This document shows, piece by piece, positions 1 to 64,000 of a stretch of 64,000 nt of DNA. The notes below the pieces were generated by a model that worked only from the letters and a program-made list of their open reading frames with translations, was not told where the DNA came from and made no database searches. Source of the DNA: Rhynchopus sp. YZ270_cl-10 (taxonomy: Eukaryota > Euglenozoa > Diplonemea > Diplonemida > Diplonemidae); assembly GCA_964035575.1 (NCBI GenBank), contig OZ037901.1, positions 310,001 to 374,000 of the forward strand. Reading direction: 5' to 3'. Position 1 is the first letter of the stretch, and each line of letters begins with the position of its first letter. Made by a program: the position numbers and the translations under genes.

Positions 1-3000
1 CCGTCTGAAAGCGTCCGTTCTGTACGCGACAAAACGACCCGTCTAAAAGCGTCCGTGTTGTACGCGACAAAACGACCCGTCTAAAAGCGTCCGTTCTGTA
101 CGCGACAAAACGACCCGTCTGAAAGCGTCCGTTCTGTACGCGACAAAACGACCCGTCTGAAAGCGTCCGTTCTGTACGCGACAAAACGACCCGTATAAAA
201 GCGTCCGTTCTGTACGCGACAAAACGACCCGTCTAAAAGCGTCCGTGTTGTACGCGACAAAACGACCCGTCAAAAAGCGCCCGTGTTGTACGCGACAAAA
301 CGACCCGTCAAAAAGCGCCCGTGTTGTACGCGACAAAACGACCCGTCTGAAAGCGTCCGTTCTGTACGCGACAAAACGACCCGTATAAAAGCGTCCGTTC
401 TGTACTCGACAAAACGACCCGTCAAAAAGCGCCCGTGTTGTACGCGACAAAACGACCCGTCTGAAAGCGTCCGTTCTGTTCGCGACAAAACGACCCGTCA
501 AAAAGCGCCCGTGTTGTACGCGACAAAACGACCCGTCAAAAAGCGCCCGTGTTGTACGCGACAAAACGACCCGTCTAAAAGCGTCCGTGTTGTACGCGAC
601 AAAACGACCCGTCAAAAAGCGCCCGTGTTGTACGCGACAAAACGACCCGTCAAAAAGCGCCCGTGTTGTACGCGACAAAACGACCCGTCTGAAAGCGTCC
701 GTTCTGTACGCGACAAAACGACCCGTATAAAAGCGCCCGTGTTGTACGCGACAAAACGACCCGTCAAAAAGCGCCCGTGTTGTACGCGACAAAACGACCC
801 GTCTGAAAGCGTCCGTTCTGTTCGCGACAAAACGACCCGTCAAAAAGCGCCCGTGTTGTACGCGACAAAACGACCCGTCAAAAAGCGCCCGTGTTGTACG
901 CGACAAAACGACCCGTCTAAAAGCGTCCGTGTTGTACGCGACAAAACGACCCGTCAAAAAGCGCCCGTGTTGTACGCGACAAAACGACCCGTCTAAAAGC
1001 GCCCGTGTTGTACGCGACAAAACGACCCGTCTAAAAGCGTCCGTGTTGTACGCGACAAAACGACCCGTATAAAAGCGTCCGTTCTGTACTCGACAAAACG
1101 ACCCGTCAAAAAGCGCCCGTGTTGTACGCGACAAAACGACCCGTCTGAAAGCGTCCGTTCTGTACGCGACAAAACGACCCGTATAAAAGCGCCCGTGTTG
1201 TACGCGACAAAACGACCCGTCTAAAAGCGTCCGTGTTGTACGCGACAAAACGACCCGTCTGAAAGCGTCCGTTCTGTACGCGACAAAACGACCCGTATAA
1301 AAGCGCCCGTGTTGTACGCGACAAAACGACCCGTCTAAAAGCGCCCGTGTTGTACGCGACAAAACGACCCGTCTAAAAGCGTCCGTGTTGTACGCGACAA
1401 AACGACCCGTATAAAAGCGTCCGTTCTGTACTCGACAAAACGACCCGTCAAAAAGCGCCCGTGTTGTACGCGACAAAACGACCCGTCTGAAAGCGTCCGT
1501 TCTGTACGCGACAAAACGACCCGTATAAAAGCGCCCGTGTTGTACGCGACAAAACGACCCGTCTAAAAGCGTCCGTGTTGTACGCGACAAAACGACCCGT
1601 ATAAAAGCGCCCGTGTTGTACGCGACAAAACGACCCGTCTAAAAGCGTCCGTTCTGTACGCGACAAAACGACCCGTCTGAAAGCGTCCGTTCTGTACGCG
1701 ACAAAACGACCCGTCTGAAAGCGTCCGTTCTGTACGCGACAAAACGACCCGTCTAAAAGCGTCCGTGTTGTACGCGACAAAACGACCCGTCTAAAAGCGT
1801 CCGTTCTGTACGCGACAAAACGACCCGTCTGAAAGCGTCCGTTCTGTACGCGACAAAACGACCCGTCTGAAAGCGTCCGTTCTGTACGCGACAAAACGAC
1901 CCGTATAAAAGCGTCCGTTCTGTACGCGACAAAACGACCCGTCTAAAAGCGTCCGTGTTGTACGCGACAAAACGACCCGTCTAAAAGCGTCCGTGTTGTA
2001 CGCGACAAAACGACCCGTCTAAAAGCGTCCGTGTTGTACGCGACAAAACGACCCGTATAAAAGCGTCCGTGTTGTACGCGACAAAACGACCCGTCAAAAA
2101 GCGCCCGTGTTGTACGCGACAAAACGACCCGTCTAAAAGAGTCCGTGTTGTACGCGACAAAACGACCCGTCTAAAAGCGTCCGTGTTGTACGCGACAACA
2201 CGACCCGTCTAAAAGCGTCCGTGTTGTACGCGACAAAACGACCCGTCTAAAAGCGTCCGTGTTGTACGCGACAAAACGACCCGTCTAAAAGCGTCCGTGT
2301 TGTACGCGACAAAACGACCCGTCTAAAAGCGTCCGTGTTGTACGCGACAAAACGACCCGTCTAAAAGCGCACGTGTTGTACGCGACAAAACGACCCGTCT
2401 AAAAGCGTCCGTTCTGTACTCGACAAAACGACCCGTCAAAAAGCGCACGTGTTGTACGCGACAAAACGACCCGTATAAAAGCGTCCGTTCTGTACGCGAC
2501 AAAACGACCCGTATAAAAGCGCCCGTGTTGTACGCGACAAAACGACCCGTCTAAAAGCGTCCGTGTTGTACGCGACAAAACGACCCGTCTGAAAGCGTCC
2601 GTTCTGTACGCGACAAAACGACCCGTATAAAAGCGCCCGTGTTGTACGCGACAAAACGACCCGTCTAAAAGCGCCCGTGTTGTACGCGACAAAACGACCC
2701 GTATAAAAGCGTCCGTTCTGTACGCGACAAAAGGACCCGTCTAAAACCGTCCGTGTTGTACGTGACAAAACGACCCGTCTAAAAGCGTCCGTGTTGTACG
2801 CGACAAAACGACCCGTATAAAAGCGTCCGTTCTGTACTCGACAAAACGACCCGTCAAAAAGCGCCCGTGTTGTACGCGACAAAACGACCCGTCTAAAAGC
2901 GCCCGTGTTGTACGCGACAAAACGACCCGTATAAAAGCGTCCGTTCTGTACTCGACAAAACGACCCGTCAAAAAGCGCCCGTGTTGTACGCGACAAAACG

Positions 3001-3803
3001 ACCCGTCTGAAAGCGTCCGTTCTGTACGCGACAAAACGACCCGTCTAAAAGCGTCCGTGTTGTACGCGACAAAACGACCCGTATAAAAGCGTCCGTGTTG
3101 TACGCGACAAAACGACCCGTCTGAAAGCGTCCGTTCTGTACGCGACAAAACGACCCGTATAAAAGCGCCCGTGTTGTACGCGACAAAACGACCCGTCTAA
3201 AAGCGTCCGTGTTGTACGCGACAAAACGACCCGTCTAAAAGCGTCCGTTCTGTACGCGACAAAACGACCCGTATAAAAGCGCCCGTGTTGTACGCGACAA
3301 AACGACCCGTATAAAAGCGTCCGTTCTGTACGCGACAAAACGACCCGTCTAAAAGCGTCCGTGTTGTACGCGACAAAACGACCCGTCTAAAAGCGCCCGT
3401 GTTGTACGCGACAAAACGACCCGTCAAAAAGCGCCCGTGTTGTACGCGACAAAACGACCCGTATAAAAGCGCCCGTGTTGTACGCGACAAAACGACCCGT
3501 CTAAAAGCGTCCGTGTTGTACGCGACAAAACGACCCGTCTAAAAGCGTCCGTGTTGTACGCGACAAAACGACCCGTCAAAAAGCGCCCGTGTTGTACGCG
3601 ACAAAACGACCCGTATAAAAGCGTCCGTGTTGTACGCGACAAAACGACCCGTCTGAAAGCGTCCGTTCTGTTCGCGACAAAACGACCCGTCTAAAAGCGC
3701 CCGTGTTGTACGCGACAAAACGACCCGTCAAAAAGCGCCCGTGTTGTACGCGACAAAACGACCCGTATAAAAGCGTCCGTGTTGTACGCGACAAAACGAC
3801 CCG

Positions 3804-6800
3804 TCAAAAAGCGCCCGTGTTGTACGCGACAAAACGACCCGTCTGAAAGCGTCCGTTCTGTACGCGACAAAACGACCCGTCTAAAAGCGTCCGTGTTGTA
3901 CGCGACAAAACGACCCGTCTAAAAGCGTCCGTGTTGTACGCGACAAAACGACCCGTATAAAAGCGTCCGTGTTGTACGCGACAAAACGACCCGTCAAAAA
4001 GCGCCCGTGTTGTACGCGACAAAACGACCCGTATAAAAGCGTCCGTTCTGTACGCGACAAAACGACCCGTCTAAAAGAGTCCGTGTTGTACGCGACAAAA
4101 CGACCCGTATAAAAGCGTCCGTTCTGTACGCGACAAAACGACCCGTATAAAAGCGCCCGTGTTGTACGCGACAAAACGACCCGTCAAAAAGCGCCCGTGT
4201 TGTACGCGACAAAACGACCCGTCAAAAAGCGTCCGTGTTGTACGCGACAAAACGACCCGTCTGAAAGCGTCCGTTCTGTACGCGACAAAACGACCCGTCT
4301 AAAAGCGCCCGTGTTGTACGCGACAAAACGACCCGTATAAAAGCGTCCGTTCTGTACGCGACAAAACGACCCGTCTAAAAGCGTCCGTTCTGTACGCGAC
4401 AAAACGACCCGTCTAAAAGCGCCCGTTTCGTACGCGACAAAACGACCCTTCTAAAAGCGTCCGTGTTGTACGCGACAAAACGACCCGTCTATAAGCGTCC
4501 GTGTTGTACGCGACAAAACGACCCGTCTAAAAGCGTCCGTTCTGTACGCGACAAAACGACCCGTCTAAAAGCGTCCGTTCTGTACGCGACAAAACGACCC
4601 GTCTAAAAGCGTCCGTTCTGTACGCGACAAAACGACCCGTCTAAAAGCGCCCGTGTTGTACGCGACAAAACGACCCGTCTAAAAGCGTCCGTGTTGTACG
4701 CGACAAAACGACCCGTATAAAAGCGTCCGTGTTGTACGCGACAAAACGACCCGTCTGAAAGCGTCCGTTCTGTACGCGACAAAACGACCCGTCTAAAAGC
4801 GTCCGTTCTGTACGCGACAAAACGACCCGTATAAAAGCGCCCGTGTTGTACGCGACAAAACGACCCGTCTAAAAGCGTCCGTGTTGTACGCGACAAAACG
4901 ACCCGTCTGAAAGCGTCCGTTCTGTACGCGACAAAACGACCCGTATAAAAGCGCCCGTGTTGTACGCGACAAAACGACCCGTCTAAAAGCGCCCGTGTTG
5001 TACGCGACAAAACGACCCGTATAAAAGCGTCCGTTCTGTACGCGACAAAAGGACCCGTCTAAAACCGTCCGTGTTGTACGCGACAAAACGACCCGTCTAA
5101 AAGCGTCCGTGTTGTACGCGACAAAACGACCCGTCTAAAAGCGCCCGTGTTGTACGCGACAAAACGACCCGTCTAAAAGCGTCCGTTCTGTACGCGACAA
5201 AACGACCTGTCTAAAAGCGTCTGTGTTGTACGCGACAAAACGACCCGTATAAAAGCGTCCGTTCTGTACTCGACAAAACGACCCGTCAAAAAGCGCCCGT
5301 GTTGTACGCGACAAAACGACCCGTCTGAAAGCGTCCGTTCTGTACGCGACAAAACTACCCGTATAAAAGCGCCCGTGTTGTACGCGACAAAACGACCCGT
5401 CTAAAAGCGTCCGTGTTGTACGCGACAAAACGACCCGTATAAAAGCGTCCGTGTTGTACGCGACAAAACGACCCGTCTGAAAGCGTCCGTTCTGTACGCG
5501 ACAAAACGACCCGTATAAAAGCGCCCGTGTTGTACGCGACAAAACGACCCGTCTAAAAGCGTCCGTTCTGTACGCGACAAAACGACCCGTCTAAAAGCGT
5601 CCGTGTTGTACGCGACAAAACGACCCGTCTAAAAGCGTCCGTGTTGTACGCGACAAAACGACCCGTCTAAAAGCGTCCGTTCTGTACGCGACAAAACGAC
5701 CCGTCTAAAAGCGCCCGTGTTGTACGCGACAAAACGACCCGTCTAAAAGCGCCCGTGTTGTACGCGACAAAACGACCCGTATAAAAGCGTCCGTTCTGTA
5801 CGCGACAAAACGACCCGTCTGAAAGCGTCCGTTCTGTACGCGACAAAACGACCCGTATAAAAGCGCCCGTGTTGTACGCGACAAAACGACCCGTCTAAAA
5901 GCGTCCGTGTTGTACGCGACAAAACGACCCGTCTAAAAGCGTCCGTTCTGTACGCGACAAAACGACCCGTATAAAAGCGCCCGTGTTGTACGCGACAAAA
6001 CGACCCGTCTAAAAGCGTCCGTGTTGTACGCGACAAAACGACCCGTCTAAAAGCGCCCGTGTTGTACGCGACAAAACGACCCGTCAAAAAGCGCCCGTGT
6101 TGTACGCGACAAAACGACCCGTATAAAAGCGCCCGTGTTGTACGCGACAAAACGACCCGTCTGAAAGCGTCCGTTCTGTTCGCGACAAAACGACCCGTCA
6201 AAAAGCGCCCGTGTTGTACGCGACAAAACGACCCGTCAAAAAGCGCCCGTGTTGTACGCGACAAAACGACCCGTCTGAAAGCGTCCGTTCTGTTCGCGAC
6301 AAAACGACCCGTCAAAAAGCGCCCGTGTTGTACGCGACAAAACGACCCGTCAAAAAGCGCCCGTGTTGTACGCGACAAAACGACCCGTCTAAAAGCGTCC
6401 GTGTTGTACGCGACAAAACGACCCGTCAAAAAGCGCCCGTGTTGTACGCGACAAAACGACCCGTCAAAAAGCGCCCGTGTTGTACGCGACAAAACGACCC
6501 GTCTGAAAGCGTCCGTTCTGTACGCGACAAAACGACCCGTATAAAAGCGTCCGTTCTGTACTCGACAAAACGACCCGTCAAAAAGCGCCCGTGTTGTACG
6601 CGACAAAACGACCCGTCTGAAAGCGTCCGTTCTGTACGCGACAAAACGACCCGTATAAAAGCGCCCGTGTTGTACGCGACAAAACGACCCGTCTAAAAGC
6701 GCCCGTGTTGTACGCGACAAAACGACCCGTATAAAAGCGTCCGTTCTGTACTCGACAAAACGACCCGTCAAAAAGCGCCCGTGTTGTACGCGACAAAACG

Positions 6801-9800
6801 ACCCGTCTGAAAGCGTCCGTTCTGTACGCGACAAAACGACCCGTATAAAAGCGCCCGTGTTGTACGCGACAAAACGACCCGTCTAAAAGCGTCCGTTCTG
6901 TACGCGACAAAACGACCCGTCTAAAAGCGTCCGTGTTGTACGCGACAAAACGACCCGTATAAAAGCGTCCGTGTTGTACGCGACAAAACGACCCGTCTGA
7001 AAGCGTCCGTTCTGTACGCGACAAAACGACCCGTCTAAAAGCGTCCGTGTTGTACGCGACAAAACGACCCGTATAAAAGCGTCCGTGTTGTACGCGACAA
7101 AACGACCCGTCTGAAAGCGTCCGTTCTGTACGCGACAAAACGACCCGTATAAAAGCGCCCGTGTTGTACGCGACAAAACGACCCGTCTAAAAGCGTCCGT
7201 GTTGTACGCGACAAAACGACCCGTATAAAAGCGCCCGTGTTGTACGCGACAAAACGACCCGTCTAAAAGCGTCCGTTCTGTACGCGACAAAACGACCCGT
7301 CTGAAAGCGTCCGTTCTGTACGCGACAAAACGACCCGTCTGAAAGCGTCCGTTCTGTACGCGACAAAACGACCCGTCTAAAAGCGTCCGTGTTGTACGCG
7401 ACAAAACGACCCGTCTAAAAGCGTCCGTTCTGTACGCGACAAAACGACCCGTCTGAAAGCGTCCGTTCTGTACGCGACAAAACGACCCGTCTGAAAGCGT
7501 CCGTTCTGTACGCGACAAAACGACCCGTATAAAAGCGTCCGTTCTGTACGCGACAAAACGACCCGTCTAAAAGCGTCCGTGTTGTACGCGACAAAACGAC
7601 CCGTCTAAAAGCGTCCGTGTTGTACGCGACAAAACGACCCGTCTAAAAGCGTCCGTGTTGTACGCGACAAAACGACCCGTATAAAAGCGTCCGTGTTGTA
7701 CGCGACAAAACGACCCGTCTGAAAGCGTCCGTTCTGTACGCGACAAAACGACCCGTATAAAAGCGTCCGTGTTGTACGCGACAAAACGACCCGTATAAAA
7801 GCGTCCGTGTTGTACGCGACAAAACGACCCGTCAAAAAGCGCCCGTGTTGTACGCGACAAAACGACCCGTCTAAAAGAGTCCGTGTTGTACGCGACAAAA
7901 CGACCCGTCTAAAAGCGTCCGTGTTGTACGCGACAACACGACCCGTCTAAAAGCGTCCGTGTTGTACGCGACAAAACGACCCGTCTAAAAGCGTCCGTGT
8001 TGTACGCGACAAAACGACCCGTCTAAAAGCGTCCGTGTTGTACGCGACAAAACGACCCGTCTAAAAGCGCACGTGTTGTACGCGACAAAACGACCCGTCT
8101 AAAAGCGTCCGTTCTGTACTCGACAAAACGACCCGTCAAAAAGCGCACGTGTTGTACGCGACAAAACGACCCGTATAAAAGCGTCCGTTCTGTACGCGAC
8201 AAAACGACCCGTCTAAAAGCGTCCGTTCTGTACGCGACAAAACGACCCGTATAAAAGCGCCCGTGTTGTACGCGACAAAACGACCCGTCTAAAAGCGTCC
8301 GTGTTGTACGCGACAAAACGACCCGTCTGAAAGCGTCCGTTCTGTACGCGACAAAACGACCCGTATAAAAGCGCCCGTGTTGTACGCGACAAAACGACCC
8401 GTCTAAAAGCGCCCGTGTTGTACGCGACAAAACGACCCGTATAAAAGCGTCCGTTCTGTACGCGACAAAAGGACCCGTCTAAAACCGTCCGTGTTGTACG
8501 TGACAAAACGACCCGTCTAAAAGCGTCCGTGTTGTACGCGACAAAACGACCCGTCTAAAAGCGTCCGTTCTGTACGCGACAAAACGACCCGTCTAAAAGC
8601 GTCCGTGTTGTACGCGACAAAACGACCCGTATAAAAGCGTCCGTTCTGTACTCGACAAAACGACCCGTCAAAAAGCGCCCGTGTTGTACGCGACAAAACG
8701 ACCCGTCTAAAAGCGCCCGTGTTGTACGCGACAAAACGACCCGTATAAAAGCGTCCGTGTTGTACGCGACAAAACGACCCGTCAAAAAGCGCCCGTGTTG
8801 TACGCGACAAAACGACCCGTCTGAAAGCGTCCGTTCTGTACGCGACAAAACGACCCGTCTAAAAGCGTCCGTGTTGTACGCGACAAAACGACCCGTCTAA
8901 AAGCGTCCGTGTTGTACGCGACAAAACGACCCGTATAAAAGCGTCCGTGTTGTACGCGACAAAACGACCCGTCAAAAAGCGCCCGTGTTGTACGCGACAA
9001 AACGACCCGTATAAAAGCGTCCGTTCTGTACGCGACAAAACGACCCGTCTAAAAGAGTCCGTGTTGTACGCGACAAAACGACCCGTATAAAAGCGTCCGT
9101 TCTGTACGCGACAAAACGACCCGTATAAAAGCGCCCGTGTTGTACGCGACAAAACGACCCGTCAAAAAGCGCCCGTGTTGTACGCGACAAAACGACCCGT
9201 CAAAAAGCGTCCGTGTTGTACGCGACAAAACGACCCGTCTGAAAGCGTCCGTTCTGTACGCGACAAAACGACCCGTCTAAAAGCGCCCGTGTTGTACGCG
9301 ACAAAACGACCCGTATAAAAGCGTCCGTTCTGTACGCGACAAAACGACCCGTCTAAAAGCGTCCGTTCTGTACGCGACAAAACGACCCGTCTAAAAGCGC
9401 CCGTTTCGTACGCGACAAAACGACCCTTCTAAAAGCGTCCGTGTTGTACGCGACAAAACGACCCGTCTATAAGCGTCCGTGTTGTACGCGACAAAACGAC
9501 CCGTCTAAAAGCGTCCGTTCTGTACGCGACAAAACGACCCGTCTAAAAGCGTCCGTTCTGTACGCGACAAAACGACCCGTCTAAAAGCGTCCGTTCTGTA
9601 CGCGACAAAACGACCCGTCTAAAAGCGCCCGTGTTGTACGCGACAAAACGACCCGTCTAAAAGCGTCCGTGTTGTACGCGACAAAACGACCCGTATAAAA
9701 GCGTCCGTGTTGTACGCGACAAAACGACCCGTCTGAAAGCGTCCGTTCTGTACGCGACAAAACGACCCGTCTAAAAGCGTCCGTTCTGTACGCGACAAAA

Positions 9801-12800
9801 CGACCCGTATAAAAGCGCCCGTGTTGTACGCGACAAAACGACCCGTCTAAAAGCGTCCGTGTTGTACGCGACAAAACGACCCGTCTGAAAGCGTCCGTTC
9901 TGTACGCGACAAAACGACCCGTATAAAAGCGCCCGTGTTGTACGCGACAAAACGACCCGTCTAAAAGCGCCCGTGTTGTACGCGACAAAACGACCCGTAT
10001 AAAAGCGTCCGTTCTGTACGCGACAAAAGGACCCGTCTAAAACCGTCCGTGTTGTACGCGACAAAACGACCCGTCTAAAAGCGTCCGTGTTGTACGCGAC
10101 AAAACGACCCGTCTAAAAGCGCCCGTGTTGTACGCGACAAAACGACCCGTCTAAAAGCGTCCGTTCTGTACGCGACAAAACGACCTGTCTAAAAGCGTCT
10201 GTGTTGTACGCGACAAAACGACCCGTATAAAAGCGTCCGTTCTGTACTCGACAAAACGACCCGTCAAAAAGCGCCCGTGTTGTACGCGACAAAACGACCC
10301 GTCTGAAAGCGTCCGTTCTGTACGCGACAAAACTACCCGTATAAAAGCGCCCGTGTTGTACGCGACAAAACGACCCGTCTAAAAGCGTCCGTGTTGTACG
10401 CGACAAAACGACCCGTATAAAAGCGTCCGTGTTGTACGCGACAAAACGACCCGTCTGAAAGCGTCCGTTCTGTACGCGACAAAACGACCCGTATAAAAGC
10501 GCCCGTGTTGTACGCGACAAAACGACCCGTCTAAAAGCGTCCGTTCTGTACGCGACAAAACGACCCGTCTAAAAGCGTCCGTGTTGTACGCGACAAAACG
10601 ACCCGTCTAAAAGCGTCCGTGTTGTACGCGACAAAACGACCCGTCTAAAAGCGTCCGTTCTGTACGCGACAAAACGACCCGTCTAAAAGCGCCCGTGTTG
10701 TACGCGACAAAACGACCCGTCTAAAAGCGCCCGTGTTGTACGCGACAAAACGACCCGTATAAAAGCGTCCGTTCTGTACGCGACAAAACGACCCGTCTGA
10801 AAGCGTCCGTTCTGTACGCGACAAAACGACCCGTATAAAAGCGCCCGTGTTGTACGCGACAAAACGACCCGTCTAAAAGCGTCCGTGTTGTACGCGACAA
10901 AACGACCCGTCTAAAAGCGTCCGTTCTGTACGCGACAAAACGACCCGTATAAAAGCGCCCGTGTTGTACGCGACAAAACGACCCGTCTAAAAGCGTCCGT
11001 GTTGTACGCGACAAAACGACCCGTCTAAAAGCGCCCGTGTTGTACGCGACAAAACGACCCGTCAAAAAGCGCCCGTGTTGTACGCGACAAAACGACCCGT
11101 ATAAAAGCGCCCGTGTTGTACGCGACAAAACGACCCGTCTGAAAGCGTCCGTTCTGTTCGCGACAAAACGACCCGTCAAAAAGCGCCCGTGTTGTACGCG
11201 ACAAAACGACCCGTCAAAAAGCGCCCGTGTTGTACGCGACAAAACGACCCGTCTGAAAGCGTCCGTTCTGTTCGCGACAAAACGACCCGTCAAAAAGCGC
11301 CCGTGTTGTACGCGACAAAACGACCCGTCAAAAAGCGCCCGTGTTGTACGCGACAAAACGACCCGTCTAAAAGCGTCCGTGTTGTACGCGACAAAACGAC
11401 CCGTCAAAAAGCGCCCGTGTTGTACGCGACAAAACGACCCGTCAAAAAGCGCCCGTGTTGTACGCGACAAAACGACCCGTCTGAAAGCGTCCGTTCTGTA
11501 CGCGACAAAACGACCCGTATAAAAGCGTCCGTTCTGTACTCGACAAAACGACCCGTCAAAAAGCGCCCGTGTTGTACGCGACAAAACGACCCGTCTGAAA
11601 GCGTCCGTTCTGTACGCGACAAAACGACCCGTATAAAAGCGCCCGTGTTGTACGCGACAAAACGACCCGTCTAAAAGCGCCCGTGTTGTACGCGACAAAA
11701 CGACCCGTATAAAAGCGTCCGTTCTGTACTCGACAAAACGACCCGTCAAAAAGCGCCCGTGTTGTACGCGACAAAACGACCCGTCTGAAAGCGTCCGTTC
11801 TGTACGCGACAAAACGACCCGTATAAAAGCGCCCGTGTTGTACGCGACAAAACGACCCGTCTAAAAGCGTCCGTTCTGTACGCGACAAAACGACCCGTCT
11901 AAAAGCGTCCGTGTTGTACGCGACAAAACGACCCGTATAAAAGCGTCCGTGTTGTACGCGACAAAACGACCCGTCTGAAAGCGTCCGTTCTGTACGCGAC
12001 AAAACGACCCGTCTAAAAGCGTCCGTGTTGTACGCGACAAAACGACCCGTATAAAAGCGTCCGTGTTGTACGCGACAAAACGACCCGTCTGAAAGCGTCC
12101 GTTCTGTACGCGACAAAACGACCCGTATAAAAGCGCCCGTGTTGTACGCGACAAAACGACCCGTCTAAAAGCGTCCGTGTTGTACGCGACAAAACGACCC
12201 GTATAAAAGCGCCCGTGTTGTACGCGACAAAACGACCCGTCTAAAAGCGTCCGTTCTGTACGCGACAAAACGACCCGTCTGAAAGCGTCCGTTCTGTACG
12301 CGACAAAACGACCCGTCTGAAAGCGTCCGTTCTGTACGCGACAAAACGACCCGTCTAAAAGCGTCCGTGTTGTACGCGACAAAACGACCCGTCTAAAAGC
12401 GTCCGTTCTGTACGCGACAAAACGACCCGTCTGAAAGCGTCCGTTCTGTACGCGACAAAACGACCCGTCTGAAAGCGTCCGTTCTGTACGCGACAAAACG
12501 ACCCGTATAAAAGCGTCCGTTCTGTACGCGACAAAACGACCCGTCTAAAAGCGTCCGTGTTGTACGCGACAAAACGACCCGTCTAAAAGCGTCCGTGTTG
12601 TACGCGACAAAACGACCCGTCTAAAAGCGTCCGTGTTGTACGCGACAAAACGACCCGTATAAAAGCGTCCGTGTTGTACGCGACAAAACGACCCGTCTGA
12701 AAGCGTCCGTTCTGTACGCGACAAAACGACCCGTATAAAAGCGTCCGTGTTGTACGCGACAAAACGACCCGTATAAAAGCGTCCGTGTTGTACGCGACAA

Positions 12801-13788
12801 AACGACCCGTCAAAAAGCGCCCGTGTTGTACGCGACAAAACGACCCGTCTAAAAGAGTCCGTGTTGTACGCGACAAAACGACCCGTCTAAAAGCGTCCGT
12901 GTTGTACGCGACAACACGACCCGTCTAAAAGCGTCCGTGTTGTACGCGACAAAACGACCCGTCTAAAAGCGTCCGTGTTGTACGCGACAAAACGACCCGT
13001 CTAAAAGCGTCCGTGTTGTACGCGACAAAACGACCCGTCTAAAAGCGCACGTGTTGTACGCGACAAAACGACCCGTCTAAAAGCGTCCGTTCTGTACTCG
13101 ACAAAACGACCCGTCAAAAAGCGCACGTGTTGTACGCGACAAAACGACCCGTATAAAAGCGTCCGTTCTGTACGCGACAAAACGACCCGTCTAAAAGCGT
13201 CCGTTCTGTACGCGACAAAACGACCCGTATAAAAGCGCCCGTGTTGTACGCGACAAAACGACCCGTCTAAAAGCGTCCGTGTTGTACGCGACAAAACGAC
13301 CCGTCTGAAAGCGTCCGTTCTGTACGCGACAAAACGACCCGTATAAAAGCGCCCGTGTTGTACGCGACAAAACGACCCGTCTAAAAGCGCCCGTGTTGTA
13401 CGCGACAAAACGACCCGTATAAAAGCGTCCGTTCTGTACGCGACAAAAGGACCCGTCTAAAACCGTCCGTGTTGTACGTGACAAAACGACCCGTCTAAAA
13501 GCGTCCGTGTTGTACGCGACAAAACGACCCGTCTAAAAGCGTCCGTTCTGTACGCGACAAAACGACCCGTCTAAAAGCGTCCGTGTTGTACGCGACAAAA
13601 CGACCCGTATAAAAGCGTCCGTTCTGTACTCGACAAAACGACCCGTCAAAAAGCGCCCGTGTTGTACGCGACAAAACGACCCGTCTAAAAGCGCCCGTGT
13701 TGTACGCGACAAAACGACCCGTATAAAAGCGTCCGTTCTGTACTCGACAAAACGACCCGTCAAAAAGCGCCCGTGTTGTACGCGACAA
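3804..13788. repeat. Tandem higher-order duplication inside the satellite (two 4978-bp blocks)
   Basis: The order of unit variants from about 3804 to 8781 recurs from about 8782 to 13788 at a constant offset of 4978 bp, exactly 131 units. Rare private variants are shared at the same offset: TTTCGTACG followed by CCCTTCTAAAA, TCTATAAGCG, AGGACCCG with AAACCGTCC, and AACTACCC. The copies are almost identical over nearly 5 kb, which implies a very recent event. An assembly artefact is possible and would look the same. Confidence 0.88.
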
Positions 13789-14633
13789 AACGACCCGTCT
13801 GAAAGCGTCCGTTCTGTACGCGACAAAACGACCCGTCTAAAAGCGTCCGTGTTGTACGCGACAAAACGACCCGTATAAAAGCGTCCGTGTTGTACGCGAC
13901 AAAACGACCCGTATAAAAGCGCCCGTGTTGTACGCGACAAAACGACCCGTCTAAAAGCGTCCGTGTTGTACGCGACAAAACGACCCGTCTAAAAGCGTCC
14001 GTTCTGTACGCGACAAAACGACCCGTATAAAAGCGCCCGTGTTGTACGCGACAAAACGACCCGTATAAAAGCGTCCGTTCTGTACGCGACAAAACGACCC
14101 GTCTAAAAGCGTCCGTGTTGTACGCGACAAAACGACCCGTCTAAAAGCGCCCGTGTTGTACGCGACAAAACGACCCGTCAAAAAGCGCCCGTGTTGTACG
14201 CGACAAAACGACCCGTATAAAAGCGCCCGTGTTGTACGCGACAAAACGACCCGTCTAAAAGCGTCCGTGTTGTACGCGACAAAACGACCCGTCTAAAAGC
14301 GTCCGTGTTGTACGCGACAAAACGACCCGTCAAAAAGCGCCCGTGTTGTACGCGACAAAACGACCCGTCTGAAAGCGTCCGTTCTGTTCGCGACAAAACG
14401 ACCCGTCTAAAAGCGCCCGTGTTGTACGCGACAAAACGACCCGTATAAAAGCGTCCGTGTTGTACGCGACAAAACGACCCGTCTGAAAGCGTCCGTTCTG
14501 TTCGCGACAAAACGACCCGTCTAAAAGCGCCCGTGTTGTACGCGACAAAACGACCCGTCAAAAAGCGCCCGTGTTGTACGCGACAAAACGACCCGTATAA
14601 AAGCGTCCGTGTTGTACGCGACAAAACGACCCG

Positions 14634-17600
14634 TCAAAAAGCGCCCGTGTTGTACGCGACAAAACGACCCGTCTGAAAGCGTCCGTTCTGTACGCGACAA
14701 AACGACCCGTCTAAAAGCGTCCGTGTTGTACGCGACAAAACGACCCGTCTAAAAGCGTCCGTGTTGTACGCGACAAAACGACCCGTATAAAAGCGTCCGT
14801 GTTGTACGCGACAAAACGACCCGTCAAAAAGCGCCCGTGTTGTACGCGACAAAACGACCCGTATAAAAGCGTCCGTTCTGTACGCGACAAAACGACCCGT
14901 CTAAAAGAGTCCGTGTTGTACGCGACAAAACGACCCGTATAAAAGCGTCCGTTCTGTACGCGACAAAACGACCCGTATAAAAGCGCCCGTGTTGTACGCG
15001 ACAAAACGACCCGTCAAAAAGCGCCCGTGTTGTACGCGACAAAACGACCCGTCAAAAAGCGTCCGTGTTGTACGCGACAAAACGACCCGTCTGAAAGCGT
15101 CCGTTCTGTACGCGACAAAACGACCCGTCTAAAAGCGCCCGTGTTGTACGCGACAAAACGACCCGTATAAAAGCGTCCGTTCTGTACGCGACAAAACGAC
15201 CCGTCTAAAAGCGTCCGTTCTGTACGCGACAAAACGACCCGTCTAAAAGCGCCCGTTTCGTACGCGACAAAACGACCCTTCTAAAAGCGTCCGTGTTGTA
15301 CGCGACAAAACGACCCGTCTATAAGCGTCCGTGTTGTACGCGACAAAACGACCCGTCTAAAAGCGTCCGTTCTGTACGCGACAAAACGACCCGTCTAAAA
15401 GCGTCCGTTCTGTACGCGACAAAACGACCCGTCTAAAAGCGTCCGTTCTGTACGCGACAAAACGACCCGTCTAAAAGCGCCCGTGTTGTACGCGACAAAA
15501 CGACCCGTCTAAAAGCGTCCGTGTTGTACGCGACAAAACGACCCGTCTGAAAGCGTCCGTTCTGTACGCGACAAAACGACCCGTATAAAAGCGTCCGTTC
15601 TGTACGCGACAAAACGACCCGTATAAAAGCGTCCGTTCTGTACGCGACAAAACGACCCGTCTAAAAGCGTCCGTGTTGTACGCGACAAAACGACCCGTCT
15701 AAAAGCGCCCGTGTTGTACGCGACAAAACGACCCGTCAAAAAGCGCCCGTGTTGTACGCGACAAAACGACCCGTATAAAAGCGCCCGTGTTGTACGCGAC
15801 AAAACGACCCGTATAAAAGCGCCCGTGTTGTACGCGACAAAACGACCCGTCTGAAAGCGTCCGTTCTGTACGCGACAAAACGACCCGTCTAAAAGCGTCC
15901 GTTCTGTACGCGACAAAACGACCCGTCTAAAAGCGTCCGTGTTGTACGCGACAAAACGACCCGTCTAAAAGCGCCCGTGTTGTACGCGACAAAACGACCC
16001 GTCTAAAAGCGCCCGTGTTGTACGCGACAAAACGACCCGTATAAAAGCGTCCGTTCTGTACGCGACAAAACGACCCGTCTAAAAGCGTCCGTTCTGTACG
16101 CGACAAAACGACCCGTATAAAAGCGCCCGTGTTGTACGCGACAAAACGACCCGTATAAAAGCGTCCGTTCTGTACGCGACAAAACGACCCGTCTAAAAGC
16201 GTCCGTTCTGTACGCGACAAAACGACCCGTCTAAAAGCGTCCGTGTTGTACGCGACAAAACGACCCGTCTGAAAGCGTCCGTTCTGTACGCGACAAAACG
16301 ACCCGTATAAAAGCGCCCGTGTTGTACGCGACAAAACGACCCGTCTAAAAGCGTCCGTTCTGTACGCGACAAAACGACCCGTCAAAAAGCGCCCGTGTTG
16401 TACGCGACAAAACGACCCGTCAAAAAGCGTCCGTGTTGTACGCGACAAAACGACCCGTCTGAAAGCGTCCGTTCTGTACGCGACAAAACGACCCGTATAA
16501 AAGCGCCCGTGTTGTACGCGACAAAACGACCCGTATAAAAGCGTCCGTTCTGTACGCGACAAAACGACCCGTCTAAAAGCGCCCGTTTCGTACGCGACAA
16601 AACGACCCTTCTAAAAGCGTCCGTGTTGTACGCGACAAAACGACCCGTCTGAAAGCGTCCGTTCTGTACGCGACAAAACGACCCGTATAAAAGCGTCCGT
16701 TCTGTACGCGACAAAACGACCCGTCTAAAAGCGCCCGTGTTGTACGCGACAAAACGACCCGTCTGAAAGCGTCCGTTCTGTACGCGACAAAACGACCCGT
16801 CTAAAAGCGTCCGTGTTGTACGCGACAAAACGACCCGTATAAAAGCGTCCGTGTTGTACGCGACAAAACGACCCGTCTGAAAGCGTCCGTTCTGTACGCG
16901 ACAAAACGACCCGTATAAAAGCGCCCGTGTTGTACGCGACAAAACGACCCGTCTAAAAGCGTCCGTGTTGTACGCGACAAAACGACCCGTCTAAAAGCGT
17001 CCGTTCTGTACGCGACAAAACGACCCGTATAAAAGCGCCCGTGTTGTACGCGACAAAACGACCCGTATAAAAGCGTCCGTTCTGTACGCGACAAAACGAC
17101 CCGTCTAAAAGCGTCCGTGTTGTACGCGACAAAACGACCCGTCTAAAAGCGCCCGTGTTGTACGCGACAAAACGACCCGTCAAAAAGCGCCCGTGTTGTA
17201 CGCGACAAAACGACCCGTATAAAAGCGCCCGTGTTGTACGCGACAAAACGACCCGTCTAAAAGCGTCCGTGTTGTACGCGACAAAACGACCCGTCTAAAA
17301 GCGTCCGTGTTGTACGCGACAAAACGACCCGTCAAAAAGCGCCCGTGTTGTACGCGACAAAACGACCCGTATAAAAGCGTCCGTGTTGTACGCGACAAAA
17401 CGACCCGTCTGAAAGCGTCCGTTCTGTTCGCGACAAAACGACCCGTCTAAAAGCGCCCGTGTTGTACGCGACAAAACGACCCGTCAAAAAGCGCCCGTGT
17501 TGTACGCGACAAAACGACCCGTATAAAAGCGTCCGTGTTGTACGCGACAAAACGACCCGTCAAAAAGCGCCCGTGTTGTACGCGACAAAACGACCCGTCT

Positions 17601-20600
17601 GAAAGCGTCCGTTCTGTACGCGACAAAACGACCCGTCTAAAAGCGTCCGTGTTGTACGCGACAAAACGACCCGTCTAAAAGCGTCCGTGTTGTACGCGAC
17701 AAAACGACCCGTATAAAAGCGTCCGTTCTGTACGCGACAAAACGACCCGTCTAAAAGCGTCCGTGTTGTACGCGACAAAACGACCCGTCAAAAAGCGCCC
17801 GTGTTGTACGCGACAAAACGACCCGTATAAAAGCGTCCGTTCTGTACGCGACAAAACGACCCGTCTAAAAGAGTCCGTGTTGTACGCGACAAAACGACCC
17901 GTATAAAAGCGTCCGTTCTGTACGCGACAAAACGACCCGTATAAAAGCGCCCGTGTTGTACGCGACAAAACGACCCGTCAAAAAGCGCCCGTGTTGTACG
18001 CGACAAAACGACCCGTCAAAAAGCGTCCGTGTTGTACGCGACAAAACGACCCGTCTGAAAGCGTCCGTTCTGTACGCGACAAAACGACCCGTCTAAAAGC
18101 GCCCGTGTTGTACGCGACAAAACGACCCGTATAAAAGCGTCCGTTCTGTACGCGACAAAACGACCCGTCTAAAAGCGTCCGTTCTGTACGCGACAAAACG
18201 ACCCGTCTAAAAGCGCCCGTTTCGTACGCGACAAAACGACCCTTCTAAAAGCGTCCGTGTTGTACGCGACAAAACGACCCGTCTATAAGCGTCCGTGTTG
18301 TACGCGACAAAACGACCCGTCTAAAAGCGTCCGTTCTGTACGCGACAAAACGACCCGTCTAAAAGCGTCCGTTCTGTACGCGACAAAACGACCCGTCTAA
18401 AAGCGTCCGTTCTGTACGCGACAAAACGACCCGTCTAAAAGCGCCCGTGTTGTACGCGACAAAACGACCCGTCTAAAAGCGTCCGTGTTGTACGCGACAA
18501 AACGACCCGTCTGAAAGCGTCCGTTCTGTACGCGACAAAACGACCCGTATAAAAGCGTCCGTTCTGTACGCGACAAAACGACCCGTATAAAAGCGTCCGT
18601 TCTGTACGCGACAAAACGACCCGTCTAAAAGCGTCCGTGTTGTACGCGACAAAACGACCCGTCTAAAAGCGCCCGTGTTGTACGCGACAAAACGACCCGT
18701 CAAAAAGCGCCCGTGTTGTACGCGACAAAACGACCCGTATAAAAGCGCCCGTGTTGTACGCGACAAAACGACCCGTATAAAAGCGCCCGTGTTGTACGCG
18801 ACAAAACGACCCGTCTGAAAGCGTCCGTTCTGTACGCGACAAAACGACCCGTCTAAAAGCGTCCGTTCTGTACGCGACAAAACGACCCGTCTAAAAGCGT
18901 CCGTGTTGTACGCGACAAAACGACCCGTCTAAAAGCGCCCGTGTTGTACGCGACAAAACGACCCGTCTAAAAGCGCCCGTGTTGTACGCGACAAAACGAC
19001 CCGTATAAAAGCGTCCGTTCTGTACGCGACAAAACGACCCGTCTAAAAGCGTCCGTTCTGTACGCGACAAAACGACCCGTATAAAAGCGCCCGTGTTGTA
19101 CGCGACAAAACGACCCGTATAAAAGCGTCCGTTCTGTACGCGACAAAACGACCCGTCTAAAAGCGTCCGTTCTGTACGCGACAAAACGACCCGTCTAAAA
19201 GCGTCCGTGTTGTACGCGACAAAACGACCCGTCTGAAAGCGTCCGTTCTGTACGCGACAAAACGACCCGTATAAAAGCGCCCGTGTTGTACGCGACAAAA
19301 CGACCCGTCTAAAAGCGTCCGTTCTGTACGCGACAAAACGACCCGTCAAAAAGCGCCCGTGTTGTACGCGACAAAACGACCCGTCAAAAAGCGTCCGTGT
19401 TGTACGCGACAAAACGACCCGTCTGAAAGCGTCCGTTCTGTACGCGACAAAACGACCCGTATAAAAGCGCCCGTGTTGTACGCGACAAAACGACCCGTAT
19501 AAAAGCGTCCGTTCTGTACGCGACAAAACGACCCGTCTAAAAGCGCCCGTTTCGTACGCGACAAAACGACCCTTCTAAAAGCGTCCGTGTTGTACGCGAC
19601 AAAACGACCCGTCTGAAAGCGTCCGTTCTGTACGCGACAAAACGACCCGTATAAAAGCGTCCGTTCTGTACGCGACAAAACGACCCGTCTAAAAGCGCCC
19701 GTGTTGTACGCGACAAAACGACCCGTCTGAAAGCGTCCGTTCTGTACGCGACAAAACGACCCGTATAAAAGCGCCCGTGTTGTACGCGACAAAACGACCC
19801 GTCTAAAAGCGTCCGTGTTGTACGCGACAAAACGACCCGTCTAAAAGCGTCCGTTCTGTACGCGACAAAACGACCCGTATAAAAGCGCCCGTGTTGTACG
19901 CGACAAAACGACCCGTATAAAAGCGTCCGTTCTGTACGCGACAAAACGACCCGTCTAAAAGCGTCCGTGTTGTACGCGACAAAACGACCCGTCTAAAAGC
20001 GCCCGTGTTGTACGCGACAAAACGACCCGTCAAAAAGCGCCCGTGTTGTACGCGACAAAACGACCCGTATAAAAGCGCCCGTGTTGTACGCGACAAAACG
20101 ACCCGTCTAAAAGCGTCCGTGTTGTACGCGACAAAACGACCCGTCTAAAAGCGTCCGTGTTGTACGCGACAAAACGACCCGTCAAAAAGCGCCCGTGTTG
20201 TACGCGACAAAACGACCCGTATAAAAGCGTCCGTGTTGTACGCGACAAAACGACCCGTCTGAAAGCGTCCGTTCTGTTCGCGACAAAACGACCCGTCTAA
20301 AAGCGCCCGTGTTGTACGCGACAAAACGACCCGTCAAAAAGCGCCCGTGTTGTACGCGACAAAACGACCCGTATAAAAGCGTCCGTGTTGTACGCGACAA
20401 AACGACCCGTCAAAAAGCGCCCGTGTTGTACGCGACAAAACGACCCGTCTGAAAGCGTCCGTTCTGTACGCGACAAAACGACCCGTCTAAAAGCGTCCGT
20501 GTTGTACGCGACAAAACGACCCGTCTAAAAGCGTCCGTGTTGTACGCGACAAAACGACCCGTATAAAAGCGTCCGTGTTGTACGCGACAAAACGACCCGT
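14634..20600. repeat. Second family of higher-order blocks (2964-bp period) in the satellite
   Basis: Variant order around 15014-17560 recurs around 17978-20524 at an offset of 2964 bp (78 units), with one local shift to 2850 bp. A related stretch returns near 24059 at +5586 bp (147 units) from 18473. These blocks overlap in content with the 4978-bp family upstream, so the array looks like repeated segmental copying of a few founder blocks rather than one uniform repeat. Confidence 0.75.
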
Positions 20601-23600
20601 CAAAAAGCGCCCGTGTTGTACGCGACAAAACGACCCGTATAAAAGCGTCCGTTCTGTACGCGACAAAACGACCCGTCTAAAAGAGTCCGTGTTGTACGCG
20701 ACAAAACGACCCGTATAAAAGCGTCCGTTCTGTACGCGACAAAACGACCCGTATAAAAGCGCCCGTGTTGTACGCGACAAAACGACCCGTCAAAAAGCGC
20801 CCGTGTTGTACGCGACAAAACGACCCGTCAAAAAGCGTCCGTGTTGTACGCGACAAAACGACCCGTCTGAAAGCGTCCGTTCTGTACGCGACAAAACGAC
20901 CCGTCTAAAAGCGCCCGTGTTGTACGCGACAAAACGACCCGTATAAAAGCGTCCGTTCTGTACGCGACAAAACGACCCGTCTAAAAGCGTCCGTTCTGTA
21001 CGCGACAAAACGACCCGTCTAAAAGCGCCCGTTTCGTACGCGACAAAACGACCCTTCTAAAAGCGTCCGTGTTGTACGCGACAAAACGACCCGTCTGAAA
21101 GCGTCCGTTCTGTACGCGACAAAACGACCCGTATAAAAGCGTCCGTTCTGTACGCGACAAAACGACCCGTCTAAAAGCGTCCGTGTTGTACGCGACAAAA
21201 CGACCCGTATAAAAGCGTCCGTGTTGTACGCGACAAAACGACCCGTCTGAAAGCGTCCGTTCTGTACGCGACAAAACGACCCGTCTAAAAGCGTCCGTTC
21301 TGTACGCGACAAAACGACCCGTATAAAAGCGCCCGTGTTGTACGCGACAAAACGACCCGTCTAAAAGCGTCCGTGTTGTACGCGACAAAACGACCCGTCT
21401 GAAAGCGTCCGTTCTGTACGCGACAAAACGACCCGTATAAAAGCGCCCGTGTTGTACGCGACAAAACGACCCGTCTAAAAGCGCCCGTGTTGTACGCGAC
21501 AAAACGACCCGTATAAAAGCGTCCGTTCTGTACGCGACAAAAGGACCCGTCTAAAACCGTCCGTGTTGTACGCGACAAAACGACCCGTCTAAAAGCGTCC
21601 GTGTTGTACGCGACAAAACGACCCGTCTAAAAGCGCCCGTGTTGTACGCGACAAAACGACCCGTCTAAAAGCGTCCGTTCTGTACGCGACAAAACGACCT
21701 GTCTAAAAGCGTCTGTGTTGTACGCGACAAAACGACCCGTATAAAAGCGTCCGTTCTGTACTCGACAAAACGACCCGTCAAAAAGCGCCCGTGTTGTACG
21801 CGACAAAACGACCCGTCTGAAAGCGTCCGTTCTGTACGCGACAAAACTACCCGTATAAAAGCGCCCGTGTTGTACGCGACAAAACGACCCGTCTGAAAGC
21901 GTCCGTTCTGTACGCGACAAAACGACCCGTATAAAAGCGCCCGTGTTGTACGCGACAAAACGACCCGTCTAAAAGCGTCCGTTCTGTACGCGACAAAACG
22001 ACCCGTCAAAAAGCGCCCGTGTTGTACGCGACAAAACGACCCGTCAAAAAGCGTCCGTGTTGTACGCGACAAAACGACCCGTCTGAAAGCGTCCGTTCTG
22101 TACGCGACAAAACGACCCGTATAAAAGCGCCCGTGTTGTACGCGACAAAACGACCCGTATAAAAGCGTCCGTTCTGTACGCGACAAAACGACCCGTCTAA
22201 AAGCGCCCGTTTCGTACGCGACAAAACGACCCTTCTAAAAGCGTCCGTGTTGTACGCGACAAAACGACCCGTCTGAAAGCGTCCGTTCTGTACGCGACAA
22301 AACGACCCGTATAAAAGCGTCCGTTCTGTACGCGACAAAACGACCCGTCTAAAAGCGCCCGTGTTGTACGCGACAAAACGACCCGTATAAAAGCGTCCGT
22401 TCTGTACGCGACAAAACGACCCGTCTAAAAGAGTCCGTGTTGTACGCGACAAAACGACCCGTATAAAAGCGTCCGTTCTGTACGCGACAAAACGACCCGT
22501 CTAAAAGAGTCCGTGTTGTACGCGACAAAACGACCCGTCTAAAAGCGTCCGTTCTGTACGCGACAAAACGACCCGTCTAAAAGCGTCCGTGTTGTACGCG
22601 ACAAAACGACCCGTATAAAAGCGTCCGTTCTGTACGCGACAAAACGACCCGTCTAAAAGCGTCCGTTCTGTACGCGACAAAACGACCCGTATAAAAGCGC
22701 CCGTGTTGTACGCGACAAAACGACCCGTATAAAAGCGTCCGTTCTGTACGCGACAAAACGACCCGTCTAAAAGCGCCCGTTTCGTACGCGACAAAACGAC
22801 CCTTCTAAAAGCGTCCGTGTTGTACGCGACAAAACGACCCGTCTATAAGCGTCCGTGTTGTACGCGACAAAACGACCCGTCTAAAAGCGTCCGTTCTGTA
22901 CGCGACAAAACGACCCGTCTAAAAGCGTCCGTTCTGTACGCGACAAAACGACCCGTCTAAAAGCGTCCGTTCTGTACGCGACAAAACGACCCGTCTAAAA
23001 GCGCCCGTGTTGTACGCGACAAAACGACCCGTCTAAAAGCGTCCGTGTTGTACGCGACAAAACGACCCGTATAAAAGCGTCCGTGTTGTACGCGACAAAA
23101 CGACCCGTATAAAAGCGTCCGTGTTGTACGCGACAAAACGACCCGTATAAAAGCGCCCGTGTTGTACGCGACAAAACGACCCGTCTGAAAGCGTCCGTTC
23201 TGTACGCGACAAAACGACCCGTATAAAAGCGTCCGTTCTGTACGCGACAAAACGACCCGTCTAAAAGCGTCCGTGTTGTACGCGACAAAACGACCCGTAT
23301 AAAAGCGTCCGTGTTGTACGCGACAAAACGACCCGTCTGAAAGCGTCCGTTCTGTACGCGACAAAACGACCCGTCTAAAAGCGTCCGTTCTGTACGCGAC
23401 AAAACGACCCGTATAAAAGCGCCCGTGTTGTACGCGACAAAACGACCCGTCTAAAAGCGTCCGTGTTGTACGCGACAAAACGACCCGTCTGAAAGCGTCC
23501 GTTCTGTACGCGACAAAACGACCCGTATAAAAGCGCCCGTGTTGTACGCGACAAAACGACCCGTCTAAAAGCGCCCGTGTTGTACGCGACAAAACGACCC

Positions 23601-26600
23601 GTATAAAAGCGTCCGTTCTGTACGCGACAAAAGGACCCGTCTAAAACCGTCCGTGTTGTACGCGACAAAACGACCCGTCTAAAAGCGTCCGTGTTGTACG
23701 CGACAAAACGACCCGTCTAAAAGCGCCCGTGTTGTACGCGACAAAACGACCCGTCTAAAAGCGTCCGTTCTGTACGCGACAAAACGACCCGTCTAAAAGC
23801 GCCCGTTTCGTACGCGACAAAACGACCCTTCTAAAAGCGTCCGTGTTGTACGCGACAAAACGACCCGTCTATAAGCGTCCGTGTTGTACGCGACAAAACG
23901 ACCCGTCTAAAAGCGTCCGTTCTGTACGCGACAAAACGACCCGTCTAAAAGCGTCCGTTCTGTACGCGACAAAACGACCCGTCTAAAAGCGTCCGTTCTG
24001 TACGCGACAAAACGACCCGTCTAAAAGCGCCCGTGTTGTACGCGACAAAACGACCCGTCTAAAAGCGTCCGTGTTGTACGCGACAAAACGACCCGTCTGA
24101 AAGCGTCCGTTCTGTACGCGACAAAACGACCCGTATAAAAGCGTCCGTTCTGTACGCGACAAAACGACCCGTATAAAAGCGTCCGTTCTGTACGCGACAA
24201 AACGACCCGTCTAAAAGCGTCCGTGTTGTACGCGACAAAACGACCCGTCTAAAAGCGCCCGTGTTGTACGCGACAAAACGACCCGTCAAAAAGCGCCCGT
24301 GTTGTACGCGACAAAACGACCCGTATAAAAGCGCCCGTGTTGTACGCGACAAAACGACCCGTATAAAAGCGCCCGTGTTGTACGCGACAAAACGACCCGT
24401 CTGAAAGCGTCCGTTCTGTACGCGACAAAACGACCCGTCTAAAAGCGTCCGTTCTGTACGCGACAAAACGACCCGTCTAAAAGCGTCCGTGTTGTACGCG
24501 ACAAAACGACCCGTCTAAAAGCGCCCGTGTTGTACGCGACAAAACGACCCGTCTAAAAGCGCCCGTGTTGTACGCGACAAAACGACCCGTATAAAAGCGT
24601 CCGTTCTGTACGCGACAAAACGACCCGTCTAAAAGCGTCCGTTCTGTACGCGACAAAACGACCCGTATAAAAGCGCCCGTGTTGTACGCGACAAAACGAC
24701 CCGTATAAAAGCGTCCGTTCTGTACGCGACAAAACGACCCGTCTAAAAGCGTCCGTTCTGTACGCGACAAAACGACCCGTCTAAAAGCGTCCGTGTTGTA
24801 CGCGACAAAACGACCCGTCTGAAAGCGTCCGTTCTGTACGCGACAAAACGACCCGTATAAAAGCGCCCGTGTTGTACGCGACAAAACGACCCGTCTAAAA
24901 GCGTCCGTTCTGTACGCGACAAAACGACCCGTCAAAAAGCGCCCGTGTTGTACGCGACAAAACGACCCGTCAAAAAGCGTCCGTGTTGTACGCGACAAAA
25001 CGACCCGTCTGAAAGCGTCCGTTCTGTACGCGACAAAACGACCCGTATAAAAGCGCCCGTGTTGTACGCGACAAAACGACCCGTATAAAAGCGTCCGTTC
25101 TGTACGCGACAAAACGACCCGTCTAAAAGCGCCCGTTTCGTACGCGACAAAACGACCCTTCTAAAAGCGTCCGTGTTGTACGCGACAAAACGACCCGTCT
25201 GAAAGCGTCCGTTCTGTACGCGACAAAACGACCCGTATAAAAGCGTCCGTTCTGTACGCGACAAAACGACCCGTCTAAAAGCGCCCGTGTTGTACGCGAC
25301 AAAACGACCCGTATAAAAGCGTCCGTTCTGTACGCGACAAAACGACCCGTCTAAAAGAGTCCGTGTTGTACGCGACAAAACGACCCGTATAAAAGCGTCC
25401 GTTCTGTACGCGACAAAACGACCCGTCTAAAAGCGCCCGTGTTGTACGCGACAAAACGACCCGTCTAAAAGCGCCCGTGTTGTACGCGACAAAACGACCC
25501 GTCTAAAAGCGTCCGTGTTGTACGCGACAAAACGACCCGTCTAAAAGCGTCCGTTCTGTACGCGACAAAACGACCCGTATAAAAGCGCCCGTGTTGTACG
25601 CGACAAAACGACCCGTCTGAAAGCGTCCGTGTTGTACGCGACAAAACGACCCGTCTAAAAGCGTCCGTTCTGTACGCGACAAAACGACCCGTCTAAAAGC
25701 GCCCGTGTTGTACGCGACAAAACGACCCGTCAAAAAGCGTCCGTGTTGTACGCGACAAAACGACCCGTCTGAAAGCGTCCGTTCTGTACGCGACAAAACG
25801 ACCCGTATAAAAGCGCCCGTGTTGTACGCGACAAAACGACCCGTCTAAAAGCGCCCGTGTTGTACGCGACAAAACGACCCGTATAAAAGCGTCCGTTCTG
25901 TACGCGACAAAACGACCCGTCTAAAAGCGCCCGTTTCGTACGCGACAAAACGACCCTTCTAAAAGCGTCCGTGTTGTACGCGACAAAACGACCCGTCTAT
26001 AAGCGTCCGTGTTGTACGCGACAAAACGACCCGTCTAAAAGCGTCCGTTCTGTACGCGACAAAACGACCCGTCTAAAAGCGTCCGTTCTGTACGCGACAA
26101 AACGACCCGTCTAAAAGCGTCCGTTCTGTACGCGACAAAACGACCCGTCTAAAAGCGCCCGTGTTGTACGCGACAAAACGACCCGTCTAAAAGCGTCCGT
26201 GTTGTACGCGACAAAACGACCCGTATAAAAGCGTCCGTGTTGTACGCGACAAAACGACCCGTCTAAAAGCGCCCGTGTTGTACGCGACAAAACGACCCGT
26301 CTGAAAGCGTCCGTTCTGTACGCGACAAAACGACCCGTATAAAAGCGTCCGTTCTGTACGCGACAAAACGACCCGTCTAAAAGCGTCCGTGTTGTACGCG
26401 ACAAAACGACCCGTATAAAAGCGTCCGTGTTGTACGCGACAAAACGACCCGTCTGAAAGCGTCCGTTCTGTACGCGACAAAACGACCCGTCTAAAAGCGT
26501 CCGTTCTGTACGCGACAAAACGACCCGTATAAAAGCGCCCGTGTTGTACGCGACAAAACGACCCGTCTAAAAGCGTCCGTTCTGTACGCGACAAAACGAC

Positions 26601-29600
26601 CCGTCTAAAAGCGCCCGTGTTGTACGCGACAAAACGACCCGTCTAAAAGCGTCCGTGTTGTACGCGACAAAACGACCCGTATAAAAGCGTCCGTGTTGTA
26701 CGCGACAAAACGACCCGTCTGAAAGCGTCCGTTCTGTACGCGACAAAACGACCCGTATAAAAGCGTCCGTTCTGTACGCGACAAAACGACCCGTCTAAAA
26801 GCGCCCGTGTTGTACGCGACAAAACGACCCGTATAAAAGCGTCCGTTCTGTACGCGACAAAACGACCCGTCTAAAAGAGTCCGTGTTGTACGCGACAAAA
26901 CGACCCGTATAAAAGCGTCCGTTCTGTACGCGACAAAACGACCCGTCTAAAAGCGTCCGTTCTGTACGCGACAAAACGACCCGTCTAAAAGCGTCCGTTC
27001 TGTACGCGACAAAACGACCCGTATAAAAGCGCCCGTGTTGTACGCGACAAAACGACCCGTCAAAAAGCGCCCGTGTTGTACGCGACAAAACGACCCGTCA
27101 AAAAGCGTCCGTGTTGTACGCGACAAAACGACCCGTCTGAAAGCGTCCGTTCTGTACGCGACAAAACGACCCGTATAAAAGCGCCCGTGTTGTACGCGAC
27201 AAAACGACCCGTCTAAAAGCGCCCGTGTTGTACGCGACAAAACGACCCGTATAAAAGCGTCCGTTCTGTACGCGACAAAACGACCCGTCTAAAAGCGTCC
27301 GTTCTGTACGCGACAAAACGACCCGTATAAAAGCGCCCGTGTTGTACGCGACAAAACGACCCGTCTAAAAGCGTCCGTGTTGTACGCGACAAAACGACCC
27401 GTCTGAAAGCGTCCGTTCTGTACGCGACAAAACGACCCGTATAAAAGCGCCCGTGTTGTACGCGACAAAACGACCCGTATAAAAGCGTCCGTGTTGTACG
27501 CGACAAAACGACCCGTCTGAAAGCGTCCGTTCTGTACGCGACAAAACGACCCGTCTAAAAGCGTCCGTGTTGTACGCGACAAAACGACCCGTATAAAAGC
27601 GTCCGTTCTGTACGCGACAAAAGGACCCGTCTAAAAGCGTCCGTGTTGTACGCGACAAAACGACCCGTCTAAAAGCGTCCGTGTTGTACGCGACAAAACG
27701 ACCCGTCTAAAAGCGCCCGTGTTGTACGCGACAAAACGACCCGTCTAAAAGCGTCCGTGTTGTACGCGACAAAACGACCCGTCTGAAAGCGTCCGTGTTG
27801 TACGCGACAAAACGACCCGTCTAAAAGCGTCCGTGTTGTACGCGACAAAACGACCCGTATAAAAGCGTCCGTGTTGTACGCGACAAAACGACCCGTCTGA
27901 AAGCGTCCGTTCTGTACGCGACAAAACGACCCGTATAAAAGCGCCCGTGTTGTACGCGACAAAACGACCCGTCTAAAAGCGTCCGTGTTGTACGCGACAA
28001 AACGACCCGTCTAAAAGCGCCCGTGTTGTACGCGACAAAACGACCCGTCTAAAAGCGTCCGTGTTGTACGCGACAAAACGACCCGTCTAAAAGCGTCCGT
28101 GTTGTACGCGACAAAACGACCCGTCTAAAAGCGTCCGTTCTGTACGCGACAAAACGACCCGTCTGAAAGCGCCCGTGTTGTACGCGACAAAACGACCCGT
28201 TTTAAAGCGCCCGTGTTGTACGCGACAAAACGACCCGTCTAAAAGCGTCCGTTCTGTACGCGACAAAACGACCCGTCTAAAAGCGTCCGTTCTGTACGCG
28301 ACAAAACGACCCGTCTAAAAGCGTCCGTGTTGTACGCGACAAAACGACCCGTCTAAAAGCGTCCGTGTTGTACGCGACAAAACGACCCGTCTAAAAGCGC
28401 CCGTGTTGTACGCGACAAAACGACCCGTATAAAAGCGTCCGTTCTGTACGCGACAAAACGACCCGTCTAAAAGCGTCCGTGTTGTACGCGACAAAACGAC
28501 CCGTCTAAAAGCGCCCGTGTTGTACGCGACAAAACGACCCGTCTAAAAGCGTCCGTTCTGTACGCGACAAAACGACCCGTCTAAAAGCGTTCGTGTTGTA
28601 CGCGACAAAACGACCCGTCTAAAAGCGCCCGTGTTGTACGCGACAAAACGACCCGTCTAAAAGCGCCCGTTTCGTACGCGACAAAACGACCCTTCTAAAA
28701 GCGTCCGTGTTGTACGCGACAAAACGACCTGTCTAAAAGCGCCCGTGTTGTACGCGACAAAACGACCCGTCTAAAAGCGTCCGTGTTGTACGCGACAAAA
28801 CGACCCGTATAAAAGCGTCCGTTCTGTACGCGACAAAACGACCCGTCTAAAAGCGTTCGTGTTGTACGCGACAAAACGACCCGTCTAAAAGCGTCCGTGT
28901 TGTACGCGACAAAACGACCCGTCTAAAAGCGCCCGTTTCGTACGCGACAAAACGACCTTTCTAAAAGCGTCCGTGTTGTACGCGACAAAACGACCTGTCT
29001 AAAAGCGCCCGTGTTGTACGCGACAAAACGACCCGTCTAAAAGCGCCCGTGTTGTACGCGACAAAACGACCCGTTTTAAAGCGCCCGTTCTGTACGCGAC
29101 AAAACGACCCGTCTAAAAGCGTCCGTGTTGTACGCGACAAAACGACCCGTCTAAAAGCGTCCGTGTTGTACGCGACAAAACGACCCGTCTAAAAGCGTCC
29201 GTTCTGTACGCGACAAAACGACCCGTCTAAAAGCGCCCGTGTTGTACGCGACAAAACGACCCGTATAAAAGCGTCCGTTCTGTACGCGACAAAACGACCC
29301 GTCTAAAAGCGTCCGTTCTGTACGCGACAAAACGACCCGTATAAAAGCGCCCGTGTTGTACGCGACAAAACGACCCGTCAAAAAGCGTCCGTTCTGTACG
29401 CGACAAAACGACCCGTCTAAAAGCGCCCGTGTTGTACGCGACAAAACGACCCGTATAAAAGCGTCCGTTCTGTACGCGACAAAACGACCCGTCTAAAAGC
29501 GTCCGTTCTGTACGCGACAAAACGACCCGTCTAAAAGCGCCCGTGTTGTACGCGACAAAACGACCCGTATAAAAGCGTCCGTTCTGTACGCGACAAAACG

Positions 29601-31415
29601 ACCCGTCTAAAAGCGTCCGTTCTGTACGCGACAAAACGACCCGTATAAAAGCGCCCGTGTTGTACGCGACAAAACGACCCGTCTAAAAGCGTCCGTGTTG
29701 TACGCGACAAAACGACCCGTCTAAAAGCGCCCGTGTTGTACGCGACAAAACGACCCGTCTAAAAGCGTCCGTGTTGTACGCGACAAAACGACCCGTCTAA
29801 AAGCGCCCGTGTTGTACGCGACAAAACGACCCGTCTAAAAGCGTCCGTGTTGTACGCGACAAAACGACCCGTCTAAAAGCGCCCGTGTTGTACGCGACAA
29901 AACGACCCGTCTAAAAGCGTCCGTTCTGTACGCGACAAAACGACCCGTATAAAAGCGCCCGTGTTGTACGCGACAAAACGACCCGTCTAAAAGCGTCCGT
30001 GTTGTACGCGACAAAACGACCCGTCTAAAAGCGTCCGTTCTGTACGCGACAAAACGACCCGTCTAAAAGCGTCCGTTCTGTACGCGACAAAACGACCCGT
30101 CTAAAAGCGCCCGTGTTGTACGCGACAAAACGACCCGTCTAAAAGCGTCCGTGTTGTACGCGACAAAACGACCCGTCTAAAAGCGTCCGTTCTGTACGCG
30201 ACAAAACGACCCGTCTAAAAGCGTCCGTTCTGTACGCGACAAAACGACCCGTCTAAAAGCGGCCGTTCTGTACGCGACAAAACGACCCGTCTAAAAGCGC
30301 CCGTGTTGTACGCGACAAAACGACCCGTTTTAAAGCGCCCGTTCTGTACGCGACAAAACGACCCGTCTAAAAGCGTCCGTGTTGTACGCGACAAAACGAC
30401 CTGTCTAAAAGCGCCCGTGTTGTACGCGACAAAACGACCCGTCTAAAAGCGCCCGTTTCGTACGCGACAAAACGACCCGTCTAAAAGCGCCCGTGTTGTA
30501 CGCGACAAAACGACCCGTCTAAAAGCGCCCGTGTTGTACGCGACAAAACGACCCGTCTAAAAGCGTCCGTGTTGTACGCGACAAAACGACCCGTCTAAAA
30601 GCGTCCGTTCTGTACGCGACAAAACGACCCGTATAAAAGCGCCCGTGTTGTACGCGACAAAACGACCCGTCTGAAAGCGTCCGTGTTGTACGCGACAAAA
30701 CGACCCGTCTAAAAGCGTCCGTTCTGTACGCGACAAAACGACCCGTCTAAAAGCGCCCGTGTTGTACGCGACAAAACGACCCGTATAAAAGCGTCCGTTC
30801 TGTACGCGACAAAACGACCCGTCTAAAAGCGTCCGTTCTGTACGCGACAAAACGACCCGTATAAAAGCGCCCGTGTTGTACGCGACAAAACGACCCGTCA
30901 AAAAGCGCCCGTGTTGTACGCGACAAAACGACCCGTCTAAAAGCGTCCGTGTTGTACGCGACAAAACGACCCGTCTAAAAGCGTCCGTGTTGTACGCGAC
31001 AAAACGACCCGTCTAAAAGCGCCCGTGTTGTACGCGACAAAACGACCCGTCTAAAAGCGCCCGTGTTGTACGCGACAAAACGACCCGTCTAAAAGCGTCC
31101 GTTCTGTACGCGACAAAACGACCCGTATAAAAGCGCCCGTGTTGTACGCGACAAAACGACCCGTCTAAAAGCGTCTGTTCTGAACGCGACAAAACGACCC
31201 GTCTAAAAGCGTCCGTTCTGTACGCGACAAAACGACCCGTCTAAAAGCGCCCGTGTTGTACGCGACAAAACGACCCGTCTAAAAGCGTCCGTGTTGTACG
31301 CGACAAAACGACCCGTCTAAAAGCGTCCGTGTTGTACGCGACAAAACGACCCGTCTAAAAGCGTCCGTTCTGTACGCGACAAAACGACCCGTCTAAAAGC
31401 GTCCGTTCTGTACAA

Positions 31416-32261
31416 GGCTACCAACGGGACCCCTGGATCAGGGGTCCCCAGGGGTCCCGGACCCCCAGTCTGGGGGTCCGGGACCCCTGGGACCCCTGGG
31501 TCCCCGGGGTCCCAAAAATTTTTTTTTGGCAAAGACATTTTTCAGCTGAAAAAAAAATTTTTTTTTCGGCCCTGGGTTGGGTCCTGTGGCACCCAAAAAT
31601 GCAAAAAAACGCACTTACGAGCACTTTTGAGCATCACATATTTATTCCACGGCCATTTTGTGTGTATACCGTACGTTTAGTATGGCCAGCGCCTTAGCAA
31701 AAAATCAAAAAATCTCAAAAAAAAAAAAATTTTTTTTGGGAAAATTTCGGCCCCTGACCTGGGTTTTTGGGCACCAAAAAATGCAAAAAAACGCAAAAAT
31801 CGGGTGTTTTGACCATCTGTGGTTACACAAAACACACTTCTGTGTATAAGCCTACACCAATACAGTGGTTATACAAGGCGATTTTTGACCAAAAAAAAAA
31901 TTTTTTTTTCGCCCAAACTTTGCCGTGGTACCTCATAAAATGGCCCAAAGAATCCAATGAAAACCTCAGATTGGGCAAATTATGAAAAAAATTTTCAAGT
32001 CAAATTTTCAGCCAAAATACGGCTATTTTGGTCATGCCTTGTGTACTTTGTGTACTGAACTGGTGTCCCGAGGCCACAGGGACTGTGTATGGGGCCAGCT
32101 TTTAGTGGCGAAAATTTCGCTAAGTACCCGGAAAAATCCCTAAGGAAAAAAAAAATTTTTTTTTCACGCAGGGTCACAAAAAAAATTTTTTTTTTTTTTG
32201 ACTTTTGCTGGGGGTCCCGGACCCCTGGGACCCCCGGGGTGTTGGGGTCCCGTTGGTAGCC
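31416..32261. mobile_element. Non-autonomous inverted-repeat element inserted in the satellite
   Basis: The 846-bp insert starts GGCTACCAACGGGACCCC and ends with its exact reverse complement (18-bp perfect terminal inverted repeats). The similarity continues imperfectly inward through GGGGTCCC-type blocks. The left end also folds on itself: a 10-bp hairpin at 31426-31448 and a 27-bp near-perfect palindrome at 31456-31482 (CCCGGACCCCCAG arm). The interior has several diverged copies of an A-run/T-run followed by CGGCCC and a GCACC..AAAATGCAAAAAAACGCA segment, spaced about 170-190 bp. There is no convincing coding sequence. Sixteen bases of the target repeat unit are missing at the junction and an extra AA lies on the left; I see no clear target-site duplication. 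The same block of satellite flanks it on both sides (28694-31413 and 32262-34791, differing by a 5-unit indel). It is best called a MITE or fold-back-like DNA element of unknown superfamily. Confidence 0.8.
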
Positions 32262-35200
32262 TCTAAAAGCGTCCGTGTTGTACGCGACAAAACGACCTGT
32301 CTAAAAGCGCCCGTGTTGTACGCGACAAAACGACCCGTCTAAAAGCGTCCGTGTTGTACGCGACAAAACGACCCGTATAAAAGCGTCCGTTCTGTACGCG
32401 ACAAAACGACCCGTCTAAAAGCGTTCGTGTTGTACGCGACAAAACGACCCGTCTAAAAGCGTCCGTGTTGTACGCGACAAAACGACCCGTCTAAAAGCGC
32501 CCGTTTCGTACGCGACAAAACGACCTTTCTAAAAGCGTCCGTGTTGTACGCGACAAAACGACCTGTCTAAAAGCGCCCGTGTTGTACGCGACAAAACGAC
32601 CCGTCTAAAAGCGCCCGTGTTGTACGCGACAAAACGACCCGTTTTAAAGCGCCCGTTCTGTACGCGACAAAACGACCCGTCTAAAAGCGTCCGTGTTGTA
32701 CGCGACAAAACGACCCGTCTAAAAGCGTCCGTGTTGTACGCGACAAAACGACCCGTCTAAAAGCGTCCGTTCTGTACGCGACAAAACGACCCGTCTAAAA
32801 GCGCCCGTGTTGTACGCGACAAAACGACCCGTATAAAAGCGTCCGTTCTGTACGCGACAAAACGACCCGTCTAAAAGCGTCCGTTCTGTACGCGACAAAA
32901 CGACCCGTATAAAAGCGCCCGTGTTGTACGCGACAAAACGACCCGTCAAAAAGCGCCCGTGTTGTACGCGACAAAACGACCCGTCTAAAAGCGTCCGTGT
33001 TGTACGCGACAAAACGACCCGTCTAAAAGCGCCCGTGTTGTACGCGACAAAACGACCCGTCTAAAAGCGTCCGTGTTGTACGCGACAAAACGACCCGTCT
33101 AAAAGCGCCCGTGTTGTACGCGACAAAACGACCCGTCTAAAAGCGTCCGTGTTGTACGCGACAAAACGACCCGTCTAAAAGCGTCCGTGTTGTACGCGAC
33201 AAAACGACCCGTCTAAAAGCGCCCGTGTTGTACGCGACAAAACGACCCGTCTAAAAGCGCCCGTGTTGTACGCGACAAAACGACCCGTCTAAAAGCGTCC
33301 GTTCTGTACGCGACAAAACGACCCGTATAAAAGCGCCCGTGTTGTACGCGACAAAACGACCCGTCTAAAAGCGTCCGTGTTGTACGCGACAAAACGACCC
33401 GTCTAAAAGCGTCCGTTCTGTACGCGACAAAACGACCCGTCTAAAAGCGTCCGTTCTGTACGCGACAAAACGACCCGTCTAAAAGCGCCCGTGTTGTACG
33501 CGACAAAACGACCCGTCTAAAAGCGTCCGTGTTGTACGCGACAAAACGACCCGTCTAAAAGCGTCCGTTCTGTACGCGACAAAACGACCCGTCTAAAAGC
33601 GTCCGTTCTGTACGCGACAAAACGACCCGTCTAAAAGCGGCCGTTCTGTACGCGACAAAACGACCCGTCTAAAAGCGCCCGTGTTGTACGCGACAAAACG
33701 ACCCGTTTTAAAGCGCCCGTTCTGTACGCGACAAAACGACCCGTCTAAAAGCGTCCGTGTTGTACGCGACAAAACGACCTGTCTAAAAGCGCCCGTGTTG
33801 TACGCGACAAAACGACCCGTCTAAAAGCGCCCGTTTCGTACGCGACAAAACGACCCGTCTAAAAGCGCCCGTGTTGTACGCGACAAAACGACCCGTCTAA
33901 AAGCGCCCGTGTTGTACGCGACAAAACGACCCGTCTAAAAGCGTCCGTGTTGTACGCGACAAAACGACCCGTCTAAAAGCGTCCGTTCTGTACGCGACAA
34001 AACGACCCGTATAAAAGCGCCCGTGTTGTACGCGACAAAACGACCCGTCTGAAAGCGTCCGTGTTGTACGCGACAAAACGACCCGTCTAAAAGCGTCCGT
34101 TCTGTACGCGACAAAACGACCCGTCTAAAAGCGCCCGTGTTGTACGCGACAAAACGACCCGTATAAAAGCGTCCGTTCTGTACGCGACAAAACGACCCGT
34201 CTAAAAGCGTCCGTTCTGTACGCGACAAAACGACCCGTATAAAAGCGCCCGTGTTGTACGCGACAAAACGACCCGTCAAAAAGCGCCCGTGTTGTACGCG
34301 ACAAAACGACCCGTCTAAAAGCGTCCGTGTTGTACGCGACAAAACGACCCGTCTAAAAGCGTCCGTGTTGTACGCGACAAAACGACCCGTCTAAAAGCGC
34401 CCGTGTTGTACGCGACAAAACGACCCGTCTAAAAGCGCCCGTGTTGTACGCGACAAAACGACCCGTCTAAAAGCGTCCGTTCTGTACGCGACAAAACGAC
34501 CCGTATAAAAGCGCCCGTGTTGTACGCGACAAAACGACCCGTCTAAAAGCGTCCGTTCTGAACGCGACAAAACGACCCGTCTAAAAGCGTCCGTTCTGTA
34601 CGCGACAAAACGACCCGTCTAAAAGCGCCCGTGTTGTACGCGACAAAACGACCCGTCTAAAAGCGTCCGTGTTGTACGCGACAAAACGACCCGTCTAAAA
34701 GCGTCCGTGTTGTACGCGACAAAACGACCCGTCTAAAAGCGTCCGTTCTGTACGCGACAAAACGACCCGTCTAAAAGCGTCCGTTCTGTACGCGACAAAA
34801 CGACCCGTCTAAAAGCGCCCGTGTTGTACGCGACAAAACGACCCGTCTAAAAGCGCCCGTGTTGTACGCGACAAAACGACCCGTCTGAAAGCGTCCGTGT
34901 TGTACGCGACAAAACGACCCGTCTGAAAGCGTCCGTTCTGTACGCGACAAAACGACCCGTCTAAAAGCGCCCGTTTCGTACGCGACAAAACGACCCTTCT
35001 AAAAGCGTCCGTGTTGTACGCGACAAAACGACCCGTCTAAAAGCGTCCGTTCTGTACGCGACAAAACGACCCGTCTAAAAGCGCCCGTGTTGTACGCGAC
35101 AAAACGACCCGTCTAAAAGCGCCCGTGTTGTACGCGACAAAACGACCCGTCTAAAAGCGTCCGTTCTGTACGCGACAAAACGACCCGTCTAAAAGCGTCC

Positions 35201-35912
35201 GTGTTGTACGCGACAAAACGACCCGTCTAAAAGCGTCCGTTCTGTACGCGACAAAACGACCCGTCTAAAAGCGTCCGTTCTGTACGCGACAAAACGACCC
35301 GTATAAAAGCGCCCGTGTTGTACGCGACAAAACGACCCGTCAAAAAGCGCCCGTGTTGTACGCGACAAAACGACCCGTATAAAAGCGTCCGTGTTGTACG
35401 CGACAAAACGACCCGTCTGAAAGCGTCCGTTCTGTACGCGACAAAACGACCCGTATAAAAGCGCCCGTGTTGTACGCGACAAAACGACCCGTCTAAAAGC
35501 GTCCGTGTTGTACGCGACAAAACGACCCGTATAAAAGCGTCCGTGTTGTACGCGACAAAACGACCCGTCTAAAAGCGTCCGTTCTGTACGCGACAAAACG
35601 ACCCGTCTAAAAGCGCCCGTGTTGTACGCGACAAAACGACCGGTCTAAAAGCGCCCGTGTTGTACGCGACAAAACGACCCGTCTAAAAGCGTCCGTGTTG
35701 TACACGACAAAACGACCCGTCTAAAAGCGTCCGTGTTGTACGCGACAAAACGACCCGTCTAAAAGCGCCCGTGTTGTACGCGACAAAACGACCCGTCTAA
35801 AAGCGTCCGTGTTGTACGCGACAAAACGACCCGTCTAAAAGCGCCCGTGTTGTACGCGACAAAACGACCCGTCTAAAAGCGTCCGTGTTGTACGCGACAA
35901 AACGACCCGTCT

Positions 35913-36977
35913 ATGTGGGACGAAAAACCTACGTGTTTGTACACAAAACACCACAAAAGCGCTTGTTTGCAGGCAGTTCGGGTCGAAAACGACCTCTTCG
36001 GGTCACAAAGCTACATCCCTCCCTCCCTTGGCCCTCGGGCTGCCCTGACCTCCCTCAAGGGCGCCCTCGGGCTCTGGCGGGAGGGAGGGAAATAGCTATT
36101 GTACCCCTCCCGGTGGCTTTCCTTACCCTCCCGCCGAAAAAAAAAAAATTCCCGCGGGAACGGTTTTTCTACACTTTCCCTCCCTTCGAAATTTCGAAGG
36201 GACCCTCCGAAAATCGGAGGGTCCCTCCGAAAATTTTTTTTTACGTTGTCCGATACACTTTCCCTCCCTTCGAAAATCGGGGGGCTCCCTTCGAAAACTG
36301 GGTTTTTTGGGCCTATATACTGACCAAAAAAAAAAAAAAAAAAATACGCGTGTTTTGCCTGTGTACCCTGCATGTGCACGTAGGTAACCGTGGTTCGGGT
36401 TCGGAAAGCCACCTGGTCGGGGCACAAAGTTACATCCCACCCTCCCTTGGCCCTCGGGACTCCTTTCGGGAGGTCAGGGCTTCCCTCGGGCCTTCGGCCC
36501 TCGGGGAGCCCTGACCTCCCTCAAGGGTCCCTCGGGCTTTGGCGGGAGGGAGGGAAATAACCATTGTAACCCTCCAGAGGTCTCAAGGGATTCCCTTGAG
36601 AGCTAAGAGGATTCCCTTGAGAGCACCAAAAATTCCCGCGAGAGAATGTGCGTTTTGGTGACTGAAACCGGCCAAAAACTTTTTAAAACGGCCCACAACC
36701 TGGTTTCTGCGACTCGAAAAGCGTATCCGCATGCTTTTGGGCGTCTGTAGGCCACAAACGATGGTACCCATGTGGGCCGAAAAACCTACGTGTTTGTACA
36801 CAAAACACCACAAAAGCGCTTGTTTGCAGGCAGTTCGGGTCGAAAACGACCTCTTCGGGTCACAAAGCTACATCCCTCCCTCCCTTGGCCCTCGGGCTGC
36901 CCTTTCGGGAGGTCAGGGCGCCCTGACCTCCCTCAAGGGCGCCCTCGGGCTCTGGCGGGAGGGAGGGAAATAGCTAT
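35913..36977. repeat. Fold-back repeat cluster at the edge of the satellite
   Basis: A direct repeat occupies 35913-36099 and 36770-36977. The copies are nearly identical except for a 21-bp hairpin arm absent from the first. Nested in it are three modules bounded by CCCTCCCTCCC and GGGAGGGAGGG (36016-36090, 36435-36555, 36873-36967). The third contains a perfect 26-bp palindrome at 36907-36932 with GGGAGGTCAGGGC arms. Other palindromes are CCCTTCGAAATTTCGAAGGG at 36182-36201, a CCCTCCGA/TCGGAGGG hairpin just after it, a long hairpin around 36470-36520, and TCTCAAGGG/CCCTTGAGA at 36581-36601. No credible gene is present. The satellite stops exactly where the first direct repeat begins. Confidence 0.8.
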
Positions 36978-36980
36978 ATT

Positions 36981-37135
36981 TACCTCCACTTATTATTTAC
37001 TTCACGGGTATTATTTACTCTCCCACTTATTATTTACTAATTTCTAACGTAAAAAACAGTTTTAATAAATTAAACCCGTTTATTATTTACTCTCCCGTTT
37101 ATTATTTACTCCAAATTTAGTAAATAATATCCGGA
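36981..37135. repeat. Short interspersed TTATTATTTACT repeats
   Basis: Five copies of a (T)TATTATTTACT motif, separated by short variable spacers such as TCTCCC and TCACGGG, fill this AT-rich stretch between the fold-back cluster and the first gene. The rest of the gap (37136-37560) shows no recognisable gene or RNA. Confidence 0.6.
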
Positions 37136-37648
37136 GGGGGGGTTTATACTGTTTTCCTTCGCTTAACTGCTCTTCAAGCTGAGCGTCGTGGACTGTTTTT
37201 TTGGGCTGACGTTCTATTACACCCACCATGTGGAAAGAGTGTCGTATCCTACTCTGGATTATGGTAACGGGTCAACCCGGTAGTTTATTAGGAGAAGACT
37301 ACATAAAGGTGTGTGAATCGGTGTGTCTACCTCAGAAGAACACCCTTACGTTTTGAAGGTGCTCTCCAAGTGCGATTGTGACCTTCAGAAGTTCTTTAGG
37401 TGATTGATGAAGTCATGCTATATCTTATGAGAGTAGTGACCGTGACTTCATTGTACCCCAAGTATAGCCAACTGGAGCGCTGGATGCATCCTGAACGAAT
37501 GACAACCCCCTCCCCAGCCCTTTCCTTCCCTTCCTGTCATGTAACACACCTCTTCCAACAGATTACAGTTAAACACATTAAACACACAACTCATTACAAA
37601 AATAGCAGTGTGCAGAGCTGAGAAACCGCAAAGAAGCAGAATACACAA

Positions 37649-40600
37649 ATGAGGCATTTTGCTCTCCTGCTCGCAACACTCCTATGCACAGTATGTGCAT
37701 CGAAGCCTCCCCCGGAGACAACAGACCAGCCCTTCGACTCTTCAGCGTTCACCTCCTCCTTTACTGATGTGGTGGATGACTTCAAGGCTCGCGCAGTGTC
37801 CGCTGTCACTGACGAAGTGTCGTCATACATGGACAAGATCGGAGTAACAGCAGTGGTTCATGAAGTGATTGACTCAAAGCTCGGACAGTTCCTGAACAAG
37901 ACCGCGCTCGCTCTGGATGATATGATTGATTACTTCAACGAAGCCGACATTGAGACTCGTCTTGAGCACGTCGTTGAAGGAGTTGCATCCAAAATTGGGT
38001 TGAGCCTTGGGTCACTTGGTGGGGGTGACTCTGGGACAAGCAGTTCAGGAGCAGAACCATCTTCAGCAGGATCGCGCATTGGAGATGTTGTGCTGGCGAC
38101 GGTGGGTCTCTCTGTGTCGCCGTCGTTGAGCATGGGGTCTGTGAAGGGAGAGAGCCTGTCGTTGTCGGCGTCTGCGGGGTTCCACTTCCAGGCAGGAGTT
38201 GCGTTGAGCAGCCCTACAGACTTCGTGCTTGCGCTGGGTGGGTCTGCGTCCATGGGGTTTGCAGGAACTGCAGCAGAGGGCGGTGGGGATGGCAACACAA
38301 CGTCGTCGAGCGAGCGGTTCTTGAGGGAGGCCGCGACTGTGCTCTCGAGCTCGGGGAACGGGGCAAGCAGCGTGTGGGGGAAGCTTGACAAAATCCTGGA
38401 CGCAACCATCGCCATCGACTTCGCAAAGACAACCGACAGCATCAGCGGGTTTGCCTACAAGGTGAGCGTGGTGCTCCCCTCCTTCAAGGCCATCAAGGAG
38501 CTGCACGTCTACCTCAGCCACCCGAACTGGGGCTGTCTCGCATCGAACCCAGCGTCCATGATGGACCCGACCGTCGTTGGGTGGGGGGTGACCCTTTACT
38601 CCGGACATCCCTCAGGGCTTGTGGAGGGTGCGAAAGGACTTTGGGGCGAACTGAAGGACTCTTGGGAGGAGATGGCAGCACTCAAGGGAACGTGGAATGC
38701 AGAATGGGGGTCCGGCAGGCTGATGATTGGCGACGGAATTACGGTGGCAACCACAGGACCGGCACCGAGCTTCAGCCAGTCTGCGTGCACCAGCACCACA
38801 CAGCGGTCAGCAACTGCGACGTCCACATCGACTGACGTATCTGACGCTGTGTCGAAGTTGGTTGATGTGATCAAGCTTGTGTCGCCTATGATTCTTGAGG
38901 GCAAGTTTGTGACAAGCTTCTGCATGGGGTCGTGCCACGATGTGCCCCTCAACACTCTTAAGACTGTGTCTGGAACTGCAACCCTGGAGATCACCGAGGA
39001 CCACGACGGTGCTGACGTTGCTCTGTGGGTGCCGGGCCTCACCTTTGGCGGGATTGGATATGTCGTGGCTTCTGGGCTGCCTAACTCCGTTGCGTCTGTG
39101 TTCACAAAGCTTCTGTCGCCAATTGCGGCCCTGGGGCTTGGTGACACCACTGCGACTTTCACGGTGACGAAAACTGGGCTGAGTGTGTCGGTTGTGGGCA
39201 GCCCTGTGTTTCCCGAGACCTCTACAAGCGGCTTCCAGCAGGTGGCAGAAGGCCTGTCGGAGATTGTGTTTGGGGTGACAGCGTCGATGTCGTACTCTGG
39301 CGATGTTGCGTTTGAGGTCGATGTGGCCACCCCACCCTCGGGCCTCGACAAGGTCTTCGCACTTACCGACGTCACCGAAAAGATGGGGTTCACCCTCTTC
39401 ACAAAGGTAGAGGTCAAGCCCGAGCCCATCCTGGACCTCGGTGTGGAGCTCCCCGTCAGGTTGTGCGTAGAGAAGTGCAGCTCCTCGGCGCCTCGCTACC
39501 TCTACCTGGCTGGGTCGCTCTCCCTGAAGGTCAGCGCCAGTGCACAGCTTGTGGACGGACAGGTGAAAATGGACGGGTGGTGGACGAAGGTGCTTGAGAT
39601 CCCCTTCGCAAACATTGGGGACGTTATTCTTGGGATCGGCATGGACCTGAAGGTGGAGCTGCCGACAAAGTTGGAGGTAGGGGGTGCTATCTGCCTTGGT
39701 AAGAGCTCGGACTGCTTGGGACACACCGGAACACGTATTGAAGGGCGTGCGTACGTCGGGGTGAGTGCGACGGAGCCTGACAGCAACTACTTCACAGCAA
39801 TGATCAACCAGATCACGATTGCGCAGATCTTTGCGCTGATTGAGGAGTTCGCCCCGCCGCTGTCGAGGGTGCAGATCCCTGCGAAGCTTGGTGCCTCTGG
39901 TATCTACCCCTTTGACAAGACAGCGGCAGCAACGTGTGAGGAGCAGCGCCGTGCAGCAGTGCAAGGGGGGAGCACCCCTCAGGAGGTGGACATGGACTGC
40001 TTCGCGTACGCATCGTTCAATGCAGGCACCGAGGACAAAACGTTGACCTTCAGGAGTGGGAACCTTGTGGTGCCAGTGGGCATTGCCTTTGCAGGGCGCC
40101 TGAACTTCTTCGGCTGGGAGATTGCTGTGAAGGTGATGGTGTCGGAGACGGCGTTTGAGATCGACGCAGAGATGGACAAGGTTGACCTGCGCATGGGGGG
40201 GCAGGTCATCATGCAGATCGGGAAGTACCTTACAGCGTCGCACGACGACGTTGTGGGGGGCGCACGGTTCCATGTTGCTGCAACTGTGGACCCGGCGACG
40301 GCACTTGTGGGTATTTATGGTGCATTCCGCATCCCCGTCCTGCGTTCGTACGGAGAGCTGCAGGTAACTCTGAACGCTGACATCTTCAGGTTCGAGGGTG
40401 ACATGCACCTCTTCGATGGTGCGTTGACTGCGCACGCGCTTGTGCAGTGGAACTGGGATATGTCGTACTTTTCTGCAGCTCTTTCAGACATGAACTTTTT
40501 GTACGTCGTCAAAATGGAGTCCGTTCGATTCACCTTCGACCCGACAAAGGAGTACGCAGAGTTTTCCGCCAAGGTGTCCGTTCTGGCGCTAGTCAAGGCA

Positions 40601-42661
40601 GAGACACAGCTGACGGTGAAGGGCAGCAACATCGCCTTCGTAGCCTCCGCAGAGCTGACCCCGCTGCTCACAATGGTTGTGAGTGGGACTGCTGTGCTGG
40701 CAAACCCGTTCCTCAGCTCTTCCTTCACCCTGAGGGTCTCAGTTCAGGCGGGTGAGCTCGCAAAGAAGATTGCTGCCGCTGTGAACGACGGCCTGAGGAA
40801 GACAGCAGCAGCCATGCAGGCGGCCATTGGTGCAGTCGGCGACACAATGAAGAAGGCGTACACGGAGATCACAGAGCAATTCAACGGCGCGTTGAACGCC
40901 ATCAAGGATGAGGCAGGGAAGATTCTTTCGGGGGTTGAGGACTTCGCAAACGATGTGGAGTCAGCGTTGGGCAGCGTGCCCGGTCTGACGGACGCTTTCA
41001 AAATTGGAGAAGCAGTTGGCAAGGGTGACTGGAACGAGTTTGGGAAGCTCACACTTGATTCGCTTGGCTTGGGGAGCTCAAGCCACTCAATCGAGCCTAC
41101 CGGCAAAGATAACAAGTACGGCTGCAAGATGTTGCATCAGGTGTGGCGTGAGTGCCATGGTACGTGGATCTTTGAGTCGTGCTCTTCTAAGGTGAGTGCC
41201 GACTTCCCCGACTCTGGCTGCATGAAGGCTGTGGGCAAGGCAGCGAACGTTGTGAAGAAGGCTGCCGAAGCTGTGAAGGCAGCGAAGAAGGCGTCGACGG
41301 TGGCAGCCCAGGAGAACGCAGGCCTGCTGTCGACTCTGAAGGGCGCAACCATGCCCGAACCCTCGGTCGACCTACTCAACTACGAGGTCTCCCCTTCTGC
41401 CTCCATGCCCGTGAGCACGCCGGCACGGGTACAGTTCCATACTCTTGAACAGGGAGGCTTCTCTAAAGGCCAAACGGCTGTCACCCACAACGTCTGGGTC
41501 GACCTGAGTTCTGCCGCTGCGCTGCAGGCAAGCTTGGACAAAGCATCCGCAAACGTCGCCAGCGCATCTATGGGCACAGTGCTCAAGGGGCAGGGCAAGG
41601 TGGAAAGCTACCTCACAGACCAGGGTGCGAGTGGGCAGTACAAAGCGCCGATCCTTGGTGCTGCTGCGGGCTTCACTGCACACTGCACGACACTGGCTGC
41701 TAAGACGATGTCGCAGAAGCCGGTCACCACGTTCATTGACGCACGCTGCAGGGACGGCGCGCGTGTTGTGGCGTCAGACCTGTACGACACTGCGCCTTAC
41801 GTAAACGGCTGCGGTGCGTACAACCGTCAGGTCACGTGGATCGCGTACGACGCCGCCAAATGCAACGGACAGAGCGCCCCAGTGGTGCAGAAGATCCAAG
41901 TCACCCCCGGGACAGCACACTTCACAGACTTCCCTGCAGACGCAACAGTGAACTTCGGTGACGTCTACACACCTGCCATGACGGGCACCCCCCAGGGCTC
42001 GACTGAGTGTGGCGAGCACGTGACCGTCTCCTACACCGACCAGGACCCTATCCAGCACGACGGTGACGACCACTGGGTTGTGCAAAGAACGTGGACAGCA
42101 AAGCTGACTCTGACAGCACAGCAGTGTGCGAACACGCCTGTTGGGGAGACCAAGGTGCAGATGATCAAGTTGATGGGTGGCGGGCCGAGTGAGCTTGGCG
42201 CTGTGAAGTACTTTGGCGCGACGTCTGCTATGCCGTCTCTGCAGGACGGCGTGTCTCTGTTCAGGATGGGTCGTGTTGGTGGGGGCTACGTGGGCGCGTC
42301 CACTGTGAACGGGTCGGTCGCCTACACGACTGAGGCCGACGACCTGTCGCTGTGGTCTCTATGCAAGATGGCCGACTCTCTCTACACGATGCGGAATGTG
42401 AAGCTTGGTTGCCACCTTGGGCGGTCTGGCGCCAATGCCGTCTGCTCCACTGCGGTGACGACAGACACCCACGAGTGGAACTTCCAAGTGTCCCCACCGA
42501 AGACAATTGACAACGTTGTGAACATGAACTTCATGAGCATCACGTACCAGTCGCAATGCCTCACAGTGTCCACAACCCAGGGTCTCATGGGTGCCTGTAC
42601 TGACGATTCTGCAGACTTCTACATTGAGCCCGCAGGGGCTGCGTCCCAGAGGATGTGCTGA
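37649..42661 (+). CDS. Giant secreted protein of unknown function with HYR-like Ig modules
   Basis: This is an intronless frame of 1670 residues. Residues 1-18 form a signal peptide (MRHFALLLATLLCTVCAS), so the product should enter the secretory pathway. Residues about 120-240 are rich in Ser and Gly. Residues 240-1030 are beta-strand-like, with many alternating hydrophobic residues and scattered Cys pairs. Residues about 1033-1125 form an Ala-rich amphipathic helical stretch. Near residue 1424 the pattern FPADATVNFGD, then TGTPQGSTECG, then RTWTA matches the HYR/Ig-like repeats of large extracellular proteins, and the preceding 70 residues look like a second, weaker copy. The last 150 residues could be a beta-trefoil. 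There is no C-terminal membrane anchor. The start is the first ATG after a pyrimidine tract and CAG|AT at 37559-37561, giving an 87-nt leader. A surface, matrix or lorica component is plausible but unproven. Confidence 0.85.
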   Translation: MRHFALLLATLLCTVCASKPPPETTDQPFDSSAFTSSFTDVVDDFKARAVSAVTDEVSSYMDKIGVTAVVHEVIDSKLGQFLNKTALALDDMIDYFNEADIETRLEHVVEGVASKIGLSLGSLGGGDSGTSSSGAEPSSAGSRIGDVVLATVGLSVSPSLSMGSVKGESLSLSASAGFHFQAGVALSSPTDFVLALGGSASMGFAGTAAEGGGDGNTTSSSERFLREAATVLSSSGNGASSVWGKLDKILDATIAIDFAKTTDSISGFAYKVSVVLPSFKAIKELHVYLSHPNWGCLASNPASMMDPTVVGWGVTLYSGHPSGLVEGAKGLWGELKDSWEEMAALKGTWNAEWGSGRLMIGDGITVATTGPAPSFSQSACTSTTQRSATATSTSTDVSDAVSKLVDVIKLVSPMILEGKFVTSFCMGSCHDVPLNTLKTVSGTATLEITEDHDGADVALWVPGLTFGGIGYVVASGLPNSVASVFTKLLSPIAALGLGDTTATFTVTKTGLSVSVVGSPVFPETSTSGFQQVAEGLSEIVFGVTASMSYSGDVAFEVDVATPPSGLDKVFALTDVTEKMGFTLFTKVEVKPEPILDLGVELPVRLCVEKCSSSAPRYLYLAGSLSLKVSASAQLVDGQVKMDGWWTKVLEIPFANIGDVILGIGMDLKVELPTKLEVGGAICLGKSSDCLGHTGTRIEGRAYVGVSATEPDSNYFTAMINQITIAQIFALIEEFAPPLSRVQIPAKLGASGIYPFDKTAAATCEEQRRAAVQGGSTPQEVDMDCFAYASFNAGTEDKTLTFRSGNLVVPVGIAFAGRLNFFGWEIAVKVMVSETAFEIDAEMDKVDLRMGGQVIMQIGKYLTASHDDVVGGARFHVAATVDPATALVGIYGAFRIPVLRSYGELQVTLNADIFRFEGDMHLFDGALTAHALVQWNWDMSYFSAALSDMNFLYVVKMESVRFTFDPTKEYAEFSAKVSVLALVKAETQLTVKGSNIAFVASAELTPLLTMVVSGTAVLANPFLSSSFTLRVSVQAGELAKKIAAAVNDGLRKTAAAMQAAIGAVGDTMKKAYTEITEQFNGALNAIKDEAGKILSGVEDFANDVESALGSVPGLTDAFKIGEAVGKGDWNEFGKLTLDSLGLGSSSHSIEPTGKDNKYGCKMLHQVWRECHGTWIFESCSSKVSADFPDSGCMKAVGKAANVVKKAAEAVKAAKKASTVAAQENAGLLSTLKGATMPEPSVDLLNYEVSPSASMPVSTPARVQFHTLEQGGFSKGQTAVTHNVWVDLSSAAALQASLDKASANVASASMGTVLKGQGKVESYLTDQGASGQYKAPILGAAAGFTAHCTTLAAKTMSQKPVTTFIDARCRDGARVVASDLYDTAPYVNGCGAYNRQVTWIAYDAAKCNGQSAPVVQKIQVTPGTAHFTDFPADATVNFGDVYTPAMTGTPQGSTECGEHVTVSYTDQDPIQHDGDDHWVVQRTWTAKLTLTAQQCANTPVGETKVQMIKLMGGGPSELGAVKYFGATSAMPSLQDGVSLFRMGRVGGGYVGASTVNGSVAYTTEADDLSLWSLCKMADSLYTMRNVKLGCHLGRSGANAVCSTAVTTDTHEWNFQVSPPKTIDNVVNMNFMSITYQSQCLTVSTTQGLMGACTDDSADFYIEPAGAASQRMC

Positions 42662-42798
42662 TGCCGTTATCCGTGGAGCTTTCGAAAAAACCAAAAGAAC
42701 CAAGAAACCAAAAAGAAAAAATAAAAAGAAGAAAAAAAAAGAAGATAAAAAAAAAAAAATGCTATTCCCCCCCCTCGTAAATGCTACTAACAACCATT

Positions 42799-43007
42799 TT
42801 TTTTTGATAAAACAACTTGTTGTCAATTCTAAAAAGATTGGAGGCAGCGCTGCAGGGCAAACAAAACGGATTGAAAAAAACAGAAGCTTGCTTGTTTTCT
42901 TTGAGTACTCAATTAACCACAACAACCGTACTTCAGTTTAACACATTTTTTCACCTTTTTGTTTTCCCGGCTTTGAGCGCACAAACAAAAGACCCGATCT
43001 TTTTTTT
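42799..43007 (+). repeat. 209-bp direct repeat, copy 1
   Basis: This segment, from the T-run before GATAAAACAACTTGTTG to the GACCCGATCTTTT end, recurs at 43385-43593 with a constant offset of 586 bp and no visible indel. The 377 bp between the copies holds the polypyrimidine microsatellite and a hairpin and has no open frame of note. A recent local duplication is the simplest reading. Confidence 0.9.
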
Positions 43008-43018
43008 GTTTGAATTCC

Positions 43019-43190
43019 CATCCCCCCTCTTCCCCTCTTCCCCTCTTCCCCTCTTCCCCTCTTCCCCTCTTCCCCTCTTCCCCTCTTCCCCTCTTCCCCT
43101 CTTCCCCTCTTCCCCTCTTCCCCTCTTCCCCTCTTCCCCTCTTCCCCTCTTCCCCTCTTCCCCTCTTCCCCTCTTCCCCTCTCTCCCCTT
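43019..43190. repeat. Polypyrimidine octamer microsatellite (CCCCTCTT)n
   Basis: About 21 head-to-tail copies of an 8-bp unit make a pure C/T strand. The complementary strand has regularly spaced GGGG runs (AAGAGGGG), so both triplex and G-quadruplex formation are possible. It lies between the two 209-bp direct repeats and is translated in no credible gene. Confidence 0.95.
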
Positions 43191-43246
43191 ACCCCTTTTT
43201 TTGGCGTACCTCCTTTTCACTGTGCTTCTCACTTCATTTATGTGTT

Positions 43247-43275
43247 GATGAATGTGCCTGAGATGCACATTCATC
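43247..43275. other. Perfect 11-bp hairpin
   Basis: GATGAATGTGC and GCACATTCATC pair around a 7-nt loop (CTGAGAT). It sits alone between the microsatellite and the second direct repeat. No function can be assigned. Confidence 0.5.
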
Positions 43276-43384
43276 TTTCAAATTTCTATGTTCCCCGACG
43301 AATAACTCTTTGGTGCCTCTTTTTTTTGTGTACCAAGTAGTCACACATTGTATAACTTTAGGAAAAAAAAGAAGCAACTTTTTT

Positions 43385-43593
43385 TTTTTTTGATAAAACA
43401 ACTTGTTGTCAATTCTAAAAAGATTGGAGGCAGCGCTGCAGGGCAAACAAAACGGATTGAAAAAAACAGAAGCTTGCTTGTTTTCTTTGAGTACTCAATT
43501 AACCACAACAACCGTACTTCAGTTTAACACATTTTTTCACCTTTTTGTTTTCCCGGCTTTGAGCGCACAAACAAAAGACCCGATCTTTTTTTT
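43385..43593 (+). repeat. 209-bp direct repeat, copy 2
   Basis: This is the near-identical partner of 42799-43007. It is followed by a longer T-run and then unrelated sequence. Confidence 0.9.
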
Positions 43594-44741
43594 TTTTTTT
43601 TGCTCATTTCCGCTTTTTTTGCGGTTCTGGAAGTTCGGAAGAGTTCCGGGACACAACGCGAAACTGCTGAGATATTGCAGGAGGTTGCTCCATCCACACC
43701 CTCAACCTAGTCTTTACCTAAAGTAGTAGTTGGTCAAACCGTCCTCCCCCTCATGGGATGATTATTTGTTCAACCACGAAAGTCAAGCAGAACAACATAC
43801 GCCTCGTTAGTTTAATAAAAAACACGACGAGAGTGAAGATCAAAGTAAATATTTTGAGAGTGTCCTGGGACAGTGAAGACTGTCTGAATGGCTGCTCAAA
43901 AGAAACATTGACCAAAGGGTTCCTCATAGTTTGGAGGATTTAATTGAGGGTTGGGGGTTTAAGGAATGGAGAGCAAAAGACAAAAAAACAACAAAACAAA
44001 ACAAAACAATCATGCGCTTATTTTTTTTGAATCTAAAACTATACACTGTATTCTTGCGACATATTTCATTTCTTCTTGATTTCCTTTGGTTCCTAACTGC
44101 CATCATATTGTGCGATTTTTGAATAGGTTATCTGTCTTCTGAACAGAAACCTTCCCTTACATTTTTCTTGATTTTTCTATTACATTTATATTTTAGTATT
44201 CATCGTACTTGGAATGCTCCAGAATTTTTCCGGGGCGTTCCGGGCGTTCCAAATATGATACATTAAACCAAAAAAAGAAAGGACACAAACTAGCGCGACC
44301 TTGTGTCAGCTGTAATGTCTTTTTTTTTTTTTTTTTTTTAATTTAAATTTTGGTTTTCTTTTACATTTGTGTTCACAATACTTCATTTTTTTATTCTTTT
44401 ATTATCTTACAGTTAGTATATGAAACAATCTTACAGTTCTGACACATGGCGTACAAAAGCGTACAACCTTTTGTCCCACCTTATTTATATTGAAGACCCC
44501 CACTTCCCCCCCCAAGCAATTTGAGCTCTCCCCCCTCCCCTTTGCCCCTCCACCCCCTTGCGTTCTGAAGAGCATTCAAGGGGGTTGACGGTGCGTCACT
44601 TCCCATTTTTTGTCATTCTATCCTTTTTAGCATTCGATTTTGTTTTTTTTTTTTTATAGGTCTCGCCAGCCCCCTTTGCCTTTTTTATTGATTGTTGTTT
44701 TTTTTTTTTTCTCCCCTCCAGCGGTGAAAATCTTGGGCAGT

Positions 44742-45590
44742 AAGCCCGGGAAAACCCGGGCTTAATTAATTTTGCGCAGAGCAAGCCCGGGTTCGAAGGC
44801 CGGGTTTACCCGGGCTTAAGCCTGGGTTTTCCCCGGGTTTTAAGTTTTCTGGGGTGGGCTGCCCCACCCCACTCCGGGGGTGTAGCCTCAGGGTGCAGCC
44901 TGGGGTAGTCAGTCGCCGAAACGAAGCTCTGTTGACAGAAAACAACAAAGTCAGTAAAGAAAACACACACGTCTACACTCAAGGGTTACCCACACCCAGA
45001 GCGCGACTTAATTGGTCAAACGCCGAAGGAAAAGAAAGCATGCATCATGGCGAAATAATAAAAGTAGCGTACCGTGCGCCTGCGGCGCAAGATTGCAACC
45101 CACCCTTCCCATCACATAATTTGGCTGTAAAAATGTGCAATTTTAAGCTCAATTTTCTGAAATGGTGCGTACCGTGGCTTCGCTTTGGGTGCCATGACCG
45201 CCCTTTCTTTGTTATAAATGTACTGTGGCTACTGACAATTCGCGCCTGGTGCACGAATTGCTATCAATGAAGTGCTGAATTAGATAACCGAGGAATTTTC
45301 ATATTCCGCCGGAGGCAACTTGAGCTGGGTTGGGGACCCGGCTCGACCGAGTTTCAGCGAAAACCCCCAAAACCTATAATATCCCCTGCGGAGGGGGAAA
45401 TTATTTTTTTGGGCTGACCGAGCCAGCCCCTCGTGGGCGGAATTCTCTTTTGAACCCTGGGTTTGCAGAAAATTTTTTTACACCAGTATTTTAATTATTT
45501 TCACAAAAAAACCAAGCCCGGGTACAAACCCGGGCTTCGAATTAATTTTGCTAGCTGGGGAAGCCCGGGATTTTCAACCCTGGGAGACTC
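44742..45590. repeat. Pair of CCCGGG palindromic modules bounding about 850 bp
   Basis: Two similar modules occur in the same orientation at 44742-44791 and 45514-45569. Each has AAGCCCGGG, a 4-6 nt loop, CCCGGGCTT, then AATTAATTTTGC and a further AAGCCCGGG. More CCGGG and CCCCGGG blocks follow the first module, and CCGGCTCGACCGAG / CTGACCGAGCCAGCC blocks precede the second. The interior has no supported gene. The arrangement suggests a fold-back element or two insertions of one palindromic repeat. Confidence 0.55.
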
Positions 45591-45861
45591 CCCTCCCCCT
45601 TTTTTTTTCCAATGAAACCATGGTATCATCAACATCATCTTTGTGTTTGAATTTGAGGAGTTATACTATTTCTTGAGGGTTGGGAGGGGAAAAAAAGAGG
45701 AGGAAAAAAAAAAACCTATCATATTATGGCACACCAAACCACATTCCCCCCTTCTCTCTAATCAATAAGAAGAAAAGAAAGACTTACCCCAGCCCTCTCA
45801 CCCAACCTCACTCCCCCAACAGAAGCATTTTTCTTATTTCCTTCCTCCCTACTAATACACA

Positions 45862-46563
45862 ATGTCGAGATGTCTGATGCTCCTTGCTGTGTGTTGTACA
45901 GTTTTTGGTGAGGAATTTGGTTCGATAGGCGAGTTTATTGCAAAGTATGGTTCAGATGGAAAGACTGTTTTCTCTTTGGAGGTGACCGGCGGACGGCTTG
46001 CAGCACAGCCTGGGGTGGGGGTTTTTACGAAGGTGATTCTTGCTGGTGATGGATCCGCGGTGAGTGGTATTCAATGGCGTTTGTGTGGGAAATCCTTTAA
46101 GAATGTACAGGAAAACTGTCTGATGACGAATGGAGACGAAATTGTGCAGGGACCCCCGATCATTCAGACTATCTACCCAAAGCCGGATGTCTTTTTTCCG
46201 TCTGGTGGTGATTTGGGTGGTTTTGGGGGTTTTGGAGGCTCTTCTGGAGGTTGGGGTGGTGGCTGGGGAGGCGGCTTTGGGGGCAGTACTCCACAGTACT
46301 CCATGACCACGACGCACAATGTCCTTACCTGCATGCCCTCCACCTTCTCTGTCGGAAGCAGCCAATGGGATATGACCCTCAAAAAGCTCAAATCTGACAC
46401 CTCTGCAGCCTCCGCACACTCAGTGATGGTGCCCGTCAACGTGCAGGCTGGAAAGTGCATTTCCGACCTAAACGCGGCAGGAGCTAGAGTCCTCGGTACC
46501 CCCCCTTACGACTGCACCTCCATCGTGATCAAAGTGATTGCGAATGATGGAGGTCACTGTTAA
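45862..46563 (+). CDS. Small secreted protein with a Gly/Phe/Trp-rich linker
   Basis: The frame encodes 233 residues. The first 16-17 (MSRCLMLLAVCCTVFG) look like a signal peptide. An N-terminal region of about 95 residues with two cysteines is joined by a Gly-rich segment at residues 114-142 (GGFGGFGGSSGGWGGG type) to a Cys-containing C-terminal region (Cys near residues 155, 197 and 217, and at the very end). The cysteines suggest disulfide bonds in the secretory route. The start is the first ATG after a C/T-rich tract ending CAG at 45820-45822, leaving a 39-nt leader. I do not recognise the family. The downstream 660 bp to the first histone gene is AT- and pyrimidine-rich and holds nothing else that I can support. 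Confidence 0.75.
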   Translation: MSRCLMLLAVCCTVFGEEFGSIGEFIAKYGSDGKTVFSLEVTGGRLAAQPGVGVFTKVILAGDGSAVSGIQWRLCGKSFKNVQENCLMTNGDEIVQGPPIIQTIYPKPDVFFPSGGDLGGFGGFGGSSGGWGGGWGGGFGGSTPQYSMTTTHNVLTCMPSTFSVGSSQWDMTLKKLKSDTSAASAHSVMVPVNVQAGKCISDLNAAGARVLGTPPYDCTSIVIKVIANDGGHC

Positions 46564-47223
46564 TTTTGTTGTTGTTATTTTAGGGGTTTTATTATAAATG
46601 GGGAAAAATTAGGTATTATAAAATTGCCTGTCTCCGTTTAGTTTATTATCTTCTCATTGTCTCAGTTTCTCCTTTCTCCCCCCCTTTTTCTGGGAATTCT
46701 CAAATAATTAAAAAAAAAAAAAAAAACGTTTTGGTTGTTAGTAGCATTTACACCCCCTCCCGTCTACCTTTCCCTCCCTCATTTGTTTTTTGTTTGTTGT
46801 TATTTATTTTCTCTTCACACAGCTGTCCTCGTTCTCCCTCGTTTGGTTGCTGCTTTTTCTAAGAATTTTTTTTTCTCCCTGCATGGAAGTGTAGGAAGGA
46901 GAAAGGGAAAGCTAACAAAAAAAAAATGTCTTATTTTTCTCTGATTTGCTTTCAGAAGATGTGTTGTGCGTGTTCATCTTCAAGCGTTCTTTCATACAAG
47001 CAGTTGCTTTTTATATGTTTCAAAAAATGGTCTGTCAATTGACACAAACAAACCTTGATCAGTCAATCAGACCAAAATGTAAAAAAAAAAAAGACATTAC
47101 GATGGGCGTATGATACGAACACCGATTGGCTGCATTTGTTTGCTTCCTTACTCCTCCCCTCCCGTATGTGTTGTATTTCTACATCCAGATATATTTTACA
47201 CCAACACACCCTCAAGACAAACA

Positions 47224-47712
47224 ATGGTCGGCGCAAAGAAGGGAGTGAAGAGGGGACCGTCTGTGTCTCTGTCTGAGATGTCTGGTCTGACCTTCCCTGT
47301 GGGACGTGTGGGCAGTGCGCTGAAGAAGGGGAGGTACGCAAAGCGTGTGAGCCCCACTGCGGCAGTGTTCCTGACGTCTGTGCTGCAGTACTGCACAGGC
47401 GAGCTTCTGAACGTGTCTGCGAAGGCAGCGACATCGGGGAAGAAGGCGAAGAACAAGAAGCAACACCAGATCAAGCCCCGCCACATCTGCGTTGCCGTGC
47501 GTGAGGACAAGGACCTTGGCGACCTTCTGTCGAACGTGACGATTGCGGGTGGAGGTGTGGGTGGAGGAGTGCACGATGCGCTCAAGGCAACTGACAAGAA
47601 GTACAGGAAGAAGTCCTCTGGCAGCGTGACGAAGAAGTCAAAGGGGAAGAAGGGTGGAAAGAAGGGCAAGAAATCCAAGGGCTCCCCCAAGAAGTCCTCC
47701 CCGAAGAAGTAA
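47224..47712 (+). CDS. H2A: Histone H2A, copy 1
   Basis: This is a divergent core histone of 162 residues (canonical about 130), packaging DNA as the H2A-H2B dimer. The histone fold is clear: GLTFPVGRVGSALKKG at 21-36, then SVLQYCTGELLN, then KPRHICVAVREDKDLGDLL and NVTIAGGGV. Against canonical H2A, acidic-patch positions E56, E64 and E91 appear as Q55, N63 and K96, while E61, D90 and E92 are kept as E60, D95 and D97. The second loop has a Lys-rich insertion of about six residues (around 75-82). The tail is Lys-rich and ends in two SPKK motifs (154-157, 159-162), a minor-groove-binding and kinase-target type. A trans-splice acceptor is likely at CAG 47186-47188 (35-nt leader). The double hairpin at 47774-47815 follows. 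The protein is identical to copy 2. Confidence 0.96.
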   Translation: MVGAKKGVKRGPSVSLSEMSGLTFPVGRVGSALKKGRYAKRVSPTAAVFLTSVLQYCTGELLNVSAKAATSGKKAKNKKQHQIKPRHICVAVREDKDLGDLLSNVTIAGGGVGGGVHDALKATDKKYRKKSSGSVTKKSKGKKGGKKGKKSKGSPKKSSPKK

Positions 47713-47773
47713 GCGAGCACGCTCTCGACATCCGTCTGCTGAGTTTACCTCCAACTATTTTTGTATTTTGAAC

Positions 47774-47815
47774 CCTTACACCCGAAGAGGGTGTGAGGTG
47801 GTGTGACTGCGCACC
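47774..47815 (+). promoter_or_regulatory. Histone 3' double stem-loop, H2A copy 1
   Basis: H-I pairs CCTTACACCC with GGGTGTGAGG around GAAGA (one G-U pair). One base later H-II is GGTGTG-ACTG-CGCACC, a 6-bp stem with one G-U and a 4-nt loop. H-II starts 88 nt after the stop codon. A purine-rich ACAAAAAAGAGCAG follows 9 nt downstream, recalling the downstream element of animal histone genes. Role inferred: mRNA 3' end formation or stability. Confidence 0.75.
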
Positions 47816-47947
47816 GCATATGTGACAAAAAAGAGCAGCGGAATCCTATTTTTCCCTTCTCGCCCCTTCACCACACCCACCACGCCTAAACACAAGCACA
47901 AACCACTCCTACAGATTACCAAGACAACAGCCACACAACACAACAAG

Positions 47948-48388
47948 ATGCCACGCACACCTGCCAAGTCTGTGAAGAAGTCGCAGTCGTCGACTGGAAA
48001 GGACGGTGAGCAGAAGAAGAGGAAGCCGATGACGAAGCTGAACTACAAGCCCGCTGAGAAGAAGGACAAGAAGGGGAAGGTGGTGAAGAAGTCTGGCCGC
48101 TGGTTGCCCGGAACTGTTGCGATGCGTGAGATCAAGGCACTGCAGAAGGGGACGCAGCTGCTGATCCAGAAGGCACCCTTCCAGCGCCTTGTGCGTGACG
48201 TGATGGACAAGCACAAGCAGGACATGCGTTTCCGCGCGTCTGCACTCGAGGCGATGCAGGAGGCAAGCGAGCAGTACCTGATCAGCGTGTTCGAGGGTGC
48301 CGTGATCCTGCAGCTCCACAGGAAGAAGAAGACCCTCATCCAGAAGGACCTCAGCTACACCATCCGCATCCGTGGGGACAACCTCTGA
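47948..48388 (+). CDS. H3: Histone H3 (only copy in the window)
   Basis: The gene encodes 146 residues (canonical 135). The fold begins RWLPGTVAMREI at 51-62, equivalent to RYRPGTVALREI. It continues with LLIQKAPFQRLVRDV (71-85), where KAPFQRLVR rather than KLPFQRLVR is shared with trypanosomatid H3, then DMRFRASALEAMQEASEQYL, and ends RIRGDNL in place of RIRGERA. The Lys corresponding to H3 K79 is kept (K90). The N-tail is about 50 residues and begins MPRTPAKSVKKS. It lacks ARTKQTAR and both ARKS contexts, so classical K4, K9 and K27 sites are not present as such. The FEDTNLCAIH segment is FEGAVILQLH, without the conserved Cys. The acceptor is probably CAG 47912-47914 (33-nt leader). The 3' region is interrupted by an inverted-repeat element (48458-49296). 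Confidence 0.95.
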   Translation: MPRTPAKSVKKSQSSTGKDGEQKKRKPMTKLNYKPAEKKDKKGKVVKKSGRWLPGTVAMREIKALQKGTQLLIQKAPFQRLVRDVMDKHKQDMRFRASALEAMQEASEQYLISVFEGAVILQLHRKKKTLIQKDLSYTIRIRGDNL

Positions 48389-48457
48389 AAGTGAGCTGGC
48401 ATGAGCACGTGCTGTTTCACTTGCGTTGAGTTTTATTTTTATTTTTTGAAAATATAT

Positions 48458-49296
48458 GGGTCCGTCCGGAAACCCTCCTGGTAAGATTCATCCTTTTGGG
48501 GTTTTTTGAGGTTTTTCTGCTCAAAACACCCAAACAACCCAATTTTTTGATACCCACCATACACCTACCACCCCAGAGGGCATATTTTGGGCATTTATTT
48601 TTGTTTATTTCCCCTCCCCCCCTTTTTACTTATATTTTTTTACGTATTTTTTGGAAGAAAAAAACGTGGCAATGACAGCAGTGAAGTTCACTTTTTTGTC
48701 GAGAAACACGGTAAGAATGGGTGCGACGCACACTTGGTGTCGTTTCGAACCCTCTCTCTGATGATTCTTGTTGTCAGGAGATCCTTACCGTAGGGGTCAT
48801 TGTCGGTGCCCTGCGCGAGCTTCCCCACACAGAGGCCTTTGTTATCTCATTCCCTCGTACTCATACGTATCAGTGCACCCTTCTTTCCATCAATCTCTTT
48901 TCGTCTGTGTACTGCTACCCGAGCAACGGTCGTGTCATTTCAGCTAGCGTGTACTCTGACACGGAGGGAACCTGTATTTACTATGGAGTCTCCACATCCA
49001 AGGTGACCCGCAAAGCAAAAGTCCCTGGCATTGATCCAGTAGATTTGACAGAGGTCAATGAAACCTTGTCAAGGCGGCATGGCAGGATTAAGAGAAAGAG
49101 AGAAGAGATCCAGAAGAACGACAATAAAAGGCTGAAAATCTGATTTAAAAAGCGAAAATATAGCCTCAGACCCCCCAAAAAACCTATTTTCATATCAGAA
49201 TATCACCTAGATGCACTTTTTGTGGGGGGCATCATCAAAAAAACCCAAAAATACCCAAAAGGATGAATCTTACCAGAGGGGTTTCCGGACGAGTCC
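48458..49296. mobile_element. Inverted-repeat element inserted in the H3 3' region, carrying a spliced ORF
   Basis: The ends are inverted repeats of about 45 bp. The left has GTCCGTCCGGAAACCC and then GGTAAGATTCATCCTTTTGG; the reverse complement of the right end has the same blocks with a few mismatches. ATAT lies immediately outside both ends (48454-48457, 49297-49300) and may be a target-site duplication. The 839-bp interval contains the 134-codon two-exon gene at 48672-49143. Histone cluster copy 2 lacks both H3 and this element. The size, ends and position between the H3 stop and the histone-type hairpin all point to insertion. The superfamily is unknown and the ORF does not look like a transposase. 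Confidence 0.7.
48672..49143 (+). CDS. Small basic-tailed protein in two exons (intron 48711-48777), unknown function
   Basis: No ATG opens the long downstream frame, but ATG at 48672 gives 13 codons (MTAVKFTFLSRNT). GTAAGAATGG then starts a 67-bp intron ending TTGTTGTCAG at 48777. Exon 2 (48778-49143) continues in phase for 121 residues, giving 134 in total. A C/T-rich tract and AG at 48656-48657 precede the ATG by 14 nt and could be a trans-splice acceptor. The N-terminal two thirds is mixed hydrophobic with four Cys. The last 25 residues (RRHGRIKRKREEIQKNDNKR) form a basic, possibly helical tail like a nuclear targeting or nucleic-acid-binding segment. The gene lies wholly inside the inverted-repeat element 48458-49296 and upstream of the hairpin pair I assign to H3. 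I do not recognise the family. Confidence 0.6.
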
Positions 49297-49317
49297 ATAT
49301 TTTTTTTCACGTTTTTG

Positions 49318-49362
49318 CCTCTGTGAGCTTGCTAGCCAAGCCGGGAGGGGTGGATTACCACC
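49318..49362 (+). promoter_or_regulatory. Histone-type 3' double stem-loop, displaced from H3
   Basis: The base CCTC/GAGG with an inner GCTTG/CAAGC stem forms H-I. It abuts H-II, GGTGG-ATTA-CCACC (49349-49362). It lies 960 nt after the H3 stop, but only about 121 nt if the inverted-repeat element is subtracted, matching the spacing at other histone genes. As the DNA stands it is also downstream of the small spliced gene, which may have captured it. Confidence 0.65.
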
Positions 49363-49476
49363 AGTGACAAGTTTTTCAAAAAAAAGCCCCCATCTCTTCT
49401 CTTTCCCATCACCCACCACCTATTCTCTGCATATCATCACCCACAGTTTCTTCTCCACATACCAAACACACTCACA

Positions 49477-49737
49477 ATGCCGAGGTTCGAGTCGATCACG
49501 ATTGCCAAGCCTGACGCGAAGCGCTCTGCCAAGATCAAGGAGGCAGCGAAGGCGAGGAAGGACGCTGTGAGAATTGCAGTGAAGAAGGTGAAGGACGCTG
49601 AGAAGCAGAAGCGTGCGGACGCCAGGGCCAAGAAGGCCGCAAAGAAGGAGGAGAAGGCGAAGAAGGCGAAGAAGGCCAAGAAGACCACCACGAAGAAGAA
49701 GGGAACGTCCACGAAGAAGAAGGACTCCAAGAAGTAA
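49477..49737 (+). CDS. H1: H1-like lysine-rich linker histone, copy 1
   Basis: The 86-residue protein is about one third Lys, rich in Ala, with almost no hydrophobic residues after position 45. Residues 1-45 (MPRFESITIAKPDAKRS, then KARKDAVRIAVKKVKD) could form one helix. The rest is AKKA/KKAKKAKK repeats ending TSTKKKDSKK. There is no winged-helix globular domain, so it resembles the short C-terminal-domain-like H1 of kinetoplastids and some other protists and some bacterial H1-like proteins. The likely role is linker-DNA neutralisation and chromatin compaction. The acceptor is probably CAG 49444-49446 (30-nt leader). A double hairpin follows at 49826-49873. It is identical in protein to copy 2, with one synonymous DNA difference. 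Confidence 0.85.
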   Translation: MPRFESITIAKPDAKRSAKIKEAAKARKDAVRIAVKKVKDAEKQKRADARAKKAAKKEEKAKKAKKAKKTTTKKKGTSTKKKDSKK

Positions 49738-49825
49738 GCTTGTGGCGGTCAGAACGTAGATACTTTGTGCCTTTGTGAGCTGTACTGTGTGTTGTAAGTT
49801 CTGTGTTTTTTTTTTGTACCAGTTA

Positions 49826-49873
49826 CCTCTGTGGCCTGCAAGCAGGCCACACAGAGGGGTGGAGATTCCCACC
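49826..49873 (+). promoter_or_regulatory. Histone 3' double stem-loop, H1 copy 1
   Basis: H-I is long: CCTCTG + TGGCCTGC pair with GCAGGCCA + CAGAGG (2-nt bulge, AA loop). H-II follows with no gap: GGTGG-AGATTC-CCACC. H-II starts 121 nt after the stop. ACAACAAGAAGAGAAG, purine-rich, follows directly. Confidence 0.75.
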
Positions 49874-50014
49874 ACAACAAGAAGAGAAGAACAATAATCT
49901 TCAAGAAAAACGAGCAGCGCAACCTTCTTATTTTGCTTTGCCTTCACTACTACCTCATTCCTCTCACCCTCATCCTCATCCTCATCAGATATTCAAGACA
50001 AAGCAACACACACG

Positions 50015-50356
50015 ATGGGTCCATCAAAGTCCGCCAAGGGAAAGTCGGTTGCCTCCGGAAAGGCTGACAAGAAGACAACCGGAAGCCAGAAGCGCAAGGG
50101 CGCAAAGTCGAACAAGGGCCGTGGAATCACGAAGGGAAGCATCCGCCGTCTGGCCCGCCGTGGAGGGTGCAAGCGTCTTGCGAGCAGCGTGTACGACGAG
50201 GCAAGGGAGATCCTGAGGAACTTCGTTGAGCAGGTGATGAAAGACACCCACGCGCTGATGGAGGTGCGTGAGAACGCCCCTGCGAAGACGGTGCGTGTGG
50301 AGCACATCCTGTACGCCCTGAAGAAGCGTGGCCGCACCCTGTACGTCTCCAAGTAA
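50015..50356 (+). CDS. H4: Histone H4, copy 1
   Basis: The protein has 113 residues (canonical 102). The fold is recognised from RGITKGSIRRLARRGG (36-51), KRLASSVYDEAREILRNFVEQV and ILYALKKRGRTLY (98-110). GSIRRLARRGG is the trypanosomatid form of the canonical PAIRRLARRGG. Between the second and third helices there are about three extra residues (VRENAPAKTV against HAKRKTV). The N-tail (MGPSKSAKGKSVASGKADKK) has lysines but not the canonical GKGGKGLGKGGAKR order, and the VLRDN region is replaced. The C-terminal GFGG is VSK. The acceptor is probably CAG 49986-49988 (26-nt leader). The double hairpin at 50494-50556 follows. The protein is identical to copy 2, with seven synonymous DNA differences. 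Confidence 0.95.
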   Translation: MGPSKSAKGKSVASGKADKKTTGSQKRKGAKSNKGRGITKGSIRRLARRGGCKRLASSVYDEAREILRNFVEQVMKDTHALMEVRENAPAKTVRVEHILYALKKRGRTLYVSK

Positions 50357-50493
50357 GCTGACACGTGGACTTTGTCTTTTTTACTTTGTTAGATTTAAAA
50401 AAAAAAGATGGGTTGTTGTTGTTTTTTATACACTTCCCTAATGCTTTCAAATTTTATTTGAAAGTATATGAATTTGTTTGTTAGTGTTGCAAG

Positions 50494-50556
50494 CTGTGCT
50501 GTTGCAGGACTGCATGTATTTGCTTCATGCGACAGCACAGTGGCGTAATTAACGCC
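50494..50556 (+). promoter_or_regulatory. Histone 3' double stem-loop, H4 copy 1
   Basis: H-I pairs CTGTGCTGT with ACAGCACAG around a 29-nt loop. After one T, H-II is GGCGT-AATTA-ACGCC, followed by T6. The element starts 138 nt after the stop. Both hairpins and much of the loop are conserved in copy 2 (53650-53704), while the surrounding intergenic DNA is not. Confidence 0.8.
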
Positions 50557-50692
50557 TTTTTTATTCTAAGAAAATATATAGTCCCCTAACCCTTACCCAG
50601 AACTTCCCTCTTTGTAATATCCAAGCAGCTGATCACAACACAAACCACCCATATCAGATACTTTTCGTAAACCACACCTCAAACCCAACAAG

Positions 50693-51175
50693 ATGACACC
50701 ATCGCCACAGAAGTCCTCAGGAAAGAAGGGAGCAAAGAGAGGCCCGAAGTTGGACAAGAACGGGAAGAGGATCAGGAAGCCGAACTACAAGAGCTACTCG
50801 ACCTACGTGCACAAGCTGATGACGAAGACTTTCGGGGTGAAGGCGTCGACGAAGGCGGGGAAGAAGAGCTCTGTTGCGATCACGTCGCGTGGGATGGGGA
50901 TTGTGAACTCGTTCGTGGTGGACCTGTTTGAGCGCATTGCGGAGGAGGCGGGACGCGCAAACCACTTTGCGGGTCAGAAGACGCTGCGCAGCGGTGCCAT
51001 TGTGGCGGGTGTGAAGATGCACTTCCCCGACGAGATGGCGTCGCACGCCCTGTCTGCAGGAGTTGCTGCCGTGGCCATGTACGCGAAGGCCCTGAAGGCG
51101 AAGAGCAAGGCCAAGGGCAAGGGATCCCCGAAGAAGAAGTCCTCCCCGAAGAAGAAGAGCTCCCCGAGGAAGTGA
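50693..51175 (+). CDS. H2B: Histone H2B, copy 1
   Basis: The protein has 160 residues (canonical about 125). Diagnostic segments are KSYSTYVHKLM (33-43), GMGIVNSFVVDLFERIAEEAGRA (67-89) and FPDEMASHALSAGVAAV (111-127). The first loop carries about eleven extra, mostly basic or small residues (around 50-62, ASTKAGKKSS). Acidic-patch E105 is kept (E114) but E113 is A122. The position of ubiquitinated K120 is M129, although Lys occurs at 132 and 135. The C-tail adds three SPKK/SPRK motifs (145, 151, 157), unusual for H2B and of the kind that binds AT-rich minor grooves and is phosphorylated by cell-cycle kinases. The acceptor is probably CAG 50655-50657 (35-nt leader). The double hairpin at 51222-51265 follows. 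Confidence 0.95.
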   Translation: MTPSPQKSSGKKGAKRGPKLDKNGKRIRKPNYKSYSTYVHKLMTKTFGVKASTKAGKKSSVAITSRGMGIVNSFVVDLFERIAEEAGRANHFAGQKTLRSGAIVAGVKMHFPDEMASHALSAGVAAVAMYAKALKAKSKAKGKGSPKKKSSPKKKSSPRK

Positions 51176-51221
51176 AGCAACTGATGTAATGTGATGTGAT
51201 GTGTTGCTTGTTGAGTTGATA

Positions 51222-51265
51222 CACGCCCCTTGTTTCAGACACGGGGCGTGGGTGGTACTGCCGCC
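51222..51265 (+). promoter_or_regulatory. Histone 3' double stem-loop, H2B copy 1
   Basis: H-I pairs CACGCCCC with GGGGCGTG (13-nt loop). H-II follows directly as GGTGG-TACTG-CCGCC (one G-U pair). H-II starts 76 nt after the stop. Confidence 0.75.
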
Positions 51266-51401
51266 GTCTTTTTGTAAAGCAAAATAAACAAACAAAAAAT
51301 GCAAACTGGTTTTTCACCCTCTACTCAACTCCCGCAAATCACACCTCCACACCTTTCTGCTTCCAGATATATTTTACACCAACACACCCTCAAGACAAAC
51401 A

Positions 51402-51890
51402 ATGGTCGGCGCAAAGAAGGGAGTGAAGAGGGGACCGTCTGTGTCTCTGTCTGAGATGTCTGGTCTGACCTTCCCTGTGGGACGTGTGGGCAGTGCGCTG
51501 AAGAAGGGGAGGTACGCAAAGCGTGTGAGCCCCACTGCGGCAGTGTTCCTGACGTCTGTGCTGCAGTACTGCACAGGCGAGCTTCTGAACGTGTCTGCGA
51601 AGGCAGCGACATCGGGGAAGAAGGCGAAGAACAAGAAGCAACACCAGATCAAGCCCCGCCACATCTGCGTTGCCGTGCGTGAGGACAAGGACCTTGGCGA
51701 CCTTCTGTCGAACGTGACGATTGCGGGTGGAGGTGTGGGTGGAGGAGTGCACGATGCGCTCAAGGCAACTGACAAGAAGTACAGGAAGAAGTCCTCTGGC
51801 AGCGTGACGAAGAAGTCAAAGGGGAAGAAGGGTGGAAAGAAGGGCAAGAAGTCGAAGGGCTCCCCCAAGAAGTCTTCCCCGAAGAAGTAA
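51402..51890 (+). CDS. H2A: Histone H2A, copy 2
   Basis: The protein is identical to H2A copy 1 (162 residues, same acidic-patch changes, loop insertion and SPKK tail). The DNA differs at only a few synonymous positions, all near the 3' end. Identity extends upstream through the whole 35-nt leader and stops at the predicted acceptor CAG 51364-51366; DNA before that is unrelated. That boundary supports both the acceptor call and homogenisation of the transcribed unit. It starts the second, H3-less half of the cluster (H2A-H1-H4-H2B). Confidence 0.96.
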   Translation: MVGAKKGVKRGPSVSLSEMSGLTFPVGRVGSALKKGRYAKRVSPTAAVFLTSVLQYCTGELLNVSAKAATSGKKAKNKKQHQIKPRHICVAVREDKDLGDLLSNVTIAGGGVGGGVHDALKATDKKYRKKSSGSVTKKSKGKKGGKKGKKSKGSPKKSSPKK

Positions 51891-51980
51891 GCTCTATGAG
51901 CAGCTTCACTGAACTCATCTATGTTGACGTCTCTTGTTTGTTTGTGCGTTACGTTGCGTTGCGTGTTTGTGTATTTTTTA

Positions 51981-52022
51981 CCCCATGATCCGTATGGATG
52001 CAGGGGGGTGTGATTACACACC
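51981..52022 (+). promoter_or_regulatory. Histone 3' double stem-loop, H2A copy 2
   Basis: H-I pairs CCCC/GGGG and ATCC/GGAT with a small internal loop. H-II abuts it: GGTGTG-ATTA-CACACC, a perfect 6-bp stem with a 4-nt loop. H-II starts 117 nt after the stop. The primary sequence of H-I differs completely from copy 1, so the structure appears to be conserved rather than the sequence. Confidence 0.8.
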
Positions 52023-52239
52023 GTTTTAGTGTTCATGTTTTTACAACGAATCTTCTCCCGACAGGGGTATCAGAAATTGTAAAAAAAACAGAGTCCCCTC
52101 CTCTCCTCCCTTCTACCTGAAGGCTTGGTTTGAGTTTGTATCATTGAATGGCACCGCTCGTTTTCCTTACAAAATGTACTCTATTCTCATAGATGAGAGC
52201 AAGCGGGAGTAGCACATATCGGATGGTTAGCCTCGAAAT

Positions 52240-52319
52240 GGATGTAGGACTGCGTGGTTGGGTGTGCACCCCTGGTGTACCGGTAATGTATATTGTCATG
52301 AGAGGGATGTTGGATTTCA
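52240..52319 (+). repeat. Dispersed 80-bp repeat, copy A
   Basis: GGATGTAGGACTGC, then CACCCCTGG, then ACCGGTA, then GAGAGGG and GGATTTCA. It matches copy B (59246-59328) at roughly 70 percent by eye. It lies in the gap between H2A copy 2 and H1 copy 2, the interval that holds H3 in the first half of the cluster. Nothing else is evident in 52023-52440. Confidence 0.5.
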
Positions 52320-52488
52320 AGTTAACATTTTTTTTTTTTGTGTTTATCACCGTATCCAAGGAAAGTGGATGCAGTCTCCTTCGACTCGTTCCGATGACAG
52401 TAGTTGACGCTATTTAGTGTTCTGAACTTCCACCACCATGACCCTACATACAACAGTTCTGTTATATACCACAACAAACACACTCACA

Positions 52489-52749
52489 ATGCCGAGGTTC
52501 GAGTCGATCACGATTGCCAAGCCTGACGCGAAGCGCTCTGCCAAGATCAAGGAGGCAGCGAAGGCGAGGAAGGACGCTGTGAGAATTGCAGTGAAGAAGG
52601 TGAAGGACGCTGAGAAGCAGAAGCGTGCGGACGCCAGGGCCAAGAAGGCCGCAAAGAAGGAGGAGAAGGCGAAGAAGGCGAAGAAGGCCAAGAAGACCAC
52701 CACGAAGAAGAAGGGAACCTCCACGAAGAAGAAGGACTCCAAGAAGTAA
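52489..52749 (+). CDS. H1: H1-like lysine-rich linker histone, copy 2
   Basis: It encodes the same 86 residues as copy 1, with a single synonymous change (ACG to ACC near the end). The leader is partly conserved (CACACTCACA before the ATG), with the acceptor probably CAG 52454-52456 (32-nt leader). Its 3' hairpin pair lies farther away than in the other genes (H-II 312 nt after the stop), which suggests that extra sequence was inserted between them. Confidence 0.85.
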   Translation: MPRFESITIAKPDAKRSAKIKEAAKARKDAVRIAVKKVKDAEKQKRADARAKKAAKKEEKAKKAKKAKKTTTKKKGTSTKKKDSKK

Positions 52750-53028
52750 GCCCCACGTGCTCGATCGATGAGGATTTAGTTAGTAAATGTGTTTACCAAT
52801 GTTGTAAATTTTGTGCCTTTTTTTTATGATAACATTTGTGTCGCTGTGCAAAGATAAGTGGGTAGCATGAGGGCAACAATAACGAATTTGCTTTATTGTT
52901 TAGTAGTGAAAGCGCGTACAAAAAGTATTCTTGCCCGGGTTACAACTGAACGTTTTTTTGTTTGTGTTAATGTGTTCCATGTACATGGTCACTTTGTTTA
53001 AGCTTGTTTGTTATAATTTTGACGTTTA

Positions 53029-53077
53029 CCTCCGTGCTCCAGCTTGCTGGACACGACGAGGGGTGGATATTACCACT
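53029..53077 (+). promoter_or_regulatory. Histone 3' double stem-loop, H1 copy 2
   Basis: H-I has CCTC/GAGG at the base and TCCAGC/GCTGGA at the top, with bulges. H-II abuts it: GGTGG-ATATTA-CCACT (terminal G-U pair). A purine-rich CAACAACAAAAAGAGGGG follows. The order hairpin, GGGGTGGA, CCAC, CAACAA is shared with copy 1 although H-I has changed in sequence. Confidence 0.7.
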
Positions 53078-53235
53078 GCAACAACAAAAAGAGGGGAAAA
53101 GAACCCCAGAAGCAATGATCTTCACCAACCTAAAGACATGTTTCAAGTAAATATTTCACATCTCTCCTTGTGCACCCTTCAACTTGATCCCTATCCAACG
53201 CACCAGATTAAAGAAAAAACAAAGCAACACACACG

Positions 53236-53577
53236 ATGGGTCCATCAAAGTCCGCCAAGGGAAAGTCGGTTGCCTCCGGAAAGGCTGACAAGAAGACAAC
53301 CGGAAGCCAGAAACGCAAGGGCGCAAAGTCGAACAAGGGTCGTGGAATCACGAAAGGAAGCATCCGCCGTCTGGCCCGCCGTGGAGGGTGCAAGCGTCTT
53401 GCGAGCAGCGTGTACGACGAGGCAAGGGAGATCCTGAGGAACTTCGTTGAGCAGGTGATGAAGGACACCCACGCGCTGATGGAGGTGCGTGAGAACGCCC
53501 CAGCGAAGACGGTGCGTGTAGAGCACATCCTGTACGCCCTGAAGAAGCGTGGCCGTACCCTGTACGTCTCCAAGTAA
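53236..53577 (+). CDS. H4: Histone H4, copy 2
   Basis: The protein is identical to H4 copy 1 (113 residues); the seven DNA differences are synonymous. The acceptor is probably CAG 53204-53206 (29-nt leader); the last 16 nt before the ATG match copy 1. The seven synonymous changes, against one to three in the other pairs, suggest that this pair was homogenised less recently. Confidence 0.95.
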   Translation: MGPSKSAKGKSVASGKADKKTTGSQKRKGAKSNKGRGITKGSIRRLARRGGCKRLASSVYDEAREILRNFVEQVMKDTHALMEVRENAPAKTVRVEHILYALKKRGRTLYVSK

Positions 53578-53649
53578 GCTGACATTGTTGAAGTGAGATA
53601 CGAGATGTGCGTGACTATTTGCTTTATTTTCCGCCAACCCCCCCACCAG

Positions 53650-53704
53650 CTGTGCTGTTGCAGGACTTTGCTTCATGCGACAGCACAGTGGCGTAATTAA
53701 CGCC
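53650..53704 (+). promoter_or_regulatory. Histone 3' double stem-loop, H4 copy 2
   Basis: The H-I stem CTGTGCTGT/ACAGCACAG and H-II GGCGT-AATTA-ACGCC are the same as in copy 1, with a shorter H-I loop (21 nt) and no T-run after. It starts 73 nt after the stop. Confidence 0.8.
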
Positions 53705-53838
53705 CCATTTCCATTGATAACAGACAAAGCTTGAAGCGAAAGCCCCCCTCTCTTTATGATGAGAACGTATCACAAACAACACAGCACAACCTTCCACGAC
53801 AGATATATTTTTAAACTACACACCTCAAACCCAACAAG

Positions 53839-54321
53839 ATGACACCATCGCCACAGAAGTCCTCAGGAAAGAAGGGAGCAAAGAGAGGCCCGAAGTTGGA
53901 CAAGAACGGGAAGAGGATCAGGAAGCCGAACTACAAGAGCTACTCGACCTACGTGCACAAGCTGATGACGAAGACTTTCGGGGTGAAGGCGTCGACGAAG
54001 GCGGGGAAGAAGAGCTCTGTTGCGATCACGTCGCGTGGGATGGGGATTGTGAACTCGTTCGTGGTGGACCTGTTTGAGCGCATTGCGGAGGAGGCGGGAC
54101 GCGCAAACCACTTCGCGGGTCAGAAGACGCTGCGCAGCGGTGCCATTGTGGCGGGTGTGAAGATGCACTTCCCCGACGAGATGGCGTCGCACGCCCTGTC
54201 TGCAGGAGTTGCTGCCGTGGCCATGTACGCGAAGGCCCTGAAGGCGAAGAGCAAGGCCAAGGGCAAGGGATCCCCGAAGAAGAAGTCCTCCCCGAAGAAG
54301 AAGAGCTCCCCGAGGAAGTAG
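53839..54321 (+). CDS. H2B: Histone H2B, copy 2
   Basis: The 160-residue protein is identical to H2B copy 1, with one synonymous change (TTT to TTC) and a TAG instead of a TGA stop. The acceptor is probably CAG 53800-53802 (36-nt leader); the 18 nt before the ATG match copy 1. It is the last histone gene of the cluster. Confidence 0.95.
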   Translation: MTPSPQKSSGKKGAKRGPKLDKNGKRIRKPNYKSYSTYVHKLMTKTFGVKASTKAGKKSSVAITSRGMGIVNSFVVDLFERIAEEAGRANHFAGQKTLRSGAIVAGVKMHFPDEMASHALSAGVAAVAMYAKALKAKSKAKGKGSPKKKSSPKKKSSPRK

Positions 54322-54358
54322 AAGGCTGTCACGGCACCCCAGCAAAACATACAATCCA

Positions 54359-54394
54359 CCGACCCTCTCTAGGGTCGGGGTGGCACTTACCACC
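54359..54394 (+). promoter_or_regulatory. Histone 3' double stem-loop, H2B copy 2
   Basis: H-I pairs CCGACCCT with AGGGTCGG (loop CTCT). H-II follows with no gap: GGTGG-CACTTA-CCACC. H-II starts 58 nt after the stop. H-I differs from H2B copy 1 in every base pair block, yet the layout is the same. Confidence 0.8.
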
Positions 54395-54512
54395 GATATT
54401 TCCCCCCTGCCTTTTGTTCTAATATTCTCGAGTAAACACTTCCTCTCTCTACATTTTTATTTTTTAGCACACTCTTTCTACCACCCCATGCCACAGTTTA
54501 CACAACACCACC

Positions 54513-55706
54513 ATGTCACGAGATTCCCGCATAAAGTATAAGGTTGAATCCGACAAGGGTGTTCTCCTAAGCAACTTCGAGAGACGAGGGTGGGCACGGA
54601 GCACGGAGGATGACTGGAACATCTTTTGGACCTCTGTTTGGGCGGTCAAGGTGATTTTCTCTCCTGAAGGTGGCACGCGACTGAGCGACAACCAGATTGT
54701 AAACCACTTCCCAAACCACCACGAACTTACACGCAAAGACTGCATGGTCAAGAACGTGAAGCGCTACAAGAAGGACCACGAGAAGTACGCCTCCATCTAC
54801 AGCACCACAGGCGAGACTGTGAGCGACTACATCCCCCTGACGTACTCACTTCCCTCCGACTATGCGCTCTTCGTAGAGGAATATAAAAAGACGAACTCAC
54901 TCTGGATTGTCAAGCCTGCGAACCGTGCCCAAGGCAAAGGCATCTTCATCGTAACCAAACTGGGCCAGATCACGAAGTGGGCACGACAGAAGTGGTTGCA
55001 GGGTGAAGGCTACGGGTCGAAGGAGCAGTACATCATCTCGACGTACATTGAAGACCCGCTTTTGATTGGCGGAAAGAAGTTTGATTTGCGTCTCTACGTT
55101 TTGGTGACGTCGTACCGACCGTTGCGGGCTTATATGCACAAAGACGGCTTTGCACGGTTCTGCACTGTACCGTACAACACCGATTCCGGGGATTTGGACA
55201 ACCTCTTTGTGCACCTCACGAACGTCGCCGTACAGAAACAAGGTGATGAATACAACGAGCGCCACGGGGGGAAATGGAATGTCAACAACCTGCGCCTCTA
55301 CCTGGAGTCCATCTATGGGAAGGAGAAGTGTGACAAGCTGTTTTCCACGATTAACTTTGTTGTGATCCACTCTCTGAAGGCGTGTCAGAGTGTCATCACG
55401 AATGACAGACACTGCTTTGAGCTCTACGGGTATGACCTGCTGGTGGACGCTGCACTGCGTCCGTGGCTCATCGAAGTGAACGCATCACCGTCACTCTCCT
55501 TCACGACACCCATGGACCGCATGATGAAGTCCTCCGTAGTCAGCGACACACTCGACATAGTCATGCCAAACCCCTCCCCAGGCGAGCCTGACAAGCTCTA
55601 CAAAGACCACCGCATCGCCCCTGTCTCAGACCTCCAACTCGGCGGCTTCCAAGTCCTAATAGACGAAGTAGGAGACGTCCCCGAAAAACGAGGTCAAAAG
55701 CGATGA
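54513..55706 (+). CDS. TTLL1: Tubulin polyglutamylase, TTLL1 type
   Basis: The 397-residue protein aligns along nearly its whole length with animal TTLL1 (423 residues). Shared segments include LSDNQIVNHFPNHHELTRKD (57-76), ATP-grasp WIVKPANRAQGKGIF (131-145), GGKKFDLRLYVLV, LDNLFVHLTNVAVQ, GGKWNVNNLRLYLES and YGYDLLVD..PWLIEVNASPSL. TTLL1 is the catalytic subunit that adds glutamate side chains to tubulin within a multi-protein complex at basal bodies and axonemes, so the organism should be flagellated. The C-terminal tail of the animal protein is absent. A pyrimidine tract and AG at 54466-54467 give a 45-nt leader; CAG 54494-54496 is an alternative. No histone-type hairpin follows the stop. 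Confidence 0.93.
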   Translation: MSRDSRIKYKVESDKGVLLSNFERRGWARSTEDDWNIFWTSVWAVKVIFSPEGGTRLSDNQIVNHFPNHHELTRKDCMVKNVKRYKKDHEKYASIYSTTGETVSDYIPLTYSLPSDYALFVEEYKKTNSLWIVKPANRAQGKGIFIVTKLGQITKWARQKWLQGEGYGSKEQYIISTYIEDPLLIGGKKFDLRLYVLVTSYRPLRAYMHKDGFARFCTVPYNTDSGDLDNLFVHLTNVAVQKQGDEYNERHGGKWNVNNLRLYLESIYGKEKCDKLFSTINFVVIHSLKACQSVITNDRHCFELYGYDLLVDAALRPWLIEVNASPSLSFTTPMDRMMKSSVVSDTLDIVMPNPSPGEPDKLYKDHRIAPVSDLQLGGFQVLIDEVGDVPEKRGQKR

Positions 55707-55885
55707 TAATTTTTACACCCAACCCCCTAATTTTTTTAACCTTTTTCCCTCAATCCCATTTACCGAGGCCATTTTGCGAGAGAAAAAAAAAGTGGGGAGG
55801 TTTTTAAATTTTAAATTTTGTATTCGTTTTCCCAATATAATTTTGAGCAGAGTTGGGGAAAAAAGTGGTAACAAAACAAAGCATT

Positions 55886-58810
55886 ATGGACACAAACTGC
55901 GAGCACTACCGCAGTCGTGCAGAATGTGGTGAGTGCAAGCGGTATGACGTCGCGGTGGGGCAGACTGTCAGGGTGGCGGACGAAGGGAGCAGGGGCAGCC
56001 TCCTCACGTGGTTTGAGGGGGAGGTTGTGAAGAAGACGGACGGTGTGTGTGTTGTGCGGGTGGAGTTCTTTGGGGAGGCGACGTGGGAGAGGCTGAAGCC
56101 GAAGTACACCGACATCCCTGAACCAGCTGCATCATCCACAACCACTGCACCAGCACCGCAGGTAGCCACTCCAGCACCTACCCCAGCACCCATACCTACA
56201 CCCACACCCACACCCACACCCACACCCTCCCCCATTCCTTTGTCGACAAAGCCCGACATCGGCTCCCGTGTGGTGGTATGCGAAGAGCGCTACCTCCTGG
56301 AAGAGATCTTCCACAAGAAGCAGTGGACCCTCTCCGAAGCTGTTGTCGCAAAGTGCGGCCACATCGCCAAGGTTGCTGCAGTGGACCGGCAAGACGGCAC
56401 GCTGCGTCTGCTCTTTGAGGGCCCCATTGACACAGCCCTTGCAAAGCAGTGGTGGCCCAGTGGGAGTGTCCGCGTTTTGACTGATGACGGTGCCTATCAA
56501 GCTGCACGTGTTGCTGCGACTGCGCCAGCACCAACACCATCAGCAACAGAAACACCAGCAGCAACAAAGACACGTGACGATATCGAAGACGCACTAAACG
56601 CAGCCAACCACGCAGTAGGTGTCTTCAACCCTGCAGAGCCGACTAGAGAGGAGGCTGTGCTGTTGGAAGAGATTGCAAACACCTGCGCCCACGGGAACAA
56701 CAGAGCGCAGTGTGGGAAGTGTCCGCGTACGGACCTGGCAGTGGGGGTGCGTGTTGAGGCGACGGACATGCCTGGGGACGCTGCGGTGTGGTTTGAGGGG
56801 ATAGTTGTGGAGATGCATGAGTTTGGGTATCCGAAGGTGTCTGTGGAGTCGATGGAGAGTGTTGTGTGGGAGCGGATCCGCCTGCTTGAGAAGAAGGCTG
56901 CCGTGCAGTGCCGGCACGTCGATGACAGGGCCTTTGCGTTAATGCAGAGCGACCCACACATCCTGTGCGGAGCATGCCACCAGCCCAGCATCAGCATAGG
57001 TGAGGACGTTTACGTCTCCCTAGACGGCATGAAGTGGTCCGAGGGTACCGTCATCCTGCGACACGCGGTTACCTCTTCGCTGTCCATCGCACTCAAGACA
57101 CAGCTGCAATCTGGCACCCTAAACACACTGAACAACGTCGGCGGCAAGAAGGGCTTTACCTGGAAGTACGTCAAACAGACTGTTGCAAAGGCACGCGACG
57201 CTAGAGAGTTCCAAACGGAGTACATCATGAACAAATGCCAGCACGGCAGGGCTTCCGACGACTGCGGGGAGTGCCCAAGGAGGGAGCTGACAAAGCGGCA
57301 GCGTGTGTGTGTGTCTATGGACGGCGATGCGAAGAACCGGGCGGTCTTTGAGGGGCACGTCACTGCGTTCAGCATCCCAGACGGCGCACCGCTGGTCACA
57401 GTGGAATCCTTCGGGGAAATGAAGTGGGACCGTGTATGGGCACCAGACAGCCTGCCACCCACCTCCCGCGCAGGGCCCGCCTTTCTGCAGCAACAGGCAG
57501 AGGCACGTCTTCCGTCGGGTGTCTCATTGCTCCCTGCGGCAGACAAGGTGACCCCCGCAGAGAAGCGGAGACAAGATATCCATCGGCATGAATTCCTCAC
57601 ACAGATTGACACGAATCGCAAGAATCTTAAAGCCACCTTAGAGGAATCCGCTTCACGCGCCGAGGCTGCTGCTGCACATCTTGCCCCAGTTGACACACCC
57701 GCCTCGATGCCTACCTCTACCCCACCCACTGCCACCATCACCCCCGAAGCAAAATCACTGGAGCCAAAACCGGAGGATGTTATTAAACCGAGAAAGGTGC
57801 AGAGAGGTGGTGGTGCTGGTGGTGACGGACAAATCAAGCCTCAGAAGGTGCTGCGGCAGCAGAACCCTCTCTTCAACGCGTCCATGGTGAGCGAAATGCA
57901 CGCAAAGATGAAAGAGAAGTCAACACGGCAGAGGGGAGAGTCGCCTAGCGAGGCCTCGTTGGGTGCGACACCACGGTCGCTTCATGAAGGCACAACACCA
58001 AGATCCATTGCGGACACAGCAACGCCTAAGGAGCCATCTTTAACACAAATCCCAACACCAGAGGCACCTCAACCCTTACATGAGGAGCACACCACTGAGA
58101 CCACTGACGTTCCATCACCATCACCGTCACCGTCACCAATAGTTGAAACAGAACCACAACATCCCACACCTCCCAGCGATGTGCTTTCCTCCCATAACGA
58201 GGCTGAGGCAGGAAAGGAGGAAGTGGGTGTGGTCGAACCCAGCTCAGCTGACGCAGTCGTGTCCGAGCCAGACACAGTGCGGAAGGAGGAGGAAGTGGTG
58301 GAGGCAGTGAGAGAAGAGGAAGAAGAGGGTACCCATGAGGCAACCACAGAGACAGCAGAGGTGACTGTTGTGGATGATGCAGACACAGTGAATGAGGTTG
58401 TGGAGGAAGGGGAGAAGGAGCAGGAGGTGGCGGAGGTGGCAGTGCCAGAGGAGGAGGAGGAGGCCATAGTGATCGACTCTGCGCCGATGGCAAAGAGGAA
58501 GCCAAGGAAGGGCGGGAGACGTCTCCCTACACAGGTATGTCGATGGCGATTTTCCTCCCCACAATCTCACACTCTTAAGGGTTTATTAGTAGAAGAAATA
58601 GTATTACCGTGTTTGTAGCATAATAAATTTGGATTTTTCGGGAACTCTTAGACCTATTTTTTTTGTCCAATATTACAGCATGATTGTGCGCTTTATTTTA
58701 TTCAATGTTGTCCACGGTGGTATTATTTGAATTATATTCGAAACTAATGTTGCTCTTATATAGTTTATTGAATATATTGAAATACTTTTCATACACAGGT
58801 TGAGTTCTGA
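55886..58810 (+). CDS. Multi-module CxH-CxxC / SH3-like protein with a likely 3' intron (58535-58798)
   Basis: From the first ATG the frame gives 883 codons to a perfect donor (CAG|GTATGT at 58534/58535). A matching acceptor TTTTCATACACAG at 58798 leads in phase to Val-Glu-Phe-stop, giving 886 residues. Without splicing it would end at 58618 with 28 unrelated residues. Four modules start with Cys-x-His, then Cys-x2-Cys: C5-H7-C14-C17, C267, C342 (longer spacing) and C451. Each is probably a small zinc site and is followed by about 50 residues of SH3/Tudor-like pattern (VGxxVRV..WFEG.VV..V.VE...WER). A further SH3-like unit without the zinc site lies between modules one and two. The C-terminal half is disordered, Pro/Thr/Glu-rich, with KP(R/Q)KV repeats near 635-660 and an acidic tail. 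Chromatin or scaffold reading is a guess; the family is not recognised. Confidence 0.75.
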
Positions 58811-59518
58811 GATGGAAATTGAAAGGAGAGTGGTGATTGTACAAAGTGGCAACGACACTGTTCCAACGATTCATTTGGGGTGGAAAAAGAGGCGTTCGTG
58901 TGTGCTGCGTTTTGTGTGATGTGTTATTATTCTGTTTTATATGATGAGGTGTGTACGGGTGCATAGATGTGCATGGGCAGAGCGACCCACATCGTGTTGT
59001 CTGTCTCTCTCTCTCTCTCCCGCCTCAAGCTTTCATTCAATCTCGTGCAATAGTGGGAGCACATCCCCATCAGGGGTTGTCCTACTAATACAAAGTTTTC
59101 AAAAAACAAAAAGCAAAAAACAAACACAGTCTTTTCCCCTTAGTGTCGCCCCCCCCTCTTCTCCACCTCCCCTATTTCCGTGTGCGCATGACACTATATA
59201 CGATGACCCCTTCCCCTTATTTTGCATCTCCCCTTTTTTTTTGTTGGATGTAGGACTGCATGGTTTGAGTGTCCACCCTGGTACAACCGGTACCAGTACA
59301 CTATTCACGAGAGGGCTTTGTATTTCAATGGTGTGGCTGAAGGGGGGGTGATTCGCACTTTTTGCTCACTTTTTCCGCCCCCTCCACATTCATCCACACC
59401 ACACCATTCAAGTCAACTTTTTCTTCCCCTCCCATATATTTCAGATTCAAGGGAGGTGACAGAGAATGTCATAAGGAACAGAAACCCTTCTTTTTCCCAA
59501 AGAAAGAGAGGGAAAAAA
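58811..59518. other. Intergenic region with leader of the next gene
   Basis: The region contains a (TC)n run near 59004, a dispersed repeat (59246-59328), C/T-rich tracts and the predicted acceptor ATATTTCAG|AT at 59442-59444. No gene is supported. Confidence 0.5.
59246..59328 (+). repeat. Dispersed 80-bp repeat, copy B
   Basis: GGATGTAGGACTGCATGG, then CACCCTGG, ACCGGTACC, CTATTCACGAGAGGGCTTTG and TATTTCA. It resembles copy A in the histone cluster. Its right third matches copy C at 62443-62478 over more than 30 bp. It includes a CTGGTAC/GGTACCAG hairpin. It falls in the 5' flank of the following gene, upstream of its acceptor. Confidence 0.55.
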
Positions 59519-60562
59519 ATGGCGCGAATAAAAGAGTTGATCAGTGGCGCTGTGTTTGGGGAGTGGGGCACCGCACATCGGATTGCAAGCACAACACAGC
59601 TTGAGGAAGACTTCGATTTGTCCACTGCGAACATTGGACGGTCTTATTGGGAGGTTCTTGAAAACAAGGCAGAGAACAGAGGCCGTAAACTGCTTACCGT
59701 TATCCCAGATTATAGCAGTACTTTTGACCCACATCTTCGCTCATTTTATAAAAACCAAAAAAAATTGCAAAGAAAGGCCAAACGAAAGGGGTCACCTATC
59801 CCAGGATACCAACCGAACGGACAGGATACGCAGGGGGTCACTCCACAGAGTTATATCATTTCGACCGGCCAGGTGCTTGCGTTGAAACGGTTGTTTTATA
59901 AGGAAAGTCTGAGTGAGGGTGGTGCCCGCAGGGTTGTGGGGAGAGAGCAGATTGTGTATGCGATCAATAAGGGAGCGGATATTGTAAAACAGCATCGTCT
60001 CTTGCATAAGAAGAGCCCTCCAGCGAAGTGCCCTTTGCCTAAGCTTATTGCGACCTTAATAGCCTTAGAGTCAGTTGATGCTATAGACTGGCCCACCTTC
60101 CTGCTTCTCTGTACAATAAATCTCGGTCGTGCAAAGGAAATGCGCCGTCTCCTTCTCCTCAAAGACAGCCATCTGCAATACCTAGGGAGAAATGGGATTC
60201 ACACAGAAGCGCAGTTTGCACAGCTCATCGTTCATCTGAACGGAGGGGAGTATCTCCCTTCTGGGGAGCCTTTGGTTTTGTTCTGCCAAAACGGGGATTT
60301 TTATAGCTCAAGAGGTGCGCTATCTTCGTTTCCGGAGGCTGTGTTCAGTTTGTATGATTTCTTCACGCAGGTTTACATCATGCGGGCTCGTGGTCGTGGT
60401 GACAAAATGCATGTGAACTTCCTAGGGCACACCGCCCCAGGAAACGTAGGAGGGCCTCCAAATGAGATCAATTATAACAACAAAACCGCCCTCATGCTAG
60501 GTTCTCCAATGAGCACAGAATCTGCGGTGAAGTCGAAGATTAATATTCATTGGGTGCCGTGA
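59519..60562 (+). CDS. Conserved-looking soluble protein of unknown function (347 aa)
   Basis: The frame is open much further upstream, but the first plausible ATG follows a C/T tract and CAG|AT at 59442-59444, leaving a 74-nt leader. The protein is basic and soluble, with no signal peptide or membrane span. A Lys/Arg-rich stretch (KNQKKLQRKAKRKG, about 78-91) is followed by a Leu-rich helical middle (residues about 170-215, TFLLLCTINLGRAKEMRRLLLL) and a region with PSGEPLVLFCQNGDFY and YDFFTQVYIMRARGRGDKMHV that looks like a mixed alpha/beta fold. No catalytic motif or known family is evident to me. Codon use is less GC-biased than in the histone genes. Confidence 0.7.
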   Translation: MARIKELISGAVFGEWGTAHRIASTTQLEEDFDLSTANIGRSYWEVLENKAENRGRKLLTVIPDYSSTFDPHLRSFYKNQKKLQRKAKRKGSPIPGYQPNGQDTQGVTPQSYIISTGQVLALKRLFYKESLSEGGARRVVGREQIVYAINKGADIVKQHRLLHKKSPPAKCPLPKLIATLIALESVDAIDWPTFLLLCTINLGRAKEMRRLLLLKDSHLQYLGRNGIHTEAQFAQLIVHLNGGEYLPSGEPLVLFCQNGDFYSSRGALSSFPEAVFSLYDFFTQVYIMRARGRGDKMHVNFLGHTAPGNVGGPPNEINYNNKTALMLGSPMSTESAVKSKINIHWVP

Positions 60563-61216
60563 GGGAGGGGGGGAGAGGGGTGGGTGGGAAGTGCAGGACA
60601 AATTTTTGAGGGAGGGAGGGGTCTCATAAAAAATTCTGTTTTTGTGAGTGCCTGCGGCTTTTTTTGTGTGTGCCGAAACAAACTTTAATAGATGTACCAG
60701 GGTTTTCCGCCAGGATTTGGGACACTTCCAACACCCCACAAACCCGGCTGAGGGACCAACAACCCGGGTTTTGGGTTGAAATTCGCGGTTTCTGGTGTTT
60801 TCTCAGGCCCCCAACACTCCTTAGCGGAAACCCTGTATGTAGGTGAGACATATTTCATCTTTTGACCCCCTTTTTTTTTGCGCAGAAGATCGGCCTACCA
60901 CAAATTTCCCACAAATGTGTTGAAAAAAATATGAATAAAAATACAAACGAAAATACACAATGGAGAGTCTTTTACAACGAAAATACTAGGGTTTGCAAAA
61001 AATAAAGTAAAACACAAAAGGGGAAGGTTTCACAGCCAAAAACCCTTTCTTCACAGCCCTATTCCCTCCTCATCTGCATCCAAGGGAAAAAAAGAGATCC
61101 TTTCCCCTCCCCCTATTGCCTCACTTCTTCCCCTGAGAGGATAATCTTTTGTCTGTTGTCCATTGCATCTCTCTCACTTATTCTCCTTTTTTTAGACCAG
61201 TTGCCCACACTCAGAT
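60563..61216. other. Intergenic region with a short inverted-repeat element
   Basis: Apart from the small inverted-repeat insert at 60697-60835, this is A/T-rich and pyrimidine-rich DNA ending in the CTCCTTTTTTTAG acceptor (61194-61195) of the next gene. No coding or RNA gene is supported. Confidence 0.5.
60697..60835. mobile_element. MITE-like short inverted-repeat element
   Basis: CAGGGTTTTCCGC at the left pairs with GCGGAAACCCTG at the right about 140 bp away. The interior has AACCCGGGTTTTGGGTT but no ORF. GATGTA and TATGTA flank the ends but no clean target duplication can be read. The CAGGG ends recall hAT-type elements, but this is weak evidence. Confidence 0.45.
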
Positions 61217-61987
61217 ATGCCTTATCCTATCACCGAAATCGACGCTATTCGGAAGGAATTTGAGGAAGAAGGGTTTTGCACTGTAGAAGGCCTTCTTGAT
61301 GAAGGCGAGGTCAGCCGTTATGGGGATTTGTACACACGTTTTATGGACGGCACGTTTCCTGTCAAACCTGGTATGCGGGGTGACCTGGGTGGTGGCCATG
61401 CCGACCGAGCGGTGGAAAAAATCACGCAGATTATGTGGCCCAGCGATGTGTTGACCCTTCTGCATGACACCCCTGCGTACAGCCGTCTCCTTGGTCTTAT
61501 GAAGGCGCTGTTTGGTGATGAAATGGAGTTTGACTTTGATATGCTCATCAACAAAGCACCGCACACCAACACCGAAACGCCTTGGCACCAAGACCGCGCA
61601 TATTGGCCAAAGCTCCCCGACACTAGAGCATGCTCCTGTTGGATTGCAATCGATGAGAGCACTCTCGAAAATGGGTGCATGTGGTACGTCCCTAAGTCGC
61701 ATCTAGGTCCTACCCTCCCTCATAAAACCATAGGGAACAACGGAGCACTCTGCTGCGACCCGCAAACGAATGGTGTGTACGTCCCGTTGAAGCCAGGTAG
61801 TGTGACCCTCCATGGTGGTGGTACCTTGCATTACAGTAGGGGCAACGCAACAGAAGGCAGCAGGCGTGCGTTGATCCTCAACTTCCGTCCGCAGAAAATG
61901 ATTGAAATGGAGCGGGCAGCTGGATTCGACCATGGACGCTCAGGGAATGTAGTCCGGGAGGTGCGCACTGAGGCAGAGGCTGCGTGA
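61217..61987 (+). CDS. Phytanoyl-CoA dioxygenase (PhyH) family 2-oxoglutarate/Fe(II) oxygenase
   Basis: The protein has 256 residues. The HxD motif is WHQD at 123-126 (H124, D126). The distal His is H205 in LHYSRGN and the 2-oxoglutarate-binding Arg is R216 or R217 in SRRALILNFRP, as in the PhyH superfamily. The N-terminal FEEEGFCTVEGLLDEGEV matches the family's opening helix. Members hydroxylate small substrates (phytanoyl-CoA, ectoine, halogenated or secondary metabolites) using oxygen and 2-oxoglutarate. The substrate cannot be inferred here. There is no obvious peroxisomal C-terminal signal (ends EAEAA) or N-terminal targeting peptide. The protein is close in length and style to bacterial members. 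The start is the first ATG after the AG at 61194-61195 (21-nt leader). Confidence 0.9.
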   Translation: MPYPITEIDAIRKEFEEEGFCTVEGLLDEGEVSRYGDLYTRFMDGTFPVKPGMRGDLGGGHADRAVEKITQIMWPSDVLTLLHDTPAYSRLLGLMKALFGDEMEFDFDMLINKAPHTNTETPWHQDRAYWPKLPDTRACSCWIAIDESTLENGCMWYVPKSHLGPTLPHKTIGNNGALCCDPQTNGVYVPLKPGSVTLHGGGTLHYSRGNATEGSRRALILNFRPQKMIEMERAAGFDHGRSGNVVREVRTEAEAA

Positions 61988-62011
61988 GTGAATTTAGAAC
62001 CTTTTTTTTCA

Positions 62012-62038
62012 GCCAATTTTTTGTGCTTAAAAATTGGC
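62012..62038 (+). other. Perfect 10-bp hairpin just after the PhyH-family gene
   Basis: GCCAATTTTT pairs with AAAAATTGGC around TGTGCTT, 25 nt after the stop codon. It is unlike the histone double hairpins (AT-rich, single, no GGTGG). It may sit in the 3' untranslated region. Confidence 0.45.
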
Positions 62039-62442
62039 ACCACTGTAACAACAACGTTTTCCGTAATGGATTTCATTACCCCTTTCCATATTCTTAGTCT
62101 TTACCATTTCTTACCTTCACTGCTGACGGGGTTCAACTCAGTAGAACTGATTTCAGTGGATCCCATGGGGTTTTCATTGGTATTCATAGATTTGTCGCCT
62201 TTTTGTGAGCATTAGTGAAGAATAAAATGTAGATTCACAGAATGTGAGTTCTGTGTCCCCCAAACACTACCCCGTTATTGGCCTTTATCGTGTTTTTGTT
62301 ACCCCACCCCACTCAGAACTCCAAAAACTTCAATCGTTTTGTTACACCTTCTGTTGACCGCAGGGGCCTTTGTGCTTTCATCCGGATGGTTGGTATCGTA
62401 TGTGGGTCGGAGGTGCCTGCATCAATAACTACTATTTTTTTG

Positions 62443-62478
62443 TGATACACTGTTCACGAGAGGGCTTTGTATTTCATG
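62443..62478 (+). repeat. Dispersed repeat, partial copy C
   Basis: ATACACTGTTCACGAGAGGG and the following CTTTGTATTTCA match the right end of copy B almost exactly; the left part is missing or diverged. Confidence 0.5.
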
Positions 62479-63456
62479 TCAACTTTCTTTGAGACCAACT
62501 GTATTCCTTTTGCGAAGATAATCGATACACACACCCGAACAGCAGGCGTATACAATAGTGAAGTTCACAACATAAGTAGAGCCTGCTTCAGTGGGATTGT
62601 CGAAGAAAAACAGGAGGAAAAATAGCATGGTGTTGGTTCCTGGGAAAAGGTGTTCAAGGGGACGGTGGTTTCGGAAATTACTTGAGGGGTTTAATCGGGT
62701 TTCTGAGATCTCTTCTGGAAGTTTCGCGTTGGGCTCATTTTGTTCGGTATCCAAAAGAAAACCTTGCAAAGGTTTTCATTATTGTTTTCCCCAAAAAATA
62801 AATGTTACTGCCCTGTGTTTAGAAGATGTTGCTTCCGAACACATTCTTAAGCAAAGGGTGTAGCCTAGGACACTATGAGGTGTTCCGTTCCTGTATCAAC
62901 TTCATTTTGTGTTAAACGTGTTTTTTAAAATTTAATTCTAGGAGAACAGTGAGTCTCTTTGTGAACGTGGGCCACAAAGTAAATACCCGTGTGTGTCATA
63001 TCAGGGTGATTCCTGTGCATCGTTCACATATTTCTGTGTGTGGTCCACTGCAGCAACAGACTTTCATTCATCCAACCAGTCTTTTTGAAGTGATACCCCC
63101 TACCCCTCTACCTACCCTGCTGCATTGCTTTGTTTTTTTGCTTGAATTCTTTCTCGTGCCAAGGTGAAACGGGAAAAGCATAGAGTAAAAAAGTCATGGG
63201 GTTTTATTGAAATGAGACAGTGTTGGGTCCTTGGGGCTTGGGGATGACAAGACAGTTGCGTTTGGCGGATGACGTCCAACCCATCAAAGAAGCATTGCCC
63301 TCGATAGATGCAGGGGACGCAGGAACACCGGCAATGTAAAGTGTAATGTAAACTTGAACCGGATGCATACTCGATAGATTACCCCAAACACACGTCAGCT
63401 ATTTTACACAAAAACACATTTTTTTGCGCAAGTTTTCTTGTAAAGTTATCTATAAA

Positions 63457-64000
63457 ATGTCGACCCCAAAGGCACCGACGACAGCAGCGAAGTGTGTGAT
63501 GCGGCAGCTGAAGCAGTTGGCAGACTCGCCGATCAAGGGGTGCTGTGCAGGGCCGCTGGACGACAACCTGTTTGAGATACACTGCACTGTGGTGGGGCCG
63601 GAGGGGACGCCGTACGCAGGGGTGAAGCTGCACTTTGTGCTGGAGCTGTCTGAGACGTACCCGGTGACGCCGCCGAACGCGTACTTTGTGACGGACATTG
63701 CGTACCAGGGTGGGGCGAGCATGAAGGACGCAAAGGGGCGGACGTCGGTGTGTCTGAACCTGTTTGGGAACTTCTCGGGGGCACACACGGAGTGGGCGAC
63801 GAGTGCGGAGGGGTGGTCGAGTGGGTATTCACTGGAGACAGTGCTGGTGCAGATGCAGAGTGTGCTGCACGACACGTTCCTGTCGACGTCGGGTGCGGAC
63901 GTGGCACGTGCACAGAAGTCTGCGGTGTCTGGGCGGTGCTCGTGCGGGCACACTGACAAGGTGCCATACCCGTCGATTCCAACGGAGTCGCGGACGGACG
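63457..64000 (+). CDS. Ubiquitin-conjugating enzyme E2-like protein, 5' part (runs off the window)
   Basis: The first 181 codons are present. Residues 12-150 form a UBC domain: CVMRQLKQL, DDNLFEIHCTVVGPEGTPYAG (35-55), YPVTPPNAYF (68-77), active-site region TSVCLNLFG with Cys99, then EWATSAEGWSSGYSLETVLVQMQSVL. The HPN motif normally just before the catalytic Cys is missing (YQGG at 83-86). The stretch between Cys99 and the W..G.S segment is longer than in simple E2s. After the domain, CSCGHTDK suggests a Cys-rich segment or further domains, as in multidomain E2-like proteins of protists. It would transfer ubiquitin or a related modifier if active. Codon use is strongly G-ending. The acceptor may be GCGCAAG just upstream (63425-63431). 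Confidence 0.88.
   Translation, partial: MSTPKAPTTAAKCVMRQLKQLADSPIKGCCAGPLDDNLFEIHCTVVGPEGTPYAGVKLHFVLELSETYPVTPPNAYFVTDIAYQGGASMKDAKGRTSVCLNLFGNFSGAHTEWATSAEGWSSGYSLETVLVQMQSVLHDTFLSTSGADVARAQKSAVSGRCSCGHTDKVPYPSIPTESRTD

Follow-up and report, generated by a model that had tools for sequence, protein, structure and literature searches.

The SLBP-type stem-loop of animals is a hairpin of 16 nt, with a 6-bp stem and a 4-nt loop. Among protists, the set gathered by Davila Lopez and Samuelsson reportedly includes Trypanosoma. Histone stem-loops and SLBPs of protists are credited in later literature to earlier work (Davila Lopez and Samuelsson 2008, cited in PMC12819152), and histone stem-loops are also reported for Perkinsus (PMC6723414). 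In the case of Trypanosoma brucei, the sources describe two SLBPs (PMC8021392), a binding of SLBP2 to the cap-binding protein eIF4E2 (PMC7139794, PMC8021392) through a segment without a canonical eIF4E-binding motif (PMC7139794), and SLBP phosphorylation that goes up in S phase (PMC6907760), whereas a poly(A) tail is ascribed to the histone mRNAs of trypanosomatids (PMC2691400). The contrast with trypanosomatids drawn in the original prediction for the present locus was thus too sharp, given the two SLBPs described for T. brucei and the protist stem-loops already in print.

Paired hairpins behind the histone genes

In the window (the whole stretch of 64,000 nt that was analysed), two abutting hairpins, H-I and then H-II, lie 3' of all nine histone genes (Table 1), as had been predicted. 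Refolding of the nine sites gave both hairpins each time, and the minimum-energy fold of H-I and H-II together was exactly two hairpins at 9/9 sites (-18.7 to -35.6 kcal/mol). The predicted spacing of 0-1 nt between them was found as well, with no gap at eight sites and 1 nt at one. As for the distance from the stop to the start of H-II, the values given for the H4 copies (112 and 185 nt) and the farther positions in H1-2 (312 nt) and H3 (960 nt) were recovered, but the 58-121 nt ascribed to six genes became 57-120 nt in five. The large distance in H3 is due to a stretch with inverted ends, probably an insertion, sitting between the stop and the hairpins. The proposed H-II form, GG[T/C]G...C[A/G]CC, does not extend to H1-2, where the element terminates in CACT with a G-U closing pair. 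When 60 nt upstream were added to an unconstrained fold, other pairings were favoured at some genome sites; both hairpins were kept in 144/184 canonical genes, with 34 partial and 6 none, in a superseded count, made with 193 genes filed as canonical, before the line between canonical and variant was finally drawn.

Table 1. Histone genes and hairpins of the window (positions counted from its first letter)
Feature	Position	Strand	Evidence
Histone H2A gene, copy 1	47224..47712	+	protein match C69:357224-357709 plus stop
H-I after H2A-1	47774..47798	+	fold
H-II after H2A-1, GGTGTG-ACTG-CGCACC	47800..47815	+	fold
Histone H3 gene	47948..48388	+	ORF, PF00125 match
Stretch between H3 stop and hairpins, bounded by 68-nt inverted repeats (48449-48516 / 49238-49305, 85% match)	48449..49305		repeat comparison
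H-I after H3	49318..49348	+	fold; covariance model 61.1 bits
H-II after H3, GGTGG-ATTA-CCACC	49349..49362	+	fold
Histone H1-like gene, copy 1	49477..49737	+	ORF
H-I after H1-1	49826..49857	+	fold; covariance model 66.4 bits (site within model's own alignment)
H-II after H1-1, GGTGG-AGATTC-CCACC	49858..49873	+	fold
Histone H4 gene, copy 1	50015..50356	+	ORF
H-I after H4-1	50493..50541	+	fold
H-II after H4-1, GGCGT-AATTA-ACGCC	50542..50556	+	fold; pattern match
Histone H2B gene, copy 1	50693..51175	+	ORF
H-I after H2B-1	51222..51250	+	fold
H-II after H2B-1, GGTGG-TACTG-CCGCC	51251..51265	+	fold
Histone H2A gene, copy 2	51402..51890	+	ORF
H-I after H2A-2	51981..52006	+	fold
H-II after H2A-2, GGTGTG-ATTA-CACACC	52007..52022	+	fold
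Histone H1-like gene, copy 2	52489..52749	+	protein match C69:362489-362746 plus stop
H-I after H1-2	53029..53061	+	fold; covariance model 57.6 bits (site within model's own alignment)
H-II after H1-2, GGTGG-ATATTA-CCACT (G-U closing pair)	53062..53077	+	fold
Histone H4 gene, copy 2	53236..53577	+	ORF
H-I after H4-2	53649..53689	+	fold
H-II after H4-2, GGCGT-AATTA-ACGCC	53690..53704	+	fold; pattern match
Histone H2B gene, copy 2	53839..54321	+	ORF
H-I after H2B-2, sequence unlike H2B-1 H-I	54359..54378	+	fold
H-II after H2B-2, GGTGG-CACTTA-CCACC	54379..54394	+	fold

H-I is more stable than its shuffles in all five histone classes, with a mean z of -2.4 to -3.5 in four of them; the H4 H-I reached z -3.26 in a 62-nt window (shuffles as good in 10/300) and was weak in a 46-nt one (z -1.54; 100/460). 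The compensatory change predicted for H-I, and its comparison with shuffled controls, came out in two of the four alignments, where the covariation score was matched in 2/500 shuffles (H2B) and 0/500 (H1/H3). The H2A and H4 alignments gave little, with only 0 and 1 pairs changing on both sides (10 pairs were seen for H4), which counts against the interpretation favoured below; the H2A alignment folded into H-II alone because MAFFT had misaligned its H-I. Among 37 distinct outer H-I arm pairs at the same place, picked by folding, 24 keep 5/5 pairs, 12 keep four and one keeps three. A covariance model (R1) run over 64 of 81 sequence sources, with E up to 10, returned 84 matches: the 41 with at least 31 bits are located at H1/H3 sites, and the remaining 43, all weaker, include antisense matches and matches in other classes.

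Occurrence of H-II across the genome

A strict H-II (GGYG...CRCC, at least five nested pairs, no more than 250 nt past the stop) is present in 139 of the 151 distinct canonical histone flanks examined in the genome, and in a mean of 1.45 and a maximum of 6 across 200 dinucleotide shuffles. It usually starts about 100 nt past the stop, and other 250-nt segments of the window contain it in 1/224 (+ strand) and 2/224 (- strand) cases. The antisense of 92/151 canonical flanks also matches; the motif is nearly self-complementary, and its strand assignment therefore rests on the position behind genes. An H1/H3-type pattern has 89 genome matches, 80 of them 3' of histone genes, and an H4-type pattern 54, of which 53 are so placed, and this single pattern covers 53/55 H4 genes. 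Abundant sites beside non-histone genes, named beforehand as refuting evidence, were not found, since the remaining 9 and 1 matches do not exceed those of reversed-pattern controls (13 and 6). Across ten non-histone pattern matches, H-I is strong in one (C82, -12.9 kcal/mol), weak in five (-2.4 to -5.5 kcal/mol, the weakest histone H-Is having -5.3) and absent in four; the C82 site had no match in the histone searches and no histone-like ORF by eye in the surrounding 3.4 kb. H2B relatives were also looked for in viral contigs, and none was confirmed. Another pattern, GAGGNGGTGKN{4,6}MCACC, was dropped as badly designed, since its spacer left out the H1/H3 form along with most of the H2A forms; of its 88 matches, about 17 fall at histone loci and about 71 away from them, against 62 in the control.

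Of the distinct flanks filed as variant histone, 4/24 contain H-II (4/25 by gene), namely two array H1 genes, misfiled by the identity threshold, and two H4 variants on C54; the canonical/variant line, which stands in for replication dependence, was set by sequence identity after a first look at the data. Four H3 genes of the C30 array (87-88% identity) lack H-II up to 600 nt past the stop, a result at odds with the preferred interpretation. The forms of H-II vary from 5 to 6 pairs, with loops of 3-6 nt and lengths of 14-16. The 16-nt form with six pairs and a 4-nt loop fits some of them, such as the window H2A copies; others have five pairs with 4-6-nt loops, and H2B-1 has six with a 3-nt loop. 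The second pair is G-C in 42/42 distinct H-IIs, the search motif itself having required GG. Earlier conservation figures were biased by flanks picked for differing beyond +10; redone with one gene per contig, identity is 0.91-1.0 in the H-II arms, against 0.37-0.48 between +6 and +10 and 0.31-0.49 from +11 through +30. Behind H-II the sequence turns rich in A, with 54% A from +11 through +20, and there is also a pyrimidine tract.

SLBP proteins and possible mechanisms

The host genome is diplonemid-like, not trypanosomatid. Its spliced leader was found at 741 places (control 0) with a longer pattern allowing up to 3 mismatches, after a first pattern had given 0 matches. The suggested search of the proteome for an SLBP RNA-binding domain gave eight proteins over the PF15247 cut-off (54-94 bits); a ninth match, with 18.2 bits, fell short of it. 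The two of the eight that were compared, L010 and L011, match solved human and fly SLBPs. All eight conserve the residue aligned to Arg181 of human SLBP, the only one described as contacting a base specifically, the base being the second G of the stem (PMC10388802). On the other side of the balance, the TPNK motif is found in 0/8, its threonine being present in 6/8. One protein, L014, has an eIF4E-binding-like motif, YTREFLL (YxxxxL-phi), and a weak PAM2-like stretch under the Pfam cut-off, which also speaks against the favoured reading, as such a motif in an SLBP would fit poly(A)-tailed targets. Two of the eight, L009 and L010, have PB1-like C-terminal regions, whose profile gave weak matches only to solved structures (both Cdc24, E about 0.05), and the literature yielded no report of PB1 joined to a stem-loop-binding protein. 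Equally unfavourable are two RNA searches: no U7 (RF00066) was over cut-off among the 65 of 20876 candidates scored (best E 1.4), and Rfam cmscan of the window region and six other loci, with E up to 10, gave no Histone3 (RF00032) match. Nothing else in Rfam was relevant at these sites.

The two hairpins probably form a histone 3' signal of the SLBP type in a derived and elaborated version. H-II would be the histone mRNA stem-loop, descended with divergence from the hairpin that SLBP binds in eukaryotes, and one or more of the eight SLBPs may bind it via the GG..CC foot of its stem. H-I would be an added, abutting hairpin, fairly free in sequence but kept in pairing, that most likely stacks coaxially on H-II, fixing its register or blocks rival folds; alternatively, it may offer a second protein site. 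In this view, canonical histone mRNAs are short, co-regulated and made from trans-spliced, probably polycistronic units; the pair would mark their 3' end region, and their 3' processing, stability and S-phase translation may be set apart from those of bulk mRNA by the SLBPs. The predicted structure-based signal related to the SLBP system is thus well supported by genome-wide specificity, covariation in two alignments and eight SLBP genes, and its convergent variant loses ground. A doubtful extension is a multi-SLBP code, in which the expanded SLBPs, perhaps dimerised through PB1 on a single RNA, would read class-specific H-I/H-II pairs; each histone class would then obtain its own mRNA ends, independent of poly(A), within trans-spliced polycistrons. 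The PB1-like pairing regions and the eIF4E-binding-like motif would be the effector parts of this code.

Polycistronic genomes require intergenic signals, and the hairpins might be a general terminator or processing signal for all genes; this is the least credible possibility, given the scarcity of H-II in other window segments and the lack of excess at non-histone sites. Hardly more credible is that they were left behind by a repeat that spreads, or are conserved merely by recent array duplication (concerted evolution): several arrays are indeed near-identical, for example on C35, but identity collapses beyond the arms when one gene per contig is taken, dozens of different arm pairs take the H-I position, and copies away from histone genes are not in excess. 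An independent origin from the metazoan stem-loop, with a reader other than SLBP, would account for the missing Histone3 match and for an H-I that, to our knowledge, has no animal counterpart; it is improbable, as the genome encodes SLBP homologues that retain the arginine which reads the guanine, and H-II keeps the GG..CC foot. The serious competitor, to which we give a little under an even chance, holds that SLBPs on an H-II within the 3' UTR control translation and decay, the 3' end being made as trypanosomatids make it, by the usual poly(A) machinery tied to trans-splicing farther downstream. It parts from the preferred interpretation at the last step only, so that the odds of both overlap. 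The A-rich stretch and pyrimidine tract after H-II, both motifs of L014 and the trypanosomatid precedent of polyadenylated histone mRNAs (PMC2691400) alongside an SLBP2 described as binding eIF4E2 argue for it, whereas conservation falls within about 10 nt of H-II, like an animal histone 3' end, and H-II lies much closer to the stops than the median of about 800 bp given for Diplonema 3' UTRs (PMC10161547) would suggest.

Relation to known histone signals

That a lineage with trans-spliced and probably polycistronic mRNAs has elaborated an SLBP-type histone signal instead of losing it makes it possible to test how a dedicated histone 3' end could stand alongside splicing-coupled poly(A) formation, and how deep SLBP control is in evolution, the expanded SLBP set offering natural variants for the reading of RNA and its coupling to translation. 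The tandem architecture, the class-specific H-II and the multiplied SLBPs (two PB1-like, one eIF4E-binding-like) look new. As in the metazoan system (RF00032), a short hairpin with a GG..CC foot and a small loop follows canonical stops closely and is mostly absent from genes filed as divergent variants, and SLBP-domain proteins are encoded; unlike in that system, there are a second abutting hairpin, class-specific H-IIs with 5-6 pairs and 3-6-nt loops, and eight SLBPs, with no Rfam match and no U7 over cut-off among the 65 candidates scored. The stem-loops and SLBPs of other protists are the same kind of element and protein, likened here by description, and we know of no tandem hairpin among them. 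The SLBPs of T. brucei are likewise euglenozoan and linked to histone mRNA and a cap-binding protein, but number two against eight here, and SLBP2 is described without the canonical motif, in contrast to the YxxxxL-phi of L014.

Double hairpins behind the histone genes

Each of the nine histone genes in the window (two H2A, one H3, two H1-like, two H4 and two H2B) is followed by a variable strong hairpin (H-I) and an abutting small GGYG...CRCC hairpin (H-II), as originally noted: joint refolding gave exactly these two hairpins in 9/9 cases, directly adjoining in eight and one base apart in the ninth. The distances originally given from the stop codon held for both H4 copies (H-II starts at 112 and 185 nt) and for the two genes in which it lies farther away (312 nt in H1-2, and 960 nt in H3, owing to an intervening stretch with 68-nt inverted ends), but the closer group, said to comprise six genes, has five, at 57, 75, 87, 116 and 120 nt.

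Five histone searches of the genome returned 336 match places, including overlaps, fragments and variants, and the 3′ flanks of 209 histone-like genes were examined. A strict H-II (at least five nested pairs) lies within 250 nt of the stop in 139 of the 151 distinct canonical (replication-type) flanks, against a mean of 1.45 and a maximum of 6 matches in 200 dinucleotide shuffles, and in 1/224 (+ strand) and 2/224 (− strand) of the remaining 250-nt segments of the window. The motif is also matched on the antisense of 92/151 canonical flanks, because H-II is nearly self-complementary. Counted per gene, 175/184 canonical histone genes carry a strict H-II, and five match a relaxed motif only, three of them truly (window H1-2 and two H2B) and two spuriously, including window H3, whose true H-II lies beyond the 600 nt examined. 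The other four (one H3, one H2A and two H1) showed no H-II, two being fragments and one having only 332 nt of flank examined. Among the 25 genes filed as variant, a filing made after a first look at the data, H-II follows two canonical-array H1 genes misfiled by the identity threshold and two H4 variants; counting the seven variant-filed H3 genes as canonical gives 175/191.

Abundant matches beside non-histone genes, which would speak against a histone signal, were looked for and not seen. The pattern GAGGGGTGGN{4,6}CCACC has 89 matches genome-wide. Of these, 80 follow a histone gene on its strand by at most 1000 nt (52 for H1, 27 for H3 and 1 for H2A), and 9 lie away from histone genes, against 13 for the reversed-pattern control. 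In the case of CAGNGGCGTNNNNNACGCC, 53 of the 54 matches fall within 500 nt behind H4 genes, leaving 1 elsewhere against 6 for the control, and 53/55 H4 genes are tagged at a median distance of 112 nt. Inspection of ten stray sites found a strong H-I at 1, a weak one at 5 and none at 4. The sets of H-IIs differ by histone class, the only two shared H-IIs occurring in apparent gene chimaeras.

Features of the window and of the source genome (G000)
Location	Feature	Remarks
G000:C69:310001-374000	window	genome of 152 Mb, 126 contigs
window 42951-43274 (−)	ORF, mostly short Gly/Lys/Arg/Glu repeat (KRGRGEEG)	probably a minisatellite
window 48449-49305	stretch between H3 stop and hairpins, 68-nt inverted ends (85% identity)	short reading frame, completable by eye via a GT..AG intron; may be a mobile element (DNA transposon or foldback type) that left the hairpins intact
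H1 3′ flanks, e.g. window 49886-49902	small inverted repeat GAAGAnCAAnAATCTTC, ~8-17 nt past H-II of H1 genes	in 11/15 de-duplicated H1 flanks inspected
window 54513-55706	397-aa ORF directly after the histone array	by eye, presumably tubulin-tyrosine-ligase-like
C54:366347 and C54:380673	H4 variants, 87% identity to canonical H4	H-II GGCGTATCTAACGCC
C30:675286	apparent chimaera	H2B gene, then H2A-type double hairpin
C35:306729	apparent chimaera	H2A gene, then H1-type double hairpin

Conserved structure and the end of the conserved block

Conservation acts on the structure of the histone hairpins and not on sequence alone. In 115 distinct H-I+H-II sequences, the top hairpin under the constraint that it abut H-II is more stable than in shuffles of the same upstream DNA in all classes, with mean z of -2.63 (H1), -3.51 (H2A), -2.38 (H2B), -3.38 (H3) and, for H4, -3.26 with a 62-nt window (-1.54 with the first, too short one). 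The outer H-I arms, picked by folding and for H4 taken from the short window, fall into 37 distinct pairs of five-base arms, each forming 3 to 5 base pairs. Covariance beyond shuffled controls was borne out for H2B and H1/H3; for H2A and H4, the automatic fold gave 0 pairs (in an alignment that is poor across H-I) and 1 pair, respectively, changing on both sides. Four H-I pairs show such changes in the H2B alignment (16 rows), a number reached by 1/500 shuffles, three of them stemming from a single row, window H2B-2. In the H1/H3 alignment (26 rows), 0/500 shuffles attain the score for covariation; double-sided changes occur at two pairs, a number equalled in 16/500. Slid registers leave 39-65% of cells paired versus 95-98% in the true register of both alignments; by number of pair types, one slid H1/H3 register equals the true one. 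The 42 distinct H-IIs show U-A, C-G or U-G at pair 3 and G-C, U-A, U-G or C-G at pair 5; their full pairing is partly by construction, as the search motif demanded five pairs.

H-II is the end of the conserved block. When each contig contributes a single gene (13-17 contigs for each class), identity is 0.91-1.0 in the H-II arms, 0.40-0.77 over the next five positions (+1 to +5), 0.37-0.48 over the five after that (+6 to +10) and 0.31-0.49 farther on (+11 to +30). The DNA beyond H-II is rich in A (54% at +11 to +20) and has a pyrimidine tract, as expected ahead of a trans-splice acceptor. A search at up to 3 mismatches with what we take to be the Diplonema leader sequence gave 741 matching places (control 0), and the nine copies inspected hold a spliced-leader-like exon, ...AACCAACGATTTCTAAAGCTACAGTTTCTGTACTTCATTG before GT.

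SLBP-domain proteins

The proteome check for an SLBP RNA-binding domain found eight genes over the cut-off (54 to 94 bits; L009-L016) and one further match, the ninth, that falls short of it. Among named proteins, L010 has its closest relative in the Diplonema papillatum 'Histone RNA hairpin-binding protein'; L010 and L011 could be aligned with solved human and fly SLBPs, and the other six with L010. Counting from the TPNK threonine (171), an arginine aligned with human Arg181 is invariant in 8/8, and likewise a histidine at 195; PMC10388802 describes Arg181 as the sole residue with base-specific contacts, which it makes with the G at stem position 2. The threonine itself is kept in 6/8 and TPNK in 0/8. 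In a tree of 18 SLBP domains, the L011 and L012/L013 groups join sequences of other data sets (support 98/96 and 99/96), a placement suggesting that SLBPs had multiplied before this genome arose; in this tree, good support is seen for 3/15 inner branches, the branches of L015 and L016 are long, and a program warning points to possible mutual attraction between the L011 and L012 groups.

A full-length domain scan, covering four of the eight proteins, pointed to possible effectors. L009, L010 and the related proteins P0002-P0006 have in common an acidic, PB1-like motif conserved near the C-terminus, matched below the Pfam cut-off in 6/7 (E 6e-5 to 0.02) and found in P0006 by alignment only. Against solved structures, its profile matched only Cdc24 (E about 0.05), in a chain that we take to be a PB1 domain. 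L014 starts with MKYTREFLLSL and the SLBP-domain protein P0007 has YSREFLLKF, both fitting the eIF4E-binding pattern YxxxxL-phi. These PB1-like and eIF4E-binding-like readings are leads, not results.

Histone mRNA ends and known systems

Most likely, H-II serves as the SLBP-binding site, with the adjoining H-I as a structural element or a second site of binding. Together they would label and regulate canonical histone mRNAs in a genome with polycistronic units and trans-splicing. The mRNA may be cut just after H-II, a special end consistent with the fall of conservation there and with a stop-to-H-II distance that is short next to the Diplonema 3′ UTR median of about 800 bp given in PMC10161547. 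It may also be polyadenylated beyond H-II, for which PMC2691400 offers a trypanosomatid precedent and L014 a weak PAM2-like motif (E 0.013, below cut-off). Among the 65 of 20876 candidates that were scored, no U7 RNA passed the cut-off, a weak negative.

Histone stem-loops and SLBP are known from animals, and Trypanosoma is reportedly among the protozoa covered by Davila Lopez and Samuelsson. These authors (2008, as cited in PMC12819152) described protozoan stem-loops and SLBP homologues, and two SLBPs in T. brucei are mentioned in PMC8021392. Since, judging by titles and abstract beginnings, no report of diplonemid or tandem histone stem-loops was found among the open-licence papers listed, the double hairpin would represent a new form of a known signal.
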